Both the position numbers and the translations under genes were made by a program. Of a DNA stretch of 64,000 nt, positions 1-64,000 are shown in pieces. The stretch spans positions 248,001-312,000 of the forward strand of contig NZ_CP022112.1 of NCBI RefSeq assembly GCF_000730165.1. Direction: 5' to 3'. The stretch is from Nitrospirillum viridazoti CBAmc. GTDB taxonomy: Bacteria; Pseudomonadota; Alphaproteobacteria; Azospirillales; Azospirillaceae. A model generated the notes under the pieces. That model saw nothing but the letters and a program-made list of their open reading frames with translations, was not told the DNA's origin and made no database searches. How positions within the stretch are numbered: position 1 is the first letter of the stretch; each line of letters starts with the position of its first letter.

Positions 1-1
1 G

Positions 2-2284
2 GACCGGGGTTTCGCCCATGCCGACCGCCTGTACCGCGTGGGCAGCCAGCTGAACGTGGGCGGCCAGTCCATCAAGCTGACATTCTCCCCCGATGATTTG
101 GCCGAGTCCCTGAGGCAGGAGGTGCCGGAGGTGGAGGCCGTCACCCGTGTCGAGCAGGATCGGGTGATGCTGGGCGCAGCCACCCGCTACTTCGAACAGC
201 GGGTGCTGTGGGCCGATCCGGATTTCCTGCGGCTGCTGGATTATCCACTGGAGCGGGGCGATCCCGCCCTGGCTCTGGCCCGGCCCGATGGCGTGGTGGT
301 GACGCGGGAACTGGCCCGCACGCTGTTCGGGGACGCCGACCCCATGGGCCGCACGATCGAGGTGCGGCACGGGCCGGCCCTGACCGTCACCGGTGTCCTG
401 GCGCCGCTGCGGCAAAGCCATCTGGTCTTCACCGCAATCGCCGCCGAGGCCGCGCGGGGTGACAAGTCCTGGGCGCATGCGAAGCCGCGCGCCTGGTCTG
501 ACATCTCGGGCGTCACCACCTACGTCCGCTTGGCGCCTGGGGCGTCGGCGGCGGCGGTGGGCGCGGCGCTGCCCGCGTTCGTCAACCGGCACAACCCGCC
601 CAACCCCGACAAGGCGGGCGGCGGCATGGACAACATGGTCAGTCTGCGGCTGGATCCCGTGCCCGACATCTATCTGCGGGTCAAGGCGCTGGGCACCGTC
701 GCCGGCGGGGACGTCGGCACGTTGCAGGTCCTGGGCGGCGTCGCCCTGCTGATCCTGGGCATCGCCATCGCGAACTACACCAACATGGCCACGGCCCAGG
801 CCATCACCCGCGCCCGCGAGGTGGGCATCCGCAAGCTGGTGGGCGCCCGGCGCCGGCAACTGGTCGCCCTGTTCACTGGCGAGGCGGTGCTGCTGGCCGC
901 CATCGGCACGGTGGCCGCCCTGGCGCTCATGGAACTGGCCCGGCCGGCGTTCCAGGGACTGGTGGGCCGGGATGTCTCGCTGGCGCCCCTGCCCCGGGGC
1001 TGGCTGCTGCCCCTGCTGCTGGCCACGCCCGTCCTGGTGGGCGTGCTGGGCGGTTTCTACCCCGCCCTGGTGTTGTCGGGCTACCGGCCGGGGGAGGTGC
1101 TGAAGGGTCGCGCCCAGGCGCCGGGCGCCGGCCGCGTGCGGGCCGTGCTGGTGGTGGCGCAGTTCGCGGTGTCCATCGCCCTGATGGTGGCGACCTTCAC
1201 GGTGCAGCGCCAGGTGGCCCATGTGCAGGCGGCTGGCCTGGGCTATCAGCCGGACAGCCTGTACCTGATCAGCAACCTGCCCGTCGACCTCGCGCGGGCC
1301 GCCACCTTGAAGGCGGAGGTGGCACGCCTGCCCGGCGTGCGTGCCGCCAGCCTGTCCAGCTTGGTGCCGGCCGCTGAATCGGAAAGCCTGTCCAGCTTCG
1401 ACCTGCCGGAGAACACCCGCAGCACCCTGCGCCAGGCGCGGGGCATCGCCAGCTTCACCGCAGACCAGGATTTCTTCGCCACCTATGGTGCGCGCCTGGT
1501 GGCGGGCAAGGGCCTGCCCGCCGGCTGGAAGCCGGCGGAGGTGGACGAGGACAAGCCGCGTTACCTCATCCTGACGGAAACCGCGGCGCGGCGCATGGGA
1601 TACGCCAAGCCGGAGGACGCGGTGGGCGAACGTCTCTCCATCAACAGCGAAGACCCCACCGAGGTCGCCGGCGTGGTGGCGGACATGCGGTTCCAGTCCG
1701 CCCGCCGCGCCGACCTGCCGCTGATGTTCCTGATCAAGGCCAGCGGTGAGCACCTGACCGTGCGCCTGGCCGCAGGTGACCAGCGGGCCACGATGGCAGC
1801 CGTGAATGCCGTGGTCGACAAGCCGTACCCCGACGCCGAATACCTGCGCCGCGCCTTCGCGGATGAGCGGATCGAAAGCCTGTATCAGTCGGAACGGCGC
1901 CAGGCCCGCGTCTTCGCCGCCTTCGGCGGCCTGGCCGTGGCGCTGGCCAATATGGGCTTGTTCGGCCTGACCGCCCTGACGGCGGCCCGGCGTACCAAGG
2001 AGATCGGCGTCCGCCGGGTGGTGGGGGCCAAGGTGCCGGACATCATGGGGCTTATGGCCTGGCAATTCACCCGGCCGGTGCTGCTGGCCAACCTGGTGGC
2101 GTGGCCTGTCGCCTGGTGGGCTTTGCACCAGTGGCTGCTGCAATTCACCGTGCGGGTTGACCAGGCGCCCCTGACCTTCCTGGCCGCGGGCGCCGTCGCC
2201 TTGGCCGTGGCCCTGGTTACGGTGGCCGTCCACGTCATCCGTGTCGCCAGCGCCCCGCCGGTGGCGGCGCTGCGGTACGAGTGA
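2..2284 (+). CDS. ABC transporter permease, MacB/FtsX type (5' end outside window)
   Basis: The frame is open from the first bases of the window, and the residues ahead of the first possible start (DRGFAHADRLYRVGS) look like the usual entry into a MacB-type periplasmic core domain, so the true start lies upstream. About 760 residues are visible. The order is periplasmic core domain, FtsX membrane block (helices starting at LGGVALLILGIAIANY, followed by the coupling segment REVGIRKLVGARRRQL), a second periplasmic domain, and a second FtsX block with the matching RTKEIGVRRVVGAKV segment. Proteins of this family sit in the inner membrane and work with a separate ATPase in export of drugs, peptides or envelope components. 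No partner ATPase lies in the window and the substrate cannot be told. The next gene starts 59 bases after the stop and belongs to an unrelated module. Confidence 0.85.
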   Translation, partial: DRGFAHADRLYRVGSQLNVGGQSIKLTFSPDDLAESLRQEVPEVEAVTRVEQDRVMLGAATRYFEQRVLWADPDFLRLLDYPLERGDPALALARPDGVVVTRELARTLFGDADPMGRTIEVRHGPALTVTGVLAPLRQSHLVFTAIAAEAARGDKSWAHAKPRAWSDISGVTTYVRLAPGASAAAVGAALPAFVNRHNPPNPDKAGGGMDNMVSLRLDPVPDIYLRVKALGTVAGGDVGTLQVLGGVALLILGIAIANYTNMATAQAITRAREVGIRKLVGARRRQLVALFTGEAVLLAAIGTVAALALMELARPAFQGLVGRDVSLAPLPRGWLLPLLLATPVLVGVLGGFYPALVLSGYRPGEVLKGRAQAPGAGRVRAVLVVAQFAVSIALMVATFTVQRQVAHVQAAGLGYQPDSLYLISNLPVDLARAATLKAEVARLPGVRAASLSSLVPAAESESLSSFDLPENTRSTLRQARGIASFTADQDFFATYGARLVAGKGLPAGWKPAEVDEDKPRYLILTETAARRMGYAKPEDAVGERLSINSEDPTEVAGVVADMRFQSARRADLPLMFLIKASGEHLTVRLAAGDQRATMAAVNAVVDKPYPDAEYLRRAFADERIESLYQSERRQARVFAAFGGLAVALANMGLFGLTALTAARRTKEIGVRRVVGAKVPDIMGLMAWQFTRPVLLANLVAWPVAWWALHQWLLQFTVRVDQAPLTFLAAGAVALAVALVTVAVHVIRVASAPPVAALRYE

Positions 2285-2314
2285 GGACAAGGCGTGCCCA
2301 ATATGTCATTATAG

Positions 2315-2333
2315 CCAAAGGTGTCATCTTTGG
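2315..2333. promoter_or_regulatory. Palindrome at the start of the toxin-antitoxin pair
   Basis: CCAAAG and CTTTGG form perfect 6-base arms around a 7-base spacer. The right arm overlaps the GGAG ribosome-binding site (2332-2335) of the antitoxin gene. VapB-type antitoxins usually bind such palindromes to repress their own operon, so this is a reasonable autoregulatory operator. The assignment is inferred from position and symmetry only. Confidence 0.5.
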
Positions 2334-2343
2334 AGTTCATGAC

Positions 2344-2592
2344 ATGTTGCGCGCCAATCTGACGATGGCATCGAATGGCCGTGTCGTCATTCCGGCTCAG
2401 ATGCGGTCCGCTTTGGGCTTGGCCGATGGCGGTAAGGTCGTGGCACGGCTGGTCGACGGCGTTGTGGTGCTGGAACCCATAGAGGCCGCCATTCGCCGGG
2501 CCCAGGCCCTGGTGCGACGTTACGTTCCGGAAGGCGCCGACCTGATCGAGGAACTGGCGGCGGAGCGACGGGCGGCGGCGGAGCATGAGTGA
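2344..2592 (+). CDS. vapB: VapB-type antitoxin, AbrB/MazE fold
   Basis: This 82-residue protein opens with a swapped-hairpin AbrB/MazE DNA-binding domain (LTMASNGRVVIPAQMRSALGL, residues about 5-25), followed by a charged tail rich in Arg, Ala and Glu that would bind the toxin. The ATG at 2344 is chosen because GGAG lies 8 bases ahead; an in-frame GTG at 2281 overlaps the previous stop codon and would add a tail not seen in this family. The gene overlaps the PIN-domain gene by 8 bases, the normal arrangement of a type II toxin-antitoxin operon. The expected role is to neutralise the RNase toxin and repress the operon through the palindrome at 2315-2333. Confidence 0.82.
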   Translation: MLRANLTMASNGRVVIPAQMRSALGLADGGKVVARLVDGVVVLEPIEAAIRRAQALVRRYVPEGADLIEELAAERRAAAEHE

Positions 2593-2995
2593 GGCGGTCC
2601 TCGACAGTTCGGCCTTGTTGGCCGTGCTGCTGGCGGAGCCCGGGGCGGAGCAGGTGATGGCCACTCTGCCAGGCGCCCTGCTTTCCACCGTGAACCTGGC
2701 CGAAATCATCACCAAGCTTCGGGAACGGGGCATGCCCGTCGACGAGGCGCGGGAGGCGGTTGAGGCGACGGGGGTCGAGATCGTCGACTACCGGTTGGAA
2801 GACGCGTTGCAGACGGCAGACCTGCGTCCGGCCACCTGTGCTGCTGGTCTGTCGATGGGCGACAGGGCCTGCTTGGCCCTGGCCTGCAGCCGCCGTTTAC
2901 CAGCGATCACCGCCGACCAGGCCTGGGCCAAGGTGGCGCGGGCCGGGATTACCGACTTGGAAATCACTCTGATCCGGCCAGTGGCAAGGCCATGA
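2585..2995 (+). CDS. vapC: VapC-type PIN-domain ribonuclease toxin
   Basis: The 136-residue product is the length of a single PIN domain. The acidic metal-binding set is visible in order: Asp7 in VLDSSALLA, Glu40 in NLAEI, Asp93 in MGDRACLALA and Asp111 in ITADQAW. VapC toxins are Mg2+-dependent endonucleases that cut tRNA or rRNA and stop translation when the antitoxin is lost. The start codon lies inside the antitoxin gene, which suggests translational coupling. All four acidic residues are present, so the toxin looks active. The stop overlaps the ATG of the following winged-helix fragment (ATGA). Confidence 0.85.
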   Translation: MSEAVLDSSALLAVLLAEPGAEQVMATLPGALLSTVNLAEIITKLRERGMPVDEAREAVEATGVEIVDYRLEDALQTADLRPATCAAGLSMGDRACLALACSRRLPAITADQAWAKVARAGITDLEITLIRPVARP

Positions 2996-3174
2996 CCGGT
3001 ACGTATCGCATCGGCGGTTGGACCTTTGACGGGGCGGTGCTGCGCCATGCCGACGGGACGGAGAGGCGGCTGGAGGGCCGCGCTGCGCGGACGCTGGCGG
3101 CACTGTGCGTGCGACGCGATGAGGTGGTCAGCCGTGACGCCCTGCTGGCCGAGGTCTGGCAGGGCCGGGCCTAG
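2992..3174 (+). pseudogene. Truncated OmpR/PhoB-type winged-helix domain (CadC-like fragment)
   Basis: The 60-residue frame begins with the N-terminal sheet and first helices of a transcriptional regulatory C-type winged helix: the pattern YRIGGWTFDGAVLRHADG, then RRLEGRAARTLAALC, then VVSRDALLAEVW. That resembles CadC/ToxR-type regulators that carry the domain at the N terminus. It then stops before the recognition helix and wing are complete, exactly where the convergent hydrolase gene ends. A normal member would continue for about 40 more residues of DNA-binding domain and then a sensor or TPR part. I read it as the remnant of a regulator cut by a rearrangement, though a short expressed product cannot be excluded because its ATG overlaps the vapC stop. 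Confidence 0.65.
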
Positions 3175-4034
3175 CCGTTCACCAGGCCCAGCAGCAAGGC
3201 GTTGGTCTCGGCCGGCTTCTCCAGCATGATCTGGTGGCCGCAGCGTTCCAGTTCCACGTAGGTGGCGTTGGGCAGGCGCCCGGCCAGGTCGCGGGCGCCG
3301 GCCGGGGGCGTCAGGCCGTCGTTGGCGCCGGCCACCACGGTGATGGGCAGGGTCAGGGCGGACAGCGCTCCCGGGTCGGGATGGGCCGCCTGGCTCATCA
3401 GCGCCTTCATCATGAACAGGCTGTTGCCCTTGGTCGCCTGCTCCTCGAACGCCAGCAGGGCGGCGTCGGTGTCCGGATGCCAGGCCAGGGAACGGAACTT
3501 GGCGGAGATGATCGGGCGGATCCATTCCAGGATGAAGGGCGGCAGCCAGCTCAGCGGGTTGGCGCCCAGCTGGGCGACGGGGCTGGGCGGGCCAAGCAGC
3601 AGGGCCGCCGCCACACGGTCCAGCCGCCCCTCCGCCGCCAGGCCCTGCAGCAGGCTCAGGGTCAGGCGGCAGCCGTAGGAATGGCCGGCCAGGATGATGC
3701 GGCCTTGACCATAGGTCTCCAGGATCTGGCGGTAGTCCGCTACCAGGTGGCTTCCCTGATACGCCGCCCAGTCGCGCGGCTGGGGGCTTTGCCCATGACC
3801 GACGAAATCCCAGGCGACGATGCGCACCCCCGCCTCCACCAGGGCGGCCCATTGATGGCGCCACTGGTTCTTGTTGCCGCCACTGCCGTGGCAGAGGAAG
3901 ACGGTGGTGTCGGCGCGCGCGCCGCCCTCATGCACCAGCAGGCTCAAGGGTGGGCGGCCGTCGCGCACCGTCACCGTGTCGGGCGTGACCACCAGCCGGG
4001 TGGTGGCGAGCGGCAGGTCAGGGACGTCGGGCAT
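3171..4034 (-). CDS. Alpha/beta hydrolase
   Basis: This 287-residue protein has the alpha/beta-hydrolase plan: oxyanion-hole segment FLCHGSGGNKNQW (about residues 47-58), WDFVGHGQS turn, nucleophile elbow GHSYG with Ser119, acid Asp239 in AGANDGLTP and base His267 in RCGHQIML. It has no signal peptide, so it is probably cytoplasmic. The family covers esterases, haloperoxidases, C-C hydrolases and others, and nothing here fixes the substrate. It is transcribed away from the P1-family peptidase gene, whose start lies 97 bases from this start. Its 3' end abuts the truncated winged-helix fragment. Confidence 0.85.
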   Translation of the reverse strand: MPDVPDLPLATTRLVVTPDTVTVRDGRPPLSLLVHEGGARADTTVFLCHGSGGNKNQWRHQWAALVEAGVRIVAWDFVGHGQSPQPRDWAAYQGSHLVADYRQILETYGQGRIILAGHSYGCRLTLSLLQGLAAEGRLDRVAAALLLGPPSPVAQLGANPLSWLPPFILEWIRPIISAKFRSLAWHPDTDAALLAFEEQATKGNSLFMMKALMSQAAHPDPGALSALTLPITVVAGANDGLTPPAGARDLAGRLPNATYVELERCGHQIMLEKPAETNALLLGLVNG

Positions 4035-4131
4035 GGCGTTTCCCGTTGAAGGTGTGAGGGCGAAGGAGGACTATTCCCGCTGTCGCGGCCTGAGGTTCAG
4101 ACAGGCCACCAAGCCGTTGGAAAACCGTATC

Positions 4132-5159
4132 ATGCCTGCCCCCGGACCGCGCAACGCCATCACCGACGTCCCCGGCCTGACGGTGGGCCACGCCACGGAT
4201 GAGCGGGTGCGCAGCGGCGTCACCGTTCTGCTGTGCGGGGGGGCCAAGGGGGCCGCTGGCTGGGCCGGCGGCGTGGACGTGCGCGGCGGCGGCCCCGGCA
4301 CCCGGGAGACCGAGATGCTGGCGGCGGAGAACCTGGTGGGCCGGGCTCATGCCGTGGTCCTGACCGGCGGGTCGGTCTTCGGGCTCGCGGCGGCGGACGG
4401 GGTGGCGGCGGTGCTGTCGCGGCGCGGGATGGGCCTGACCCTGCGGCCCGGCACACCCGCCGTGCCCCTGGTCCCGGCCGCCGTGCTCTATGACCTGGCC
4501 AACGGCGGCGACAAGGACTGGGGCCTGACGCCGCCCTACCGCGACCTGGGGATACGCGCGGTGGAGGCCGCCGGCCTGGACGTGCCCCAGGGTGCCCTGG
4601 GCGCCGGGCGCGGCGCCATGGCCGGGCTGATCCCCGGCGGCGTCGGCACCGCCTCCATCGACCTGGGTGATGGCCTGGTGGTGGGCGCTCTGGTGGCGGC
4701 CAACCCCCTGGGTTCGGTCTTCATGCCCGATGGCCGCACCTACTGGGCCTGGCCGTTCGAGATCGACGGTGAGTTCGGCGGCCGGACGCCCCAAGGCCCC
4801 GTGGATGCCAGCGACCCAGTGCCCGAGCTGTCGCGGCTGGGCGTGCACCGCCAGCCCACGGCTGGCGCCAACACCACCATCGCCGTGGTGGCCGCCTCCG
4901 CCGACCTCAGCACGGCGGAGTGCAAGCGAGTGGCGATGATGGCGCAGGACGGCATCGCCCGCGCCGCCCGCCCGGCCCACACGCCGTTCGACGGCGACAC
5001 CGTGTTCGCCGTGGCGCGGGGACCGGCCCTGTCGAAGGACGCCGGCGGCCGTTGGGCCCAGGTGGCGCGTATCGGTTCCGCCGCCGCCGACTGCCTGGCC
5101 CGCGCCATCGCCCGCGCGGTGTTCCATGCGGGGGACGGTCAAGGCGGCGATGGCGGCCA

Positions 5160-5172
<13 letters not shown>
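4132..5172 (+). CDS. P1 family peptidase (DmpA/NylC-like aminopeptidase or amidohydrolase)
   Basis: The 346-residue protein matches the P1/S58 Ntn-hydrolase family along its whole length: ITDVPGLTVGHATD at the start, the Gly-rich block DVRGGGPGTRETE, VLTGGSVFGLAAADGV, and RVAMMAQDGIARAARPAHTPFDGDT near the end. These enzymes cleave themselves to expose a catalytic Ser or Thr. Here Asn247-Thr248 in GANTTIAVV is the expected cleavage site and nucleophile, as in the nylon oligomer hydrolase NylC, whereas DmpA uses Gly-Ser. Substrates in the family range from N-terminal L-residues and beta-peptides to cyclic amides. The ATG at 4132 starts exactly at the family's usual N terminus; an upstream in-frame ATG at 4033 would add an unrelated leader. 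Its end overlaps the converging transporter ATPase gene by 13 bases. Confidence 0.85.
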
Positions 5173-6761
<1,589 letters not shown>

Positions 6762-6764
6762 CGC

Positions 6765-7613
6765 TCACGCCTTCCGCTTCGGGGCCAGGCGGCCGCGCAG
6801 GCCCTCACCCAACAGGTTGAAGCCCAGCACGGCGGCCACCACGGCCAGGCCGGGGAACAGCACCAGCCAGGGCGCCTGGCCCGCCAGGGTCTGGCTGTCC
6901 GCCAGCATGCGGCCCCAGCTGGGGTGCGGCGCCTGGGTGCCCAGGCCGACGAAGGACAGGCCGGCATCGGCGATGATGCCCAGCGACAGCTGGATGGTGG
7001 CCTGGACCAGCAGCAGGCCGGCGATGTTGGGCAGCACGTGCTCCAGCGAGATGCGGCCGCCGCTCTTGCCGGCCAGCCGGGCGGCCAGGGTGTAATCCCG
7101 CGCCCAGACGCCCAGGGCCGCCGCCCGCGTCACCTTGGCGAAGACGGGGATGTTGAACAGGCCGATGGCGGCGATGGCGTCCACGGCACCCGGGCCGCAC
7201 AAGGCGGCGATCAGCACGGCGGTGATCAGGGCAGGAAAGGCGAACACCACGTCGCTGCCGCGCATCGCCATCTCCTCCACCCAGCCGCGCCGGCCCGCCG
7301 CCAGCAGGCCCAGGGGCACGCCGACTCCCGCGCCCACGCCCACCGCGGCCAGGGCCACGCCCAGGGCACTGCGCGCGCCCGCCAGCACGTGGGAGAAGAC
7401 GTCGCGGCCATAGGCGTCGGTGCCGAACCAATGGGTGGCGGAGGGTGCGGCCAGCCGTCCGGCGACATTGATGGCGGTGGGGTCATAGGGCGTCCACACC
7501 AACGACAGCAGGGCGGCGGCCACCACCAGGCCGGTCAGGAACAGGCCGGCGGCCAGGGCCTTGGCCCGGCCGGGCGCGGCCGATGCCGCCTCCAGCGTGA
7601 TCATGACGGTCAT
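6765..7613 (-). CDS. ABC transporter permease, DppC/OppC type
   Basis: The 282-residue protein has the DppC pattern: one N-terminal membrane helix (AAGLFLTGLVVAAALLSLVW), the periplasmic segment DPTAINVAGRLAAPSATHWFGTDAYGRDVFSHVLAGARSAL, and then the five-helix binding-protein-dependent transport core with the EAA-like coupling loop ALGVWARDYTLAARLAGKSGGRISLEHVLPNIAG. It forms the inner-membrane channel together with the permease half of the preceding fusion protein. Its ATG overlaps the fusion gene's stop by 4 bases (ATGA), which suggests translational coupling. Substrate class is likely peptides, opines or related small molecules; family membership alone does not decide. Confidence 0.92.
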   Translation of the reverse strand: MTVMITLEAASAAPGRAKALAAGLFLTGLVVAAALLSLVWTPYDPTAINVAGRLAAPSATHWFGTDAYGRDVFSHVLAGARSALGVALAAVGVGAGVGVPLGLLAAGRRGWVEEMAMRGSDVVFAFPALITAVLIAALCGPGAVDAIAAIGLFNIPVFAKVTRAAALGVWARDYTLAARLAGKSGGRISLEHVLPNIAGLLLVQATIQLSLGIIADAGLSFVGLGTQAPHPSWGRMLADSQTLAGQAPWLVLFPGLAVVAAVLGFNLLGEGLRGRLAPKRKA

Positions 7614-10177
7614 GGGCGGCGCCCCCGTGTCAGGCGCGGATCCACCGCGGCGTTGGCCAGATCGACCAGGAAGGTGACGACCACCACGGCGAACACCAGG
7701 CCGACGGTCACACCCTGCACCACGATCAGGTCGCGCTGGGCCACGGCCTGGAACACCAGCCGGCCCAGTCCGGGCAGGAAGAACACGTTCTCGATGATGA
7801 TGCCACCCGCCAGCAGGAAGGAGAACTGCATGCCCAGGATGGTCAGCGCCGGCACGAAGGCGTTGGGCAGGGCGTGGCGCAGCAGGGCCTGGGACAGGCT
7901 CAGGCCCTTGGCCCGCGCGGTGCGGACGTAATCCTGGCCCATCTGCTCCACCAGCTCACCGCGCAGCACCCGCGCCAGGATGCCGGCCTGGGGGGCGGCC
8001 AGGGCGATGGCTGGCAGGGTCAGGGCTTTCAGCGCCGGCAAGAGGCCGCCGCCCCAGCCGGGGAAGCCGCCGGCGGCGAACCAGTGCAGGCCGGCGGCGA
8101 AGACCAGGGCCAGCACCGTGCCGGCCCAGAAGTTGGGCACGGCGATCAACAGCTGCGCCACACCGTTCAGCAGGGCATCCACCACGTTGCCCTGGCGCCC
8201 GCGCATGGCGCCCAGCGCCGCCAGGGTGCCCAGGGCCACGGCCAGCAGGGTGGACAGCAGCACGGCGTACAGGGTCAGGGGCAGGGTCACGGCCAGCCGC
8301 TCCGCCATCAGGCGGCCGACGTCGACGCGGTAGGTGTAGCTGAGGCCGAAATCGCCCCGCGCCAGGCCGGCCAGCCAGGCCAGGTAGCGCTGGGGGGCTG
8401 GCACATCCAGGCCCATCTGATGGCGCAGGACGGCCAGGGCGGCCGGGTCGGCGCTCAGGCCCATCATCACCCGGGCGGGGTCGCCGGGGATGACCTGCAG
8501 CACCAGGAAGATGGCCAGGCTGGCGGCCAACAGGGTCAGCAGCAGCACGGCCAGGCGCCCGGCGACATAGCGCGGGCCGGCCTTGGCGGCCGCCAGGGCC
8601 ACGGCGCCCAGCACGGCCAGGCTCAGCAGCCACGCCAGCGCCCCGGCACTGGACAGCCCGCCAGCGGCGGCGGCATCCGCGCCCGCCTCGTCAAAGCGCG
8701 CCGTGGCCAGGTCCACCAGCTGCACCGGGGTGGGCAGCCAGATGTCGCGCAATCCGGCATCCCACACGCCGAAATAGGGGTATTCGAATAGGAAGACGTT
8801 GACGGCGTCGTCGGCCAGGGTGCGCTGGATGTCGCCCAGCACGGCCAGGCGCTGGGCCTGGTCCACCGTGGCGTCCAGCCTGGCCAGCAGCGCCTTGTAG
8901 GCCGGGTTGCGGTAGCCGAAATAGTAATCGTCGCGGCCGTAGATGTCGTAATCCATGGGCTCGACATGGGCGACGATGGTCATGTCGTAGTCGTGGCCGC
9001 CGTAGACCTGGGAAATCCAGGTGGCCCATTCCACGTCCTGCAACACTACTGTCACCCCGGCCTCTGCCAGCTGGGCGGCGATGATCTCGGCGGCGCGCTT
9101 GGCATAGGGCAGGGGCAGCACGCGCAGCGTGGCGGTGAAGCCGTGCGGATAGCCTGCCTGCGCCAGCAGGGCCTTGGCCTTGGCCACGTCGTGGGGGTAC
9201 AGGCCCGTCAGATCGACATAGCCGGCGTTCTGCGGCGGGTAATGGCTGCCGATGGGGTCGCCATAGCCGAACATGGCGCCCTGGATGATGGCCTGGCGGT
9301 CGACGGCGTGCGACAGGGCGCGGCGCACCAGCACGTTGTCGAAGGGCGGGCGCCGGTTGTTCAGCGCCAGCAGCGTCTCCCCCTCCGACGGGGCGACGTC
9401 GACGGTGTAGCGGGGATCGGCCTTCAGCGCGGCGATGGCCTCAGGCGCGGGGAAGGCTGGGAAGCCCTGGATGTCGCCGGCCTTCAGCGCCGCCGTGGCC
9501 GCCGCCGGGTCGGCGATGAAGCGATAGGTGACGCTGGCCAGGTGCGGCGCCGGGCCCCAATAGGCCGGGTTGCGCGCCAGGGTGACGGCGTTGCCCCGCT
9601 GCCAATCCGCCACGGTGTAGGGGCCGGTGCCCACCGGATGGGTGACGTTGCCGGCGGCGCTGGCGGGGGACACCATGACGGCCGCCGGCCAGCCCAGCAC
9701 CTGCAACAGGCTGCCGTAGGGCGCCTTCAGGTGGATGGCCGCCGTCAACGGGTCGAGGACGTTGACATGGTCGATGTGCGACAGCGCCACCTTCTGCGGG
9801 TTGGTGCTGCCCGGGGCGATGGCGCGCTCAAGCGAGAACTTGACCGTTTCGGCATCGAAACCAGTTCCGTCCTGGAAGCGCACCCCCGGCCGCAGGTGGA
9901 AGGTGTAGGTCAGGCCGTCCGGCGCCACCGTCCAGTCGGTGGCTAGCAGGGGCTGCACCGTGCCGCCCACGCCCAGGTGCACCAGCCCCTCGAACACCGT
10001 GGGGAAGACCACGGCGGGGATGGCGGCCGAGGCCTCCGCCGTCGGGTCCAGGCCCGGCGGCTCCAGCTGCAGGCCCAGGGTGATGGTGTCGCGCGCCCAG
10101 GCGGCGGGCGCCGCGGCCAGCGCCGCCAGCATCACCGCTGATTTAACCAGGCGCGTGAGGAAGGTCGTCCAGGCCAT
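7610..10177 (-). CDS. Fusion of extracytoplasmic substrate-binding protein (family 5) and DppB-type permease
   Basis: This 855-residue protein joins two normally separate subunits. Residues 1-28 are a signal or anchor segment ending in AWA. Residues about 30-500 are a full SBP_bac_5 domain (LGLQLEPPGLDPTAEAS, GTGPYTVADW, ALSHAVDRQAIIQGAMFGYGDPIGSHYPP). Residues about 512-532 are an extra hydrophobic helix followed by the basic stretch KAGPRYVAGR. Residues about 537-855 are a complete DppB permease (VIPGDPARVMMGL, RGDFGLSYTYRVDVGRLMAERLAVTLPLTLY, DYVRTARAKGLSLSQALLRHALPNAF). The extra helix would carry the chain from periplasm back to cytoplasm before the permease's first helix, so the fusion is topologically sensible. 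It starts 4 bases after the TPR gene. No other binding protein is encoded in the operon. Confidence 0.9.
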   Translation of the reverse strand: MAWTTFLTRLVKSAVMLAALAAAPAAWARDTITLGLQLEPPGLDPTAEASAAIPAVVFPTVFEGLVHLGVGGTVQPLLATDWTVAPDGLTYTFHLRPGVRFQDGTGFDAETVKFSLERAIAPGSTNPQKVALSHIDHVNVLDPLTAAIHLKAPYGSLLQVLGWPAAVMVSPASAAGNVTHPVGTGPYTVADWQRGNAVTLARNPAYWGPAPHLASVTYRFIADPAAATAALKAGDIQGFPAFPAPEAIAALKADPRYTVDVAPSEGETLLALNNRRPPFDNVLVRRALSHAVDRQAIIQGAMFGYGDPIGSHYPPQNAGYVDLTGLYPHDVAKAKALLAQAGYPHGFTATLRVLPLPYAKRAAEIIAAQLAEAGVTVVLQDVEWATWISQVYGGHDYDMTIVAHVEPMDYDIYGRDDYYFGYRNPAYKALLARLDATVDQAQRLAVLGDIQRTLADDAVNVFLFEYPYFGVWDAGLRDIWLPTPVQLVDLATARFDEAGADAAAAGGLSSAGALAWLLSLAVLGAVALAAAKAGPRYVAGRLAVLLLTLLAASLAIFLVLQVIPGDPARVMMGLSADPAALAVLRHQMGLDVPAPQRYLAWLAGLARGDFGLSYTYRVDVGRLMAERLAVTLPLTLYAVLLSTLLAVALGTLAALGAMRGRQGNVVDALLNGVAQLLIAVPNFWAGTVLALVFAAGLHWFAAGGFPGWGGGLLPALKALTLPAIALAAPQAGILARVLRGELVEQMGQDYVRTARAKGLSLSQALLRHALPNAFVPALTILGMQFSFLLAGGIIIENVFFLPGLGRLVFQAVAQRDLIVVQGVTVGLVFAVVVVTFLVDLANAAVDPRLTRGRRP

Positions 10178-10181
10178 TGAG

Positions 10182-11579
10182 TCAGTTCACCAAGAGGCTG
10201 GTGTCATGGCGGTGCGCCTCCGCCGTGGCCTGGGCCCGCGCCGCCGCCTGGCGCGCCAGGCTGGGCAGGCCCAGCGCGTCATATACCTGGGCCAGGGCGC
10301 GGTTCAGGGGCACGCCGCCGGGGTCATGGGCCCGGCGCAGCTCCAGCATCTGTTGCGCCGGGGCCCAGCGCCGGTCCTTGAGATAGGCGTCCAGCACCAC
10401 CTGCTCGAACAGGTCGCGCTGGGCGTGGCTGCCGCCGATTTCCACCAGGCGGGGCAAAACCGGCCCCAGGCGGCGCACCGCCGTGCGCCAGTCGCCCCGG
10501 TGATAGGCCACCAGCCCCTCGGCCGCCGGCACGGCCACATCCGCCCAGGTTTCCCGGCTGTGCTCCGGCGCCTTGCCCGCCTGCGCCTGGATGGCGTCCA
10601 GCAGGGTGCCGGCCTCCGCCCGGCCGGCGCGGGCCAGGCCCATGAGGTACAGCAGCGCCAGGAAGGGTTGGGCCGTGTCGGTAGCGCGGGCGGCCAGGTG
10701 GCCGGCCAGGTCGGCCCAGCGGTCGCCCACCTCCACGCCGGCCAGCTCCAGGCGGCTCAGCAGTTGCACCGCCCCGGCCTGGTCCTGGGAATAGCCCTTG
10801 TCCACGCCCCAGACCCGGGCGTCGTAGGTGGCCAGCGCCTCCGCCGCCCGCCCCTGGCTCAGCAGGAACAGGGCGTAGTGCCACCACAGGTGCGTGGACA
10901 TGAAGGAATTGAGGTCGGTCCAGCTGTCATGCACGCCGCGCAGGAAGGCGGCCCCCTGGTCGATCTCGCCCCGCGTCAGCATGACATGGGCCAGGGCGTG
11001 GTGGGCCCAGGGCTCCTTGCGCTTCAGGGTGATGGCGCGGCGGGCCGCCGCCTCCGCCTCATCCAGCAGGTGGCACTGCTCATAGCCGAAGGCCAGCATG
11101 CCGTGCAGATAGGCGACGTCGCCGGCCCGGGGCAGCACCTTCAGCGCGATGCGCACCATGTCGGGCGACTGGCCCCGGTTGAAGTTCAGGTACTGATGAA
11201 CCTTCACCGCCGCCAGATCGCGGGGGAATTCCTCGGCGATCCGGTCGCCCAGGGCCAGGGCGGCGGGGATGTCGTCCCGCCACCAGGCCTCCAGCATTGC
11301 GGCGTTGAGCTGCTCCCGCCGCGTGCCGTGGCGGGCGGCCGTCAGCGCGCGCGCCACATAGGGGGCGGCGCGGCCGGGCCCGTCGGTGGATTCCAGGAAC
11401 ATCCACAGCATGCCGGCGTAGGTCTGCACCAGGGGCAGGTCCGCCGCCTCATCCGCCACCGCCAGCAGGTTCACGGCCCGCGTCTCATAGGCCAGCAGGC
11501 CGCCGACGAAATCGTCGATCAGCCCGGCGCTGTGCGCGCCGTCCGTGGTGATGGGGTTGCCCAGGAAGTCTTCGTCCAT
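10182..11579 (-). CDS. TPR-repeat protein, TTC38-like
   Basis: The 465-residue product lacks a signal peptide and consists of helical TPR-like repeats. Segments such as AWAHHALAHVMLTRGEIDQGAAFLRG, MSTHLWWHYALFLLSQGRAAEALATYDARVWG and the opening DEDFLGNPITTDGAHSAGLIDDFVGGLLAYETRA recall the TTC38 family, found from bacteria to animals and without a defined biochemical role. The ATG at 11579 is preferred because GAGAG precedes it; the open frame continues upstream only as antisense-like low-complexity sequence inside the receptor gene. It lies between the outer-membrane receptor and the importer subunits with a 4-base gap to the fusion gene, so it is probably a cytoplasmic accessory of this uptake system or acts on the imported compound. 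Confidence 0.72.
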   Translation of the reverse strand: MDEDFLGNPITTDGAHSAGLIDDFVGGLLAYETRAVNLLAVADEAADLPLVQTYAGMLWMFLESTDGPGRAAPYVARALTAARHGTRREQLNAAMLEAWWRDDIPAALALGDRIAEEFPRDLAAVKVHQYLNFNRGQSPDMVRIALKVLPRAGDVAYLHGMLAFGYEQCHLLDEAEAAARRAITLKRKEPWAHHALAHVMLTRGEIDQGAAFLRGVHDSWTDLNSFMSTHLWWHYALFLLSQGRAAEALATYDARVWGVDKGYSQDQAGAVQLLSRLELAGVEVGDRWADLAGHLAARATDTAQPFLALLYLMGLARAGRAEAGTLLDAIQAQAGKAPEHSRETWADVAVPAAEGLVAYHRGDWRTAVRRLGPVLPRLVEIGGSHAQRDLFEQVVLDAYLKDRRWAPAQQMLELRRAHDPGGVPLNRALAQVYDALGLPSLARQAAARAQATAEAHRHDTSLLVN

Positions 11580-11608
11580 GACGCTCTCGGCCAGGCTGTT
11601 GCGGGCGT

Positions 11609-13882
11609 TTAGTACTGGTACCCCAGGCGGATGCCCCAGGTTGCCGGCCGGCCGGGGATGGCGATGTCGGCGTTGGTGAAGAAGTTGCGCAGCAGGTCGT
11701 AGCGCCTGTCCAGGATGTTCTGGCCGTAGACCGTGGCGGTCCACGGCCCCTGGTCCGGCGCCAGGGTGACGGCGGCGTTGACCAGCCAATAGCCGGCGAC
11801 GTTGTAGCGGCTGCCCAGCAGCGAGCGCTCGCTGCTGCGATAGCTGTAGTCGGCCTCCGTCTTCAGCGTGTGGCCGGGCAGGGCCCAGTCATAGCTGACG
11901 CCGCCGTTATAGGTGATGCGGGGGAAGCCCAGATCCTCCCCCGCCTGGTTGGTGTAGACGGGGCGGCAGGGATAGCAGGTGGCCAGCGAGGCCGCCGTGT
12001 CCACGGCGTTGAATTCCTTGAACTCGCCATGCGACAGGCCCAGCGCCTGGGTGATCAGCAGGCCGGGGCGGGGCGCCCAGTCAGCCTGCAGCTCCGCGCC
12101 GTAAATCTCCGACCGGGGGGCATTCACGATCTTGCCGATGGCGGCGAAGGTCGGGTCGATGATGACCGACTGCACCTGCTGGTTATGGTAGTCGTAGTAA
12201 TAGGCCGAGGCGTTCAGGCGCAGGGTGTGGTTGGCCAGGTCGGACTTCACCCCCGCCTCATAGGCCCACAGCACCTCTGGCCGGAAGGGGGCCAGGCCGC
12301 CCAGCGCCAGGGTGTTGTAGGCGGTGAAGCCGCCGGACTTCACCCCCCGGCTGACGTTGGCATACAGCAGCGCCTCGTCCGTCACCTTGACCTCCACCCC
12401 CGCCTTGCCCGTGGTCTGGGTGAAGCCGGTTGGCACCTTGTCCGCCGAAACGCCGATGCCGGTGTCGGGGATGGTGATGGTGCTGAAGGTGCGCAGCGTG
12501 CGGTCCTCATGCTCCTCCCGCAGGCCCAGGACCAGCTTCAGCCGGTCGGTGACGGCGTAGTCGGCCTGGCCGAAGCCGCTGATGGATTCCGCCGTCTGGG
12601 CATAGCGGGTGTTGGCGATGAAGCCGTAGATGTCGGTGAAGTCGGACAGGAAGGCCTCACGCAACGTCTCGTGCGAGTAATAGAGGCCGCCCACCCATTG
12701 CAGCCGGCCCGCCCCGCTGGAGGCCAGGCGCACCTCCTGCGACACGTCCTGGGCGCGGCTGTTGAAATACTCATCCGCGTCGCGGTAGGCGGTGGCGTCC
12801 CAGTCGTTGAACTCCTTGCGGTTCAACGCCTCCCACGCCGTGATGCTGGTCAGCGTCACATCCTCGAAGCGGTGCAGCACCGTCAGGTCGGCGCCGCCGC
12901 TGGTGTTGTTGCGGAAGGGCTTGGCATTGGGGTCGGCGCCGATGACCTTGGCGAAGGCGGGCGACAGGCCCCACCCCGTCTTGGACGGGTCGGTGTCGGC
13001 GGGCAGGGTGCCCACGCCCGGCTGGACGGCGGGGTTGAAGAGATAGCCGCCGGTGCCGTCCGACAGGTCGCGGCCGTAATGCAGGTTCAGCCTCACGTCC
13101 GTGTCCGGCGTGGCCGCCCAATCGATCTTGGCGCGCACGGCGGTGCGGTTGGCGTTGCCCAGATCCTGGCCGGTCAGGCGGTTGGTCTGCCAGGCGCCGC
13201 CCTGCTGCGTCATGGCCGACAGGCGCACCTTCACCGTGTCGCTGACGGGGCCGGAGACATAGGCCTCGACCTTGGCCGCGTCATAGCTGCCATAGTCGGC
13301 GGTGATGCCGGCGCTGGCGCTGTCCGTGGGGTTGGCGGTCAGGATGTTGATGGCGCCGCCGGTGGTGTTGCGGCCGTACAGCACGCCCTGCGGCCCGCGC
13401 AGCACCTCCACCCGGTCCACGTCATAGACCAGGCCCTGGGTCATGATGGGCAGGGGGTAGGCGACCTCATCGACATACACGCCCACGGTGGGCGTGTTGT
13501 TGGAGGCATAGTCGTTGAAGCCCACGCCCCGGATGCGGAACTGTGGCTGCCCGCCGCCGAAGGCGTTGGTGACCTCCAGTCCTGGGGTCATGTTCTGCAG
13601 ATCGTTGACCGAGGTGACATGGTGCGTGGCCAGATCCCCCGCCGACAGGACGGAGACGGACAGGCCCACGTCCTGCACCGACTGCGCGCGCCGCTGGGCG
13701 GTGACGATGATGTCGGGAATGCCGCCCGCATCCTGCTCCTGCGCCACGGCGCCGCCGCCCAGCAGCGCGCCGCCCATCAGCAGGATACCGGAAAGCGCCC
13801 GGCCCCATACCGCTTGGCCCCGTAACAGCCGACCTGCGGCCGCGTACACGCGTGGTCCCTTCATCCTCAGCCACTCCCCCAT
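11609..13882 (-). CDS. TonB-dependent outer-membrane receptor
   Basis: The 757-residue protein starts with an export signal ending near VAQEQ (residue 48), then a TonB box DIIVTAQRR (57-65), a plug domain (SVNDLQNMTPGLEVTNAFGGGQPQFRIRGV..., VDRVEVLRGPQGVLYGRNTTGGAINILT) and a C-terminal 22-strand barrel ending in the usual aromatic residue (WGIRLGYQY). Such receptors take up siderophores, cobalamin, sugars or other scarce compounds using the TonB-ExbBD motor. As first gene of an operon with a peptide-type ABC importer it probably brings the same compound across the outer membrane. An ATG at 13864 (MKGPRVY) is an alternative start; both have a purine-rich site upstream. The tonB-exbBD genes at 36-38 kb could drive it. 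Confidence 0.92.
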   Translation of the reverse strand: MGEWLRMKGPRVYAAAGRLLRGQAVWGRALSGILLMGGALLGGGAVAQEQDAGGIPDIIVTAQRRAQSVQDVGLSVSVLSAGDLATHHVTSVNDLQNMTPGLEVTNAFGGGQPQFRIRGVGFNDYASNNTPTVGVYVDEVAYPLPIMTQGLVYDVDRVEVLRGPQGVLYGRNTTGGAINILTANPTDSASAGITADYGSYDAAKVEAYVSGPVSDTVKVRLSAMTQQGGAWQTNRLTGQDLGNANRTAVRAKIDWAATPDTDVRLNLHYGRDLSDGTGGYLFNPAVQPGVGTLPADTDPSKTGWGLSPAFAKVIGADPNAKPFRNNTSGGADLTVLHRFEDVTLTSITAWEALNRKEFNDWDATAYRDADEYFNSRAQDVSQEVRLASSGAGRLQWVGGLYYSHETLREAFLSDFTDIYGFIANTRYAQTAESISGFGQADYAVTDRLKLVLGLREEHEDRTLRTFSTITIPDTGIGVSADKVPTGFTQTTGKAGVEVKVTDEALLYANVSRGVKSGGFTAYNTLALGGLAPFRPEVLWAYEAGVKSDLANHTLRLNASAYYYDYHNQQVQSVIIDPTFAAIGKIVNAPRSEIYGAELQADWAPRPGLLITQALGLSHGEFKEFNAVDTAASLATCYPCRPVYTNQAGEDLGFPRITYNGGVSYDWALPGHTLKTEADYSYRSSERSLLGSRYNVAGYWLVNAAVTLAPDQGPWTATVYGQNILDRRYDLLRNFFTNADIAIPGRPATWGIRLGYQY

Positions 13883-13959
13883 CGTTCCCCGGCGGTGGCC
13901 CTTGGCTGGGCTCGTTCACCGGGGTGATGCCGGCCGCCGAATTGTACTGTTCAATGGAT

Positions 13960-13994
13960 GTGCAAAATATTAATAGCACACTAACGACAGTTAG
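13960..13994. promoter_or_regulatory. Inverted repeats in the receptor operon's upstream region
   Basis: The 313-base gap between the receptor and the acetyltransferase gene contains a marked AT-rich patch. It holds two neighbouring inverted repeats: GTGC...GCAC around a 12-base AT-rich spacer (13960-13979), and CTAAC-GACA-GTTAG (13981-13994). They sit about 80-110 bases ahead of the receptor start and are candidate operator or promoter elements for the import operon. No regulator gene is adjacent, and I see no convincing -35/-10 pair. The remainder of the gap, up to 14195, shows nothing recognisable. Confidence 0.35.
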
Positions 13995-14195
13995 CACGGG
14001 GAATAACGCTCCGGTCAATCGCGTAAATGGCCGGCGGGTGGTGATTACCAGGATAGGCACCGCATATCTGTCATGCTGCGCCTGCTCACGCAATGAGCGC
14101 CGTCACAGCCTTAAGGTGGACGGGTGGGTCGCGCAAGTATGGCATCGGTTGCAGGGGCGGGGCGTTCGCGGCTGCGATAGGACGGTCGGTACCGC

Positions 14196-14837
14196 TCAGT
14201 CCGGCCGCGCCAGGGCGGCCAGCCGCTCCTTCACCGCCGGCCACTCGGCGGCGATGATGGAGAAATAGACGCTGTCGCGCAGGCGGGCGGGGATGGCCTC
14301 ACCCTCCGGCCCCACGCGGGCCGGCACCACGACGTGGGACCGGAAGATGCCTTCCTGCGTGGCGCCGATGCGGGCGATGGCGGCGCGGGACTGCTGGTTC
14401 AGCGCATCGGTCTTCAACTCCACGCGGTGGGCGCCCAACACCTCGAAGGCGTGGGTCAGCAGCAGGCGCTTGGCATCGGTGTTGGCGCCGGTGCGCTGGT
14501 GCGACCGCGCCACCCACGTCCACCCGATCTCCACCCGCCGGTTGGCGCGGTCGATGTTGCCATAGCGCGTGCTGCCGATGACTTGGGCCGAGGCCTGGTG
14601 CACGATGGCGAAGGGCAGGCTGACATGCCGGTCCCGCTCCTCCAGCGCCGTGCGGACATAGGCCCGCATCTCATCCGGCGTCGTCACCTGCGTCGGCACC
14701 CAGCGCCACAGCACCGGGTCCAGTCCCACGTCGATCAGCCCCGGCAGATGGTCCTGGCTCAACGGCTCCAGCCGCACCACGGCCCCCGTCAGGGTGACGG
14801 GGCTGACGGTCATGGGGCTGGTGTCGATCTCGGCCAT
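14196..14837 (-). CDS. GNAT family N-acetyltransferase, RimJ/RimL-like
   Basis: The 213-residue protein shows the GNAT plan of the RimJ/RimL branch: opening strand VTLTGAVVRLEPLSQDHLPGL, central strand-turn IGSTRYGNIDRANRRVEIGWTWVARSHQRTGANTDAKRLLLTHAFEVLGAHRVELKTDALNQQSRAAIARIGATQEGIFR, where an acetyl-CoA pyrophosphate loop would be formed by the segment near RTGANTDAK. This loop deviates from the classical Q/RxxGxG/A. Members acetylate ribosomal-protein N termini, aminoglycosides or small amines; the substrate is unknown here. It stands alone, with about 180 bases to the AT-rich island. Confidence 0.8.
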   Translation of the reverse strand: MAEIDTSPMTVSPVTLTGAVVRLEPLSQDHLPGLIDVGLDPVLWRWVPTQVTTPDEMRAYVRTALEERDRHVSLPFAIVHQASAQVIGSTRYGNIDRANRRVEIGWTWVARSHQRTGANTDAKRLLLTHAFEVLGAHRVELKTDALNQQSRAAIARIGATQEGIFRSHVVVPARVGPEGEAIPARLRDSVYFSIIAAEWPAVKERLAALARPD

Positions 14838-15017
14838 GGGGGCTCTCCGTGGACAGGGGCTCCTGGTTCGATACGAGCGGCGGGCGGCCGGGGCAAGGGC
14901 GGGATTGTCTGGGGGACAAGGTTTGGGGGAGATAATGGTGAAAAGAGCTTCGCGGGATCCGATTTTATTTGGCCGCCAATGAGTGTGGAAAGAAAATACC
15001 GGTCATGACAGGCGGCT

Positions 15018-15917
15018 TCACATATTGTCGTACTCGACTTGATAATCATGTTCGTATAAGTCGTGTAGATTGGTCGATTCTGTTTTTGTAAAATGAGTCT
15101 TAAGTCCGGCGTGGGCAATCTCCTCAATGCTTGAGAGGGACAGACCACAAGATTTGCATAAATATGAAACTGAAATATATTCAACGATCATGTATAGATC
15201 GCCGTCAACATATTGCTCTTGGAGCTCTTTGTATTTTTTACCGATTAGAGATGCCTTTCCACCGCAAGAAACGCAAGTGCATACTTCTTGATTGCTCGCC
15301 GGAAACGCCAATGATAATTCAGATGTTCTTAAAACAGACTCTTTTTCTGAAGGGGATTTGCTGGAAAATACCTTGCTATGGGCGTTTATTTTTTCTCTAA
15401 CCGTCTTAAGAACACTTGCATTCAGTGTTTTGATCATCTCGGCAGCCATGCTGGCTCCGTCTGGCCCTAGGAAATGCTCCAGAGGCTTCTCTAAATGATC
15501 ATGCAAGATGCGGATTGTGTCGTAGAATCTCGCAAGCCACTTGTCAGTAGAGAGACCTTCATATGGAAGATCGGCTGTGTGTACGTGTGCATTCCGCTGA
15601 AGCGCTAAAAATTCACAAAGTTCACGGTGCTGGCTCTGGAATGATTTTATGATCTTTTCGAGTCGTATAAAAACAGAATGTGCAGGTAGTGAGCGCGGTT
15701 TGGCGAGTGAATATCCGCAAGCGTAGAGGATGTTAGAATCGTCCCGAGGATCTGCATTAAGTACCGGGTGAATCTTGGTAAGCGCACTTCGTCCTAAGCA
15801 TTCAATAGAAAGTGATGCAAAGAAAGCAAACGCTGATGATGCTTGATCATGCTCTCCAGCTTGATCCATAAATAACTTGGCCTTTTTCCAAAGACCCTCT
15901 GATTCCCAAGACTGCAT
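15018..15917 (-). CDS. Unknown protein with HEPN-like helical part and C-terminal zinc ribbon
   Basis: I do not recognise this 299-residue protein by name. Its N-terminal half is helical and has a hydrophobic helix (SAFAFFASLSIECLGRSAL) followed further on by LALQRNAHVH, where Arg108-x4-His113 fits the RX4-6H motif of HEPN ribonucleases. The C-terminal part has two cysteine pairs, CVSC (215-218) and CKSC (254-257), the layout of a zinc ribbon. The ATG at 15917 is chosen for its strong GGGGGAGA site 7 bases upstream; the frame extends 60 bases further without support. It begins one base after the stop of the dioxygenase gene, with its ribosome-binding site inside that gene, so the two are cotranslated. 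Base composition is clearly more AT-rich than the surroundings, suggesting transfer. Confidence 0.7.
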   Translation of the reverse strand: MQSWESEGLWKKAKLFMDQAGEHDQASSAFAFFASLSIECLGRSALTKIHPVLNADPRDDSNILYACGYSLAKPRSLPAHSVFIRLEKIIKSFQSQHRELCEFLALQRNAHVHTADLPYEGLSTDKWLARFYDTIRILHDHLEKPLEHFLGPDGASMAAEMIKTLNASVLKTVREKINAHSKVFSSKSPSEKESVLRTSELSLAFPASNQEVCTCVSCGGKASLIGKKYKELQEQYVDGDLYMIVEYISVSYLCKSCGLSLSSIEEIAHAGLKTHFTKTESTNLHDLYEHDYQVEYDNM

Positions 15918-15918
15918 C

Positions 15919-16569
15919 TTAGTCTCCCCCCACAAGGATGCGCTTAAGCAAGCGATCGGGATCAGGTTGCACCGCATCTCCGCGCGCGTGCACCATCCGG
16001 TAATTGTCTATTGTAAGAAGACTTCCAGCTTTCCAGTCAATCCTTATGCTTGGCTGGATGCCGATCCGGCCTTCTAGTAACTCCTTCAACTGATAAGCTT
16101 CGGCGGTCATTGGGCGCATACAATCCATATCGTATCTAATGGTCAATCGGCCGCTTGAACGCGTAGCGATGGTAGCCAGTCGCGGTCGGCGGTGGCCTAC
16201 AGCCCATAGCGCTCGGCAAGCAAGGTTCTCTTCGGCATCGTCTAATTGCCATAAACGGGAGTCCTGTAAAAATGTCGGTCGCATACCCCTGCCTGGTGAG
16301 ACGCAGAATAGTAGCAGGTAGCGTGCTGGCTGTTCCCAGTGCGCTGTGTCGGTGTGAAATGGGAAGCAGCCAGTGCCATACCTGCTCGACAGTGTGTTGG
16401 ACTTGGCCGTCTGAGCAGTTTGTGGCCGAATAGCGCGAATCGGCTCTGGGCTCCGCGCATCCACTCTGATTGAGCCAAGTTGCTGAACAAGACCGATCAC
16501 ATCATTTTCATATATGCTGCTAGTGAGGCAGAAGCCGTTTTCCTCAAGTGCTTCGAAGTCCAAGGTCAT
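15919..16569 (-). CDS. TauD/TfdA-like Fe(II)/2-oxoglutarate dioxygenase, short form
   Basis: This 216-residue protein carries the facial triad of the clavaminate-synthase/TauD superfamily: His72-x-Asp74 in CFPFHTDTAHW and a distal His194 in IDNYRMVHARG, followed by Arg196, which in the family would help bind 2-oxoglutarate. It is 60-80 residues shorter than TauD itself, lacking much of the N-terminal region. Such enzymes hydroxylate or decarboxylate small molecules, amino acids or peptides; the substrate is not evident. It is the first gene of the AT-rich two-gene cassette and ends one base before the HEPN-like gene. No strong ribosome-binding site is visible ahead of the ATG. Confidence 0.72.
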   Translation of the reverse strand: MTLDFEALEENGFCLTSSIYENDVIGLVQQLGSIRVDARSPEPIRAIRPQTAQTAKSNTLSSRYGTGCFPFHTDTAHWEQPARYLLLFCVSPGRGMRPTFLQDSRLWQLDDAEENLACRALWAVGHRRPRLATIATRSSGRLTIRYDMDCMRPMTAEAYQLKELLEGRIGIQPSIRIDWKAGSLLTIDNYRMVHARGDAVQPDPDRLLKRILVGGD

Positions 16570-16756
16570 AGTCGTGGGCCTATTTCAGTCGAAGTCTAAA
16601 GTTTATGGCCGCATTTCAGATTTATCGGGCCGCCATGTGACAAATGTTTTTGGAAATTTCATTTCCGATCACATCGTTCTTCTGAAGACGCCGAGTATTG
16701 ATACTTATTTTCTAAGAATATAAGCCGCACACGCCTGTCTCTAATTTGTTGAACGG

Positions 16757-16787
16757 AAAAGGGGGCGGAACCCGTCGGTCCCGCCCC
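16757..16787 (-). terminator. Rho-independent terminator after glcB
   Basis: Read on the minus strand, GGGGCGGGACC pairs with GGTTCCGCCCC around a GACG loop (11 pairs with one G-U), followed directly by CTTTTCC. It lies 35 bases beyond the malate synthase stop and ends the lactate/glyoxylate transcript on that strand. Confidence 0.75.
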
Positions 16788-16821
16788 TTCTCAACCCTCA
16801 CCCTAAACCCAACCCTCGCGC

Positions 16822-19017
16822 CTACGCCCCCGCCTGCCGCGCCTTGGCCTCCGCCCGGCGGCGGTGGAGCACCGGTTCGGTGTAGCCATTCGGCTGGCGC
16901 ACCCCGTCGAACACCAGGTCGCAGGCGGCCTGGAAGGCGATGCTGTGGCTGACGTTGGGGGCCATGGGGGTGTAGGCGGGGTCGCCGGCGTTCTGCTTGT
17001 CGACCACGGCGGCCATGCGCTCCAGGGTCGCCCGCACCTGCTCCTTGGTGCAGATGCCGTGGTGCAGCCAGTTGGCGATGTGCTGGCTGCTGATGCGCAG
17101 GGTGGCGCGGTCTTCCATCAGGCCGATGTTGTTGATGTCCGGCACCTTGGAACAGCCCACACCCTGGTCCACCCAACGGACGACATAGCCCAGGATGCCC
17201 TGGGCGTTGTTGTCCAGTTCCTGCTGGATTTCCTCCTCCGACCAATTCGTGCCCTGGGCCAGCGGGGGGGTGAGGATGTCCTCCAGCTTGGCGCGGCGGT
17301 GGCCGGCCAGCACGGCCTGGCGGGCGGCCACGTCCACGGTGTGGTAGTGCAGGGCGTGCAGGGTGGCGGCGGTGGGGGAGGGCACCCAGGCGGTGTTGGC
17401 GCCGGCCTGGGGGTGGGCGATCTTGGTGGCCAGCATGTCCGCCATCCGGTCGGGCATGGCCCACATGCCCTTGCCGATCTGCGCCCGGCCCTTCAGGCCG
17501 CAGGCGAGGCCCGTGTCGACGTTCCAGTCCTCATAGGCCTTGATCCAGGCCGTGCCCTTGATGTCGTTCTTGCGCACCATGGGGCCGGCTTCCATCGAGG
17601 TGTGGATCTCGTCGCCGGTGCGGTCCAGGAAGCCGGTGTTGATGAACACCACCCGGTGCTGGGCGGCGCGGATGCATTCCTTGAGGTTGACGGTGGTGCG
17701 CCGCTCCTCATCCATGATGCCCATCTTCAGGGTGTTGGCGGGCAGGCCCAGCAGCTGTTCCACCGCGCCGAACAGGCGGTTGGCGAACGCCACCTCCTCG
17801 ACCCCGTGCATCTTGGGCTTCACGATATAGACGCTGCCGGCGCGGCTGTTGCGCACGGCCGGGGTGTCGCCTACGCCCTCGCGCCGCAGGTCGTGCAGGG
17901 CGATGGTGCTGGTCATGACGGCATCCAGGATGCCCTCGGGGATGTTGCTGCCGTCGGCCAGCAGCACGGCGTCCGAGGTCATCAGGTGGCCGACGTTGCG
18001 CACCAGCATCAGGCTGCGGCCCGGCAGGGTCAGGGTCTTGCCCCCCGGGGCGGTGTAGACGCGATCCGGGTTCAGGTGGCGGTCCACCGTCTGGCCGCCC
18101 TTCTCGAACTGGGCGGTCAGGGTGCCGTTCATCAGGCCCAGCCAGTTGCGGTAGGCCAGCACCTTGTCGGCGGCATCCACGGCGGCCACCGAATCCTCGC
18201 AATCCATGATGGCGGTGATGGCGGATTCCAGCACGATGTCGGCCACGTGGGCCTTGTCCTCGCGCCCGATGCGGTGATCGGCGTCGATGTGGATCTCGGC
18301 ATGCAGGCCGTGGCGGCACAGCAGGATGACCGTGGGGGCGGCGGCGTCGCCCTGCCAGCCGCCCAGGCGGCTGGGGTCGGCCAGGCCTGTCTTGGCCCCG
18401 CCCTCCAGCGTCACCGCCAGCGCGCCGTCCACGATGGCGTAGCCGGTGGCGTCGCGGTGCGAGCCCTCGGCCAGGGGGAAGGACTGATCCAGGAAGGTGC
18501 GGCCGAAGGCGATGACCTTGGCGCCGCGGATGGGGTTATAGCCCCGGCCGCGCTCCGCCCCGTCATCCTCCGGCAGGGCGTCGGTGCCGTAGAGGGCGTC
18601 GTACAGGCTGCCCCAGCGGGCGTTGGCCGCGTTCAGGGCATAGCGGGCGTTCATCACCGGCACCACCAGCTGCGGGCCGGCGATGGTGGCGATCTCCGCA
18701 TCCACATTGGCGGTGCTGACGCTGAAGTCCGGCCCCTCGGGCTGGATGTAGCCGATGGCCGACAGGAAGGCGCGGTAGGCGGCGCCGTCGAAGGGCCGTC
18801 CTTTCTGGCCGCGGTGCCAGTCGTCGATCTGCTGCTGCAGGGCGTCGCGCTTGGCCAGCAGGTCGCGGTTCAGCGGCGTCAGCTCGTGCGCCAGCACATC
18901 CACGCCCTGCCAGAAGGCCTCCACCGACAATCCGGTGCCGGGCAGGACCTCGTTCTCGACAAAGCCGAACAGTTCCTGCGCCACCTGAAGATGCCCGGCC
19001 GTAACCCGTGCCGTCAT
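16822..19017 (-). CDS. glcB: Malate synthase G
   Basis: At 731 residues the protein matches malate synthase G (about 720-730), not the shorter A form. Family blocks are present in order: VFWQGVD-type N terminus, [101 protein letters not shown], and the C-terminal [54 protein letters not shown]. The enzyme condenses glyoxylate with acetyl-CoA to malate in the cytoplasm. It lies 171 bases after the FAD/Fe-S dehydrogenase, on the same strand, which fits either growth on glycolate or a general C2/C3 acid locus. A terminator follows at 16757-16787. Confidence 0.97.
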
Positions 19018-19188
19018 GGTCCTCTCCCCTGATTTCTCTCGCTCGTGCGTGGCCTTGGCCGGCCATCGCGGGTTTATGACGCACTGTTTTTCGACGCCCG
19101 ATATGGGTAGGGGTCGCCGGGGTCGCCGTCAACGGTGCGGAAGTGCCGGGGCCGGCATAGGAGCATTGGCGGGCCCATCGGCGATCCG

Positions 19189-22041
19189 TCAGCGCGTGGC
19201 CCGGTCGACCAGATAGACCAGATGGCGATAGGGCACGCCGGCATGGTCGGCCAGGCCGATCTCGCACGTCCGGTTGCTGGAGTATCCCGCCTCGCAGCCC
19301 GCCGGCACCTGGGGGGCCAGGAAGCGCAGGGCGTGGTCATTCAGCTCAGGCTCCACGAACCCCTTGTCGCCGGCGAACCCGCAGCAGCCCACGCGCTCCG
19401 GCACCACCACCGTGGCGGCGCAGGCCTTGGCCACGGTGGCGGCCTGCGGATCGATGCCCATCTTGCGGGCGGCACAGTTCAGGTGCAGCAGCACCGGCTC
19501 CGCCTGCGGGGTGGGCGTCAGGCGGGGCAGGGCGTCCTGCGCCAGGAACTCCACCAGATCCTTCACCGGCAGGCGGTTGGAAAGGTAGGTCTTCATGCGC
19601 TGGGTGCAGGCGCTGGCGTCCATGACGACGGGGATGCGGCCATTGTCGCTGGCGGCTTTCAGCGCCGCCTCCATCTCCGCCGCCTTGGCGTCCGCCGCCT
19701 CCTTCATGCCTTCGGACTCGAAGGCCAGGCCGCAGCACAGGTTGGGCAGATTGTCCGGCACGACGGCGCGGAAGCCCGCGCGCTCCAGCACGCGCAGGGT
19801 GACGGCGGGCAGGGGATCGCTCTCCCCATCCTCCACCGCCGGCCCGAAGGTGCGGCCGGCGCAGGCGGCCAGGTAGACCACCGGCTCGCCCGTCGCAGTG
19901 GGGGGCGGCAGGTCCTTCAGCCAGGCCATGCTGGCCCCCTCGGGCAGGTTGGGGCCGGTGTGGGGCAGCCGGTCACCCGACAGCTTGCGGGCATAGGCCG
20001 CCAGGCTGGCCACCTTCTTCGGCCCCACGGCCTGGGCGGCGAAGGCGGCCAGGTTCAGGGCGCCGCGCGTGGCGGCCAGCACGGCGCCATAGTGGCGGGC
20101 CATCAGGCCGGCCACGGTGCGGGCCCTTGGCCCGTGGCGCTTGCCGCGCAGGGCCTTGGTCAGCTGCCCGGTCTCGATGCCCACGGGGCAGGCTGTGGCG
20201 CACAGGCCGCAGGCGGCACAGGTGTCGATGGCGTGGTGGTCGTAAAGGTCCCGCAGCTCCGTCGCCGGGTCCCCCAGGGCCGTCAGGCGTGCGATCTCGC
20301 GTAGACCGGTGATGCGCTGGCGGGGGCTCAGCGTCATGCCGTGCGAGGGGCACATCTTCTCGCAGAAGCCGCACTCCATGCAGGTGTCGACGATGGCGTG
20401 GGCCGGCGGCAGGGGCTTCAGGTTCTCCAGGTGCAGGCGCGGGTTGGTATTCAGCAGCACGCCGGGGTTCAGCAGGTTGGCCGGGTCCAGCAGGCGCTTG
20501 ATTTCCCACATCAATGCCGTGGCGGCCTTGCCCCATTCCAGCTCGACGAAGGGGGCCATGTTGCGGCCGGTGCCATGCTCCGCCTTCAGCGATCCGTCGT
20601 ACTTCTCCACCACGATGTGGACCATCTCGTCCATGAAGCGGGCGTGGCGGTCGATCTCATCCTGGGTGCTGAAATCCTGGGCGAAGACGAAGTGCAGGTT
20701 GCCGGCCAAGGCGTGGCCCATCAGGATGGCGTCGGGGTAGCCGTGCTTGTCGAACAGCGCCCGCATGTCGTGGCAGGCGTCGGCCAGATCCTCGATGCGG
20801 AAGGCCACGTCCTCGATGATGACGCTGGTGCCGGTCTGGCGCATGGCGCCGATGGTGGGGATCAGGCCCTTCCGGATTTTCCACAGCTTGGTGTATTCGG
20901 CCGCGTCGGTGGTGAAGGCCGGGGGCCGCAGCAGGGTGACCCCGGCCAGCAGCCCCTCGATGGCGGCGATGTTCTGGCGCAAGGCCTCCGGGCTGACGGC
21001 GCGGGTTTCCACCAGCAGGGAGGCGACGTCCTCGCCCATGCTGTCGATCTCGGACGGCAGCCCGGGCTGGCCCTTGGCGCTGCGCAGGCTGGCGCGGTCC
21101 ATCAGCTCCACCGCCGCCACCGGCCCGCCGTTCAGCAGGCAGGCGGCGCGCCCGGCCTCGACGATATCGGGGAACAGCAGCAGGGCGCTGGCCTTGTCCG
21201 CCAGTTCCGGCACGGTGCGGTAGGTGACCTCCGCGATGAAACCCAGCGTCCCCTCCGACCCGATCAGCAGGTGGGCCAGGATGTCCACCGGGTCCTGATA
21301 GTCGACCAGGGCGTTCAGGCTGTAGCCGGTGGTGTTCTTGATGGCGAACTTGCGCCGGATGCGGTTGGCCAGCGCCTCATCCTCCCGCACCCGCCGGCCC
21401 ATGGCGTCCAGCCTGGCCAGCAGGTCGGCGTGGCTGACGCGGAAGGATGCCACGCTGGCGGCGTCGCCGGTGTCGACCAGGGTGCCGTCCGCCAGCATGA
21501 AGCGCAGCGACAGCATGGTCTTGTAGGTGTTCTCATGCGTGCCGCAGCACATGCCCGACGAGTTGTTGGCGGCGATGCCGCCGATCTTGCAGCTCTCGAT
21601 GGAGGCCGGGTCCGGCCCGATCTTGCGGCCATAGGGCGCCAGGCGGCGGTTGACCTCCGCCCCGATGATGCCGGGCTGCACCTTGATGACGCTGCCGTCG
21701 TCGTTGATGACGGAGCGGTGCCAGCCGTCGCCCAGCACCATCAGCAGGCTGTCGGTGATGGCCTGGCCGGACAGCGATGTGCCGGCGGCGCGGAAGGTGA
21801 CGGGCGTGTTGTGGCGGCGGCAGGCGGCCAGCACGGCGCTCACCTCCGCCTCGCTGTCCACCCGCACCACCAGCTTCGGCACCAGGCGGTAGAAGCTGGC
21901 GTCCGTGCCATAGGCCAGGCGGCGCAGCGGATCGGTGATCAGCCGGTCCGCCGGCACCACGCCCGCCAGCTCGGCGCGCAGGGCGTCGTAATCACGAAGG
22001 GCGGCAGGGTCCGCAACGGGACCCACGATGCTGTCCGGCAT
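19189..22041 (-). CDS. dld: FAD/Fe-S D-lactate (or glycolate-type) dehydrogenase, fused form
   Basis: The 950-residue protein joins an N-terminal FAD-binding type 4 domain (PKLVVRVDSEAEVSAVLAACRRHNTPVTFRAAGTSLSGQA; IGGIAANNSSGMCCGTHENTY) and its C-terminal FAD-linked oxidase part (KIRKGLIPTIGAMRQTGTSVIIEDVAF; KAEHGTGRNMAP) with two ferredoxin-like clusters (CMECGFCEKMCP near residue 553, CAACGLCATACPVG near 607) and CCG-type heterodisulfide-reductase motifs (NLCCGLAFESEG; GCCGFAGDKG near 881). This is the GlcD-GlcF-in-one-chain type found in bacterial D-lactate and 2-hydroxyacid dehydrogenases that pass electrons to quinone. Position directly after lutABC and near lldP favours D-lactate; the adjacent glcB leaves glycolate open. 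It starts 6 bases after lutC. Confidence 0.88.
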   Translation of the reverse strand: MPDSIVGPVADPAALRDYDALRAELAGVVPADRLITDPLRRLAYGTDASFYRLVPKLVVRVDSEAEVSAVLAACRRHNTPVTFRAAGTSLSGQAITDSLLMVLGDGWHRSVINDDGSVIKVQPGIIGAEVNRRLAPYGRKIGPDPASIESCKIGGIAANNSSGMCCGTHENTYKTMLSLRFMLADGTLVDTGDAASVASFRVSHADLLARLDAMGRRVREDEALANRIRRKFAIKNTTGYSLNALVDYQDPVDILAHLLIGSEGTLGFIAEVTYRTVPELADKASALLLFPDIVEAGRAACLLNGGPVAAVELMDRASLRSAKGQPGLPSEIDSMGEDVASLLVETRAVSPEALRQNIAAIEGLLAGVTLLRPPAFTTDAAEYTKLWKIRKGLIPTIGAMRQTGTSVIIEDVAFRIEDLADACHDMRALFDKHGYPDAILMGHALAGNLHFVFAQDFSTQDEIDRHARFMDEMVHIVVEKYDGSLKAEHGTGRNMAPFVELEWGKAATALMWEIKRLLDPANLLNPGVLLNTNPRLHLENLKPLPPAHAIVDTCMECGFCEKMCPSHGMTLSPRQRITGLREIARLTALGDPATELRDLYDHHAIDTCAACGLCATACPVGIETGQLTKALRGKRHGPRARTVAGLMARHYGAVLAATRGALNLAAFAAQAVGPKKVASLAAYARKLSGDRLPHTGPNLPEGASMAWLKDLPPPTATGEPVVYLAACAGRTFGPAVEDGESDPLPAVTLRVLERAGFRAVVPDNLPNLCCGLAFESEGMKEAADAKAAEMEAALKAASDNGRIPVVMDASACTQRMKTYLSNRLPVKDLVEFLAQDALPRLTPTPQAEPVLLHLNCAARKMGIDPQAATVAKACAATVVVPERVGCCGFAGDKGFVEPELNDHALRFLAPQVPAGCEAGYSSNRTCEIGLADHAGVPYRHLVYLVDRATR

Positions 22042-22047
22042 GACCGC

Positions 22048-22716
22048 TCACTCCCCTTCTTTTCGCACCAGCAGGATGATCAGTTCCTTGGGCCCATGGA
22101 CGCCATAGGCCAAGGTCTGCTCGATATCGGATGTCTTCGACGGGCCGGAAATCAACAGGGCATTGGTGGGCATGCCCGCCGCCCAGCCCTGGTCCCGCAC
22201 CACCGCCGCCAGCGTATCGTGCAGCGTGTCCTCCTCCAGCACGGCGATGTGCAGGGGCGGCAGCAGCGACAGCAGGCGCGGCTCCTGCGCCGTGGGCCAC
22301 AGGATCAGGGTGCCCGTCTCGGCGATGGCGCCGCGCGTGCCGGTCAGGCCGGCATCCACCTGGTGTACCAGCGCATCCTTCAACACCTCCACCGACTGGT
22401 CATAGGGCACCAGGGTGGGCAGGGGCACGCCCTGGGCCGCCGCCCGCAGCAGGGCGTCGCCGCGCGGCGTGCCGGGGGCGACCATCAGGCGGCCGACGCC
22501 CCGGTTGTTCAGGATGGTGGCCAGCCGCTCCAGCCAATTGGCGGCCGTCACGTCGTGGATCTCGGCATGGTTGGCCTCCGCCATCTGGCGGAAGCGGGCC
22601 AGCTTGTCGGCGTAGGTGGGCGGCGTCCAGGGCGGCAGGTCGGGGCCCGGTCGGCCGGGGGCGGCCTTCAGGCGGCCGAGAATGGCGTCCCTTGCCGTAT
22701 TCGGGGGCGCGCTCAT
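22048..22716 (-). CDS. lutC: Lactate utilization protein C (LutC/YkgG)
   Basis: The 222-residue protein matches the LutC/YkgG family (DUF162/LUD domain): RDAILGRLKAAPG at the N terminus, a central ATTNNRGVGRLMVAPGTPRGDAL-like region, VDAGLTGTRGAIAETGTLILWPTAQEPRLLSLLPPLHIAVLEEDTLHDTLAAVV and the ending SGPSKTSDIEQTLAYGVHGPKELIILLV, which is the family's hallmark. LutC is one of three subunits of the L-lactate oxidising complex at the cytoplasmic membrane. Its ATG overlaps the lutB stop by 4 bases. Confidence 0.93.
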   Translation of the reverse strand: MSAPPNTARDAILGRLKAAPGRPGPDLPPWTPPTYADKLARFRQMAEANHAEIHDVTAANWLERLATILNNRGVGRLMVAPGTPRGDALLRAAAQGVPLPTLVPYDQSVEVLKDALVHQVDAGLTGTRGAIAETGTLILWPTAQEPRLLSLLPPLHIAVLEEDTLHDTLAAVVRDQGWAAGMPTNALLISGPSKTSDIEQTLAYGVHGPKELIILLVRKEGE

Positions 22717-24188
22717 TTCGGCACCTCATTCAGATAGCCGCGCTCCCGCGCCAAATCGTGCAGGGTGCGCGGCTTGAAGCGGGGCTTGGCCCGCGCCTTG
22801 GTCCAGTCGCGCATCAGCGGGGCGTTGGCCGGTACCCAATTGCCGCCCCAGGCCAGGGCGCGGGTGACCATGCGATACAGCAGCGGCCGGGTGTAGACCA
22901 GGCGCCAGCCGGCCCAGACCAGGCTTTCCGTCCACGACCGCTCCGCCCCGCCGTCCTTGACCACCGGAAGGTGGGTGGCCGGCGTCTCCGTCGGCCGCAC
23001 CGCCTCCCGGCGCAGGCGCACCAGCAGGTCGGGGATGGGGATCTTGACCGGGCAGACCTCGGCGCAGGCGTTGCACAGGGTGGAGGCGTGCGGCTGGTCG
23101 CCGGCGGCGTCCAGGCCCTGCAGCTGCGGCGTCAGGATCTTGCCGATGGGGCCGGGGTAGATGGCGTTGTAGGTGTGGCCGCCCACGCGGGTGTAGACCG
23201 GACAATGGTTCATGCAGGCGGCACAGCGGATGCAGCGCAGCGTGTCCGCCAGCTCCACGTCCTGATAGACGCGGCTGCGGCCGCCATCCAGCAGCACCAG
23301 GTGCACGGCCGTGGGCCCGTCCTTCTCCCCGGCTTTCCGGGGGCTGCTGATCATGTTGACGTAGGTGGTGATGGGCTGCCCGGTGGCGGAGCGGGGCAGC
23401 AGGGCCAGCAGGGGTGGGATGTCGTCCAGGGTCTCCACCACCTTCTCGATGCCGGTCACGGCGATGTGCAGCGGCGGCAGGGTGGTGGACAGGCGGCCGT
23501 TGCCCTCATTCTCGATCAGCACCAGGGTGCCCGTCTCCGCCACCGCGAAATTGACGCCGGAGATGCCGGCGTCGGCGTTGGCGAAGCGTTCGCGCAGCAC
23601 CCGGCGGGCGGCGGCGGTCAGCTCATCCACGTCGCCGGTGCGTTCCAGGCCCGGTATTTTTTCCGCGAACAGGTCCGAAATCTCATCCTTGTTCTTGTGG
23701 ATGCAGGGCATGACGATGTGGGACGGCGTTTCCCCCGCCAGTTGGATGATGTACTCGCCCAGGTCGGATTCCACCGCCTCGATGCCATGCCGCTCCAGAT
23801 GGGCGTTCAGGTGCATCTCCTCCGACACCATGGACTTGCCCTTGATGACGGTGCGGGCGCCGGCCTGTTGCAGGATGCCCAGGACGATGGCGTTGGCCTC
23901 CTCCGTCGTCTCGGCCCAATGCACCTGGACACCGTTGGCGGTCAGCCGGGATTCCAGCCGTTCCAGCAGGTCCGGCAGCCTGGACAGGGCGCGGGCCTTC
24001 ACGGCGGCGCCCCGTTCCCGCAGCTCCGCCCAATAGGCCGGGTCGGGGAACTGGGCGGCGCGCTTGGCCATCAGGCCGTCCATGGCCCGGCGGAAGTTAC
24101 GGCGCAGTTGCGGGTTGTTCAGCGCGTCGGGCGCCCGCTCTGCGAACCGGGGGCCGTGATCGGGGGGCATGCCGCCATCAGCCACCAT
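22713..24188 (-). CDS. lutB: Lactate utilization iron-sulfur protein LutB
   Basis: The 491-residue protein has the LutB arrangement: a LUD domain (KGKSMVSEEMHLNAHLERHGIEAVESDLGEYIIQLAGETPSHIVMPCIHKNKDEISDLF; GVNFAVAETGTLVLIENEGNGRLSTTLPPLHIAVTGIEKVV), then two 4Fe-4S motifs, CIRCAACMNHCPVY (about residue 317) and CNACAEVCPVKIP (about 371), and the C-terminal domain typical of the family. It is the central electron carrier of the LutABC complex that turns L-lactate into pyruvate. The start at 24188 overlaps lutA by 11 bases and has GGAG 7 bases upstream; a later ATG at 24170 lacks a site. Confidence 0.95.
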   Translation of the reverse strand: MVADGGMPPDHGPRFAERAPDALNNPQLRRNFRRAMDGLMAKRAAQFPDPAYWAELRERGAAVKARALSRLPDLLERLESRLTANGVQVHWAETTEEANAIVLGILQQAGARTVIKGKSMVSEEMHLNAHLERHGIEAVESDLGEYIIQLAGETPSHIVMPCIHKNKDEISDLFAEKIPGLERTGDVDELTAAARRVLRERFANADAGISGVNFAVAETGTLVLIENEGNGRLSTTLPPLHIAVTGIEKVVETLDDIPPLLALLPRSATGQPITTYVNMISSPRKAGEKDGPTAVHLVLLDGGRSRVYQDVELADTLRCIRCAACMNHCPVYTRVGGHTYNAIYPGPIGKILTPQLQGLDAAGDQPHASTLCNACAEVCPVKIPIPDLLVRLRREAVRPTETPATHLPVVKDGGAERSWTESLVWAGWRLVYTRPLLYRMVTRALAWGGNWVPANAPLMRDWTKARAKPRFKPRTLHDLARERGYLNEVPK

Positions 24189-24969
24189 GGCACCGCTCCA
24201 TCAGGAATTCGGCGATGTGGCGGCAGCGGGTACCGTCGGCCACCTTCTCGGCATGGCCGCCGATGTTCATCAGGCAGCCGCAATCGCCCGACAGCAGGGT
24301 GCCGGCGCCGGTCTCCCGGACGCTGGCCAGCTTATCCGACACCATGGCGGTGGACACGGCCGTCTGGCGTACGGCGAAGGTGCCGCCGAAGCCGCAGCAC
24401 TCCCGCTCGCGGCTGTTTTCCACCAGGGTGACGTTGGCCAGCTGGCGCAGCAGGGCCTTGGGCTCGTCCCCCACGCCCATCTCGCGCAGGGAATGGCAGG
24501 ATGGGTGCCAGGTGACGGTGACGGGCGCGCCCTTGTCCGCCAGCGTGACGCCCAGCACGTTGACCAGGAAGGCCGTCAGCTCATGGATGCGGGCGGCGAA
24601 GGCGATGGCGCGCGGCTGGTCGGGGTCGCCCTCGAACAGGTGGGCGTAATGGGTCTTCATCATGCCGGCGCAGGAGCCGGAGGGCACCACGATGGGGATG
24701 TCGCCGGGGAAGGCGTCCAACTGCGCCCGCGCCACCTCGCGCGCTTCCTCGACATAGCCGGAGTTGCGCGCCGGCTGGCCGCAGCAGCTCTGCCCCTCCG
24801 GGAACACCACGCGCACGCCGGCGTGGCGCAGCAGGTCCATGCCGGCCAGCCCAGCCTCGGGGTACAGCATGTCCACCAGGCAGGTGCCGAAGAAATAGAC
24901 CGTGTCTGGCCGGGCCGCCGGGGTCGCGGCGGCGGCCGTATTCGTGGCGGCCAGGTTCGTGATGGTCAA
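24178..24969 (-). CDS. lutA: Lactate utilization protein A, Fe-S oxidoreductase LutA
   Basis: The 263-residue protein contains two CCG domains of heterodisulfide-reductase type: VYFFGTCLVDMLYPEAG with SCCGQPARNSGY in the first half, and SGSCAGMM with ECCGFGGTFAVRQTAVSTAMV in the second. This is the LutA (YkgE) subunit that works with LutB and LutC in L-lactate oxidation. The first 20 residues are a low-complexity Ala/Thr stretch, so the functional protein may begin later. It is the first gene of the minus-strand operon lutA-lutB-lutC-dld. A strong palindrome (25061-25079) lies about 90 bases ahead of the start and probably controls it. Confidence 0.94.
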   Translation of the reverse strand: MTITNLAATNTAAAATPAARPDTVYFFGTCLVDMLYPEAGLAGMDLLRHAGVRVVFPEGQSCCGQPARNSGYVEEAREVARAQLDAFPGDIPIVVPSGSCAGMMKTHYAHLFEGDPDQPRAIAFAARIHELTAFLVNVLGVTLADKGAPVTVTWHPSCHSLREMGVGDEPKALLRQLANVTLVENSRERECCGFGGTFAVRQTAVSTAMVSDKLASVRETGAGTLLSGDCGCLMNIGGHAEKVADGTRCRHIAEFLMERCHGG

Positions 24970-25060
24970 AAGCCCGTTCCTCCCAGGATGCTGCCCCTGG
25001 ACGCGGCTTGCCTTCGTCCTGGGGAAATCGCCGGCGCCATATTTTACCAGCGGCCAGTTT

Positions 25061-25079
25061 TGGTCAAATCATTTTACCA
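25061..25079. promoter_or_regulatory. Probable GntR (PdhR/LldR-like) operator, lutA side
   Basis: TGGTCAAATCATTTTACCA is a near-perfect inverted repeat (GGTCAA-N5-TTTACC). On the minus strand it contains TTGACC, which could serve as a -35 hexamer for lutA with AAATAT 17 bases on. The same motif recurs at 25277-25295 and upstream of the gntR gene at 36042-36060. TGGT...ACCA ends are typical of FadR-type GntR regulators, though the usual spacing in PdhR boxes is shorter. Confidence 0.68.
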
Positions 25080-25276
25080 AACAGGGGCCGGCGGTGGCCA
25101 CCCCTCCGGTGCAAGGGAAGGCCAAATCATTCAGCGACTTAATCCCGGCGGCCCTGGCCGGCCTTGTCCCCTAGGCGGATCGGCCGACACGTAGCCGGGT
25201 TAACCAAGACCTTGGATTAGGGCCATCTTTTCCGTTTGCGCCCGCCCGGCGCGCGGGTTATCCATCATTATGTCCA

Positions 25277-25295
25277 TGGTACAGTAATTTGACCA
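25277..25295. promoter_or_regulatory. Probable GntR (PdhR/LldR-like) operator, lldP side
   Basis: TGGTACAGTAATTTGACCA is the same 6-5-6 inverted-repeat design (GGTACA-N5-TTGACC) as the site near lutA and the one before gntR. On the plus strand TTGACC would be a good -35 hexamer for lldP, so a bound repressor would block the promoter. The lldP start is 171 bases downstream. Confidence 0.65.
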
Positions 25296-25466
25296 AGGAG
25301 ACATCAACCCGGGCAATACCCGGGACGCCTGAATATGCGCGCCTGACCGATATCAGCCGCGTGGGGAGGACGACAAAACGCCGGCGGGCACCGGCGGCAT
25401 CCCCAACCCGCGCCGCCTTACGCGTTCCGCCTGGTTTCGACACGACAACAAATAGGGGGGAAGGCC

Positions 25467-27116
25467 ATGCAGCCTTGGGTCCAGGTCTATGACCCGTTTG
25501 GGAACATGGTGGTGTCCGCGCTGGTCGCGGTGCTGCCCATCGTCTTCTTTTTCGTGGCGCTGGCCGTGCTGCGGCTGAAAGGCTATGTCGCCGGCACGCT
25601 GACCGTGCTGCTGGCCCTGATCATCGCCATCGCGGCCTACGGCATGCCGGCGTCCTCGGCCATCGCCGCCGTGGTCTACGGCTTCTTCTACGGCCTGTGG
25701 CCCATCGCCTGGATCATCGTGGCGGCCGTCTTCCTGTACAAGATCACGGTGAAGACGGGGCAGTTCGACATCATCCGCGCCAGCGTCATTTCGATCACCG
25801 AGGACCAGCGGCTGCAGATGCTGATGGTGGGCTTCGCCTTCGGCGCGTTTCTAGAGGGGGCGGCCGGCTTCGGCGCGCCGGTGGCCATCACCGCCGCCAT
25901 CCTGGCCGGGCTGGGCTTCAACCCGCTCTACGCCGCCGGCCTCTGCCTCATCGCCAACACGGCACCCGTGGCCTTCGGCGCCATGGGCACGCCCATCATC
26001 GTCGGCGCCCAGGTGTCGGGCCTGGACGTCTACAAGGTGGCGGCCATGACGGGGCGGCAGTTGCCGGCCCTGTCGGTCTTCGTGCCCTTCTGGCTGGTGT
26101 TCATCATGGACGGGGCCAAGGGCGTGAAGGAAACCTGGCCCGCTATCCTGGTGACGGGGTTCAGCTTCGCCATCAGCCAGTACTTCACGTCCAACTACAT
26201 CGGGGCCGAGCTGCCGGACATCATCTCCGCCCTCATCAGCCTGCTGTGCCTGACGGTGTTCCTGAAGTTCTGGAAGCCCAAGACCATCTTCCGCTTCAAG
26301 GACCAGGAGACGGCGGAGGAGCGCGGCGCGCACGCCTATACCGGCGGCCAGATCCTGAAGGCGTGGTCGCCCTTCCTCATCCTCACCGTCATCGTGACGA
26401 TCTGGAGCCTGAAGCCCTTCAAGGCCCTGTTCGCCAAGGGCGGCGCCCTGGTGGACACGGTGTTCCTGTTCGACGTGCCCAGCCTGCACAACGCCGTGAC
26501 CAAGGTGGCCCCCATCGTCAAGGCCGCCACGCCCTACGCCGCGCAGTACAAGCTGGACCTGCTGGCCGCCACCGGCACCGCCATCCTCATCTCCGCCATC
26601 CTCAGCATGATCGTGCTGCGCTATGGCCCGGGCAAGGCGCTGGCCACGTTCGGGGAGACGCTGGCGGAGCTGAAATGGCCCATGTACACGATCGGCGCCG
26701 TGCTGGCCTTCGCCTACATCGCCAACTATTCCGGCCTGTCCTCCACCTTGGCGCTGACCTTGGCGGAGGCGGGTAAGGGCTTCCCCTTCTTCTCCCCCAT
26801 TCTGGGCTGGCTGGGCGTGTTCCTGACCGGGTCGGACACATCGAGCAACGCCCTGTTCGGCGCACTGCAGGCCACGACGGCGCAGCAGCTGGGCGTGTCC
26901 GACCTGCTGCTGGTGGCCGCCAACAGCAGCGGCGGCGTCACGGGCAAGATGATCTCCCCGCAAAGCATCGCGGTGGCCTGCGCCGCCGTGGGCCTGGTGG
27001 GCAGCGAGTCCAACCTGCTGCGCTTCACGCTGAAGCACAGCCTCTTCTTCGTCTGCATCGTGGGCGTGATCACCCTGCTGCAGGCCTACGTCTTCACCGG
27101 CATGATCCCGCAGTAA
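25467..27116 (+). CDS. lldP: L-lactate permease
   Basis: At 549 residues the protein has the length and plan of the LctP/LldP family: about 12-14 membrane helices, the opening PLGN-like [34 protein letters not shown], the conserved [52 protein letters not shown] block, and [55 protein letters not shown] near the end. It imports lactate (also glycolate in known members) with protons across the inner membrane. It is transcribed away from lutABC-dld with which it forms a functional unit. Ribosome-binding site GGGGGGAAGG lies just ahead. A clear terminator follows. Confidence 0.96.
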
Positions 27117-27143
27117 GTCCGTATTATCCCCGTACCCTCCTGG

Positions 27144-27170
27144 CCCCGGCGGGCGACCGCCGGGGTTTTT
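27144..27170 (+). terminator. Rho-independent terminator after lldP
   Basis: A perfect 9-base-pair stem, CCCCGGCGG with CCGCCGGGG around a GCGA loop, is followed by TTTTTCTTT. It starts 28 bases after the lldP stop, between this gene and the converging acyl-CoA synthetase gene. The minus-strand side has no T run, so it serves lldP only. Confidence 0.9.
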
Positions 27171-27177
27171 CTTTGAA

Positions 27178-29085
27178 TCAGTCCGTGATTTCATGGGCAA
27201 AGGTATAACGCCCCAGAAGCCGGCCGAGCGCCTGCCTATCACCCTGGGCCCGGATCCGGGCCAGCAGGCCGCGATCCGGATCCAGCACGACGTCGACCTC
27301 GATATGGTCCAGGCCCGCGGTCTTGCCCTCCTGCCGGACGACGTCGGCGATCTCGTACCCCACCAGGGTCGGCTTGAAGACCTTGCCGACGCTGGTCAGT
27401 GGCAGGGCGTCCAGGACGCGCACCGCCTTGGGCCAGGCGGCCCGTTCCGGAATGAGGGCGCAGGCGTGGGCCAGCAGTTCCTCGCTGGTGGCGGTCGCGG
27501 TGGTGCGCAGCTGGACATAGGCCACGGGCAGCTCACCGGCGTGCGCGTCGGGCCGGCCCACCGCCGCCGTCATCGCCACCGCCGGATGTGCGGCCAGGGC
27601 CTCCTGGATCACGCCGGGGTCGATGTTGTGGCCGCCCCGGATGATCAGTTCCTTGCGGCGGCCGGTCAGCCAGAAATAGCCGTCCGCATCCTGCCGGCCC
27701 AGATCCCCGGTGTTCAGCCAGCGCTCACCGGCGATGGCCAGCCAGGTGCCGCCTTCCCGGGCGGGGTCGGTATAGCCCTCGAAGACATTGGGGCCGTTCA
27801 GCGCGATGATCCCAACCTCACCAACGGCGGCATCGCGGACGTAACCGCCCTGGTCGTCCAGGATGACCGCCTTCATCCGCTGATAGGGCAGGCGCAAGCC
27901 GATGGAGCCGACGCGGCGTTCCCCGGCCGGCGGATTGACGCTGGAGGTGCAGGCCCCCTCGGTCAGGCCATAGCCTTCCAGGATGCGCACGCCCGTCGCC
28001 TGTTCGAAGCGGCGGAACAGCTCGACCGGCATGGGCGCGGCCCCGCACATGCCCAGTTCCAGGCTGGACAGGTCATGCCCCTCCACCGGCTGTTCCAGCA
28101 GCGTCGAATAGACGGTCGGCACACCGGAGAAGAAGGCGATGCGGTGCCGCTCCACGATCTCCCAGAAGTGGTGCAGCACGCCCTCGCCGCGATAGCCTTG
28201 GGGCGTGCCGATGACGACATGCCCGCCGCGCCCCAGCGGCGCCAGCCCCGTCACCAGCTGTCCGTTGACGTGGAACAGGGGTAGCCCGCAGAAGAACACC
28301 GGCTGCGCCGCGGTCCCGCCCAGCACCTGGTTCATGGCCCAGCTGTCGAACACCTCGCTGTGATGGGTACGCCGGGCGATCTTGGGAAGGCCGGTGGTGC
28401 CGCCGGTGGCGAAGTAGGAGGCGATGTCCGTGGCGGCGGGGGCGGCGAAGGCCAGCCGGCCGCCTTCGTGGCGCTTCAGCGCGCGCGTCATGTCCCGGAC
28501 GGGAACATCCAGGCGCGCGGCGCGCCGCCGCCGGGCCGCCAGCACCCGGGCGATGGGCGCCAGGGGGGAGCGCAGATAGCGCAGGGGATCGACGGTCAGG
28601 ATCTGGCGCACTGAGGGCGCCTCCACCAGGGCTGCGCAGGCCTTTTCCCAGAGGGCGCTGCCCGGCGCCGGGCCCAGGGTGACCAGCAGCCTGGCGTCCG
28701 CCGCCCGCAGCAGCGCGGCGATCTGGTCGGCCTCCAGCAGGGGGTTGATGGGGAAGGCGATGCCCGCTGTCTCCGCCCCCCAGATGGCCAGGTGGGTTTC
28801 GATCAGGTTGGGCAGCAGGATGGCCACGGTGTCGCCCCGGCCTATGCCCAGGTGGCGGAACATGTGGGCGGCCTGGGTGATCCGGGCCAGCAGCGCGCGA
28901 TGGGTCAGGGTGTACGGCCGCGCCTGGTCCCGGCTGCGCAGGAAAAAGGACAAGGCGGGCGCATCGGGGTTCAAGGCGGCGCCGGTGGCGATCATCTCAT
29001 AGCTGTTCGCCGGCAGGTTCCGCTGGGCCAGCGGGACCGCCTCGATACGCTCGATATCGGCCAGGCAGGAAATCCCCATGCTCAT
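27178..29085 (-). CDS. Acyl-CoA synthetase (AMP-forming), fatty-acid type
   Basis: The 635-residue protein is an ANL-superfamily ligase. It shows the phosphate loop FATGGTTGLPKIARRTHHS, the YGLTEG motif, the ATP-binding NTGDLGRQDADGYFWLTGRRKELIIRGGHNIDP hinge and the late catalytic Lys in LPLTSVGKVFKPTL. The conserved PINPLL in the N-terminal domain and the long C-terminal extension beyond that Lys point to the long-chain acyl-CoA/FadD-like or cyclohexanecarboxylate branch. It would activate a carboxylic acid via an acyl-adenylate to the CoA thioester; the exact acid is not fixed. It is a single gene converging on lldP, with divergent DUF2306 gene 163 bases away. Confidence 0.88.
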   Translation of the reverse strand: MSMGISCLADIERIEAVPLAQRNLPANSYEMIATGAALNPDAPALSFFLRSRDQARPYTLTHRALLARITQAAHMFRHLGIGRGDTVAILLPNLIETHLAIWGAETAGIAFPINPLLEADQIAALLRAADARLLVTLGPAPGSALWEKACAALVEAPSVRQILTVDPLRYLRSPLAPIARVLAARRRRAARLDVPVRDMTRALKRHEGGRLAFAAPAATDIASYFATGGTTGLPKIARRTHHSEVFDSWAMNQVLGGTAAQPVFFCGLPLFHVNGQLVTGLAPLGRGGHVVIGTPQGYRGEGVLHHFWEIVERHRIAFFSGVPTVYSTLLEQPVEGHDLSSLELGMCGAAPMPVELFRRFEQATGVRILEGYGLTEGACTSSVNPPAGERRVGSIGLRLPYQRMKAVILDDQGGYVRDAAVGEVGIIALNGPNVFEGYTDPAREGGTWLAIAGERWLNTGDLGRQDADGYFWLTGRRKELIIRGGHNIDPGVIQEALAAHPAVAMTAAVGRPDAHAGELPVAYVQLRTTATATSEELLAHACALIPERAAWPKAVRVLDALPLTSVGKVFKPTLVGYEIADVVRQEGKTAGLDHIEVDVVLDPDRGLLARIRAQGDRQALGRLLGRYTFAHEITD

Positions 29086-29248
29086 GCGTTAAACCTTCAT
29101 CCGTGGGTGGACATCATCGGGCGATGGACCAACGCCGTCGTTATGACGGCCCGGGCTTGACTTTTGACAGCCTATCCATACACGGAAAAGAGGAATGTTC
29201 GGCTGGCTCGGCGCTTCGGGCGAGCGCGGCTATTGATTGGGGGGAACC

Positions 29249-30124
29249 ATGACAGCGGCATTGGACGCGATCGCCGTCCGGGGTGAGGGCGCTGGACTTG
29301 GGGGCCGGGCGTTGCGCTGGAGCATGAGGCTGCTGGTCGCGGCCACCTGGGTCAGCGGCGCCATCTTCGGCGCCTACATCCTGGCCTTCTTCGGCGGCAC
29401 CGCGGTCAACGGCACGGCCGCCCGGTGGAATGAGTCGCTGCCGGCCCTGCACGACCCTGGCGCGCCGGTGGCCACGGCCGCCATCGGCGCGCATTTCATC
29501 GCCGGCGGCATCCTGCTGTTGCTGGGCCCCATCCAGCTGATGGGCAGTGTCCGGCGCGCGATGCCGGGGCTGCACCGCTGGCTGGGGCGGTTGTACGTGA
29601 CGTGCGCCGGTTTCGCCGGGCTGGGCGGCCTGGCCTACGTCCTCACCACCGGTACGCTCGGCGGCACGATGATGAACCTGGGGTTCGGCACCTACGGCGC
29701 GCTGATGTCGCTGGCGGCGGTGCTGGCCTACTCGCATGCCCGCGCCCGCCGGTATGACCAGCACCGCGCCTGGGCCATCCGCCTGTTCGCGCTGACGGTC
29801 GGTTCCTGGCTGTACCGCATCGAATACGGCTTCTGGTTCCTGACCATGGGCCGGCTGGGCCACACCAGCCATTTCACCGGCTGGGTCGACGCGGTGATGG
29901 TGTTCTTCTTCTACGTGCCCAACCTGGCGGTGGCCGAACTGGCCATCCGCTCCTATCGCGCCCAATCCAATAACGGGTCACTGGGCAACGGGTCACGGGC
30001 CGACGGGCCGCTGGCCTACGCCGCCACCGTCGTGCTCCTGGCGACGGCGGCTTTCGTGATCGTCGCCACCTGCTCCTTCACCGCTGATTATTGGTGGCCC
30101 GGCATCACCGGCGCGTCCCTCTGA
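29249..30124 (+). CDS. DUF2306 family membrane protein
   Basis: This 291-residue protein has about seven or eight hydrophobic helices and the family features GAHFIAGGILLLLGPIQLMG and MPGLHRWLGRLYV, with His residues at membrane borders that would suit heme or metal binding, followed by RYDQHRAWAIRLFALTVGSWLYRI. The DUF2306 family has no established function. The ATG at 29249 is preferred because GGGGGGAA lies 5 bases upstream; an in-frame TTG is 12 bases earlier. It stands alone on the plus strand between divergent and convergent neighbours. Confidence 0.78.
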   Translation: MTAALDAIAVRGEGAGLGGRALRWSMRLLVAATWVSGAIFGAYILAFFGGTAVNGTAARWNESLPALHDPGAPVATAAIGAHFIAGGILLLLGPIQLMGSVRRAMPGLHRWLGRLYVTCAGFAGLGGLAYVLTTGTLGGTMMNLGFGTYGALMSLAAVLAYSHARARRYDQHRAWAIRLFALTVGSWLYRIEYGFWFLTMGRLGHTSHFTGWVDAVMVFFFYVPNLAVAELAIRSYRAQSNNGSLGNGSRADGPLAYAATVVLLATAAFVIVATCSFTADYWWPGITGASL

Positions 30125-30151
30125 TGGGCGCGCCCTGTACGGTGAGGCGTT

Positions 30152-30721
30152 TCACAGGGGCGTATCGGAGTCCCCGGCCAGCAGGCGGGGATACAGCTCC
30201 TTGAAGGCGAAGCCGTCGCCCTTGCCGCCCTCCTTGCGCTTGAAGCGCAGTACGACGTCGAAGCGGTCCTCCGGCCAGGCGGTGGGCGGCTTGCCCCGGC
30301 GGACGGGCAGCAGGGGGATGATGCTCTCCACGATGGCCTGATGTTCCCAGCACACCAGCACCACGCCGGACAGGGTTAGCAGCTCCTGCACCAGCGCCGC
30401 CTCCTGCCCCTTGCCATAGGTGGTGTTGGGCACCTCCAGTCCCAGGCGCGCCGCCAGCGGTGAGGCCGTCTCGAACGGCCGCTTGCTGGGCCCCTTGTTG
30501 ACCGTCGTGCCCGGTGTGGCGGCATAGACCGCTGCCGGCTTGGCATAAGTGCCCTCATCCAGCCCCGCCCCGAACAGCGCCGCCCAGGCCCCCGCCCGCT
30601 GCCAGCCACGGATGACCAGGGACTCCTTGTCCTTGGTCCCGTCCAGGGTCAGGCCCGGCCCCGGCCAGCTGCCCTCGGGTTTTTCGGCATGGCGGATGAA
30701 GTACAGCGTCAGCTTGCTCAT
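30152..30721 (-). CDS. Histidine phosphatase family protein
   Basis: The 189-residue protein starts with the phosphohistidine loop LYFIRHAEKPEG, the RHG-type nucleophile motif with Glu in the variable place, and has a second conserved His in VLVCWEHQAIVESIIPLLP. The Arg of the core pocket may be that in PSKRPFETASPLAARLG. It fits the compact bacterial histidine-acid phosphatase branch and has no signal peptide. Substrate unknown. GGAGGAG sits 6 bases ahead of the ATG. It follows an unknown gene on the same strand with a 74-base gap. Confidence 0.8.
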   Translation of the reverse strand: MSKLTLYFIRHAEKPEGSWPGPGLTLDGTKDKESLVIRGWQRAGAWAALFGAGLDEGTYAKPAAVYAATPGTTVNKGPSKRPFETASPLAARLGLEVPNTTYGKGQEAALVQELLTLSGVVLVCWEHQAIVESIIPLLPVRRGKPPTAWPEDRFDVVLRFKRKEGGKGDGFAFKELYPRLLAGDSDTPL

Positions 30722-30795
30722 GAGGGCTCCTCCGGTTGATTTCGCTCATTACGCGAGCAAAGCTGCGCAATGACAATACCGAAGGGGGGCGGGCC

Positions 30796-31566
30796 TCAGG
30801 TGGTGCACCACAGCGGCAGATGATGCGCCACGGCCAGTCTGGCCAGGCGATACACAGTCTCGCTGGCCTGCCAGGCGGCGTCCAGCACATGCTCCGGCGC
30901 GTCATCATTCGCCGTCCAGCGCACGACCTTGGGATCGGCCCGGCGGATCAGGGCACGCACCTCCGTCACCTCGCGCAGCAGGTTGCCGACGGAGCCGAAG
31001 CGGCAGGGGTGTCCTTCCCAGTCCGGTTCCTCGATGATCATGTCGCGGTGGAAGGGCAGCCAATATTGCTCGACCAGCAGCAACTGCGGGTAATGCCCGG
31101 TATAGCCCCGCTGTTCCGCCCGTGTTAGCGCCCGTTCCAAGTCCGCCTGCGCCGGCCGCTCCGCACCGACCAGGCGCGCCAGCGCCGCCGGACCACCCTC
31201 ATCGACCAGTGCCGTCACATAGCGCAGCATGACATCGGCGCCGGTGGCGACATCGTCCCCGTCCTCGAAGTCGCTGCCCTCGTCCCAAGTCAGCGCCTCG
31301 CCCAACTGGCCCCGGTACTTGGCCGCCAGCTGGTCGCGCCAGGGAATGACGGTATCGGCTGCCGGATAGCGAAATACCGGCGCGCCGATGATGACCTTGG
31401 GCTTGCCGCCGGTGCCGGCACCGGGGAACCCCGTCAGCAGATCAAGGACATATTGCTCACCGGCGTCATTCTTGGGCGTGGGCGCTGCCATCTGTTGGCG
31501 CTCCATGGCGGCGGTATCCAAATAGGCGATCCGATGCAGGGGAGAGACCTCGTAGCCAATGCCCAT
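30796..31566 (-). CDS. Unknown soluble protein, 256 residues
   Basis: I do not recognise this protein. It has no signal peptide or membrane helix, is rich in acidic and aromatic residues, and contains the distinctive stretches KVIIGAPVFRYPAADTVIPWRDQLAAKYRGQL, YPQLLLVEQYWLPFHRDMIIEEPDWEGHPCRFGSV and HVLDAAWQASETVYRLARLAVAHHLPLWC. There is AGGA 8 bases upstream of the ATG, and codon use is like that of its neighbours, so it is a real gene. It lies between an S41-like protease gene and a histidine phosphatase gene on the same strand, with gaps of 96 and 74 bases, and may be cotranscribed with them. Confidence 0.65.
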   Translation of the reverse strand: MGIGYEVSPLHRIAYLDTAAMERQQMAAPTPKNDAGEQYVLDLLTGFPGAGTGGKPKVIIGAPVFRYPAADTVIPWRDQLAAKYRGQLGEALTWDEGSDFEDGDDVATGADVMLRYVTALVDEGGPAALARLVGAERPAQADLERALTRAEQRGYTGHYPQLLLVEQYWLPFHRDMIIEEPDWEGHPCRFGSVGNLLREVTEVRALIRRADPKVVRWTANDDAPEHVLDAAWQASETVYRLARLAVAHHLPLWCTT

Positions 31567-31662
31567 GGGAATCCTGAGGGGTGGAGGAGTGACGCCTTCT
31601 GGTTGTGGTTCAAAGAATAAGGAGGTGGTTGCTGGTTTGGCAATCGGATAGTGATGCTCCCC

Positions 31663-33054
31663 TCACGGAACCGCCGCCCGTTCCCCACCGCCGCGCTTGG
31701 CCTCCTGCAGGTCGCGCACTTCCTCCATCACCGTGTCGCGGCCGGCGGCGAAGTCGGGGAAGCGCCAGCCCACTTCCTGTTCGGGGCTGAGGTCGCCAGC
31801 GGCGACGCCAAAGGCGTAGTTCAGCCAGAAGCACCGCGTGATGTCGTGGCAGCCGTGCACCCAGTCGTGCATGCCGGTGGCATAGCCCACGGTGGTGTTG
31901 GTGTTGCGCAGCACCAGGGGCGCGCCCGTCTCGCCCCAGAAGGTGTCGTGGTCGCCCACGCGTTGGCCGATGATGTGGGCGCGGGCGCCGGCGAAGTACT
32001 TGGCGCGGGCCAGGGTGACGATGGCGGCGGAGAAGGTGGCGTTGCCGGTCAGCAGCCACAGGGTCCCGTCCGGGGCCAGCAGCGTGGGCAGGCGGCGGGT
32101 GAAGTCCACCGTTTTGGTATAGTCGCCGCCGCCGTCATAGCGCAGGTCGATGACCATCCAGCGCCAGCCGCCCGGCGGCGCGCTGGCGGCCACGGCTTCC
32201 AACTGCCGGGTCAGGGGGCCCTTGTCATCGTCCATCACGGCGTTCAGGCGCAGGTACAGGCCCTGGTGGTCCAGCGCGCGGGTCTCCAGGCCGGCCGTCT
32301 TGCCGCCATAGAGGTGGGTGAAGGCGGCGGCCTGCGGCAGCCAGCGCAGGCTGTCGGCGCTGGCCATGGGGCCGGCCTCCAGCGCCGTCTGCATCGTTCC
32401 GCCCGCCTCATCCGCCAAGGTCAGCGCCAGGTGGCGGCCGTCTGTCTCCGGCCAGACGGCGCGCAGCAGGGCGGGGCTGACCAGCAGGGTCACGCCCTGG
32501 GCCCGCGCATGCTCGTCGGTGCCGGTCAAATAAGGCCGCAGGGCGGCGGGGATGTCGTCGGCGGGGTGACCGTCGATAGCCACCACCCGGCGGCCCAGCA
32601 GGCCCGCCTGGGCATCGGCGGCGCCGATGACGTACAGGCCGTCGTCGAACCAGGCCAGGCGCACCGGCGCCACGCCATACTCCGCGTATTTGGGGAACAA
32701 CTGCACGGCGGTGTGGCCATTGCCGGCCAGGGCCACCAGCCGCGCCACCTCCATCACGAAGGTGGGGGCGTCCATCTCGCCCACGCGGGTGCGCAGGTCC
32801 GCCACCCCACGGGTGAAGGCGGCCCGCCCCTCCGCCGTGAAGCTGCGGTCCAGGTCCAGCAGCACCAGCAGATCGTCCAGGTCCTGGCCCCGGGCGTCGG
32901 CGATGCTGGTGGGTGAGGGCTTAGGCGCCAGGGTGACGGATGGGCTGAAGCGGGCGCGCAGGGCCGTGCCCACCAGCCATTCCGCCCTGAACCACAGCGC
33001 CGCCGCGGCGATCGCCAACAATATGACGGCGATCACGAGCCGTTTGTACGACAT
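31663..33054 (-). CDS. S41-like serine protease, membrane-anchored or periplasmic
   Basis: The 463-residue protein has one N-terminal hydrophobic segment (VIAVILLAIAAAALWF) and a C-terminal S41 (tail-specific protease) core: DLRYDGGGDYTKTVDFTRRL and LLTGNATFSAAIVTLARA, where Ser of TFSAA is the expected nucleophile. In ClpP/crotonase-fold S41 enzymes Lys is the base; I cannot place it with certainty. A small PDZ-like part (RRVVAIDGHPADDIPAALRPYL) precedes it. It would act in the periplasm on unknown substrates. Located upstream of the unknown protein and phosphatase on the same strand. Confidence 0.75.
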   Translation of the reverse strand: MSYKRLVIAVILLAIAAAALWFRAEWLVGTALRARFSPSVTLAPKPSPTSIADARGQDLDDLLVLLDLDRSFTAEGRAAFTRGVADLRTRVGEMDAPTFVMEVARLVALAGNGHTAVQLFPKYAEYGVAPVRLAWFDDGLYVIGAADAQAGLLGRRVVAIDGHPADDIPAALRPYLTGTDEHARAQGVTLLVSPALLRAVWPETDGRHLALTLADEAGGTMQTALEAGPMASADSLRWLPQAAAFTHLYGGKTAGLETRALDHQGLYLRLNAVMDDDKGPLTRQLEAVAASAPPGGWRWMVIDLRYDGGGDYTKTVDFTRRLPTLLAPDGTLWLLTGNATFSAAIVTLARAKYFAGARAHIIGQRVGDHDTFWGETGAPLVLRNTNTTVGYATGMHDWVHGCHDITRCFWLNYAFGVAAGDLSPEQEVGWRFPDFAAGRDTVMEEVRDLQEAKRGGGERAAVP

Positions 33055-33221
33055 GAGTTTTTCCCCCTTGTTCTGATGCGGAGGGCTTACTCAAATGTCA
33101 TGCCAACAGGCTGTTTCATGGAAATCAATGGCTTACGTAAGGGAGGTTGCTAAATTCCCTCTCGCGGATGGCCGCTCGCGCCAGAAAGTGGCGCCATGCG
33201 CGAAACAATCGAACATCGTAC

Positions 33222-34211
33222 TCAAACCCGGAACTGATAGGTGACCGGGATCCAGCGATAGCCGTTGGCCCCGCGCCGTTCGACGAAGCCGATGGAGGGG
33301 AAGGAGGTGTGATAGCCCACCACGGCCAGGCGGTCGGTGGCGGCCATGTCGTAGATGTGGCGGCGGGTCGCGGCACCCTGTTCCTTGTCCATGTCGAACA
33401 GGGCGTGCCAGCCGGGCTCTGCCAGGGACGCCACCTCATGGTGGGCGCAGTCGCCCCAGATCAGCAGTTGCCGCCCCTGGCTTTCCACGTGAAAGGCCAG
33501 ATGCCCCGGCGTGTGGCCGAAGGCGGCCACGGCGGTGATGCCGGGGGCCACCGCCTCACCCGGCGTGATCAGGCGCAGGTGGTCGGCCAGCGGCACCACC
33601 GCTTTCTGGAACAGGGCGGCGGACTGATGCTCCAGGCTGTCCTTGGGCGCCTTCAGCCGGTCGTCCTGGGCGGCCCAGAAGGCGTACTCGGCAGCGCCCA
33701 TGACGTAGCGGGCATTGGGGAACAGGGGCGTGCCGCCCTCCAGGATGCCGCCGATATGGTCGGGATGGGCATGGGACAGGACCACCAGATCGACCTGGCC
33801 GGGGGCGAAGCCCGCCGTCTGCAGCTGTCCCGCCAGCCAGCCGCCGTCCGGCCGGGGCACGAAGCCCTCCGCCCCGTTGCCGGTGTCGAACAGGATCAGC
33901 TGCGCGCCGGTGTTCACCAGGGTGGGCGTGAAGCCGGGCTGAAAGCGCTTTTCCGGCAGCAGGCTGTGCCGCATCAGGCCGGCCACCACGTCCGGCTGCT
34001 GGTCCTGCCCGACGATGGGGTAAGGCCCGTCGATCACCGCGCCGGCATCCAGGATGGTGGTGACCTCGAAGGCGCCCAGGGGAAAGCGGTAATGGCGGGG
34101 CTGGGCTGGGCCCAGCGAAGGCGCTGCCGCCTGGGCGGGGGATGTGCGCAGCACGGCGGGGGCGGCCAGCAGGCCGGCGGCACCGGCCAACAGATGGCGG
34201 CGGGTGGGCAT
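33222..34211 (-). CDS. Metallo-beta-lactamase-fold hydrolase with Tat signal
   Basis: The 329-residue protein begins with a twin-arginine signal (TRRHLLAGAAGLLAAPAVL, cleavage near AQA-AA at about residue 28). The MBL metal motif SHAHPDHIGG has His147, His149, Asp151 and His152; further ligands are in FGHTPGHLAFH and IWGDCAHHE. The family includes lactonases, phosphodiesterases and hydrolases of quorum-sensing signals. Export folded through Tat fits a metal enzyme loaded in the cytoplasm. The divergent AraC regulator gene starts 187 bases away and may control it. Confidence 0.85.
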   Translation of the reverse strand: MPTRRHLLAGAAGLLAAPAVLRTSPAQAAAPSLGPAQPRHYRFPLGAFEVTTILDAGAVIDGPYPIVGQDQQPDVVAGLMRHSLLPEKRFQPGFTPTLVNTGAQLILFDTGNGAEGFVPRPDGGWLAGQLQTAGFAPGQVDLVVLSHAHPDHIGGILEGGTPLFPNARYVMGAAEYAFWAAQDDRLKAPKDSLEHQSAALFQKAVVPLADHLRLITPGEAVAPGITAVAAFGHTPGHLAFHVESQGRQLLIWGDCAHHEVASLAEPGWHALFDMDKEQGAATRRHIYDMAATDRLAVVGYHTSFPSIGFVERRGANGYRWIPVTYQFRV

Positions 34212-34398
34212 GGAAACCTCCCTTTGTCTCTTGTCCAGCCTCGCTAAAGCCGGCCGGCTTTAGCTGAGCCTGTTCGCGAGCGGATACACATGCCAAGGCG
34301 GGGCCGTCTTGGCACGACCTGCTCTAAAGTCGCGTTGTCGCCCCGGCGGTTCTTTGCTGTCATTCCGGGGAGTGGGCTTTTGGCGGACGCTATCAGCG

Positions 34399-35193
34399 AT
34401 GGACCGGGGGCACTTGTATGAACGTGCTGGCGGGCCGAACGGATTGGGGCCGCTGTGGCATTTGGGTGGGGACCGCACCTTCTTTGCCGGGCCCCTGCGC
34501 CACAACACCTGGCATCAGCACGGCGCCCCGGTTTTCCTGGCCGGCCTGTACGGCACGTTCGCCCTGCGCCTGGGCGATGGCGCTTGGCAGCGCACCGCCG
34601 CCGCCCTCATTCCCGCCGGCATGCTGCATGAGCTGGATGTGGGCGGATGGCCCATCGCCGTGTTTTATCTGGAACCCCATGCCGGTGGTGCCGGCCGGTT
34701 GGTGCCGTTGATGCGCAACACCTGGGAAAGCCAGGGCGCGTTGCTGGGCTCCACCGATGTCCACGCCCTGATGCGGGCGCTGTGGGAGGATGGCGGCAGC
34801 GCCGCCTGGGCCGGTGAGGCGCTGGAGGATGCGCTGGGCGGGCGCCGGGCGCCATGCAATGAAACCCGCATCACCCGGGCTGTGGCCGCCCTGCATGCCG
34901 GCACGCGCGAGGACGCGCCCGAGGGCCTGGTGAGCATCGCCGCCGTGGCCGCCGCTGCCGGCCTGTCGCCCTCACGCTTCCAGCATCTGTTCACGCGGGA
35001 GATGGGCGTGCCCTTCCGCCGCTACCGCGCCTGGCTGCGCATGCGCTGCGCCATCGAGGAGGTGGCACGGGGCGCCAGCTTCACCACCGCCGCCCATGCC
35101 GCCGGCTTCGCCGACCAGTCCCATTTCACCCACGACTTCCGCCGCACCTTCGGCGCCCCGCCCTCGGCCAGCCTGCTGCGCGTGCGGGCCTAG
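34399..35193 (+). CDS. AraC family transcriptional regulator
   Basis: The 264-residue protein has an N-terminal cupin-like sensor part (HNTWHQHGAPVFLAGLYGTFALRLGDGAW) and a C-terminal double helix-turn-helix: VSIAAVAAAAGLSPSRFQHLFTREMGVPFRRYRAWLRMRCAIEEVARGASFTTAAHAAGFADQSHFTHDFRRTFGAPPSASL. The ATG at 34399 gives the family's usual length; the open frame runs 90 bases further upstream through unlikely sequence. It is divergent from the Tat-exported MBL hydrolase, a common arrangement for a regulator and its target, and converges on the gntR gene with a 6-base gap. Confidence 0.85.
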   Translation: MDRGHLYERAGGPNGLGPLWHLGGDRTFFAGPLRHNTWHQHGAPVFLAGLYGTFALRLGDGAWQRTAAALIPAGMLHELDVGGWPIAVFYLEPHAGGAGRLVPLMRNTWESQGALLGSTDVHALMRALWEDGGSAAWAGEALEDALGGRRAPCNETRITRAVAALHAGTREDAPEGLVSIAAVAAAAGLSPSRFQHLFTREMGVPFRRYRAWLRMRCAIEEVARGASFTTAAHAAGFADQSHFTHDFRRTFGAPPSASLLRVRA

Positions 35194-35199
35194 AGGCGC

Positions 35200-35973
35200 T
35201 TATTTCTCCGCCACGATATCGCCGCCGGCGATCCGCCTCAGCGAGGCTTCCAGCCGGGCGTCGGCGCGGGAGATTTCCACCAAAGCGTCGCGGATGAAGT
35301 TGATGTGCGCCTCGGCGGCCGCGCGCGCCGCCGCCGGGTCGCCCTTCATGATCGCCTCATAAAGGGCGCGGTGCTGGCTCAGCAGCAGCTGGCGCACGCC
35401 TGTGCGCTGGTACAGCTTGGCGCGGTTGAAGAAGACATCCTGGCGCAGCATTTCGGCCAGGGCGCGCATGATGTGCAGGATCACGACGTTATGGGTGGCC
35501 TCATAGACCGCCAGGTGGAACTCCGCATCGGCGTCCGCTTCTTCTTTCGCCTCGTCATGGCCGTGGGCGGCCTCCATGGCCTCGAACCGGGCCTGGATCT
35601 GGGCGCGGTCGACGTCGGTGGCGCGCAGGGCGGCGTAGTAGGCGGCCGCCCCCTCCACCTCCGTCCTGAACTCCAGGTAATCCAGGGTGGTCTCAGGCCG
35701 GGCGGCCAGGACGGCGTGCAGCGGTTCGGTGAAGGTGGGACCCAGCAGGGGGGCGACGAAGGTGGCGCCGCCCCGGCCGCTACGCAGAAGGCCACGTTGC
35801 TCCAGCTTCTCCAATGCCTCGCGCAACGACGGGCGGGAGACGTTGAAGCGCACGGCCAGTTCCCGCTCCGGCACCAGCTTTTCGCCGGGGCGCAGGCTGC
35901 CTTCCACGATCAGCTGTTCCAGATGCTCGGCGATGGTGTCGGCCAGCTTGGCCGGCCGGATGCTGTCCTTCAT
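35200..35973 (-). CDS. GntR family regulator, FCD subgroup, PdhR/LldR-like
   Basis: The 257-residue protein has an N-terminal winged helix (AEHLEQLIVEGSLRPGEKLVPERELAVRFNVSRPSLREALEKLEQRGLLRSGRGGATFV) and an FCD ligand domain (DYLEFRTEVEGAAAYYAALRATDVDR; FHLAVYEATHNVVILHIMRALAEMLRQDV; HRALYEAIMKGDPAAARAAAEAHINFI). The order and wording are very close to E. coli PdhR, which senses pyruvate and represses pyruvate- and lactate-related genes. A perfect inverted repeat (36042-36060) lies about 70 bases ahead, and two copies of the same motif lie between lutA and lldP, so it probably represses both itself and the lactate genes with pyruvate or lactate as signal. It sits next to the iron operon by chance as far as I can see. 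Confidence 0.88.
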   Translation of the reverse strand: MKDSIRPAKLADTIAEHLEQLIVEGSLRPGEKLVPERELAVRFNVSRPSLREALEKLEQRGLLRSGRGGATFVAPLLGPTFTEPLHAVLAARPETTLDYLEFRTEVEGAAAYYAALRATDVDRAQIQARFEAMEAAHGHDEAKEEADADAEFHLAVYEATHNVVILHIMRALAEMLRQDVFFNRAKLYQRTGVRQLLLSQHRALYEAIMKGDPAAARAAAEAHINFIRDALVEISRADARLEASLRRIAGGDIVAEK

Positions 35974-36041
35974 GGGGTCCCGTCAGCGTTTCCTCTACCC
36001 ACCGCCTTGCTCCGCCCCCTTTCGGCGCCGGCGCGGTGGTG

Positions 36042-36060
36042 CGGTCAAAATAATTGACCA
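36042..36060. promoter_or_regulatory. Probable autoregulatory GntR operator
   Basis: GGTCAA-AATAA-TTGACC (36043-36059) is a perfect inverted repeat with 5-base spacer, lying between the tonB stop and the gntR start. The same 6-5-6 design is found twice in the lutA-lldP control region. On the minus strand it includes TTGACC as a possible -35 hexamer of gntR. Confidence 0.68.
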
Positions 36061-36102
36061 GTGGCGCCTTGGGGCGCAACGGAAATGACGGGCCGGGGGA
36101 CC

Positions 36103-36792
36103 TCAACGCAGCAGGCTGAAGTCCACCGGCATGGTCCAGTCCAGGGGCTTGTCGTCCGGGGCCGGGGGCAGCGGGTCGGCCCGCCGCACCGTGGCCACCG
36201 CCTCCTCATCCAGCAGGGCGGAGCCGGAGCTGCGCTCCAGCGTCACGCTCAGCACGTGGCCCGTCCGGTCTAAGGTGAAGTGCACCACGGCGGTGCCCAC
36301 CTGGTGACGCTGCCGCGCCTGCGCGGGATAGCGCAGATAGCGGTAGAGATGCGCCATCAGCCGGCCCTCATAGCTGTCCGGGCCCTTGCTGGCCGGTGCC
36401 GGGGTGGCCGTCTGCACCGCCGTGCTGGGCGGCGGCTCGGGTTGCGGCGTCGCAACCGGGGCGGGTTGCGGCGGCACCGGCGGGGGTGGGGGCAGAGGGA
36501 TGGGCTTCACCGCCACCGGCTTGGGCGGCGGGGGCTTGGGCGTGGGTTGGGGCGGCTCCGGCTTCGGCGGCTCGGGCTTGGGCGGTGCGGGTGGCGGTGG
36601 CGGCGGTGGCAGGTCGATCTGCAGCGGCGGCGGCGGGGGCGGTGGCTCCAGGGTGGAGCGCGCCATCAGCCAGGGCAGGGCCAGGGCATGGGCGGCCAGC
36701 ACCAGGGCCAGGCTGCCACCCCAGACCAGGCGTCCGCGCCTGTCCTCGCCAGGAAGGTCGCCGCCGTTTTTGGTCATCGATGCCATCGCCAT
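36103..36792 (-). CDS. tonB: TonB energy-transducing protein
   Basis: The 229-residue protein has one N-terminal membrane helix (LVWGGSLALVLAAHALALPWLM), a long Pro/Lys-Pro/Glu spanning segment (about residues 48-125), and a TonB C-terminal domain (YRYLRYPAQARQRHQVGTAVVHFTLDRTGHVLSVTLERSSGSALLDEEAVATVRRADPLPPAP). It transmits the proton-driven energy of ExbB-ExbD to outer-membrane receptors. It starts 4 bases after the exbD stop. It ends the iron operon. Two further in-frame ATGs near the start (MAMASM) leave the exact N terminus open. Confidence 0.93.
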   Translation of the reverse strand: MAMASMTKNGGDLPGEDRRGRLVWGGSLALVLAAHALALPWLMARSTLEPPPPPPPLQIDLPPPPPPPAPPKPEPPKPEPPQPTPKPPPPKPVAVKPIPLPPPPPVPPQPAPVATPQPEPPPSTAVQTATPAPASKGPDSYEGRLMAHLYRYLRYPAQARQRHQVGTAVVHFTLDRTGHVLSVTLERSSGSALLDEEAVATVRRADPLPPAPDDKPLDWTMPVDFSLLR

Positions 36793-36796
36793 GGCG

Positions 36797-37222
36797 TCAC
36801 GGGGCCCCGCCGCCGTCCAGCCCCACCAGCGAGACCTTCAGGTATCCCGCCGTGCGCAGGCTGTTCATCACCGCCGTCAGGTCGCCGTAGGAGACGACAC
36901 GGTCGGCGCTGAGGGTGATGCGCTGGTCCTTGTCACCGCCGGCGGCCTGGTCCAGGGCGGCGGCCAGGCCGTCGCGCGCCACGTCGGCGCCGTTGATCGC
37001 CAGGGTCAGGTCGGCGCGGATGGTCAGGGTCACCGGCTTTTCCGGGTGCGGCCGGGGCGGCGCGTTGGAGGAGGGCAGGTCCACCGGCACGTCCACGGTG
37101 GCCAGGGGGGCCGCCACCATGAAGATGATCAGCAGCACCAGCATCACATCGATGAAGGGCGTGACGTTGATCTCGTGGGTCTCGGCCAGCTCATCGCCGC
37201 CGTGGGAAAGACGGGCAGCCAT
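36797..37222 (-). CDS. exbD: Biopolymer transport protein ExbD
   Basis: The 141-residue protein has the ExbD layout: short cytoplasmic N terminus, the conserved [25 protein letters not shown] helix, in which the first Asp carries the proton, then a periplasmic domain ending [26 protein letters not shown]. The Asp is present. The start is placed at the ATG of [11 protein letters not shown], just after the exbB stop, with a 5-base gap. It forms the motor complex with ExbB and TonB in the inner membrane. Confidence 0.94.
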
Positions 37223-37227
37223 CCCGG

Positions 37228-38067
37228 TCACTCCGCCGCGCGGCTGCGGACCTGGGCCACGCCAGCCTGCTCCCGGTCCAGGTCGCGGCTGACCAGGCGC
37301 AGCACGCCGGCCGACACGTCGGCCAGCAGCACGCGATAGCCGTCCACCTTGCGGGCGAAGACATTGTAGACTACCACCGCCGGGATGGCGGCCACCAGGC
37401 CGGTGGCGGTCGCCAGCAGCGCCTCGGCGATGCCGGGTGCGACGACGGCCAGGCTGGTGGTCTGGGTCTTCGAGATGCCGATGAAGCTGTTCATGATGCC
37501 CCACACCGTGCCGAACAGGCCGACGAAGGGGGCGGTGGCGCCGATGGTGGCCAGCACGCCGGTACCGCGCACGATGGCCCGGCGGGCTTTGGCTTCCAGC
37601 CGCTCCAGCCGCAGCACCACGCGTTCCTTCACGCCCTCGGCCGGCAGGCCGGCGGACAGCGCGCGCTCTGCCGACGCGGCGCGGGCGAAGGCCAGGGCCA
37701 GGGCATCGGCCTCACCCGTCAGCTGGCTGGCCGCGACATCCAGGGACGGGGCATCATCCAGCGTGTCCAGCGAGCCCTGCAGGCGGCCGCGCGCGGCGCG
37801 CAGCTCCAGCCCCTTGGCCAGCAGGATGGTCCAGGTGACGACGGAGGCCGCCAGCAGGCCCAGGATGACGGCCTTCACCACCCCATCGGCGTTCAGGAAC
37901 ATGCCCATGGCCGACAGGTCGTGCGGCACGGTGGCGGCGGCGGTGCGGGCCGCCCCCTCCTGCGCCCAGGCGTTGGTCGCCCCTAAGCTCAATGCCGCCG
38001 TCAAGCTGGCGGCGGCCGTCTGCTTCAGCAACTTGGTAGCCATGATGGTCGTGCCCCTCTTTGACAT
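37228..38067 (-). CDS. exbB: Biopolymer transport protein ExbB with signal-peptide-like N terminus
   Basis: The 279-residue protein has an N-terminal export-type segment ([24 protein letters not shown]), a long periplasmic stretch, and the three-helix MotA/TolQ/ExbB core: [65 protein letters not shown] and [28 protein letters not shown]. The N-terminal extension is known from alphaproteobacterial and pseudomonad ExbB. The ATG at 38067 has AAGGA 7 bases ahead; an earlier ATG at 38115 overlaps the PepSY gene stop (ATGA) and is possible but lacks a site. Confidence 0.92.
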
Positions 38068-38111
38068 CGGTGCGTCCTTGGCCTGACGCGTCGTGTGACG
38101 GTTGATGGCGG

Positions 38112-39332
38112 TCATTCCGCGGCGGATTGCAGGATGGCCGTGGCGCGGGCGGCGCCGGCCTTGCGGTTCCGGCGCTTGATCCACCACATGGAGGTGCCGG
38201 TGATGGCGAACAGGGTGGGCAGCAGGCCGCTCAGCGCCACCAGGACGCGGTAAACGGGCCCCAGCCCCTCGCCCTCATGCAGCGGACGCATCCAGCCGGT
38301 GACCTTGTTGCCGGCCGCCTGGGCGGAGGGATCGCGCACCTCCACCACCTGGCGGGCCCAGGGGTCCACCATCAGGGTGACGGCGCTGGGGGCATCGCCG
38401 CCCGGTGGCGCCAGCACCACGCGGATGGCCTGGTCGGGGCTCTGCGGCAGGCTGGTGCCGCGCAGGGCCAGGCCGGGGCGGGGCGATGCCGCCAGGGCGA
38501 TGGCCACGGCCTCATCCACGCCGGCCGGGTCCACGCCGTCGCGCGGCGTCACCTTGGGCACGGCGAAGCCCTGGGTCTGCGCCGCCATGGGCAACACCGA
38601 TCCGATGCCGGCGGCGATGGTCTGGGGGAAGGCGATGGCGACGCCGGTGACGCTGACCACCAGGAAGACGACCAAGCCCCAGATGCCGGCGGCGCCATGC
38701 AGCTCGCGATGGAAGCGGGCGCCCTTGGCCGCCTTGCGCACGATGAAGGACTGGCGCCACTGCCCGGGCCGGGGCCACCACAGCACCAGGCCGGTAACGC
38801 CCAGCGCCGTCATGATGACGCCCAGGTATCCCACCAGGTCGCGGCCGCTGCGGTCCTGGATCAGCAGGTTGCCGTGCAGGCGGTGGATCCAGCCGATGGT
38901 CGCGTCCAGGCCTGGGGTGCTGACCACGGTCAGGGTGACGGGGTCGATGTGCACGCTGATGCCCGGCATGCCGCCGCCGGGGGCGCGATTGGGGGCGCCA
39001 CCCTGGCCGTGGGCATGCTCCCCACCCTGCGGCATGCGGCGCTGCGCCTGGAAGCGGACGGTGGCGGTTCCGCCCGGCGCGGATGGTGCGGCGTAGCTGG
39101 CGGGCCTGGCACCCGGGGCCCCGGAGGTTTCCAGAGCCGCGGCGGCGGCGGTCACCACCTCGGCCACGCCGTGCGGTGCCGCATCGGCGGGCGATGCCGG
39201 CAATGATGGGGTGAATACGGCGCGCAGCTCCGGCTCGATCACCAGCACGGTGCCCGACAGGCCCAGCGCCAGCAGGGGCAGGCCCAGGATCAGGCCCACC
39301 CACAGATGCAGGAAGCGCAGCGTCTTCATCAT
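38112..39332 (-). CDS. PepSY-associated membrane protein of iron uptake loci
   Basis: The 406-residue protein has the PepSY_TM plan: N-terminal helix (LRFLHLWVGLILGLPLLALGLSGTVLVI), a periplasmic segment, helices near WIHRLHGNLLIQ and VGYLGVIMTALGVTGLVLWWP, HRELHGAAGIWGLVVFLVVSVTGVAIAFP, and a final GLLPTLFAITGTSMWWIKRR. His residues near the helices (in HLW, RLHGNL, HRELHG) could bind heme or iron. Such proteins are often encoded beside siderophore receptors and some reduce ferric siderophores in the periplasm; the role here is inferred. A Gly/His-rich loop (GEHAHGQGGAPN) may bind metal. Stop and exbB-region ATG overlap. Confidence 0.85.
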   Translation of the reverse strand: MMKTLRFLHLWVGLILGLPLLALGLSGTVLVIEPELRAVFTPSLPASPADAAPHGVAEVVTAAAAALETSGAPGARPASYAAPSAPGGTATVRFQAQRRMPQGGEHAHGQGGAPNRAPGGGMPGISVHIDPVTLTVVSTPGLDATIGWIHRLHGNLLIQDRSGRDLVGYLGVIMTALGVTGLVLWWPRPGQWRQSFIVRKAAKGARFHRELHGAAGIWGLVVFLVVSVTGVAIAFPQTIAAGIGSVLPMAAQTQGFAVPKVTPRDGVDPAGVDEAVAIALAASPRPGLALRGTSLPQSPDQAIRVVLAPPGGDAPSAVTLMVDPWARQVVEVRDPSAQAAGNKVTGWMRPLHEGEGLGPVYRVLVALSGLLPTLFAITGTSMWWIKRRNRKAGAARATAILQSAAE

Positions 39333-39336
39333 GGCG

Positions 39337-40017
39337 TCAGGCCTCCGCCCAGCGGCGCAGCAGGTTATGGTAGATGCCGGTCAGCCGCACCACGGCGGGC
39401 TGGCCGGCGGCCTCCCGGTTCAGATCCTGGATGGTCGTGTCCAGGTCGAACAGCAGGGTGCGTTCGCCGTCGTCGCGCACCATGCTCTGCATCCAGAAGA
39501 ACGAGGCGATGCGGGCGCCCCGGGTCACCGGGGCCACGCGGTGCAGGCTGGTGGACGGGTACAGCACCATGTCGCCGGCGGGCAGCTTCACCTCATGCTC
39601 GCCGTAGGTGTCCTCCACCAGCAACTCGCCGCCGTCATATTCCTCCGGATCGGCCAGGAACAGGGTGGCGGACAGGTCGGTGCGCACGCGGTGCGGCGTG
39701 CCGGGAATCTGGCGGATGGCGTTGTCGACGTGGATGCCGAAGGACTGGCCGCCGGCATAGCGGTTGAACAGCGGCGGGAAGACCTTCAGCGGCAGGGCGG
39801 CCGACAGGAACAGGGCGTTCTTTTCCAGCGCCGCCAGGATCATGTCGCCCATGGCCTGGGCTGCCGGATGGTCGGCCGGGATCTGGGCGTTGTTCTTGGC
39901 CATGGCCGACTGGTGGCCGGCCGTCACTCGGCCGTCCACCCAATCGGCGGTCTCCATCTGCTGGCGGCACCAGGCGACCTGCTCTTGGGTCAGGACGCCG
40001 GGAATGTGAAGAAGCAT
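39337..40017 (-). CDS. piuC: PKHD-type Fe(II)/2-oxoglutarate hydroxylase PiuC
   Basis: The 226-residue protein matches the PiuC/YbiX family in length and sequence: [20 protein letters not shown] at the start, facial triad His96-x-Asp98 in [12 protein letters not shown] and His159 in [15 protein letters not shown], and Arg169 that would hold 2-oxoglutarate. These genes typically accompany catecholate siderophore receptors (Fiu/PiuA), and the enzyme is thought to help handle the siderophore or iron inside the cell. It is the second gene of the operon, 37 bases after the receptor, and 4 bases before the PepSY gene. Confidence 0.94.
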
Positions 40018-40054
40018 GGGTGCCGCCTTGGATGGTCTGGGGTTGACGGGTGGA

Positions 40055-42265
40055 TCAGAAGGCGAAGTTGGCGGTGAACTGGACCGTGCGGCCCTCGCCC
40101 GGGACCAGGTGGGCCGGGTGGATCTGGTCGACGTAGTCGCGGTCGGTCAGGTTGATGATGTTGGCCTGGATGCTGATCTTTTCCGTGATGTCGTACTTGG
40201 CCATGGCGTTGAAGGTGACATAGCCGGGCACGGTGTTGATCAGGTTGGTGGCCGCCACGGGGCTGGAACTGCCGATGCGCTGCGACACCGCATTGGCGCC
40301 GCCACCGATCTGCAACTGGTGCGTCACCTGATAGGTGGTCCACAGGTTGAAGGTGTGGTGCGGCACGTTGGGCAGACCGCGGCCCACCTGGCTGAAGGTG
40401 GTGGACTTGATGACCCGGCCATCCATGTAGGCATAGCTGGTGTTGACCTGCCAGTCCTCGGTGATACGGCCGGTCACCTCCAGCTCGACACCCTTCACCT
40501 TCTGGTCGCCGCCCAGCACGTTCAGGGCGGAGTTGTTGGGGTCGGTGACGCGAGCATTGTCCTTTTCCGTCTGGAACAGGGCGGTGCGCACGCTCAGGGC
40601 GTCGTGCAGCAGGTCGATCTTGCCGCCGACCTCATAGGTCTTGTTGCTTTCCGGATCCAGGTTGGCCGTGGCGGCGGACAGCGACAACTGCTCGGCCGAC
40701 GGGTTGAACGAGGTGCCGAAGCTGGCGTAGAGGCTGCTTTCCGGCGTGGGCTTGAACACCAGCGAGGCGCGGCCGGACGGCAGGCTGTCGGTGCGGGAGA
40801 AGGCGGCGGCCGGGGCCACGGTCTGTTTGTAGTCCGTGTCCAGATGGTCGTAGCGGAAACCGCCGACCAGCGACCACTGCTCATTGAACTTCATCGTGTC
40901 GACGGCGAACACCGCCACCGTGTCGACCGTGGTGCTGACGCGGGACGAGATAGTGCCCACGCCGGCGAAGGCTTGGTACTCGTTGGGGTTCAGCAGGGTG
41001 GTGGTGGGCACGCCCGTCCATGCGGTGCGCGTCGGGTCCGAGGTCTCGCGCGACAGTTCCACGCCGGTCACCAGATGGTGTTCCAGGAAGCCGGTGTTGA
41101 ATCGGGCGGAGGCCGTGGCCTGGTCGTCCAGGGTGGTTTCCACGCTGCGCACGGTGATGGCGTTGCGCTTGATGGCCACGCCCGACAGCGGGCCGACGGT
41201 GGCCGGCGTCACGTTGGCGTTCACCAGCTGCGGCTCGGTGATACGGACGTTGCGGTAGTAGTTGCCGTAACGGAACTGGTTTTCCAGGGTGATGCCGGAC
41301 GTCAGGTCGTGCTGCACGTCGGCGGTCACGACATTGGCGTCGGTCTTCAGGTAGTCGCTGTGGAAACCGTAGTAGGTGCGGTAGTCCACCGGTGCCGGCT
41401 GGCCCAGCAGGAAGGGGATGCCATAGTCCGGCCGGTCGTTTTCTGACTGGTGCAGATAGCTGATGGTGACGCGGGTGGGCGTGCCGATGCCGAAGGCGAC
41501 CGAGGGCGCGAAGCCATAGCGCTCATTCTTGGCGCCGTCGCGGCCCTCGACGAAGCTGCTGGTGCCCATGGCGTTCAGGCGCACGGCGGTGGTGGCGTCG
41601 ATGGCGCGGTCCACGTCGGCCGTCAGGCGCTTCATGCCGTCGGTGCCCAGGGTGGCCGTGCCGGCGGTGATGGCCTCCAGCGTGGGCGTCTTGCTCACCT
41701 GGTTGATGGTGCCGCCGGTGGACCCCCGCCCGAACATGGCGCTGTCCGGACCCTTCAGCACCTCGGCCGACTGGTAGTTGAAGCTGTCGCGGTAATAGCT
41801 GCCGAAGTCGCGCAGGCCATCCAGGAAGATGTCCGACCGGGCGCTGAAGCCGCGCAGGGTCAGGCTGTCGCCCTGGGCGCCGCCTTCACCGGCCGCCAGG
41901 CTGATGCCGGCCACGTTGCGCAGGGCGTCGCGCAGGGTGGTGACGCCCTGGTCCTTCATCTCCTGGCCGGAGATGACCGTGACGGACTGCGGGGTGTCCA
42001 GCAGCTTTTCCGTCAGCTTCACGTTGGACGACCGCTCGGTGCGGTAGTCTTGCGCCGGGGCGGCGTCCTGGTCCTGCACCGACAGGGTGGGCAACTGGCC
42101 CGTGCCGCCCTGGGTGGTGGGCGCCGTCGCCGTCTGGGCTTGCGCGCCCAGGGAAAGCAGGGCGCCGCCGGCCAGGCCCACGCTCGCAAGGCCCAGGGCA
42201 GTACGCGCCAGCGTGCGGGGCGCCTTGGCCCGGCTGGCGATGATGATATTGCGGTTGCTCGACAT
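40055..42265 (-). CDS. fiu: TonB-dependent catecholate siderophore receptor, Fiu/PiuA-like
   Basis: The 736-residue receptor has a long signal peptide ([35 protein letters not shown]), a plug ([98 protein letters not shown]) and a barrel ending in VQFTANFAF. The siderophore class and operon partners (piuC, exbBD, tonB) point to Fiu/PiuA, which take up catecholate siderophores or their breakdown products. The ATG at 42265 has AAGGTGGGG upstream; an in-frame GTG at 42277 is less likely. A possible Fur site is upstream at 42402-42416. Confidence 0.92.
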
Positions 42266-42401
42266 GACGGTCCCCACCTTATGCCACGCTATGTGGTTGG
42301 CTCCCCGCGCGGATCCCGGCTATCGAGCTCCGCGGTTATACCCTTTGTTAAGATTGCGATCGACTCTTATTTGCCGATTTGATGCCTGTCAACGGGACGG
42401 A

Positions 42402-42416
42402 TGAGACTAATTATCA
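42402..42416. promoter_or_regulatory. Possible Fur box upstream of the iron operon
   Basis: Read on the minus strand, TGATAATTAGTCTCA matches the 7-1-7 Fur consensus TGATAAT-n-ATTATCA perfectly in the left arm and in 5 of 7 positions in the right. It lies about 140 bases ahead of the receptor start, within the 336-base gap shared with the divergent hemerythrin gene. The rest of that gap has no gene and no clear promoter. Confidence 0.42.
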
Positions 42417-42601
42417 AAATCCATCGCAAAGATCCGCATGGCAGTGTTGCGGTGCGGCAAAATGGTGGAGGTGGGATTGGATGATGATCATTGCGGGACA
42501 CGCCGGAACCGCCACACCATTCGGGCGTTTCCGGCGACAGGGCGCCCGCAACTTCACGCCGCCGATCGCAGGGCGGAGAGATAGCCCAGGGAAGGGAAGC
42601 G

Positions 42602-43309
42602 ATGGACATCATGGATCAGAGCCGCCGGTCGTTCCTCCACGCCGGTTCCGCCGGCGCCGTCGCGGCCGCGGGCTTGGCCTTGGCGGGATGCGGGCAGGGG
42701 GCGGGCAGCGAGAAGGACGTCGGCGCGGTGGAGGATCTGATGCGTGAGCACGGCGTGCTGCGCCGGGTCCTGTTCGCCTACACGGAAGCCGCCACGGGAC
42801 TGCGCGGGGCCGCCACGGTCGATGCCGGGGCCCTGAAGCGGGCGGCGACCTTGTTCCGCACGTTCGGCGAGGATTACCACGAGCGCCTGTTGGAGGAGGC
42901 CCACATCTTCCCGGCGATCCGCAAGCTCCAGGGCCCGGTGGCGGCCTCTCCCGACGTGCTGACGGCGCAGCACCAGCGCGGGCGGGAGATCACGGACTAT
43001 ATCCTGGGCGTGACCGGCAAGGGGGCGATTGGGACCGCCGACCGGGAACCGATGGCCCGCGCGATGGAGACCCTGGTCCGGATGTACCGGGTTCATGCCG
43101 CCCACGAGGACACCGTGGTTTTCACGGCATGGAAACAGGCCCTGTCCGGGCACGAGCTGGACGAGATGGGGGACAAGTTCGAGGAGATTGAGCGCCAGCA
43201 ATTCGGCAAGGACGGGTTTGACGACGCGGTCCACCAGATCGCGGACATCGAACAAGCCCTGGGATTGGCCGACATCGCCCAGTTCACCGCGCCATCGCCC
43301 CTCCGCTGA
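42602..43309 (+). CDS. Hemerythrin-domain lipoprotein with twin-arginine signal
   Basis: The 235-residue protein starts with a signal (SRRSFLHAGSAGAVAAAGLALAGC) that combines a twin-arginine pair and a lipobox LAGC, so it should be a Tat-exported lipoprotein. A four-helix hemerythrin domain follows, with the iron-binding pattern HGVLRRVLFAY (His), DYHERLLEEAHIFPAI (His and Glu), TAQHQRGREI (His) and MYRVHAAHEDTVVFTAW (His and Asp/Glu). Such domains bind a di-iron centre and sense or store oxygen, NO or iron. Placement divergent from the iron operon suggests a link to iron or oxidative stress. AGGGAAG precedes the ATG. Confidence 0.85.
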   Translation: MDIMDQSRRSFLHAGSAGAVAAAGLALAGCGQGAGSEKDVGAVEDLMREHGVLRRVLFAYTEAATGLRGAATVDAGALKRAATLFRTFGEDYHERLLEEAHIFPAIRKLQGPVAASPDVLTAQHQRGREITDYILGVTGKGAIGTADREPMARAMETLVRMYRVHAAHEDTVVFTAWKQALSGHELDEMGDKFEEIERQQFGKDGFDDAVHQIADIEQALGLADIAQFTAPSPLR

Positions 43310-43320
43310 AGGATCGCTTT

Positions 43321-44334
43321 CTAAGGCGCGCCGAAGCTCTGCCGCATGTGCAGGGAGATGCTGCTGCGCTGCAGGAGGCCGGTTTCCCAGGGGTCCATGG
43401 AATAGAGGCCTTCCAGATAAGCCTTGTCCGCCGCGCTCAGGGATGCGGGCTTCTGGTCGTTCGCGCAATTGGCGGCGAACAGGTCCAGAATGCTGGGCAG
43501 GTCGCCGCACTGGCCTAGGGCCTTGGGCTGAGCCAGCGCCAGGACGCCCAGGTAATCCGCGACCGCGCCCAGTTTCAGGCCCAGGATCCGGTCGGTGTTC
43601 ACCACCATCAGGACGTGGGTCAGCACCGGGCGTAGGTCGCCGGTGGAAAGCCGGCTGCCCAGACCGCCGCCCAAGCTCATCTGGTAGGGATCGTCGATGG
43701 CGGTCAGGATGCCGTTGCTGGTGGAGGTGACGTACCAGGCCTGGATCGGTCTGGTGACCTGGGACAGCGCCTTGGCCTGATGCACGAAATGATAGCCCAG
43801 CAGCCGGGGATATTTATCCGCCACGGTGTCCATGAGCACCTGCGGCTGGTCGGTGAAAAAGATGTTCACGTTGGTTTTGCAGGATGCGCGAGAGGTTGGC
43901 GCCCCGACGGCTTGCGCGATGGCGCGGATGCGCGTGGTGATGAAGGCGTTGATATCCGCCGGGACGTTCTGCACCTGGGGACATACCGCCCTGTCCCAAC
44001 GGGCGATCTGGTCGCTGTACGGCGCGCGCTTGCCATGGTCCCGCACGAAATCGCCGATGATTTCCTGCAGCCTCTCCGTCTTCAGGCGCATGCCGGTGAC
44101 CACGACGGTCTCGGCGGTGTCAGCATCGTTTTCCCGGACACCGTCCCCCGGGGCGTTGGCGCCCGGAACGCTGGTGTCAAATGCGTCCGCCACGGGTGCA
44201 CTGGCGTTGCCGGCCGGGGATGAGCCCACACCGGATTGGGCCAGGGCTAGGGGCGGCTGCGCGGCCAGCCCAAGCACCAGGGCGACGGCGAAGGCGATCG
44301 TGTTGCGCCGCTTGTCCCCTTGGCCATACCCCAT
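43321..44334 (-). CDS. Unknown secreted protein with TonB-box-like segment
   Basis: I do not recognise this 337-residue protein as a named family. It has a signal peptide (TIAFAVALVLGLAAQPPLALAQ, cleaved near residue 32), a low-complexity linker, then ETVVVTGMR (75-83), which looks like the TonB box and plug entry of an outer-membrane receptor, yet no barrel follows. The rest has Cys97, Cys124 and two late Cys residues, and conserved-looking blocks RIRAIAQAVGAPTSRASCKTNVNIFFTDQPQVLMDTVADKYPRLLGYHF and GDLPSILDLFAANCANDQKPASLSAADKAYLEGLYSMDPW. GGGAGG sits ahead of the ATG. It converges on the hemerythrin gene with an 11-base gap. Confidence 0.6.
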   Translation of the reverse strand: MGYGQGDKRRNTIAFAVALVLGLAAQPPLALAQSGVGSSPAGNASAPVADAFDTSVPGANAPGDGVRENDADTAETVVVTGMRLKTERLQEIIGDFVRDHGKRAPYSDQIARWDRAVCPQVQNVPADINAFITTRIRAIAQAVGAPTSRASCKTNVNIFFTDQPQVLMDTVADKYPRLLGYHFVHQAKALSQVTRPIQAWYVTSTSNGILTAIDDPYQMSLGGGLGSRLSTGDLRPVLTHVLMVVNTDRILGLKLGAVADYLGVLALAQPKALGQCGDLPSILDLFAANCANDQKPASLSAADKAYLEGLYSMDPWETGLLQRSSISLHMRQSFGAP

Positions 44335-44450
44335 AGCCGCCTCCCGATCCGCCGCAACCGTTCCCTGGTCACGAGGCTAGGCGCAACGCAGGATGGCAGC
44401 TCGGAAAAGGCCAGGCCGACGCCCCTTGCCCAGGCGCCGGCCCGCCAAGG

Positions 44451-47400
44451 TCAGAATCCGGTGCCCCCGATCTGGGCGGTGGAGCCACCGACGATGGTGC
44501 CGGTGGTGATGGTGCCGGCGCCGGCGCTGTTGACGATGGTGCCGCTGGTGTGTTCGTAGCCGATCAGCAGGCCGGCATAGTTCGGCGGGTTGCTGGTCAG
44601 GACGTCGCTGACACTGCCGCTGTTCACCACCGTGCCGCTGTTGTTGCCGATGAGGCCGCCGACGAAGCTGAGGCCCGAGACGGTACCGCTGCTGCGGCTG
44701 TCGGTGACCGTGCCGGCGTTGGTGCCCACCAAGCCGCCGACCGAATTGTCGGTCTGGGCGTTGACGTTGCCGGTGGCGTAGCTGTGGCTGATCAGGCCGT
44801 TGTTCCTGCCCACCAAGCCACCGATCGCCCCGCTTTCCGGGGCGTTGAAGACGTCGCCGGTGGCGTAGCTGTCGGTGATGGTGCCTTCATTGGTGCCGAC
44901 CAGCCCGCCGATCTCACCATCCCGCCCGCCGGAGGAGACGGTGCCGCCGGCGTGGCTGGCGGCGACCAAGCCCAAATTCTCACCCACCAGGCCGCCCACG
45001 GCGTCACCCCGGGCGCTGCCCAGCACGGTGCCCAGGGCGTAACTGTTGGTGACCGTGCCGCTGTTGGACCCCACTAGGCCGCCCAGGCCATAGCTGCCGT
45101 AGCCGCTGTCCCTGATGGCGCCGGTGGCGTAGCTGTTGCTGACCAGTCCCAGGTTCTGCCCCACCAGCCCGCCGACATAGACGCCGGCATAGCCGGGGAA
45201 GGTGGTGACGCCCGCGACCGTGTCGCTGATGGTGCCGCTGGCGTGGCTGTCGCTGATGGTGCCGCTGTTGACGGCCACCAGCCCGCCGACGCGATAGTTG
45301 GCGTTGATGTCGCCGCTGGCCCAGGCACGCCGGATGTCGCCGCTGTTCAGCCCGACCAGCCCGCCGACGGTACCGGACGTCTGGGCGATGATGGCGCTGG
45401 TGGCGGAACTGTCGGTGATGGTGCCGCTGTTCGACCCCGCCAGGCCCCCGATCATCAGGCCACCGGTGCCGGCGCCGCCGGCCACGCTGATGGTGGCGCC
45501 GGCCTGGTCGCCGCCCAACAGGCCGCTGTTGGTGCCCACCAGGCCGCCCACCCCTTGGGCCAGGGTACCGGTGTTGACCAGGCCGGTGGCGTAGCTGCTG
45601 GTGATGGTGCCGCCGTTGGTTCCGGCCAGTCCGCCGACCCCGTTGACGCTGTTGCCCACCGTCACGACGCCCAGGGCGAAGCTGTGGTTGACCAGGCCGC
45701 CATTCTGGCCCACCAGCCCGCCGACCCCGCTGACGCTGTTCCCCACCTGCACGGCGCCGGTGGCGTAGGCGTCGGTGATGGTACCGGTGTTGCCGCCCGC
45801 CAGGCCGCCCAGGGCTTGGCCCCCGTTGCCGGCCGTCACCCGGCCAGTGGCATGGCTCTGCCCGATCGTCCCGCCGCTGTTGAGGCCGACCAGTCCGCCG
45901 ATGTCGGTGCCGGCCACCAGGCCGCTGTCGTCGCGGGCGGTGACGGCGCCGTTGGCGTGGCTGGTGGTGATGACACCATAGTTCACGCCGATCAGGCCGC
46001 CGGTCGAGCTGGTGCCCTCCACGCTGCCGGTGGCATAGCTGTCCGTGACCACGCCCCGGTTGAAGGCCACCAGGCCGCCCACCGTCTGCGGTCCGGCGAT
46101 GGTGCCGGCGAAGCGGGCGATGACGCTGCCGGTGGCGTGGCTGGCGCTGATGGTGCCGTAGTTGTAGGCCGCCAGGCCGCCCAAATTGCTGGTGCCGCCG
46201 ACATCGCCGGTGGCGTAGCTGCCGGCGATGGTGCCGTATGTGCCGTTGGTGTTGACCAGGCCGGCGGCGTTGGTGACGGCGTCGCCGGCATGGCTGCCGG
46301 TGATCAGGGCGTCGTTCACGCCCACCAGGCCGGCCACGCCGTTACCCAGCATGCCGCCGGCGGCGTAGGAATTGGTGATGGCGCCCAGCTGGTTCAGCCC
46401 CACCAGGCCGCCCCAGCCGGCGCTGTAGGCGGTGTCCGCCACGGTGACGGTGGCCGCCGAATAGCTGTCGATGATGGTGCCGGCGAGGGACAGCGGCGGC
46501 GGCCAGTGCGGGTCGAACAGCCGGACGAAGCCGTTCTGGCCCACCAGGCCGCCCACTTGGCTGGCATTGGGGCCGGCGGCGACGGTGCCCAACGAGAAGC
46601 TGCTGAAGATGCGGCCCTGGTTGTCGCCCACCAGGCCGCCGACGTTGGCGGACAGGCTGCCGGTCGTCACCCGGTTCACGGTGTAGCTGTCGATGATGGT
46701 GCCGCTGTTGCCGCCGGCCAGGCCGCCGATGCCGCTGCCTGGCATAGGTGGCGGTGTGATGTTGAGGACGGTGCCGTCGTCCGGCAGGTCGTTGTCGCCG
46801 CCGGTGCGGGTGCCCGTTGTCACGCTGCCCAGGGCATAGCTGGCGCTGATCAGGCCGTCGTTCTGGCCCACCAGGCCGCCGATGCGGGTGGTGTGGTCGC
46901 CGGCGCTGACCGCCACGGCGGCGTGGCTTGAGGCAATGGTGCCCGCGTTGGTGCCGGCCAGCCCCCCCACCCGTTCCGACCATAGGCTGGTCAGCGCGAT
47001 GGTGCCCGTGACCTGGCTGTTGGTGATGGTGCCGGCGTTCCAGCCGGCGATGCCGCCCACATTCTGGGTGCCGCTGGCGTTGACCGCCGTCAGCGACACG
47101 TCGTTCAGCGTGCCGGAATTGCCGCCGAACAGGCCGACATAGCTGAAGCCGCCGCCACCCACGGTCAGGTTGGCGATGCCGTGGCCCAGGCCCTGGAAGG
47201 CGCCGGAGAAAGGTGTCGTGCCATTGCCCACGGCGGTGTAGGCGAAGCCGCCCATGTTCAGGTCGGCATTCAGGGCGTAGTGGCCGGCCAAATCGTCGGC
47301 CATGGCCTGCAACTGTGCCGGAGTGTTGACCAGGGTGTAGGCCTGGCCCTGGATGGACAGGCCGTCGCCCGGGGCGGCCAGCGTGACCTTGGCGCCCTGG

Positions 47401-48791
47401 TTCACGTCCAGGCCGCCGCTGCCCCCCTGGGCCGGGTTCAGGGCCAAGCCGGCGGCGGTGGCGCCGCCGTGGCGAATGTCGGCGCTGACGGTGATATTGC
47501 GATAGGCATTCAGGGTCAGGCTGTTGGGCCCGGTCCAGGCTATGGCGCCCGCCACCAGGATGTCGCCGTTCCCCGTGCCGCTCGCGCCGGTCTGCAGGGT
47601 GACGTTGGTGGTGGCCAGGGCCGTTTCCACCGTGCCGCTGCTGACGGCGCCGGGGCCGCCGGGGCCCACGACCAGGTCGGCCGGGTCCAGCAGCCAGGTG
47701 CCGGTATGGCCGTGCAGGGCGGTGGTGTCGACATGGATGTCGGCGATGGACAGGGTGGCGCCTGAGGTCTCGACGGTGCCGCCATCACCGCCGGCCGCAC
47801 CCGCCTTGGCGCTCAGCGTGCCGGCGACGGTGGTCACGCCCTCCGACTTCAGGCGGATGGTGCCACCGTCACCCGCACCCGCGCCGTCGGCGGCGATGGT
47901 GCCGCCGCTGTCGATCCCGGTCGAGGCCTCCAGCGTCACCACGCCGCCGTGGCTGGTCAAGGCGCTGGCCTCGATGACGCCGGTGTTGTTGATAACGCCG
48001 CCCAGCAAGGCGTCCGCCGACTTGGCGGCCAGCACGACCTGGCCATCGGGGGCCGCTATCATCTGATGGTTCACGATCAGGGTCCGGATGGCGGCCGGGT
48101 CCACCGCCACGCTGACGCCCCCCTTATCGCCCTTCGGATCAAAGGTCAGGGTCACCTTTTCGCCGGCCGCCAGCACCACGCTGCCCAACTTGGCGGTGAT
48201 GACGCCGTCGTTGATCACCTCTGGCGCCAGCAGGCCGACATAGCCGCCGCTGGCCGCCGTCAGCGCGCCCTGGTTGGCGACCGTGGCGGTGCTGCCGTTG
48301 CGCTGGAAGGTGTAGGTGCCGGCCATGAAGTCCTGGTTGGCGATATCCAGGGTGGAGGCGACCAGGCCGCCGACGTTGACGCTGGCGCCCTGGCCGAAGG
48401 TGATGCCGGCGGGGTTGACGATGAAGATCTGCCCGTTGGCCGTCAGCTTGCCCAGGATTTCCGACGGGATGCCGCTCAGCACGCGGTTGAGGGCGGCGGA
48501 GGCCGGCCCAGGCTGGTGGAAGGTGACGCCGGCGTTGCCACCGATGCTGAAGTCCTGCCAAGTGATGACGGCGCGCGGACTGGTCTGGTTGACCGTCATG
48601 GCGGCGCCGGACTGGCTGATGCTGGCGCTGCCCGCCGCCACGCTGCCGCCGGTCGGCAGGGTGCTTGGGGCCACTGGGGTGGGGCCGGTTTGGGCATGGC
48701 CCGCCGCCGGCCATAGGGCGGCGGAGGCCAGCAACAACAGGCGCAAGCGGGCCGGGCGTTTAGGCGTGGGCTGGAGACGCAGGTCCCTCAT
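44451..48791 (-). CDS. Filamentous-haemagglutinin-type secreted protein with about 28 GLUG repeats
   Basis: The 1446-residue protein has a signal peptide (LRLLLLASAALWPAAGHAQ) and a two-partner-secretion (haemagglutination-activity) domain, about residues 35-270, with TWQDFSIGGNAGVTFHQPGPASAALNRVLSG and the NPxGI hallmark IVNPAGITFGQGASVNVGGLVAST. A linker follows, then from about residue 490 to the end about 28 GLUG repeats of type VGGLVGxNxGxITxSYATGxV. These build a beta-helix or similar repetitive fold, and occur in surface adhesins and IgA1-protease-like proteins. The ATG at 48791 has GAGGG 7 bases upstream. No TpsB transporter is encoded in the window, so export depends on a partner elsewhere. 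There is no C-terminal anchor, and the protein just ends after the last repeat. Confidence 0.85.
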   Translation of the reverse strand: MRDLRLQPTPKRPARLRLLLLASAALWPAAGHAQTGPTPVAPSTLPTGGSVAAGSASISQSGAAMTVNQTSPRAVITWQDFSIGGNAGVTFHQPGPASAALNRVLSGIPSEILGKLTANGQIFIVNPAGITFGQGASVNVGGLVASTLDIANQDFMAGTYTFQRNGSTATVANQGALTAASGGYVGLLAPEVINDGVITAKLGSVVLAAGEKVTLTFDPKGDKGGVSVAVDPAAIRTLIVNHQMIAAPDGQVVLAAKSADALLGGVINNTGVIEASALTSHGGVVTLEASTGIDSGGTIAADGAGAGDGGTIRLKSEGVTTVAGTLSAKAGAAGGDGGTVETSGATLSIADIHVDTTALHGHTGTWLLDPADLVVGPGGPGAVSSGTVETALATTNVTLQTGASGTGNGDILVAGAIAWTGPNSLTLNAYRNITVSADIRHGGATAAGLALNPAQGGSGGLDVNQGAKVTLAAPGDGLSIQGQAYTLVNTPAQLQAMADDLAGHYALNADLNMGGFAYTAVGNGTTPFSGAFQGLGHGIANLTVGGGGFSYVGLFGGNSGTLNDVSLTAVNASGTQNVGGIAGWNAGTITNSQVTGTIALTSLWSERVGGLAGTNAGTIASSHAAVAVSAGDHTTRIGGLVGQNDGLISASYALGSVTTGTRTGGDNDLPDDGTVLNITPPPMPGSGIGGLAGGNSGTIIDSYTVNRVTTGSLSANVGGLVGDNQGRIFSSFSLGTVAAGPNASQVGGLVGQNGFVRLFDPHWPPPLSLAGTIIDSYSAATVTVADTAYSAGWGGLVGLNQLGAITNSYAAGGMLGNGVAGLVGVNDALITGSHAGDAVTNAAGLVNTNGTYGTIAGSYATGDVGGTSNLGGLAAYNYGTISASHATGSVIARFAGTIAGPQTVGGLVAFNRGVVTDSYATGSVEGTSSTGGLIGVNYGVITTSHANGAVTARDDSGLVAGTDIGGLVGLNSGGTIGQSHATGRVTAGNGGQALGGLAGGNTGTITDAYATGAVQVGNSVSGVGGLVGQNGGLVNHSFALGVVTVGNSVNGVGGLAGTNGGTITSSYATGLVNTGTLAQGVGGLVGTNSGLLGGDQAGATISVAGGAGTGGLMIGGLAGSNSGTITDSSATSAIIAQTSGTVGGLVGLNSGDIRRAWASGDINANYRVGGLVAVNSGTISDSHASGTISDTVAGVTTFPGYAGVYVGGLVGQNLGLVSNSYATGAIRDSGYGSYGLGGLVGSNSGTVTNSYALGTVLGSARGDAVGGLVGENLGLVAASHAGGTVSSGGRDGEIGGLVGTNEGTITDSYATGDVFNAPESGAIGGLVGRNNGLISHSYATGNVNAQTDNSVGGLVGTNAGTVTDSRSSGTVSGLSFVGGLIGNNSGTVVNSGSVSDVLTSNPPNYAGLLIGYEHTSGTIVNSAGAGTITTGTIVGGSTAQIGGTGF
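44520..47140. repeat. GLUG-coding DNA repeat array
   Basis: About 28 imperfect coding repeats of roughly 75-120 bases, with recurring GGCCACCAGGCCGCC-like and GTTGGTGATGGTGCC-like words, lie in the 3' two thirds of the haemagglutinin gene. Two repeat flavours tend to alternate, one with GLIS/GLVS and one with GTIT/GTVT after the conserved GGLVGxN. The array could shorten or lengthen by recombination. Confidence 0.7.
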
Positions 48792-49072
48792 GGTGAATCC
48801 CTCGGGGTTCCCTCCCGCCTGGTGCCGCCGGCGGGCTGACGCGGGGGAGGACGCCGAGGGGCGCGGGGCCGGACAGGCGCGCGTGCGACAACCGCGCTGG
48901 CGAAACCAGCGTGGTCGGAAATCAGTCGCTTTTCTAAGAAGGCGCGGGGTGCGCGCGGCTGGCGGCGGTGGCCTTTTTGACGGCGTGGCTCCCTGCCTGC
49001 GATAGTAGGCGCGGCGCCACTGGCCGGCCTGTGACCAACCGGTGGCAATCAACCTTTGGCTGCGCGCCCGGA

Positions 49073-50788
49073 TCAGGGGCGCACCGCCCCCTCCAGCAGT
49101 TCGAACACCTCGCTTCCCCGGCCCGCCAGGATGCCCTTGGCGGAATAGAGGGCGGTGCCCACCACCTGGGCCATTTCCACCTTGGGCGGCATCACCAACT
49201 CATACCGGTCGACCTTCACATCCAGCAGGGCGGGGCCGGGGGTGGACAGCCAGTCGCGCACGGCGTTGTCCAGGTCCTGCGGCCGTTCCACGCGGCGCCC
49301 CCAGAGGCCGATGGCCTCCGCCACCCGGGCGAAATTGGGATTTTTCAGGTCGGTATAGGCATCCAGCAAGCCCTCCACCTTCTGTTCCAACTCCACGAAG
49401 CCCAGCGAGCCGTTGTTGTACACCACCACCTTGATGGGCAGGTTTTCCTGCACCGTGGTCAGCAGATCGCCCATCAGCATGGCCAACCCGCCGTCGCCGG
49501 AGAGGGAGATGACCTGCCGGCCGGGGAAGGCGGCCTGGACGCCCAGGGCTTGGGGCATGGCGTTGGCCATGGTGCCGTGGCTGAGGCTGACGACAGTGCG
49601 ATTTTGGCCCGTGGCCGGCACATGGCGCAGGCACCACACCATGGGCGACCCGCCATCGGCGGTGTAGACGGCGTCAACGGCGGCGTGGCGGGCCACGGTC
49701 TCCGTCAGGTATTGCGGGTGGATGGTATCGCCCTCGCCGGCCACGGCGCGCTTCTCCAGCTTGGCATCGGCCTTGGCGGCATGGTCCAGCGCCGCGTTCA
49801 GGAAGGTGCGATCCTCACGCGGGGTCAGGCGCGGCAGCAGCGCCTCCAGCGTCGGCGCCACATCGCCCACCACGCCCAGGTCCACGGGGTGGCGACGGCC
49901 CAGGTGGGCGCCGTCGATGTCCACCTGGATGATGGTGGCCTTCTGCGGATAATACTGCCGCCAGGCGAAGTCGCAGCCCAGCAGCAGCAGGGTGTCGCAG
50001 TCCATGAGCGCCTGGTAGCCGCCGGCCGTGCCGAAGATGCCGGTCATGCCCACGTCATAGGGGTTGGCCGGCTCCAGAAAGTCCTTGGCGCGGGAGGTGC
50101 GCGCCACCGGCGCCTGCAACCGTTCCGCTAGCGCAACGACCTGGTCGTGGGCGTTTTCGCATCCCGCGCCGCCATAGATGGCGATCTTGCCGCCGGCGTT
50201 CAGAAGCTCGGCCATGCGGTCCAACTCGCCATCGCTGGGCCGCACCACCGGGCGCGTGCGGTGGGCGGTGAAGGAAGGTTCCTCCGGCGCGTCGGCGCTG
50301 GAGACGTCGACGGGCACGATCAGCACGGCCACGCCGCGCTTGGTCAGCGCCGCCTGCGCCGCCATGGCCGTCATGCGCCGCGCCTGGGTGGGGGTGCGGA
50401 CCTCTTCGCAAAAGACGCTGGCGGCCTTGTACACCGCCTTGAAGTCCACCTCCTGCGGGAAGTCGAAACCCAGCTCGTCCCGCGTAATCTGGCTGGCGAT
50501 CAGCACCACGGGGGCGCGGTTGCGGTGGCTTTCATACAGGCCGTTGATGAAGTGCAGGCCGCCCGGTCCGCACGATCCGGCGCACAGGGCCAGCTCGCCC
50601 GTCAGCAGGGCGTCGGCCCCGGCCGCCATGGCGCCCGCCTCCTCATGGCGCACATGGATCCAGCGCATCTCGCTGCGGCGGATGGCGTCGGTGACATGGT
50701 TCAGGGTGTCTCCCGGCACGCCATAACAACGCCGGGCGCCGGCGTCGAATAGGGTTTCCACGATGATGTCGGCGACGCTGCGGCTCAT
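49073..50788 (-). CDS. poxB: Pyruvate dehydrogenase (quinone), PoxB
   Basis: The 571-residue protein is almost identical in length to E. coli PoxB (572) and has the thiamine-diphosphate plan: catalytic Glu49 or Glu50 in HVRHEEAGAMAAGADALLTGELALCAGSCGPGGLHFINGLY, FAD domain in the middle (GAGCENAHDQVVALAERL; DTLLLLGCDFAWRQYYP) and the TPP motif GDGGLAMLMGDLLTTVQENLPIKVVVYNN (about residues 427-455). It oxidatively decarboxylates pyruvate to acetate and CO2, passing electrons to ubiquinone at the membrane. GGAGGAAGAGG precedes the start. It is divergent from the fumarase gene (245-base gap) and would consume pyruvate made by the lactate genes. Confidence 0.92.
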   Translation of the reverse strand: MSRSVADIIVETLFDAGARRCYGVPGDTLNHVTDAIRRSEMRWIHVRHEEAGAMAAGADALLTGELALCAGSCGPGGLHFINGLYESHRNRAPVVLIASQITRDELGFDFPQEVDFKAVYKAASVFCEEVRTPTQARRMTAMAAQAALTKRGVAVLIVPVDVSSADAPEEPSFTAHRTRPVVRPSDGELDRMAELLNAGGKIAIYGGAGCENAHDQVVALAERLQAPVARTSRAKDFLEPANPYDVGMTGIFGTAGGYQALMDCDTLLLLGCDFAWRQYYPQKATIIQVDIDGAHLGRRHPVDLGVVGDVAPTLEALLPRLTPREDRTFLNAALDHAAKADAKLEKRAVAGEGDTIHPQYLTETVARHAAVDAVYTADGGSPMVWCLRHVPATGQNRTVVSLSHGTMANAMPQALGVQAAFPGRQVISLSGDGGLAMLMGDLLTTVQENLPIKVVVYNNGSLGFVELEQKVEGLLDAYTDLKNPNFARVAEAIGLWGRRVERPQDLDNAVRDWLSTPGPALLDVKVDRYELVMPPKVEMAQVVGTALYSAKGILAGRGSEVFELLEGAVRP

Positions 50789-51033
50789 GCCTCTTCCTCC
50801 TCTGTGGACGGGGCAATAACGCCGGAAGGGGGCAGGAAGGTTCCGGGTGCGGCGAAGCCGCGCATGCTGGTTGGCCGGACTGGTTGGGGTGTCAACATAA
50901 GGGGGACGTGTTGCGCGCGGCGCAGATGACAGGGGCGGACGGGTGGCGTAAGGTCCCCGCCGGCCACGGGAGCCGCCCGTGACCAGGGTCCGCCGGAACG
51001 CACCGGCCGGGCCGGATTATCGGGAGAGCCCCA

Positions 51034-52659
51034 ATGCCAGACGTCGGCGGTGAAAGCCGGGAGTTCACGCTGTTCCCCGTGGCCAAGGACGCCACCAGCT
51101 ACCGCAAGCTGACCAGCGACTACGTGTCGACCACGACCTTCGACGGGGAAGAGGTTCTGAAGGTCGAGCCTGAGGGCCTGCGTCTGCTGGCCGAACAGGC
51201 CTTCATCGACATCAACCACCTGCTGCGCCCCGGCCACCTGGCCCAGCTGCGCGCCATCCTGGACGATGCCGAGGCGTCGCCCAACGACCGCTTCGTGGCG
51301 CTGGACCTGCTGAAGAACGCCTCCATCGCCGCCTCGGGCATCCTGCCCATGTGCCAGGACACCGGCACCGCCATCATCATGGGCAAGAAGGGCCGCCGCG
51401 TTTGGACCAAGGGCGGTGACGAGACCGCGCTCGGCAGTGGCGTGCTGGACGCCTACGCCAAGCGCAACCTGCGCTACAGCCAGGTGGCGCCCCTGTCCAT
51501 GTACGAGGAAAAGAACACCCGCACCAACCTGCCGGCGCAGGTGGACATCTACGCGGAAGGCGACGACGCTTATAAGTTCCTGTTCATGGCCAAGGGTGGC
51601 GGTTCGGCCAACAAGACCTTCCTGTTCCAGGCCACGCCCTCGGTGCTGGCACCCGACCGGCTGCTGCCCTTCCTGGAAGAGAAGATCAAGTCGCTGGGCA
51701 CTTCGGCCTGCCCGCCCTACCACTTGGCCATCGTCATCGGCGGCACCAGTGCCGAGATGAACCTGAAGACGGTGAAGCTGGCCTCGGCCCGCTATTACGA
51801 TGGCCTGCCCACCCAAGGCTCGGAAAGCGGCCACGCCTTCCGCGACCTGGAGATGGAGGCCGCCGTCCACAAGCTGAGCCAGACCATGGGCATCGGCGCG
51901 CAGTTCGGTGGCAAGTACTTCTGCCACGACGTGCGGGTCATCCGCCTGCCGCGCCACGGCGCCTCGCTGCCCATCGGCATCGGCGTGTCGTGCTCGGCCG
52001 ACCGCCAGGCCCTGGCCAAGATCACCCGCGACGGCATCTTCCTGGAGGAACTGGAGCACGATCCCGCCCGCTTCCTGCCGGAGATCGACGACAGCCAGCT
52101 GGCGGGCGAGGTGGTCAAGATCGACCTTAACCGGCCCATGTCGGAAATCCGCGAGACCCTGTCGCGCTATCCCATCCGTACCCGCGTCTCGCTGACCGGC
52201 CCGCTGATCGTGGCCCGCGACAGCGCCCACGCCCGCCTGCGCGCCGGGCTGGAGGCGGGGCAGCCGCTGCCGGATTACTTCAAGAACCATCCCATCTATT
52301 ACGCCGGCCCTGCCAAGACGCCGACGGGCTACGCCTCCGGCTCCTTTGGGCCCACCACGGCCGGCCGCATGGACAGCTTTGTCGACCAGTTCCAGGCGGC
52401 GGGCGGTTCCTTCGTCATGCTGGCCAAGGGCAACCGCAGCCCGGCGGTGCGCGAGGCATGCAAGAAGCACGGCGGCTTCTACCTGGGCAGCATCGGCGGC
52501 GCCGCCGCCCGCCTGGCCCAGGATTGCATCAAGAAGGTGGAATGCATCGCCTTCGAGGATCTGGGCATGGAAGCCATCTGGCGCATCGAGGTGGAGGACT
52601 TCCCCGCCTTCGTCGTCATTGATGACAAGGGCAACGACTTCTTCCAGGAATTCACCTGA
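51034..52659 (+). CDS. fumA: Class I fumarate hydratase
   Basis: The 541-residue protein is a class I (Fe-S, oxygen-sensitive) fumarase of FumA/FumB type. Three cysteines for the 4Fe-4S cluster are in place: Cys107 in PMCQDTGT, Cys226 in [14 protein letters not shown] and Cys320 in [10 protein letters not shown]. The C-terminal half ([66 protein letters not shown]) is the tartrate-dehydratase-like beta part fused in the same chain. It hydrates fumarate to malate in the TCA cycle. GGGAGAG lies ahead of the ATG, and a terminator follows the stop. Confidence 0.96.
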
Positions 52660-52694
52660 TCCGGAAGGTGTTGCGGCCCATACGCGACTTGAGG

Positions 52695-52726
52695 AAGGCC
52701 GGTCCCGTCGGGATCGGCCTTTTTCT
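52695..52726 (+). terminator. Rho-independent terminator after fumA
   Basis: AGGCCGGTCCC pairs with GGGATCGGCCT (11 pairs with one G-U) around a short GTC loop and runs into TTTTTCTT. It begins about 36 bases after the fumarase stop. Confidence 0.85.
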
Positions 52727-52923
52727 TCAAACCGTGCAAACCCGCGCGGCCGAACTGGCACGCCGCCTGGGAGTTATGGGTGAAGCCACCGCATCGACCG
52801 CGGATTGAAGTTCCCGGCGTTTCCACCATTATGCGTATGCCAATCGGGCGGCCTTAGCCTTTTCTTAACCACGCGCCTTCTAAGCTGCGGAAATTGGATC
52901 GGGACAGCATGGAGGCAGTTGCC

Positions 52924-54528
52924 ATGCCGGGGTTGTTGAGCCGCATCATCGCCTGGTTTTCGGAAGAGCCGGCGCCCGGCGCCGGGCGTGGCATGATGGT
53001 TCCCAGTCCCGATGCCGCCCTTGATCTGGGCACCGGTGGCTTGGCCCCGGACGAGGTTGTCTTCCGCCAGCGTCTCAAGGCCGTGCTGGGGCCGCGCAAG
53101 GCCGCCGCCGCCGGCTGTGTCCAGTTCGTCGGCCTGGAAAGCCTGAAGGAAAAGCTGGGGCCGCGCTGGAACGGGGTACAGGCCAGGGTGCACGGCATGA
53201 TCGAGAAGCTGTTGCGTCAGAACCTGGCGGCGGATGACGTCTTTTATGGCTACGGCACCGAGACCTACGTGGTGGTCTTCGCCCGGCTGAATCCCGTCCA
53301 TGCCGGCCTTGTGTGCGCCAAGGTGATGCAGGAGTTGCAGCGCCTGCTGTTGGGCGAGCCTGACCTCGCCAGCATCGTCGTACGCACGGCCGCGCGCGAG
53401 GCATCGGGCGACCTCGTGCTGAAACCCGAGCGGCTGGCTGACCTCCTGACCAGGATGGTGGCGCAGATCCAACCCACGGCGCCGCTGGCGGCGGCCGGCG
53501 GTACGGCCGAAACACCGGAACAGCCGCTGTCCTCGCGCCGGTCCCTGGCGCCTCAGCCAACGTCGCAAGCCCTCCTTTCGCAGTCGCCCCCTTCGCAGTC
53601 TCCGCTGTCGCAGGCCCCGGTTTCGCAGGCCCCCCTGTCGCAGGCGCAGGCTGCGGCCGCGCTGGCCGAAGTTGGGCAGGGACGGGCCGTGGCCGCGGCC
53701 ACCACCAAGGGCGGCGACGATGACCCCTGGGCCCATTTGCGCCCGGTGTTGGGCCCGCTGGAGGTGGTGTACCGCCCCGTGTGGGACGTGCGGGGCCAGG
53801 CGCTCAGCCTCTACATTGCCAGCCCCCGCCGCCAGCGGGTGGGCGGGCGCCATCATGTTTATGGCTATGACACGCTGACGCCACCGGCCGGCGGTGTCGC
53901 CTCCGCCGGCACCGCCAACGGGTTGCAGGAAATCCTGGATCTGGATCGCGAGACCCTGCGGCAGGCGGTGGACGCGTATCTGGAGCTGTACGATAACCGT
54001 TTCCGCTATTACCTGGCCCTGCCGGTGCATTTTGAGACGCTGGCGGGAACGGGCCGCCGCCGCGCCTATCTGGATCTGGCCAGCCATATCCCGGCCCATC
54101 TGCGACCCTTCATTACCTATCAGCTGATGGGGGTGCCGGACGGCGTGCCGGTGGGCCGGCTGACCGAACTGGTCAGCGCCCTGCGGCCCCTGGGCCGGGG
54201 CGTGACGGTTTGCGCGGACTTGTCACTCCAGGCCCAGGCCACCTTCGCCGCCGCGGGCGTGAAGGGGGTGAACGTCTCCCTCGGCGGCTTCGTCCCGCGC
54301 GGCCGGCTGGTCCAGGATCTCTATCTCGCGGGGGCGGAGGCCCGCCGTCGCGGGCTGCACATCCTGGTCGACGGCATCGACACGCCGGAGATGGAACAGG
54401 TGGCGGAAGAAGCGGGCTGCACCTTCATGACGGGCGACCTGATCGGCCCGTGGGTGGATTTCCCGGGCCATGCCACCCGCCTGTCACGCTCCGACGTTCT
54501 CGACCAGGCCCTGCCGCTGGACCGCTGA
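52924..54528 (+). CDS. Degenerate GGDEF/EAL-like signalling protein
   Basis: The 534-residue protein has two faintly recognisable domains. Residues about 45-165 (QFVGLESLKEKLGPRWNGVQARVHGMIEKLLRQNLAADDVFYGYGTETYVVVFARLNPVHAGLVCAKVMQELQ) recall a GGDEF fold but lack the GGDEF signature. Residues about 290-530 recall an EAL domain: the end VDGIDTPEMEQVAEEAGCTFMTGDLIGPW mimics the EAL close of AEGVET...GCDxxQGYLxGxP, but the EAL motif and metal residues are missing. A Ser-Gln repeat linker joins them. It is likely a non-catalytic sensor or scaffold in cyclic-di-GMP or related signalling. The ATG at 52924 is chosen for its GGAGG site 8 bases upstream; ATG 52909 is an alternative. Confidence 0.6.
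   Translation: MPGLLSRIIAWFSEEPAPGAGRGMMVPSPDAALDLGTGGLAPDEVVFRQRLKAVLGPRKAAAAGCVQFVGLESLKEKLGPRWNGVQARVHGMIEKLLRQNLAADDVFYGYGTETYVVVFARLNPVHAGLVCAKVMQELQRLLLGEPDLASIVVRTAAREASGDLVLKPERLADLLTRMVAQIQPTAPLAAAGGTAETPEQPLSSRRSLAPQPTSQALLSQSPPSQSPLSQAPVSQAPLSQAQAAAALAEVGQGRAVAAATTKGGDDDPWAHLRPVLGPLEVVYRPVWDVRGQALSLYIASPRRQRVGGRHHVYGYDTLTPPAGGVASAGTANGLQEILDLDRETLRQAVDAYLELYDNRFRYYLALPVHFETLAGTGRRRAYLDLASHIPAHLRPFITYQLMGVPDGVPVGRLTELVSALRPLGRGVTVCADLSLQAQATFAAAGVKGVNVSLGGFVPRGRLVQDLYLAGAEARRRGLHILVDGIDTPEMEQVAEEAGCTFMTGDLIGPWVDFPGHATRLSRSDVLDQALPLDR
53563..53649. repeat. 15-base tandem repeat coding for Ser-Gln-x-Pro-x
   Basis: Five 15-base units start TCGCAG or TCGCAA and code for SQALL, SQSPP, SQSPL, SQAPV, SQAPL, followed by a partial sixth. 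They lie in frame in the linker of the degenerate GGDEF/EAL-like protein, so copy-number change would alter linker length without a frameshift. Confidence 0.75.
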
Positions 54529-54598
54529 GCGGTCCATTGCCGGTTCTGCCCGGTGAACGGCGCGGATCCGGTAAACGTTCTTGACCAGGTCGGTGGCG

Positions 54599-56668
54599 TC
54601 AAACGGCATCGACCGGCTCCATCGCGTCGGCCAGGGCCTCCATGAACTCCTGCACGTTCAAGGGCTTGGTCAGGTACCGGCGGAATCCCGCGCGCAGGCC
54701 CTTTTCTATTTCACGGGGCAGGGCGTTGGCGCTCAACGCCAGGACGGGAATGTCGCGGGTTTCCTCCCGGTCCCGCAGCCGGGCCAGCACGTCGAAGCCG
54801 CTCATGCCCGGCAGGTTGATGTCCAGCACGATGACGTCGGGCTGATGGCCCATGGCCAGATCCAGGCCCGTCACCGGGTCGGCGGCGATCAGCAGCTTGG
54901 TGGCGGGCACGGTTTCCATCAGGTCGCGCATCAGCTGGATGTTGGACGGGTTGTCCTCGACATACAGCATGGTGCGGGGCCGGGTCTGGGCCAGCGGGTT
55001 GTTTTCGGCGCCTGGCGCGCGCGGTTCGGGGGCCATGTTCAGCGCCACCGGCAGGCTGACGGTGAAGGTGCTGCCCTCGCCCAGCACGCTGGCCACCTCG
55101 ATCGTGCCGTCCATGGCCGACAGCAGCCGGCGGGTGATGGTCAGGCCGATGCCCGTGCCCGGAATGTCGCTGTATTCCTGGCCCAGACGGTTGAAGGGCT
55201 GGAACAGGTCGCCCAGCTTGTCGGGCGCGATGCCTTCGCCGGTGTCCTGCACGCACAGCGACAGGCGGCCCGGCGCCGGCGCGGCACCCAGGGTGACGCG
55301 CACGGTGCCGCCGGGACGGTTATACTTCACGGCGTTGGACAGCAGGTTGCTGACCACCTGAACCAGGCGGGTGCGATCGGCCAGGACGGGCGGCACCACC
55401 TCGGGTAGGACGGCGGTGATGGTCACCCGCGCCTTTTCCGCCACCGGCTGCAAGGCGTTCAGCACATCCTCCACCACCAGGCGGGGATCCACCGGTTCCA
55501 GCGACAGCGTCAACTGCCCAGCCTCGATACGGGCCAGGTCCAGCACCTCATCGATCAGACGCAGCAGGTGGTTGCCGTTCTTGACGATCTGCTGAACGCC
55601 CCGCTCCTGCTTGGGCGTCATCGGCTCGCGCGCCTTGTTGTATTCCATCAGTTGGGCGAAGCCGAGGACGGCGTTCAGCGGCGTGCGCAGTTCATGGCTC
55701 ATGCTGGCCAGGAACTCGGACTTGGCCTGGTTGGCGGCCTCGGCCCGGCTGCGGGCGGCGGCCAGGTCGCGGGTACGCTCCGCCACCGCTTCCTCCAGCC
55801 CCTCGCGCACGCGCAGCAGTTCCTCCTCCGCCCGCCGGCGCTCCTCCACCTCCGCCTCCAGGGCGCGGTTGGCGGCCTTCAGGCGCTGGGCTTCCCGCTC
55901 GGCGGCGGCGTTCAGGCGGCGGTCGGCGAATGCGGTCACCAGCGCCAGCATCAGCAGGCCGTAGGTGGCGCCGGCGACGATGATGGCCAGCGGCCCGCGA
56001 TCCACATCCGCCGGGGCGGGGGCCAGTGGGTCCAGGGTCAGCACCGTGGCCGTCATGCCGGTGTAGTGCATGCCGCAGATGGCGACGCCCATGATCAGGG
56101 CGGCCAGCGCGCGGTGCCAGCCATGCTTCAGGCTGACGGACAGCATCAGGGCCACCGTGGCGGCGGCCACGGCGACCAAGACGGACAAGGCGAACAGGTC
56201 GGGGCGGTAGGCGATCCGGCCCGGCACCTCCATCGCGGCCATGCCGGTGTAATGCATGACGGCGATGCCCAGGCCCACTACCGTGCCCGCCAGGGTGAAG
56301 CGGGTGACGCTGGTGCGGCCGTGGCGCACCGCCTCCAGACCCAGGGCGACGAAAACGATGGCGGTCACCAGCGATGCCAGGGTCAGCGTGGGCTCCCACG
56401 CCACAGGCAGGGCCACCTGGAAGGCCAGCATGCCGATGAAATGCATGGCCCAGATGCCGCCGCCCAGCGCACAGGCCGCGCCCAACTGCCAGGCCAGGCG
56501 GGACCGGCCGGTCGAACCGGTCATGCGTTCCGCCATGTTCAGGGCGACGAAGGAGGCGAAGACGGCGGTCAGGTATGACAGCAGCACCAGCCATGGATTG
56601 TGGCTGAAGGCGACGCCTTGATCATCGGTGCTGAAGCATAAACCCGGGAAAACCACCCGCATAGACAT
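54599..56668 (-). CDS. MHYT-domain hybrid sensor histidine kinase/response regulator
   Basis: The 689-residue protein starts with a seven-helix MHYT sensor with three repeats (MHFI 75-78, MHYT 138-141, MHYT 200-203), whose Met/His pairs are proposed to bind copper and sense O2, CO or NO. A coiled coil (about 255-310) leads to HisKA with phospho-acceptor His325 in [11 protein letters not shown], an ATPase domain (Asn445 in [40 protein letters not shown]), and a receiver domain (MLYVEDN, Asp616 in [12 protein letters not shown], Lys668 in LTKPL). All catalytic residues are present. An ATG two codons later has a better-spaced GGGGG site. It converges on the degenerate GGDEF/EAL-like gene 70 bases away, a likely functional neighbour. 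Confidence 0.92.
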
Positions 56669-56963
56669 GCCCCCAAATGTTCCGCCCCAAGTGCTTCGCG
56701 TGGCGACGCGGACGGCGGGCGCCGAAATCCCCCCGGCGCGTCATGTTCTTGGCGGAACCACCTGGCCGCGGCCGATGGTTCTGCTGGAAAAACATTAAGG
56801 GATTATACCATCGTGCCGGTGGGGCACCACGCCTTGAATGCGTTATTGCCTGGGAACGGTATATAAAGCGTTACCGCTGCCGGCGGTCAGGGGGCCATGA
56901 TCGGATACGGCCCGCGCGCCACCCTGTGGCCTGCGCCGCCACGGCGATGCTGGCGTCCGTCGT

Positions 56964-57335
56964 TTATATCACCCAGCCTTGGGGGTTCAGGATGGGTTTG
57001 GCGTCGATGGCGCGGGTCAGGGCCACCACCACCCGCACGACGGCCCAGATGCTGCCGATGAACAGGGTGATGAATTCCATGCCCACCACCCGTAGCGCCA
57101 GGGCGCAGAGGGCGAACAGCACGCAGATCCAGAAGGTGCGGATGGCGAAGGTCATGTGGCCTTCATAAATGGTGCCCGCGAACTCCGGCCGCTTGATGTA
57201 AGCCATGACCAGGCCCAACGGAAAAGCCCCCAGCAAATAGAGCAGATGAACAAGGATGGACCACAGCCGGGCTCTATCGCCCTGGGTGGGCGCAGTAGGG
57301 GTGGGCGCGGTGGCGGGAGTCCCGGCAAAGCTCAT
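56964..57335 (-). CDS. Small membrane protein, DUF4870-like
   Basis: The 123-residue protein starts with a Thr/Pro-rich tail (AGTPATAPTPTAPTQGDRARLW), followed by three or four hydrophobic helices (ILVHLLYLLGAFPLGLVMAYI, FAIRTFWICVLFALCALAL, VVGMEFITLFIGSIWAVVRVVVALTRAI). The short loop with a conserved-looking YEGHMTFAIRTFW fits the DUF4870/Tic20-like family of small membrane proteins with unknown role. The ATG at 57335 has AAAGGA 6 bases upstream; a GTG just ahead is also possible. It stands alone, facing away from the oxidoreductase gene. Confidence 0.65.
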   Translation of the reverse strand: MSFAGTPATAPTPTAPTQGDRARLWSILVHLLYLLGAFPLGLVMAYIKRPEFAGTIYEGHMTFAIRTFWICVLFALCALALRVVGMEFITLFIGSIWAVVRVVVALTRAIDAKPILNPQGWVI

Positions 57336-57386
57336 CACGCGTCCTTTGGAATGGGTGAATACAAGATTAGGGCTTCGGAACAGAAA

Positions 57387-57407
57387 TTCTGAAATATGAC
57401 TTCAGAA
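57387..57407. promoter_or_regulatory. Perfect inverted repeat in AT-rich spacer
   Basis: TTCTGAA and TTCAGAA form perfect 7-base arms around a 7-base spacer. They sit 52 bases ahead of the DUF4870-like gene and about 250 ahead of the oxidoreductase gene. The 318-base gap is AT-rich and contains a second small inverted repeat, TTAATTCATTAA (57555-57566), and the oxidoreductase ribosome-binding site AAGGAGGAG. I assign no regulator. Confidence 0.4.
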
Positions 57408-57653
57408 TAGGCATTTGATGAAGGGGAAAATGGCCGCCGCCATTCCAGTATCGATACGTGCGACGCCTTCCTTGAAAAGTCATATAGGGCCAACGTGCTT
57501 GCGCGCCACCAAATTTGAGAATTTCGATTGGAAATTATGGGTAAGGTTGCGGTGTTAATTCATTAATAGGCAATTTTGTTTGATTTCAGGGCGCTGGATA
57601 CTGTAAATCGCAGATTAATGCAGTGTTCCCACTTTGAAGGAGGAGCGTAGACG

Positions 57654-58694
57654 ATGATTGGCACCGCCCTGTGCGCCTATGGCCTGTCCGGCCGGGTGTT
57701 CCATGCCCCCCTCATCCTGGTGGAACCAGCCCTGTCGCTACATGCCATCCTGCGGCGCTCCGGCGCCGATGGGACGGAGCCGGCCGGGGCCCGCGTGGTC
57801 ACGGACTTCCAGGCCATCCTGGACGACCCGGCCGTTGAGCTGGTGGTGGTCAACACGCCCAACGCCCTGCATTTCCCCATGGCCCAGGCGGCGCTGGCGG
57901 CGGGCAAGCACGTGGTGCTGGAAAAACCCATGACCATCACCCTGGAAGAGGGGCGCCAGCTGATGGCCCAGGCCCAGGCGGCGGGCCGCCTGCTGGCCGT
58001 GTTCCACAACAAGCGCCTGGACGCCGAATACCTGACCCTGGGCCGGCACCTGGCCGCCGGCGACCTGGGCCGCCTGGTGGAGGTGGAATGGCACTACGAC
58101 CGGTACCGCGCCCATGTGACGCACAAGGCCTGGAAGGAGGATGAGCAGCCGGGCGCCGGCACCTGGTTCGACCTGGGCGTCCATCTGGTGGACGGCATGC
58201 TGCGACAGTTCGGCCGCCCCCTGTCGGTGGCGGCGGAGATGCGCTCCCTGCGCCGGGCGGAGGGGGCGACCGATTATTTCGACGTCCGTTTCCGCTATGC
58301 CGACCACCGGGTCATCCTGCGATCCAGCACCTATGTGCGCGAGCCGGGGCCGGTGCTGGTGGCCCATGGCGACAAGGGTTCCCTGGTCATTCCGAAGGGC
58401 GACGTCCAAGAGGCGCAAATGGCCGCCGGCGTGAAGCCTGGCGACGCGGGCTGGGCCGTGGTGACCACCCCCGCCCTGCTGCATACCGAGCGCGCCGGCG
58501 TGGTGGTGCGGGAGGAGGTGGCGCTGGAGGCCGGCCGCTACCAGGACTTCTACCGCAACGTGGCGGACGCCCTGGCCGGCCGGGCGCCCCTGGCCTTTGG
58601 ACCGGGGCCGGCGTTCGAGGCCCTGGCCCTGGTCCATCGCGCCATCGAGGCGGCGCGCCAGCCTGGCCTGCCCTGCGACATCGCGTACGAATAG
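57654..58694 (+). CDS. Gfo/Idh/MocA family oxidoreductase
   Basis: The 346-residue protein has the N-terminal NAD(P)-binding Rossmann part starting CAYGLSGRVFHAPLI, where the usual GxGxxG is replaced by GLSGRVFH as in the YdgJ/YhhX branch, followed by VVVNTPNALHFPMAQAALAAGKHVVLEKPMTITLEEGRQL with the EKP motif that places the catalytic Lys. The C-terminal half (EVEWHYDRYRAHVTHKAWKEDEQPGAGTWFDLGVHLVDGMLRQFGRP) has the expected His and Asp pair. It would oxidise or reduce a sugar or polyol; the substrate is unknown. AGGAGG precedes the ATG. A two-way terminator lies downstream. Confidence 0.9.
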   Translation: MIGTALCAYGLSGRVFHAPLILVEPALSLHAILRRSGADGTEPAGARVVTDFQAILDDPAVELVVVNTPNALHFPMAQAALAAGKHVVLEKPMTITLEEGRQLMAQAQAAGRLLAVFHNKRLDAEYLTLGRHLAAGDLGRLVEVEWHYDRYRAHVTHKAWKEDEQPGAGTWFDLGVHLVDGMLRQFGRPLSVAAEMRSLRRAEGATDYFDVRFRYADHRVILRSSTYVREPGPVLVAHGDKGSLVIPKGDVQEAQMAAGVKPGDAGWAVVTTPALLHTERAGVVVREEVALEAGRYQDFYRNVADALAGRAPLAFGPGPAFEALALVHRAIEAARQPGLPCDIAYE

Positions 58695-58719
58695 GCACGC
58701 AACTGGCTGATGGAATGGA

Positions 58720-58755
58720 AAAGGCCGGCATCGCGATCAGGCGACGCCGGCCTTT
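58720..58755. terminator. Bidirectional terminator between oxidoreductase and ohr
   Basis: AAAGGCCGGC and GCCGGCCTTT form a 10-base-pair stem with an inner TCGC/GCGA pairing around a GATCAG-type loop. It lies between two converging genes. The A/T ends of the stem give a short U tract on either strand, so it could serve both. Confidence 0.6.
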
Positions 58756-58796
58756 CCTTCAAGGCGCCGGGAGGGGGCCGCCGCCTTGAAGTCCCC

Positions 58797-59219
58797 TTAG
58801 GCGACGTTCAGGCGAACGTCCAGGTTGCCGCGGGTGGCGTGGGAGTAGGGGCACACGATGTGGGCCTGCTGCACCAGGCTGTTGGCGGTTTCGGCGTCGA
58901 TGCCCGGCAGCGTGATGGTCAAGGCCACGTCCAGGCCGAAGCCGGTGCCGTCCTCACGCGGGCCGATGCCCACCTGGGCGCTGACGGTGGCGTTCTCCGG
59001 CACCTTCACCTTGGCCTTGCCGGCCACGAACTTCAGGGCGCCCAGGAAGCAGGCGGAATAACCGGCGGCGAACAGCTGCTCAGGATTGGTGCCGTTGCCG
59101 CCAGCGCCGCCCAATTCCTTGGGCGTGGTCAGCTTGACATCCAGGATGCCGTCGACGGACTTGGCCTGGCCCTCACGGCCACCAGTGGCGGTAGCGGAAG
59201 TGGTGTAGAGGATGGGCAT
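58797..59219 (-). CDS. ohr: Organic hydroperoxide resistance protein Ohr (OsmC family)
   Basis: The 140-residue protein is the usual Ohr length and has both redox cysteines: GYSACFLGALKFVAG and IVCPYSHATRGNLDVRL. It opens with the family's ILYTTSATATGGREGQAKSVDG. Ohr reduces organic and fatty-acid hydroperoxides using lipoylated proteins. The ATG at 59219 has GGAG 6 bases upstream and gives the normal N terminus; an ATG 6 bases earlier would be too close to it. It is divergent from ohrR with two operators between. Confidence 0.95.
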   Translation of the reverse strand: MPILYTTSATATGGREGQAKSVDGILDVKLTTPKELGGAGGNGTNPEQLFAAGYSACFLGALKFVAGKAKVKVPENATVSAQVGIGPREDGTGFGLDVALTITLPGIDAETANSLVQQAHIVCPYSHATRGNLDVRLNVA

Positions 59220-59320
59220 GATCATCTCCGTAGTTTCAACTGGTTGGGTTAACTTTTGGGGCTGGTCCCGCCGCGCTTCGGCTGGGTCATCGGCGCCGGT
59301 GAGATGAGAATTGCGCGATA

Positions 59321-59340
59321 ACGAATTGCGCACAATTCGT
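59321..59340. promoter_or_regulatory. Probable OhrR operator 1
   Basis: ACGAATTGCGCACAATTCGT has perfect 8-base arms around CGCA. The core AATTG...CAATT agrees with OhrR-type operators that contain ACAATT/AATTGT. It lies in the 238-base gap between divergent ohr and ohrR, about 100 bases ahead of ohr. A similar half-site occurs just beside it (GAATTGCGCG, from 59308). Confidence 0.68.
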
Positions 59341-59365
59341 CAGTTGGCATGATGGCTATGCGCAA

Positions 59366-59385
59366 ATCGATTGCGCGCAATTCGT
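59366..59385. promoter_or_regulatory. Probable OhrR operator 2
   Basis: ATCGATTGCGCGCAATTCGT repeats the right arm CAATTCGT of operator 1 and has a perfect inner palindrome ATTGCGCGCAAT. It starts 26 bases after operator 1, closer to ohrR. Two sites of the same kind in one divergent gap suggest that OhrR controls both ohr and itself. Confidence 0.62.
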
Positions 59386-59457
59386 GATGGGATGTTAGCC
59401 TGCCGCAGATCAGGCGCCCATTTCCCTGGGCGCCGCTGGACTAGTGAGGGCGTCATC

Positions 59458-59979
59458 ATGGCCCAAGACCACCAGGACACCACGCATCAAGGTATGGGGG
59501 GCATCGGGGCCGGCAAGGGCTCATCCGACCAGGCAGCCTTGCTGAGCAACCAGTTGTGCTTCAGCATCTATTCCGCCGCCCACCTGTTCAACCGCACCTA
59601 TAAGCCGCTGCTGGACCGGCTGGGCCTGACCTATCCCCAGTACCTGGTGATGCTGGTGCTGTGGTCCGGGGACGGGCTGACGGTGAAGGCCATCGGCGAA
59701 CAGCTGGATTTGGATTCCGGCACCTTGACGCCCTTGCTGAAGCGGCTGGAGGCGGCGGGCCTTGTCAGCCGTCAGCGTGACCCGCAGAACGAGCGCCTGG
59801 TGCGCGTCACCCTGACCGGGGCTGGCCGCGCATTGCGGGATCACCTGGGTACGGTGCAGGAGGCCATCCTCTGCGCCACCGGGCTCAACCTGGACGGCCT
59901 GAAGGCACTGAAGACCCAGGTGGATGAGCTGCGCGCCGGCCTGGCGGCCAATCTGGGCCCGGCGGACCGGGACGACTGA
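59458..59979 (+). CDS. ohrR: MarR family peroxide-sensing repressor OhrR
   Basis: The 173-residue protein has the MarR winged helix ([53 protein letters not shown]) and the OhrR hallmark [42 protein letters not shown], in which the Cys is oxidised by organic peroxides and the following Tyr residues bind it. Oxidation releases the repressor from DNA and ohr is expressed. The ATG at 59458 has AGGG 8 bases upstream; an earlier in-frame codon within the operator region is unlikely to be used. It is divergent from ohr. Confidence 0.94.
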
Positions 59980-59982
59980 AGC

Positions 59983-60846
59983 CTAGCGGCCCATCGCCTG
60001 CGCCATGTGATCGAGGAACGCGCGGATACGCGGCGTGCGTTGGGCGTCGCGATGTACGCCGGCCCAGATTTCGCGCGGCGGGGCGGGGCTCGGCGTATCC
60101 ACGGCCACCAGTCCACGTGCCTGGGCCATGACATGGGGCAGGGCGGCCAGCCCCGCGCCGCCGGCGCAGGCCACGGCCTGCAGGTCGCGGCTGTTGGTCC
60201 GAAGGGCGTGCCGCGCGTCATGCGCCAGGGCCAGCAGCCAGGGCAGGTCGCCCAAGCCGCCGAAGCTTTCGTTCATCAGGATCAGGCTGTGGCCGGCGGC
60301 CCCCCGGGCGAAATCCGGCGTGCCGTGCCGCGCGAGATACGCCGGTGCCGCATAAAGGCCGAAGCCCACCATGGCCACCCGGCGCTGCGCGATCTCGTTC
60401 TGGTCGAAGCGGTGGAAGCGGAAGGCGACGTCCGCTTCCCGCCGGGTCAGGCTGTACAGCCGGGCGTCGGTCACCAGCTCCACCGTGATGCCGGGGTGGG
60501 CGTCGTGGAAACGTGCCAGATGGGGCCCCAACAGCCACTGTCCCACCCATTCCGGGGACGTGGCGCGCACCGCGCCCTCCAGCCCCACGTCCAGGCCGGT
60601 GGCGGCCCGTTCCGCCGCCAGCGCCTCAGTTTCCATGCGCTCCGCCCCGGCCACCAGGCCGGTGCCCGCTTCGGTCGGGACATAGCCGGTCGGCGTGCGC
60701 TGGAACAGGCGGGTGCCCAGCCGGGCTTCCAACGCTTCCAGCCGTCGCCCCACCGTGGGCTGGCTGACGCCCAGTTGGCGGGCGGCGCCCGACAGGGTGC
60801 CGTGCCGGGCGATGGCCAGGAAATACCGCAGATCGTCCCAATCCAC
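59983..60846 (-). CDS. LysR family transcriptional regulator
   Basis: The 287-residue protein starts with the LysR helix-turn-helix (LRYFLAIARHGTLSGAARQLGVSQPTVGRRLEALEARLGTRLFQRTPTGYVPTEAG) and has a substrate-binding-like C-terminal sensor of the CrgA/DsdC-like branch (GAVRATSPEWVGQWLLGPHLARFHDAHPGITVELVTD). The start is GTG, supported by GGGAGAGG upstream. It is divergent from the quinone-oxidoreductase-like gene with a perfect palindrome in between, so it is probably the regulator of that gene. Effector unknown. Confidence 0.9.
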   Translation of the reverse strand: MDWDDLRYFLAIARHGTLSGAARQLGVSQPTVGRRLEALEARLGTRLFQRTPTGYVPTEAGTGLVAGAERMETEALAAERAATGLDVGLEGAVRATSPEWVGQWLLGPHLARFHDAHPGITVELVTDARLYSLTRREADVAFRFHRFDQNEIAQRRVAMVGFGLYAAPAYLARHGTPDFARGAAGHSLILMNESFGGLGDLPWLLALAHDARHALRTNSRDLQAVACAGGAGLAALPHVMAQARGLVAVDTPSPAPPREIWAGVHRDAQRTPRIRAFLDHMAQAMGR

Positions 60847-60866
60847 CGGACCTCTCCCATCGATGT

Positions 60867-60884
60867 CTATTCATAAATGAATAG
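60867..60884. promoter_or_regulatory. Perfect 18-base palindrome, probable LysR operator
   Basis: CTATTCATAAATGAATAG has perfect 8-base arms around AA. It lies 21 bases ahead of the lysR GTG and about 117 ahead of the divergent oxidoreductase ATG. It contains T-N11-A-type spacing expected for LysR boxes and stands out as AT-rich in a GC-rich setting. Confidence 0.65.
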
Positions 60885-61000
60885 CGTGTCTTTGGTTCTG
60901 TCAATTGATGATCAGAAGAGAATAGGCGACCTTCGGGATGTGCAGGCCGCCACTAACGGCGGCATCGTTCCCAACCCCTTGGCCAACAAGGTCACTCATC

Positions 61001-62032
61001 ATGAAAGCCGTCGGTTACTATCAGAACCAAGCCATCGACCAGGCCGACAGCCTGGTGGATCTGGAGCTTCCCATCCCCGTGGCCACCGGCCGGGACCTGC
61101 TGGTGCGGGTGGAGGCCGTCTCGGTCAACCCCGTGGATACCAAGGTCCGCCGCAACGCCGCCCCGGTGGAGGGCACCGCGCGCATCCTGGGCTGGGACGC
61201 CGTGGGCACGGTGGTCGCGATCGGTCCGGAGGTGACTCTGTTCAAGGCCGGTGACACCGTGTTCTACGCCGGCGCTCTGGAGCGCCCCGGCACCAACGCC
61301 GAATTCCATCTGGTGGATGAGCGCCTGGTGGGTCCGAAGCCCGCCAGCCTGACGATGGCGGAGGCCGCGGCCCTGCCGCTGACCAGCATCACCGCCTGGG
61401 AAATGCTGTTCGACCGCATGGGCGTGGCGCGGCTGCCGGCCGGCGCCGGGAATGACGGCACGGCCGGCGTGCTGCTGATCGTGGGCGGTGCCGGCGGCGT
61501 CGGCTCCATCGCCACCCAGCTGGCGCGCGAGCTGACCGGCCTGACCGTCATCGCCACCGCCTCGCGGCCTGAAACGCGGGCGTGGAGCCTGGCCATGGGC
61601 GCCCATCACGTTATCGACCACCGCCAGCCGCTGGAACCCCAGGTGCGCGCTATCGCGCCCGGCGGCGCCACCCATGTCATGAGCCTGACGGCGACGGAGC
61701 AGCACTTCCCCGCCATCGCCGCCCTGATGGCGCCGCAGGGCAAGCTGGCCCTGATCGATGATCCCGCTCAGCCGGTGGACATCACCCTGCTGAAGCGCAA
61801 GAGCATCTCCCTGCATTGGGAGTTCATGTACACCCGCTCCATGTTCCAGACGCCGGACATGATCGCCCAGCATGAGCTGCTGCGCGAGGTCTCGCGCCTG
61901 GTGGATGCGGGTGTGCTGCGCACCACGATGACCCAGGATTTGGGGGGCGTCAGTGCCGCCAACCTGCGCCGGGCCCATGCCGTGGTCGAAAGCGGCACGG
62001 CCCGGGGCAAACTGGTGCTATCCGGCTTCTAA
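61001..62032 (+). CDS. Zinc-type alcohol dehydrogenase/quinone oxidoreductase family protein
   Basis: The 343-residue protein belongs to the medium-chain dehydrogenase/reductase superfamily, quinone-oxidoreductase-like branch: PVATGRDLLVRVEAVSVNPVDTKVR, ILGWDAVGTVVAIG, LPLTSITAWEMLFDRMGV, and the NADPH-binding motif LLIVGGAGGVGSIATQLAREL. It lacks the cysteines for catalytic and structural zinc, so it is a zinc-free reductase acting on quinones or other alpha,beta-unsaturated carbonyl compounds, not a true alcohol dehydrogenase. The ATG at 61001 starts the conserved KAVGYY. It is divergent from the lysR gene, its probable regulator. Confidence 0.9.
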   Translation: MKAVGYYQNQAIDQADSLVDLELPIPVATGRDLLVRVEAVSVNPVDTKVRRNAAPVEGTARILGWDAVGTVVAIGPEVTLFKAGDTVFYAGALERPGTNAEFHLVDERLVGPKPASLTMAEAAALPLTSITAWEMLFDRMGVARLPAGAGNDGTAGVLLIVGGAGGVGSIATQLARELTGLTVIATASRPETRAWSLAMGAHHVIDHRQPLEPQVRAIAPGGATHVMSLTATEQHFPAIAALMAPQGKLALIDDPAQPVDITLLKRKSISLHWEFMYTRSMFQTPDMIAQHELLREVSRLVDAGVLRTTMTQDLGGVSAANLRRAHAVVESGTARGKLVLSGF

Positions 62033-62041
62033 TCGGTCTAA

Positions 62042-62071
62042 GGCTGGCCTGGGTCGCGCCCCGGGCCAGCC
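62042..62071 (+). terminator. Strong hairpin after the oxidoreductase gene
   Basis: GGCTGGCCTGGG pairs with CCCGGGCCAGCC (12 pairs, one G-U) around a short GC-rich loop, starting 10 bases after the stop. There is no T run behind it, so it may stabilise the mRNA end or reduce read-through, but it is not a textbook terminator. Confidence 0.45.
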
Positions 62072-62112
62072 GGGTTGCCATAACCAACCCTTGTTCCATC
62101 AGGAGGCCGGCG

Positions 62113-62226
62113 ATGCACCGGGTCCCCACACGGCGGAGCATTGCCCGCCGCATCCTCGACGGGTTCATCCTGGCCGGCCGGCGCTGGTTCACCCGCCGCC
62201 CGGCGGAATTGTGGCCGCCCCTCTGA
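62113..62226 (+). CDS. Small Arg-rich protein, 37 residues
   Basis: This short frame has a perfect AGGAGG ribosome-binding site 6 bases ahead of the ATG and ends 2 bases before the converging methyltransferase stop. The product MHRVPTRRSIARRILDGF... contains nine Arg, a central hydrophobic stretch ILDGFILAGRRWF and a Pro/Leu tail. It has an amphipathic look and no recognised family. I call it because of the ideal ribosome-binding site; translation is unproven. Confidence 0.42.
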   Translation: MHRVPTRRSIARRILDGFILAGRRWFTRRPAELWPPL

Positions 62227-62228
62227 CC

Positions 62229-64000
62229 TCAGGCGGCCAGCCGCTGCCGGAGCCGGCGATACAGCCGGATGGGTAGCGGGTAGCGGGATTCCGCCATCAG
62301 GGCCAGGGCGGCGGCCACGGGCGCGTCCTCATGCCAGGACGGGTCGCCCCAGCGCTCGTAGACGCGGGCCGCCAGGCGATGGGCCCGCAGGCGCACCAGG
62401 CGGATCAGGGCCACCTTGGCGCACAAGGTGACCGTGTCCGGCCAATCGCGCAGCAGCGGGTCGTTCACCGCCTGGTCCAGCAGGGCCAGGACCTTGGCCG
62501 GCTTACGATTGCTGCCGATGGTGTCGATGGCCGTCTGCCTTGCCGCCTGGTAGGCGGCGGGGCGGGCCAGGTTGATCAGGCGGGTGACGCAATCGTCGCC
62601 CGGCAACACCGCGACCGGCTGGTCCAGGGTCTCCGCCTGCCGCATGCCCAGGGTGGCCAGGGTGGCCTTCAGGTCGGCGCGCAGCGCGTCCCGGTCCGTG
62701 GGGGTCAGCATGAAGCCGGTGGTGGAGTCCGTCGCTTCCACCAGGGTCAGCAGGGGCCGGATGTCCGCGCCCTGCACCGCCAGGTTTTGCAGGGCCAGGC
62801 GCAAGGCGGCGGGGATGGCGGTGCCGGCCTCGCCATTATCCATGCTGAGGCGCTGCAGTACCCGGCGCAGCGTCACACCCGCCAAGACAGCCGCGGCGGC
62901 GTAGCAAGCCGACCGGGCGGCATCATTGTCGGCGTTGTTGACCAGGATGGACTTGAAATGCAGCGAGGTCATCAGGTTGCCGGGCTCACGCCGGGTGAAT
63001 TCCTCAAGGTCCACCGGGTTGGGCGGCACCACCAGGCTTTCCGGGTCATCCAGGTCGATGCCGAAGCGGGCGCGGACCTGCTCCACCATCCGCTTGAACA
63101 CCTCCTGCGCCTCCTCGGGGAAGCCGAAGTTGACCAGTTCCTTGAACAGGCGGTAGCGGAAGCCGTTCTCCAGCCGGTCGTACTTGGGCAGGCGCTCAGG
63201 CGTCAGGCGCCGGCGCAGGTATTCGCGCAGCAGGGCGCGGTCGCAGCCGTCCCTGACCCCCGCGGGCAGCGGCACGCGCGAGGCGTGGATGCGCAGGATG
63301 CCGGCGACGGGCGCCACGCTGACATGGGTGAAGCCTGCCGCCCGCAGTGCCGTTTCCATCGAGGCGACGGTGAACAGGGTCATGTGCGAGCCGGGGCTGA
63401 TGATCGGCCACATCATGGAGGCCGGCGTTTCCGGCTTCAGCACCCCACCATCCGGCGTGGTCAGGACCAGGATGCCCGTGTCGTTCAGGCCCCGGCTGAG
63501 CGTTTTCAGCAAGGGAACCGGGTTCGGCACATGCTCCAGCAATTCGAACGCGGCCACCACGTCATAGGTGACGGGCAGGGGCGTGTCTTCGGTGAAATAG
63601 TCCGGGATGATGTCCAGGCCCAGCCATTGGCGGCCCAGCTCCGACGCGCGGGAGGGGTCGTAGCCCTTGGCTTTCCAACCCAGCGCCACCTCGACATAGT
63701 CGCTGATGAAGCCGATGTTGGCGCCGATGTCCAGCAGGCGGCCTTCACCCGGCTTCAGCCAGCCCATGGGCTCCAGCATCACGTCCAAGCCCGCGCCCAT
63801 TTCCAGGTACAGGTCCGTGGCGGCGATGAAGATGCCGGTGTCGTGGCTGTAGTCGCCCACCGTCCGGTCCGTGGAGAAACGGACGGTGCACCGCCGGCAG
63901 CACAGCAGCACCCAGTCCGGGTCGTGCGGCCCTCCCCAGGGAACGGTCAGGGTTGGCGCATGGGGGCCGGCGTCGCCACAGACCGGGCAGGGGGCCGCGA
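62229..64000 (-). CDS. Zinc-ribbon class I SAM-dependent methyltransferase (5' end outside window)
   Basis: The frame is open to the end of the window; its visible part begins with a zinc ribbon (CPVCGDAGPHAP... then CCRRCTVRF), so the start lies beyond 64000. A class I methyltransferase domain follows with motif I LLDIGANIGFISDYVEVALG and AAFELLEHVPNPVPLLKTLSRGL, then ILVLTTPDGGVLKPET. The zinc ribbon plus a DIGxxxGF motif is the pattern of methyltransferases that act on sugars or glycans (SAM-dependent C-methyl or hypothetical surface-polymer enzymes). A C-terminal half of about 330 residues, helical, follows that I do not recognise. It converges on the small ORF. Confidence 0.82.
   Translation of the reverse strand, partial: AAPCPVCGDAGPHAPTLTVPWGGPHDPDWVLLCCRRCTVRFSTDRTVGDYSHDTGIFIAATDLYLEMGAGLDVMLEPMGWLKPGEGRLLDIGANIGFISDYVEVALGWKAKGYDPSRASELGRQWLGLDIIPDYFTEDTPLPVTYDVVAAFELLEHVPNPVPLLKTLSRGLNDTGILVLTTPDGGVLKPETPASMMWPIISPGSHMTLFTVASMETALRAAGFTHVSVAPVAGILRIHASRVPLPAGVRDGCDRALLREYLRRRLTPERLPKYDRLENGFRYRLFKELVNFGFPEEAQEVFKRMVEQVRARFGIDLDDPESLVVPPNPVDLEEFTRREPGNLMTSLHFKSILVNNADNDAARSACYAAAAVLAGVTLRRVLQRLSMDNGEAGTAIPAALRLALQNLAVQGADIRPLLTLVEATDSTTGFMLTPTDRDALRADLKATLATLGMRQAETLDQPVAVLPGDDCVTRLINLARPAAYQAARQTAIDTIGSNRKPAKVLALLDQAVNDPLLRDWPDTVTLCAKVALIRLVRLRAHRLAARVYERWGDPSWHEDAPVAAALALMAESRYPLPIRLYRRLRQRLAA

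Follow-up and report, generated by a model that had tools for sequence, protein, structure and literature searches.

A mobile two-gene cassette coding for a TauD-fold 2-oxoglutarate oxygenase and a predicted HEPN RNase

HEPN RNases are common effectors in bacterial immunity, and few enzymatic antitoxins are described. The survey of the HEPN superfamily from 2013 defines it by two motifs, Rx4-6H, in which the arginine is followed by N, D or H, and Ex3[KR], and nowhere mentions an oxygenase (PMC3710099). In the HEPN-MNT (HepT-MntA) system the MntA protein AMPylates HepT at Tyr104, and the enzymatic antitoxins named together with it are TomB and TakA (PMC7641770). TomB acts by promoting the oxidation of cysteine in Hha, and the paper does not call it a 2-oxoglutarate (2OG) oxygenase (PMC5155140). 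The papers retrieved for HEPN in combination with TauD, dioxygenase or 2-oxoglutarate were all unrelated, and none of those found describes the pairing of an oxygenase with a HEPN protein. This agrees with the original prediction, which knew of no system with such a composition, and the pair is apparently undescribed.

The cassette analyzed here comes from Nitrospirillum viridazoti CBAmc and lies in a stretch of 64,000 nucleotides, the window. Two open reading frames one base apart had been claimed, and both were recovered on the minus strand: gene 1 at 15919..16569 (ATG at 16569, stop at 15919, 216 amino acids) and, following it, gene 2 at 15018..15917 (ATG at 15917, stop at 15018, 299 amino acids), separated by the single base 15918. 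A Shine-Dalgarno-like sequence, GGGGGGAG, can be read within the end of gene 1 (15924..15931, minus strand), 6 nt upstream of the gene 2 ATG. The composition is foreign, as had also been claimed; the cassette has a G+C content of 47.7%, compared with a mean of 68.7% in the window (SD 3.9, stretches of equal size), and the third-position G+C of the two genes is 0.40 and 0.55, far below the 0.92-0.94 of the adjoining genes. The host genome has a single copy of gene 2. The cassette is found in an inserted AT-rich segment (14935..16756) at a variable site flanked by a GNAT gene and the gene for malate synthase G; only the flanks, not the segment itself, align with sister species.

The gene 2 protein was modelled with AlphaFold2 from a 64-member alignment (mean pLDDT 93.2), and the conservation counts given below for both proteins come from an alignment of 66 non-redundant relatives. 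A Foldseek search against the PDB had the HEPN domain of sacsin as its top two matches (probabilities of 0.96 and 0.94); HEPN toxins stood lower, and the E-values are weak, about 0.5 and above. In VIA-align, whose Z scores may lack specificity for helical bundles when under about 13, the top rows are all HEPN (sacsin 11.0, TT1696 10.5, ST0689 10.1, SO_3166 about 10), followed by further HEPN-MNT toxins at 8.4-9.2, by Csm6 and AbiV at 5-7 and by unrelated rows mostly at 4.3 or lower. The assignment to HEPN is made in spite of these Z values because the list of matches is specific to HEPN and because the motifs are conserved. The HEPN domain (residues 3-145 from the VIA-align model ranges; 15483..15911, this and all following positions in the two genes being on the minus strand) contains an Ex3R motif (residues 39-43; 15789..15803) with E and R/K in 66/66 relatives, and the RNx3H motif RNAHVH (residues 108-113; 15579..15596) with R in 65/66 and both N and H in 66/66, the sole exception at Arg108 being locus L010. 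The protein combines a predicted HEPN helical fold, Rx4-6H with a polar residue after the arginine, and Ex3[KR]. Downstream of the domain follow a zinc ribbon (residues 210-283; 15069..15290), whose Cys215, 218, 254 and 257 are each found in 66/66 relatives and which has a beta hairpin in the model, and a disordered C-terminal tail (residues 290-299; 15021..15050; pLDDT 57 in the last block) in which Asn298 is Asn in 63/66. In a close clade this last block ties for the lowest variability of the whole protein.

A profile of 64 gene 2 relatives matched no significant PDB sequence, so that the fold rests on structure comparison and motifs. Scans of the protein against Pfam, NCBIfam and PADLOC gave no meaningful match and no covering family; PADLOC 2.0 has no profile matching either cassette protein, and nothing useful was matched in the viral structure library. 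Relatives of gene 2 match HEPN_Apea weakly, and likewise DUF3644 (best E 0.003), itself a HEPN family, which agrees with the assignment. By its predicted fold and its motifs the gene 2 protein is a member of the HEPN superfamily, and it is probably a metal-independent RNase.

Gene 1 codes for a TauD-fold Fe(II)/2OG oxygenase (Pfam PF02668, 48.6 bits with a cut-off of 27; model pLDDT 95.8). The HxD iron-binding motif formed by H72 and D74 (16348..16356) aligns with H99 and D101 of E. coli TauD, T99 (16273-16275) with T126, H194 (15988-15990) with H255, R206 (15952-15954) with R266 and R210 (15940-15942) with R270; in TauD these residues serve binding of iron, 2OG and substrate. The active-site residues are conserved in the alignment of 66 relatives, with D or E at position 74 and R206 in 65/66. 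Gene 1 has what characterizes the TauD/TfdA proteins, i.e. the HxD/E...H triad, the Thr and Arg which bind 2OG, and a double-stranded beta-helix fold. The closest solved structures are the amino-acid oxygenases KDO1, AsnO, clavaminate synthase and VioC, and a clavaminate synthase-like profile matches (E 1e-17) together with the fold, at 216 amino acids compared to about 315-360. Judged from alignment and model, the gene 1 protein is a minimal 2OG oxygenase whose active site is intact and which is related to amino-acid hydroxylases. The features which the original prediction had read in the two proteins, namely an Fe(II) facial triad (H72, D74, H194), an RX4H motif (Arg108/His113), a HEPN-like character for which a structure prediction was proposed as the check, and a two-pair zinc ribbon (Cys 215/218 and 254/257), have all been recovered.

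The two genes hardly ever part. The oxygenase gene is found immediately upstream of the HEPN gene in 79 of 80 genome loci, where it shares the strand of the HEPN gene, in 15 of 15 plasmid loci and in 4 of 4 viral contigs; among the 111 loci measured, the genes overlap by 4 nt (spacing -4) in 65 and by 8 nt in 17, and the two far outliers are broken copies. The reverse search, with the oxygenase subfamily defined as matches above 150 bits (the next matches were below 80 bits), found the subfamily in 11 sampled genomes, nine of which have the HEPN gene, while one locus is cut by a contig end and one is a truncated relic; no intact member of the subfamily was seen without the HEPN gene in the sampled genomes. 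The distances among oxygenases and among HEPN proteins correlate with r 0.91 (66 pairs), a value to be compared with permutations that never exceeded 0.22. The survey of conserved pairing that had been called for thus came out in favour of the original prediction, and on the three points that could have spoken against it the predicted fold is HEPN, the Arg/His pair is conserved and the dioxygenase nearly always co-occurs.

Relatives with about 24-35% identity are carried by plasmids of Acinetobacter, Shinella, Ketogulonicigenium, Bradyrhizobium, Sinorhizobium, Pseudomonas, Agrobacterium, Streptomyces and Paracoccus, and genome relatives come from many Pseudomonadota and from records labelled cyanobacterial, planctomycete, acidobacterial, verrucomicrobial and Microbacterium. 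Scanning genome and viral contigs with a single protein gave no relatives, and an alignment-based search was needed. The presence is patchy (4/82 genomes in the order sample, 6/385 in the class, 7/398 in the phylum). Paracoccus, Brucella and Roseinatronobacter carry copies with 98-100% identity to the protein of Ketogulonicigenium, which shows recent transfer between orders. The cassette is a conserved, mobile and near-obligate two-gene module.

At the site between the GNAT gene and malate synthase G the sister species carry different cargo, and sometimes almost nothing. One cargo (L126:709-2511, minus strand) codes for a 600-aa protein with a weak match to ApeA (PADLOC E 3e-7), an RNx3H motif of its own (RNNLVH) and no Pfam match; another is an ATPase matching HEC-04 (E 2e-203), and a third is a RelA/SpoT-like and endonuclease segment. 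The site (14935-16756 in the window; L126-L129 and L131) is a cargo hotspot in the genus, with different genes in each species, and its cargo at L128:3380-4360 (plus strand) is a 326-aa protein matching neither Pfam nor PADLOC. On plasmids the annotated neighbours of the pair are TrlF ATPases, a Gabija-like pair, SIR2, AbiE, AbiV, AbiH and VapBC. Neighbourhoods in genomes include GajA-like, DUF3644 and other defence-type matches, recorded as occurrences and not as an enrichment; a third gene constantly beside the pair was looked for in these neighbourhoods and not found. One viral contig has the order major head, tail sheath, pair, tape-measure gene; in two related contigs the pair precedes the same tape-measure gene, and in a fourth it is near a tail protein. 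Among 50,697 deposited phage genomes there were no relatives, though IMG/VR contigs carry the pair.

Some further observations on neighbours may be recorded. A TrlF-family AAA-like ATPase gene adjoins the pair on three plasmids (L008, L013, L014), upstream in two and downstream in one. At several rhizobial and related loci a gene of about 640-680 codons lies downstream of the pair on the plus strand (about 9015-11050 in L032, L035, L038 and L040; 9333-11249 in L033), and five members of the neighbour set, probably these genes, match HATPase_c_3. In L018, L019 and L020 (IMG/VR) the pair stands upstream of the tape-measure gene beside other variable genes, possibly a cargo site.

The reading we prefer, with a probability of roughly 0.7, is that the cassette is a mobile conflict module serving anti-phage defence, possibly of a toxin-antitoxin type, in which a HEPN RNase effector is controlled by a dedicated oxygenase. 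It is supported by the conservation of both active sites, the near-obligate pairing and the correlated divergence (r 0.91), and also by the variable site with its ApeA-like and HEC-04 genes, the defence neighbours on plasmids and the location among phage structural genes. The RNase activity, its target, the direction of control, the tail as a substrate and phage defence are drawn by analogy. The most economical model for the control would be enzymatic modification of the effector, in analogy to the MNT antitoxins, which AMPylate HEPN toxins, and to the oxygen-dependent Hha-TomB. The oxygenase would hydroxylate the effector, most plausibly at the near-invariant Asn of the disordered tail, which is the obvious candidate substrate since the structural relatives of gene 1 hydroxylate amino acids; the zinc ribbon may position the RNase on an RNA or ribonucleoprotein target. 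Loss or change of the oxygenase activity in infection or stress (a phage factor, or a shift in iron, oxygen or 2OG) would then turn the RNase on. Control could also have the opposite direction, the modification licensing the RNase. The conservation of the disordered tail would be in keeping with its modification. That hydroxylation of this particular Asn constitutes an immune or toxin switch dependent on oxygen, iron and 2OG is a speculative proposal, which we put forward while holding it to be doubtful.

Some copies of the cassette are broken, in either of the two genes. HEPN is damaged with the oxygenase kept in L010 (R to Q), L015, L016 and L099, and the HEPN motifs are intact with the oxygenase broken or absent in L009, L023 and L073. 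The latter three argue against a constitutively lethal toxin, unless sequencing errors account for them, and to that extent they weaken the reading we prefer. They speak for an alternative which we regard as possible, if not our first choice: a sensor-effector defence in which the effector is not modified. The oxygenase would here sense a phage product, or make a hydroxylated amino acid, nucleotide or RNA mark, and in either way activate or guide the HEPN RNase, and copies that lack the oxygenase suggest that the HEPN protein alone is not lethal. The relatives of the oxygenase act on free amino acids, and its dN exceeds that of the HEPN protein in 17 of 17 tested pairs of loci, which suits a sensor; a higher dN is often seen in sensors. 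The alternative leaves the conservation of the HEPN protein's tail unexplained. In the clade examined the dN excess of the oxygenase is concentrated in its N-terminal third.

It is unlikely that the cassette is an addiction module of plasmids and prophages, i.e. a toxin-antitoxin pair with a role in maintenance rather than defence. Carriage by plasmids and phages and the coupling of the genes with the partner first would fit, but chromosomal copies are many, and the intact HEPN motifs of the three loci without an intact oxygenase are at variance with it. An ordinary metabolic or regulatory pair, in which a non-catalytic HEPN-fold protein binds RNA and regulates a small-molecule hydroxylase, could appeal to the frequency of TauD-type oxygenases in metabolism and to the existence of non-catalytic HEPN domains (PMC3710099), but is very improbable in view of the RNase motifs retained in 65/66 relatives, the lack of a constant metabolic neighbour, the patchy presence and the location on plasmids, in phages, among defence genes and at a variable site, and the simple metabolic pair offered earlier as an alternative is accordingly disfavoured.

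If the conflict-module reading is true, an enzyme which uses oxygen and 2-oxoglutarate would control this immune or toxin system. A dedicated 2OG oxygenase as near-obligate partner would bring a new control chemistry and tie immunity to the metabolism of oxygen and 2OG. It would also account for a family that carries no annotation beyond "hypothetical protein" on Acinetobacter, Pseudomonas, rhizobial and Streptomyces plasmids.

Among known systems HEPN-MNT, a type VII toxin-antitoxin system, resembles the cassette in having two genes, a HEPN protein whose fold matches that of the gene 2 protein (VIA-align Z 8.4-10.6) and an enzyme as partner. The partner there is the MNT nucleotidyltransferase, whereas here it is a TauD-fold 2OG oxygenase. 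The gene 2 protein has extra helices and the zinc ribbon, and the tyrosine of the toxin motif RX4HXY is absent from its family, position 115 being G, A, S or E in 66/66. Membership of HEPN-MNT was rejected for want of this tyrosine and of an MNT partner. ApeA, AbiV, DUF3644 and other HEPN defence proteins have the fold and motif in common with gene 2, and an ApeA-like gene occupies the site of the cassette in a sister species, but these proteins differ in having no family-level sequence match and different extra domains. To our knowledge they have no oxygenase partner. Gene 1 has the fold and active-site layout of clavaminate synthase, AsnO, VioC and KDO1, but is shorter by about 100 residues or more and is coupled to a HEPN gene. 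Hha-TomB, to which the cassette is likened by description, is a precedent for a toxin under oxygen-dependent control by its partner (PMC5155140). Hydroxylation of the tail, as proposed above, would follow a logic similar to that of the Asn hydroxylation of HIF by FIH.
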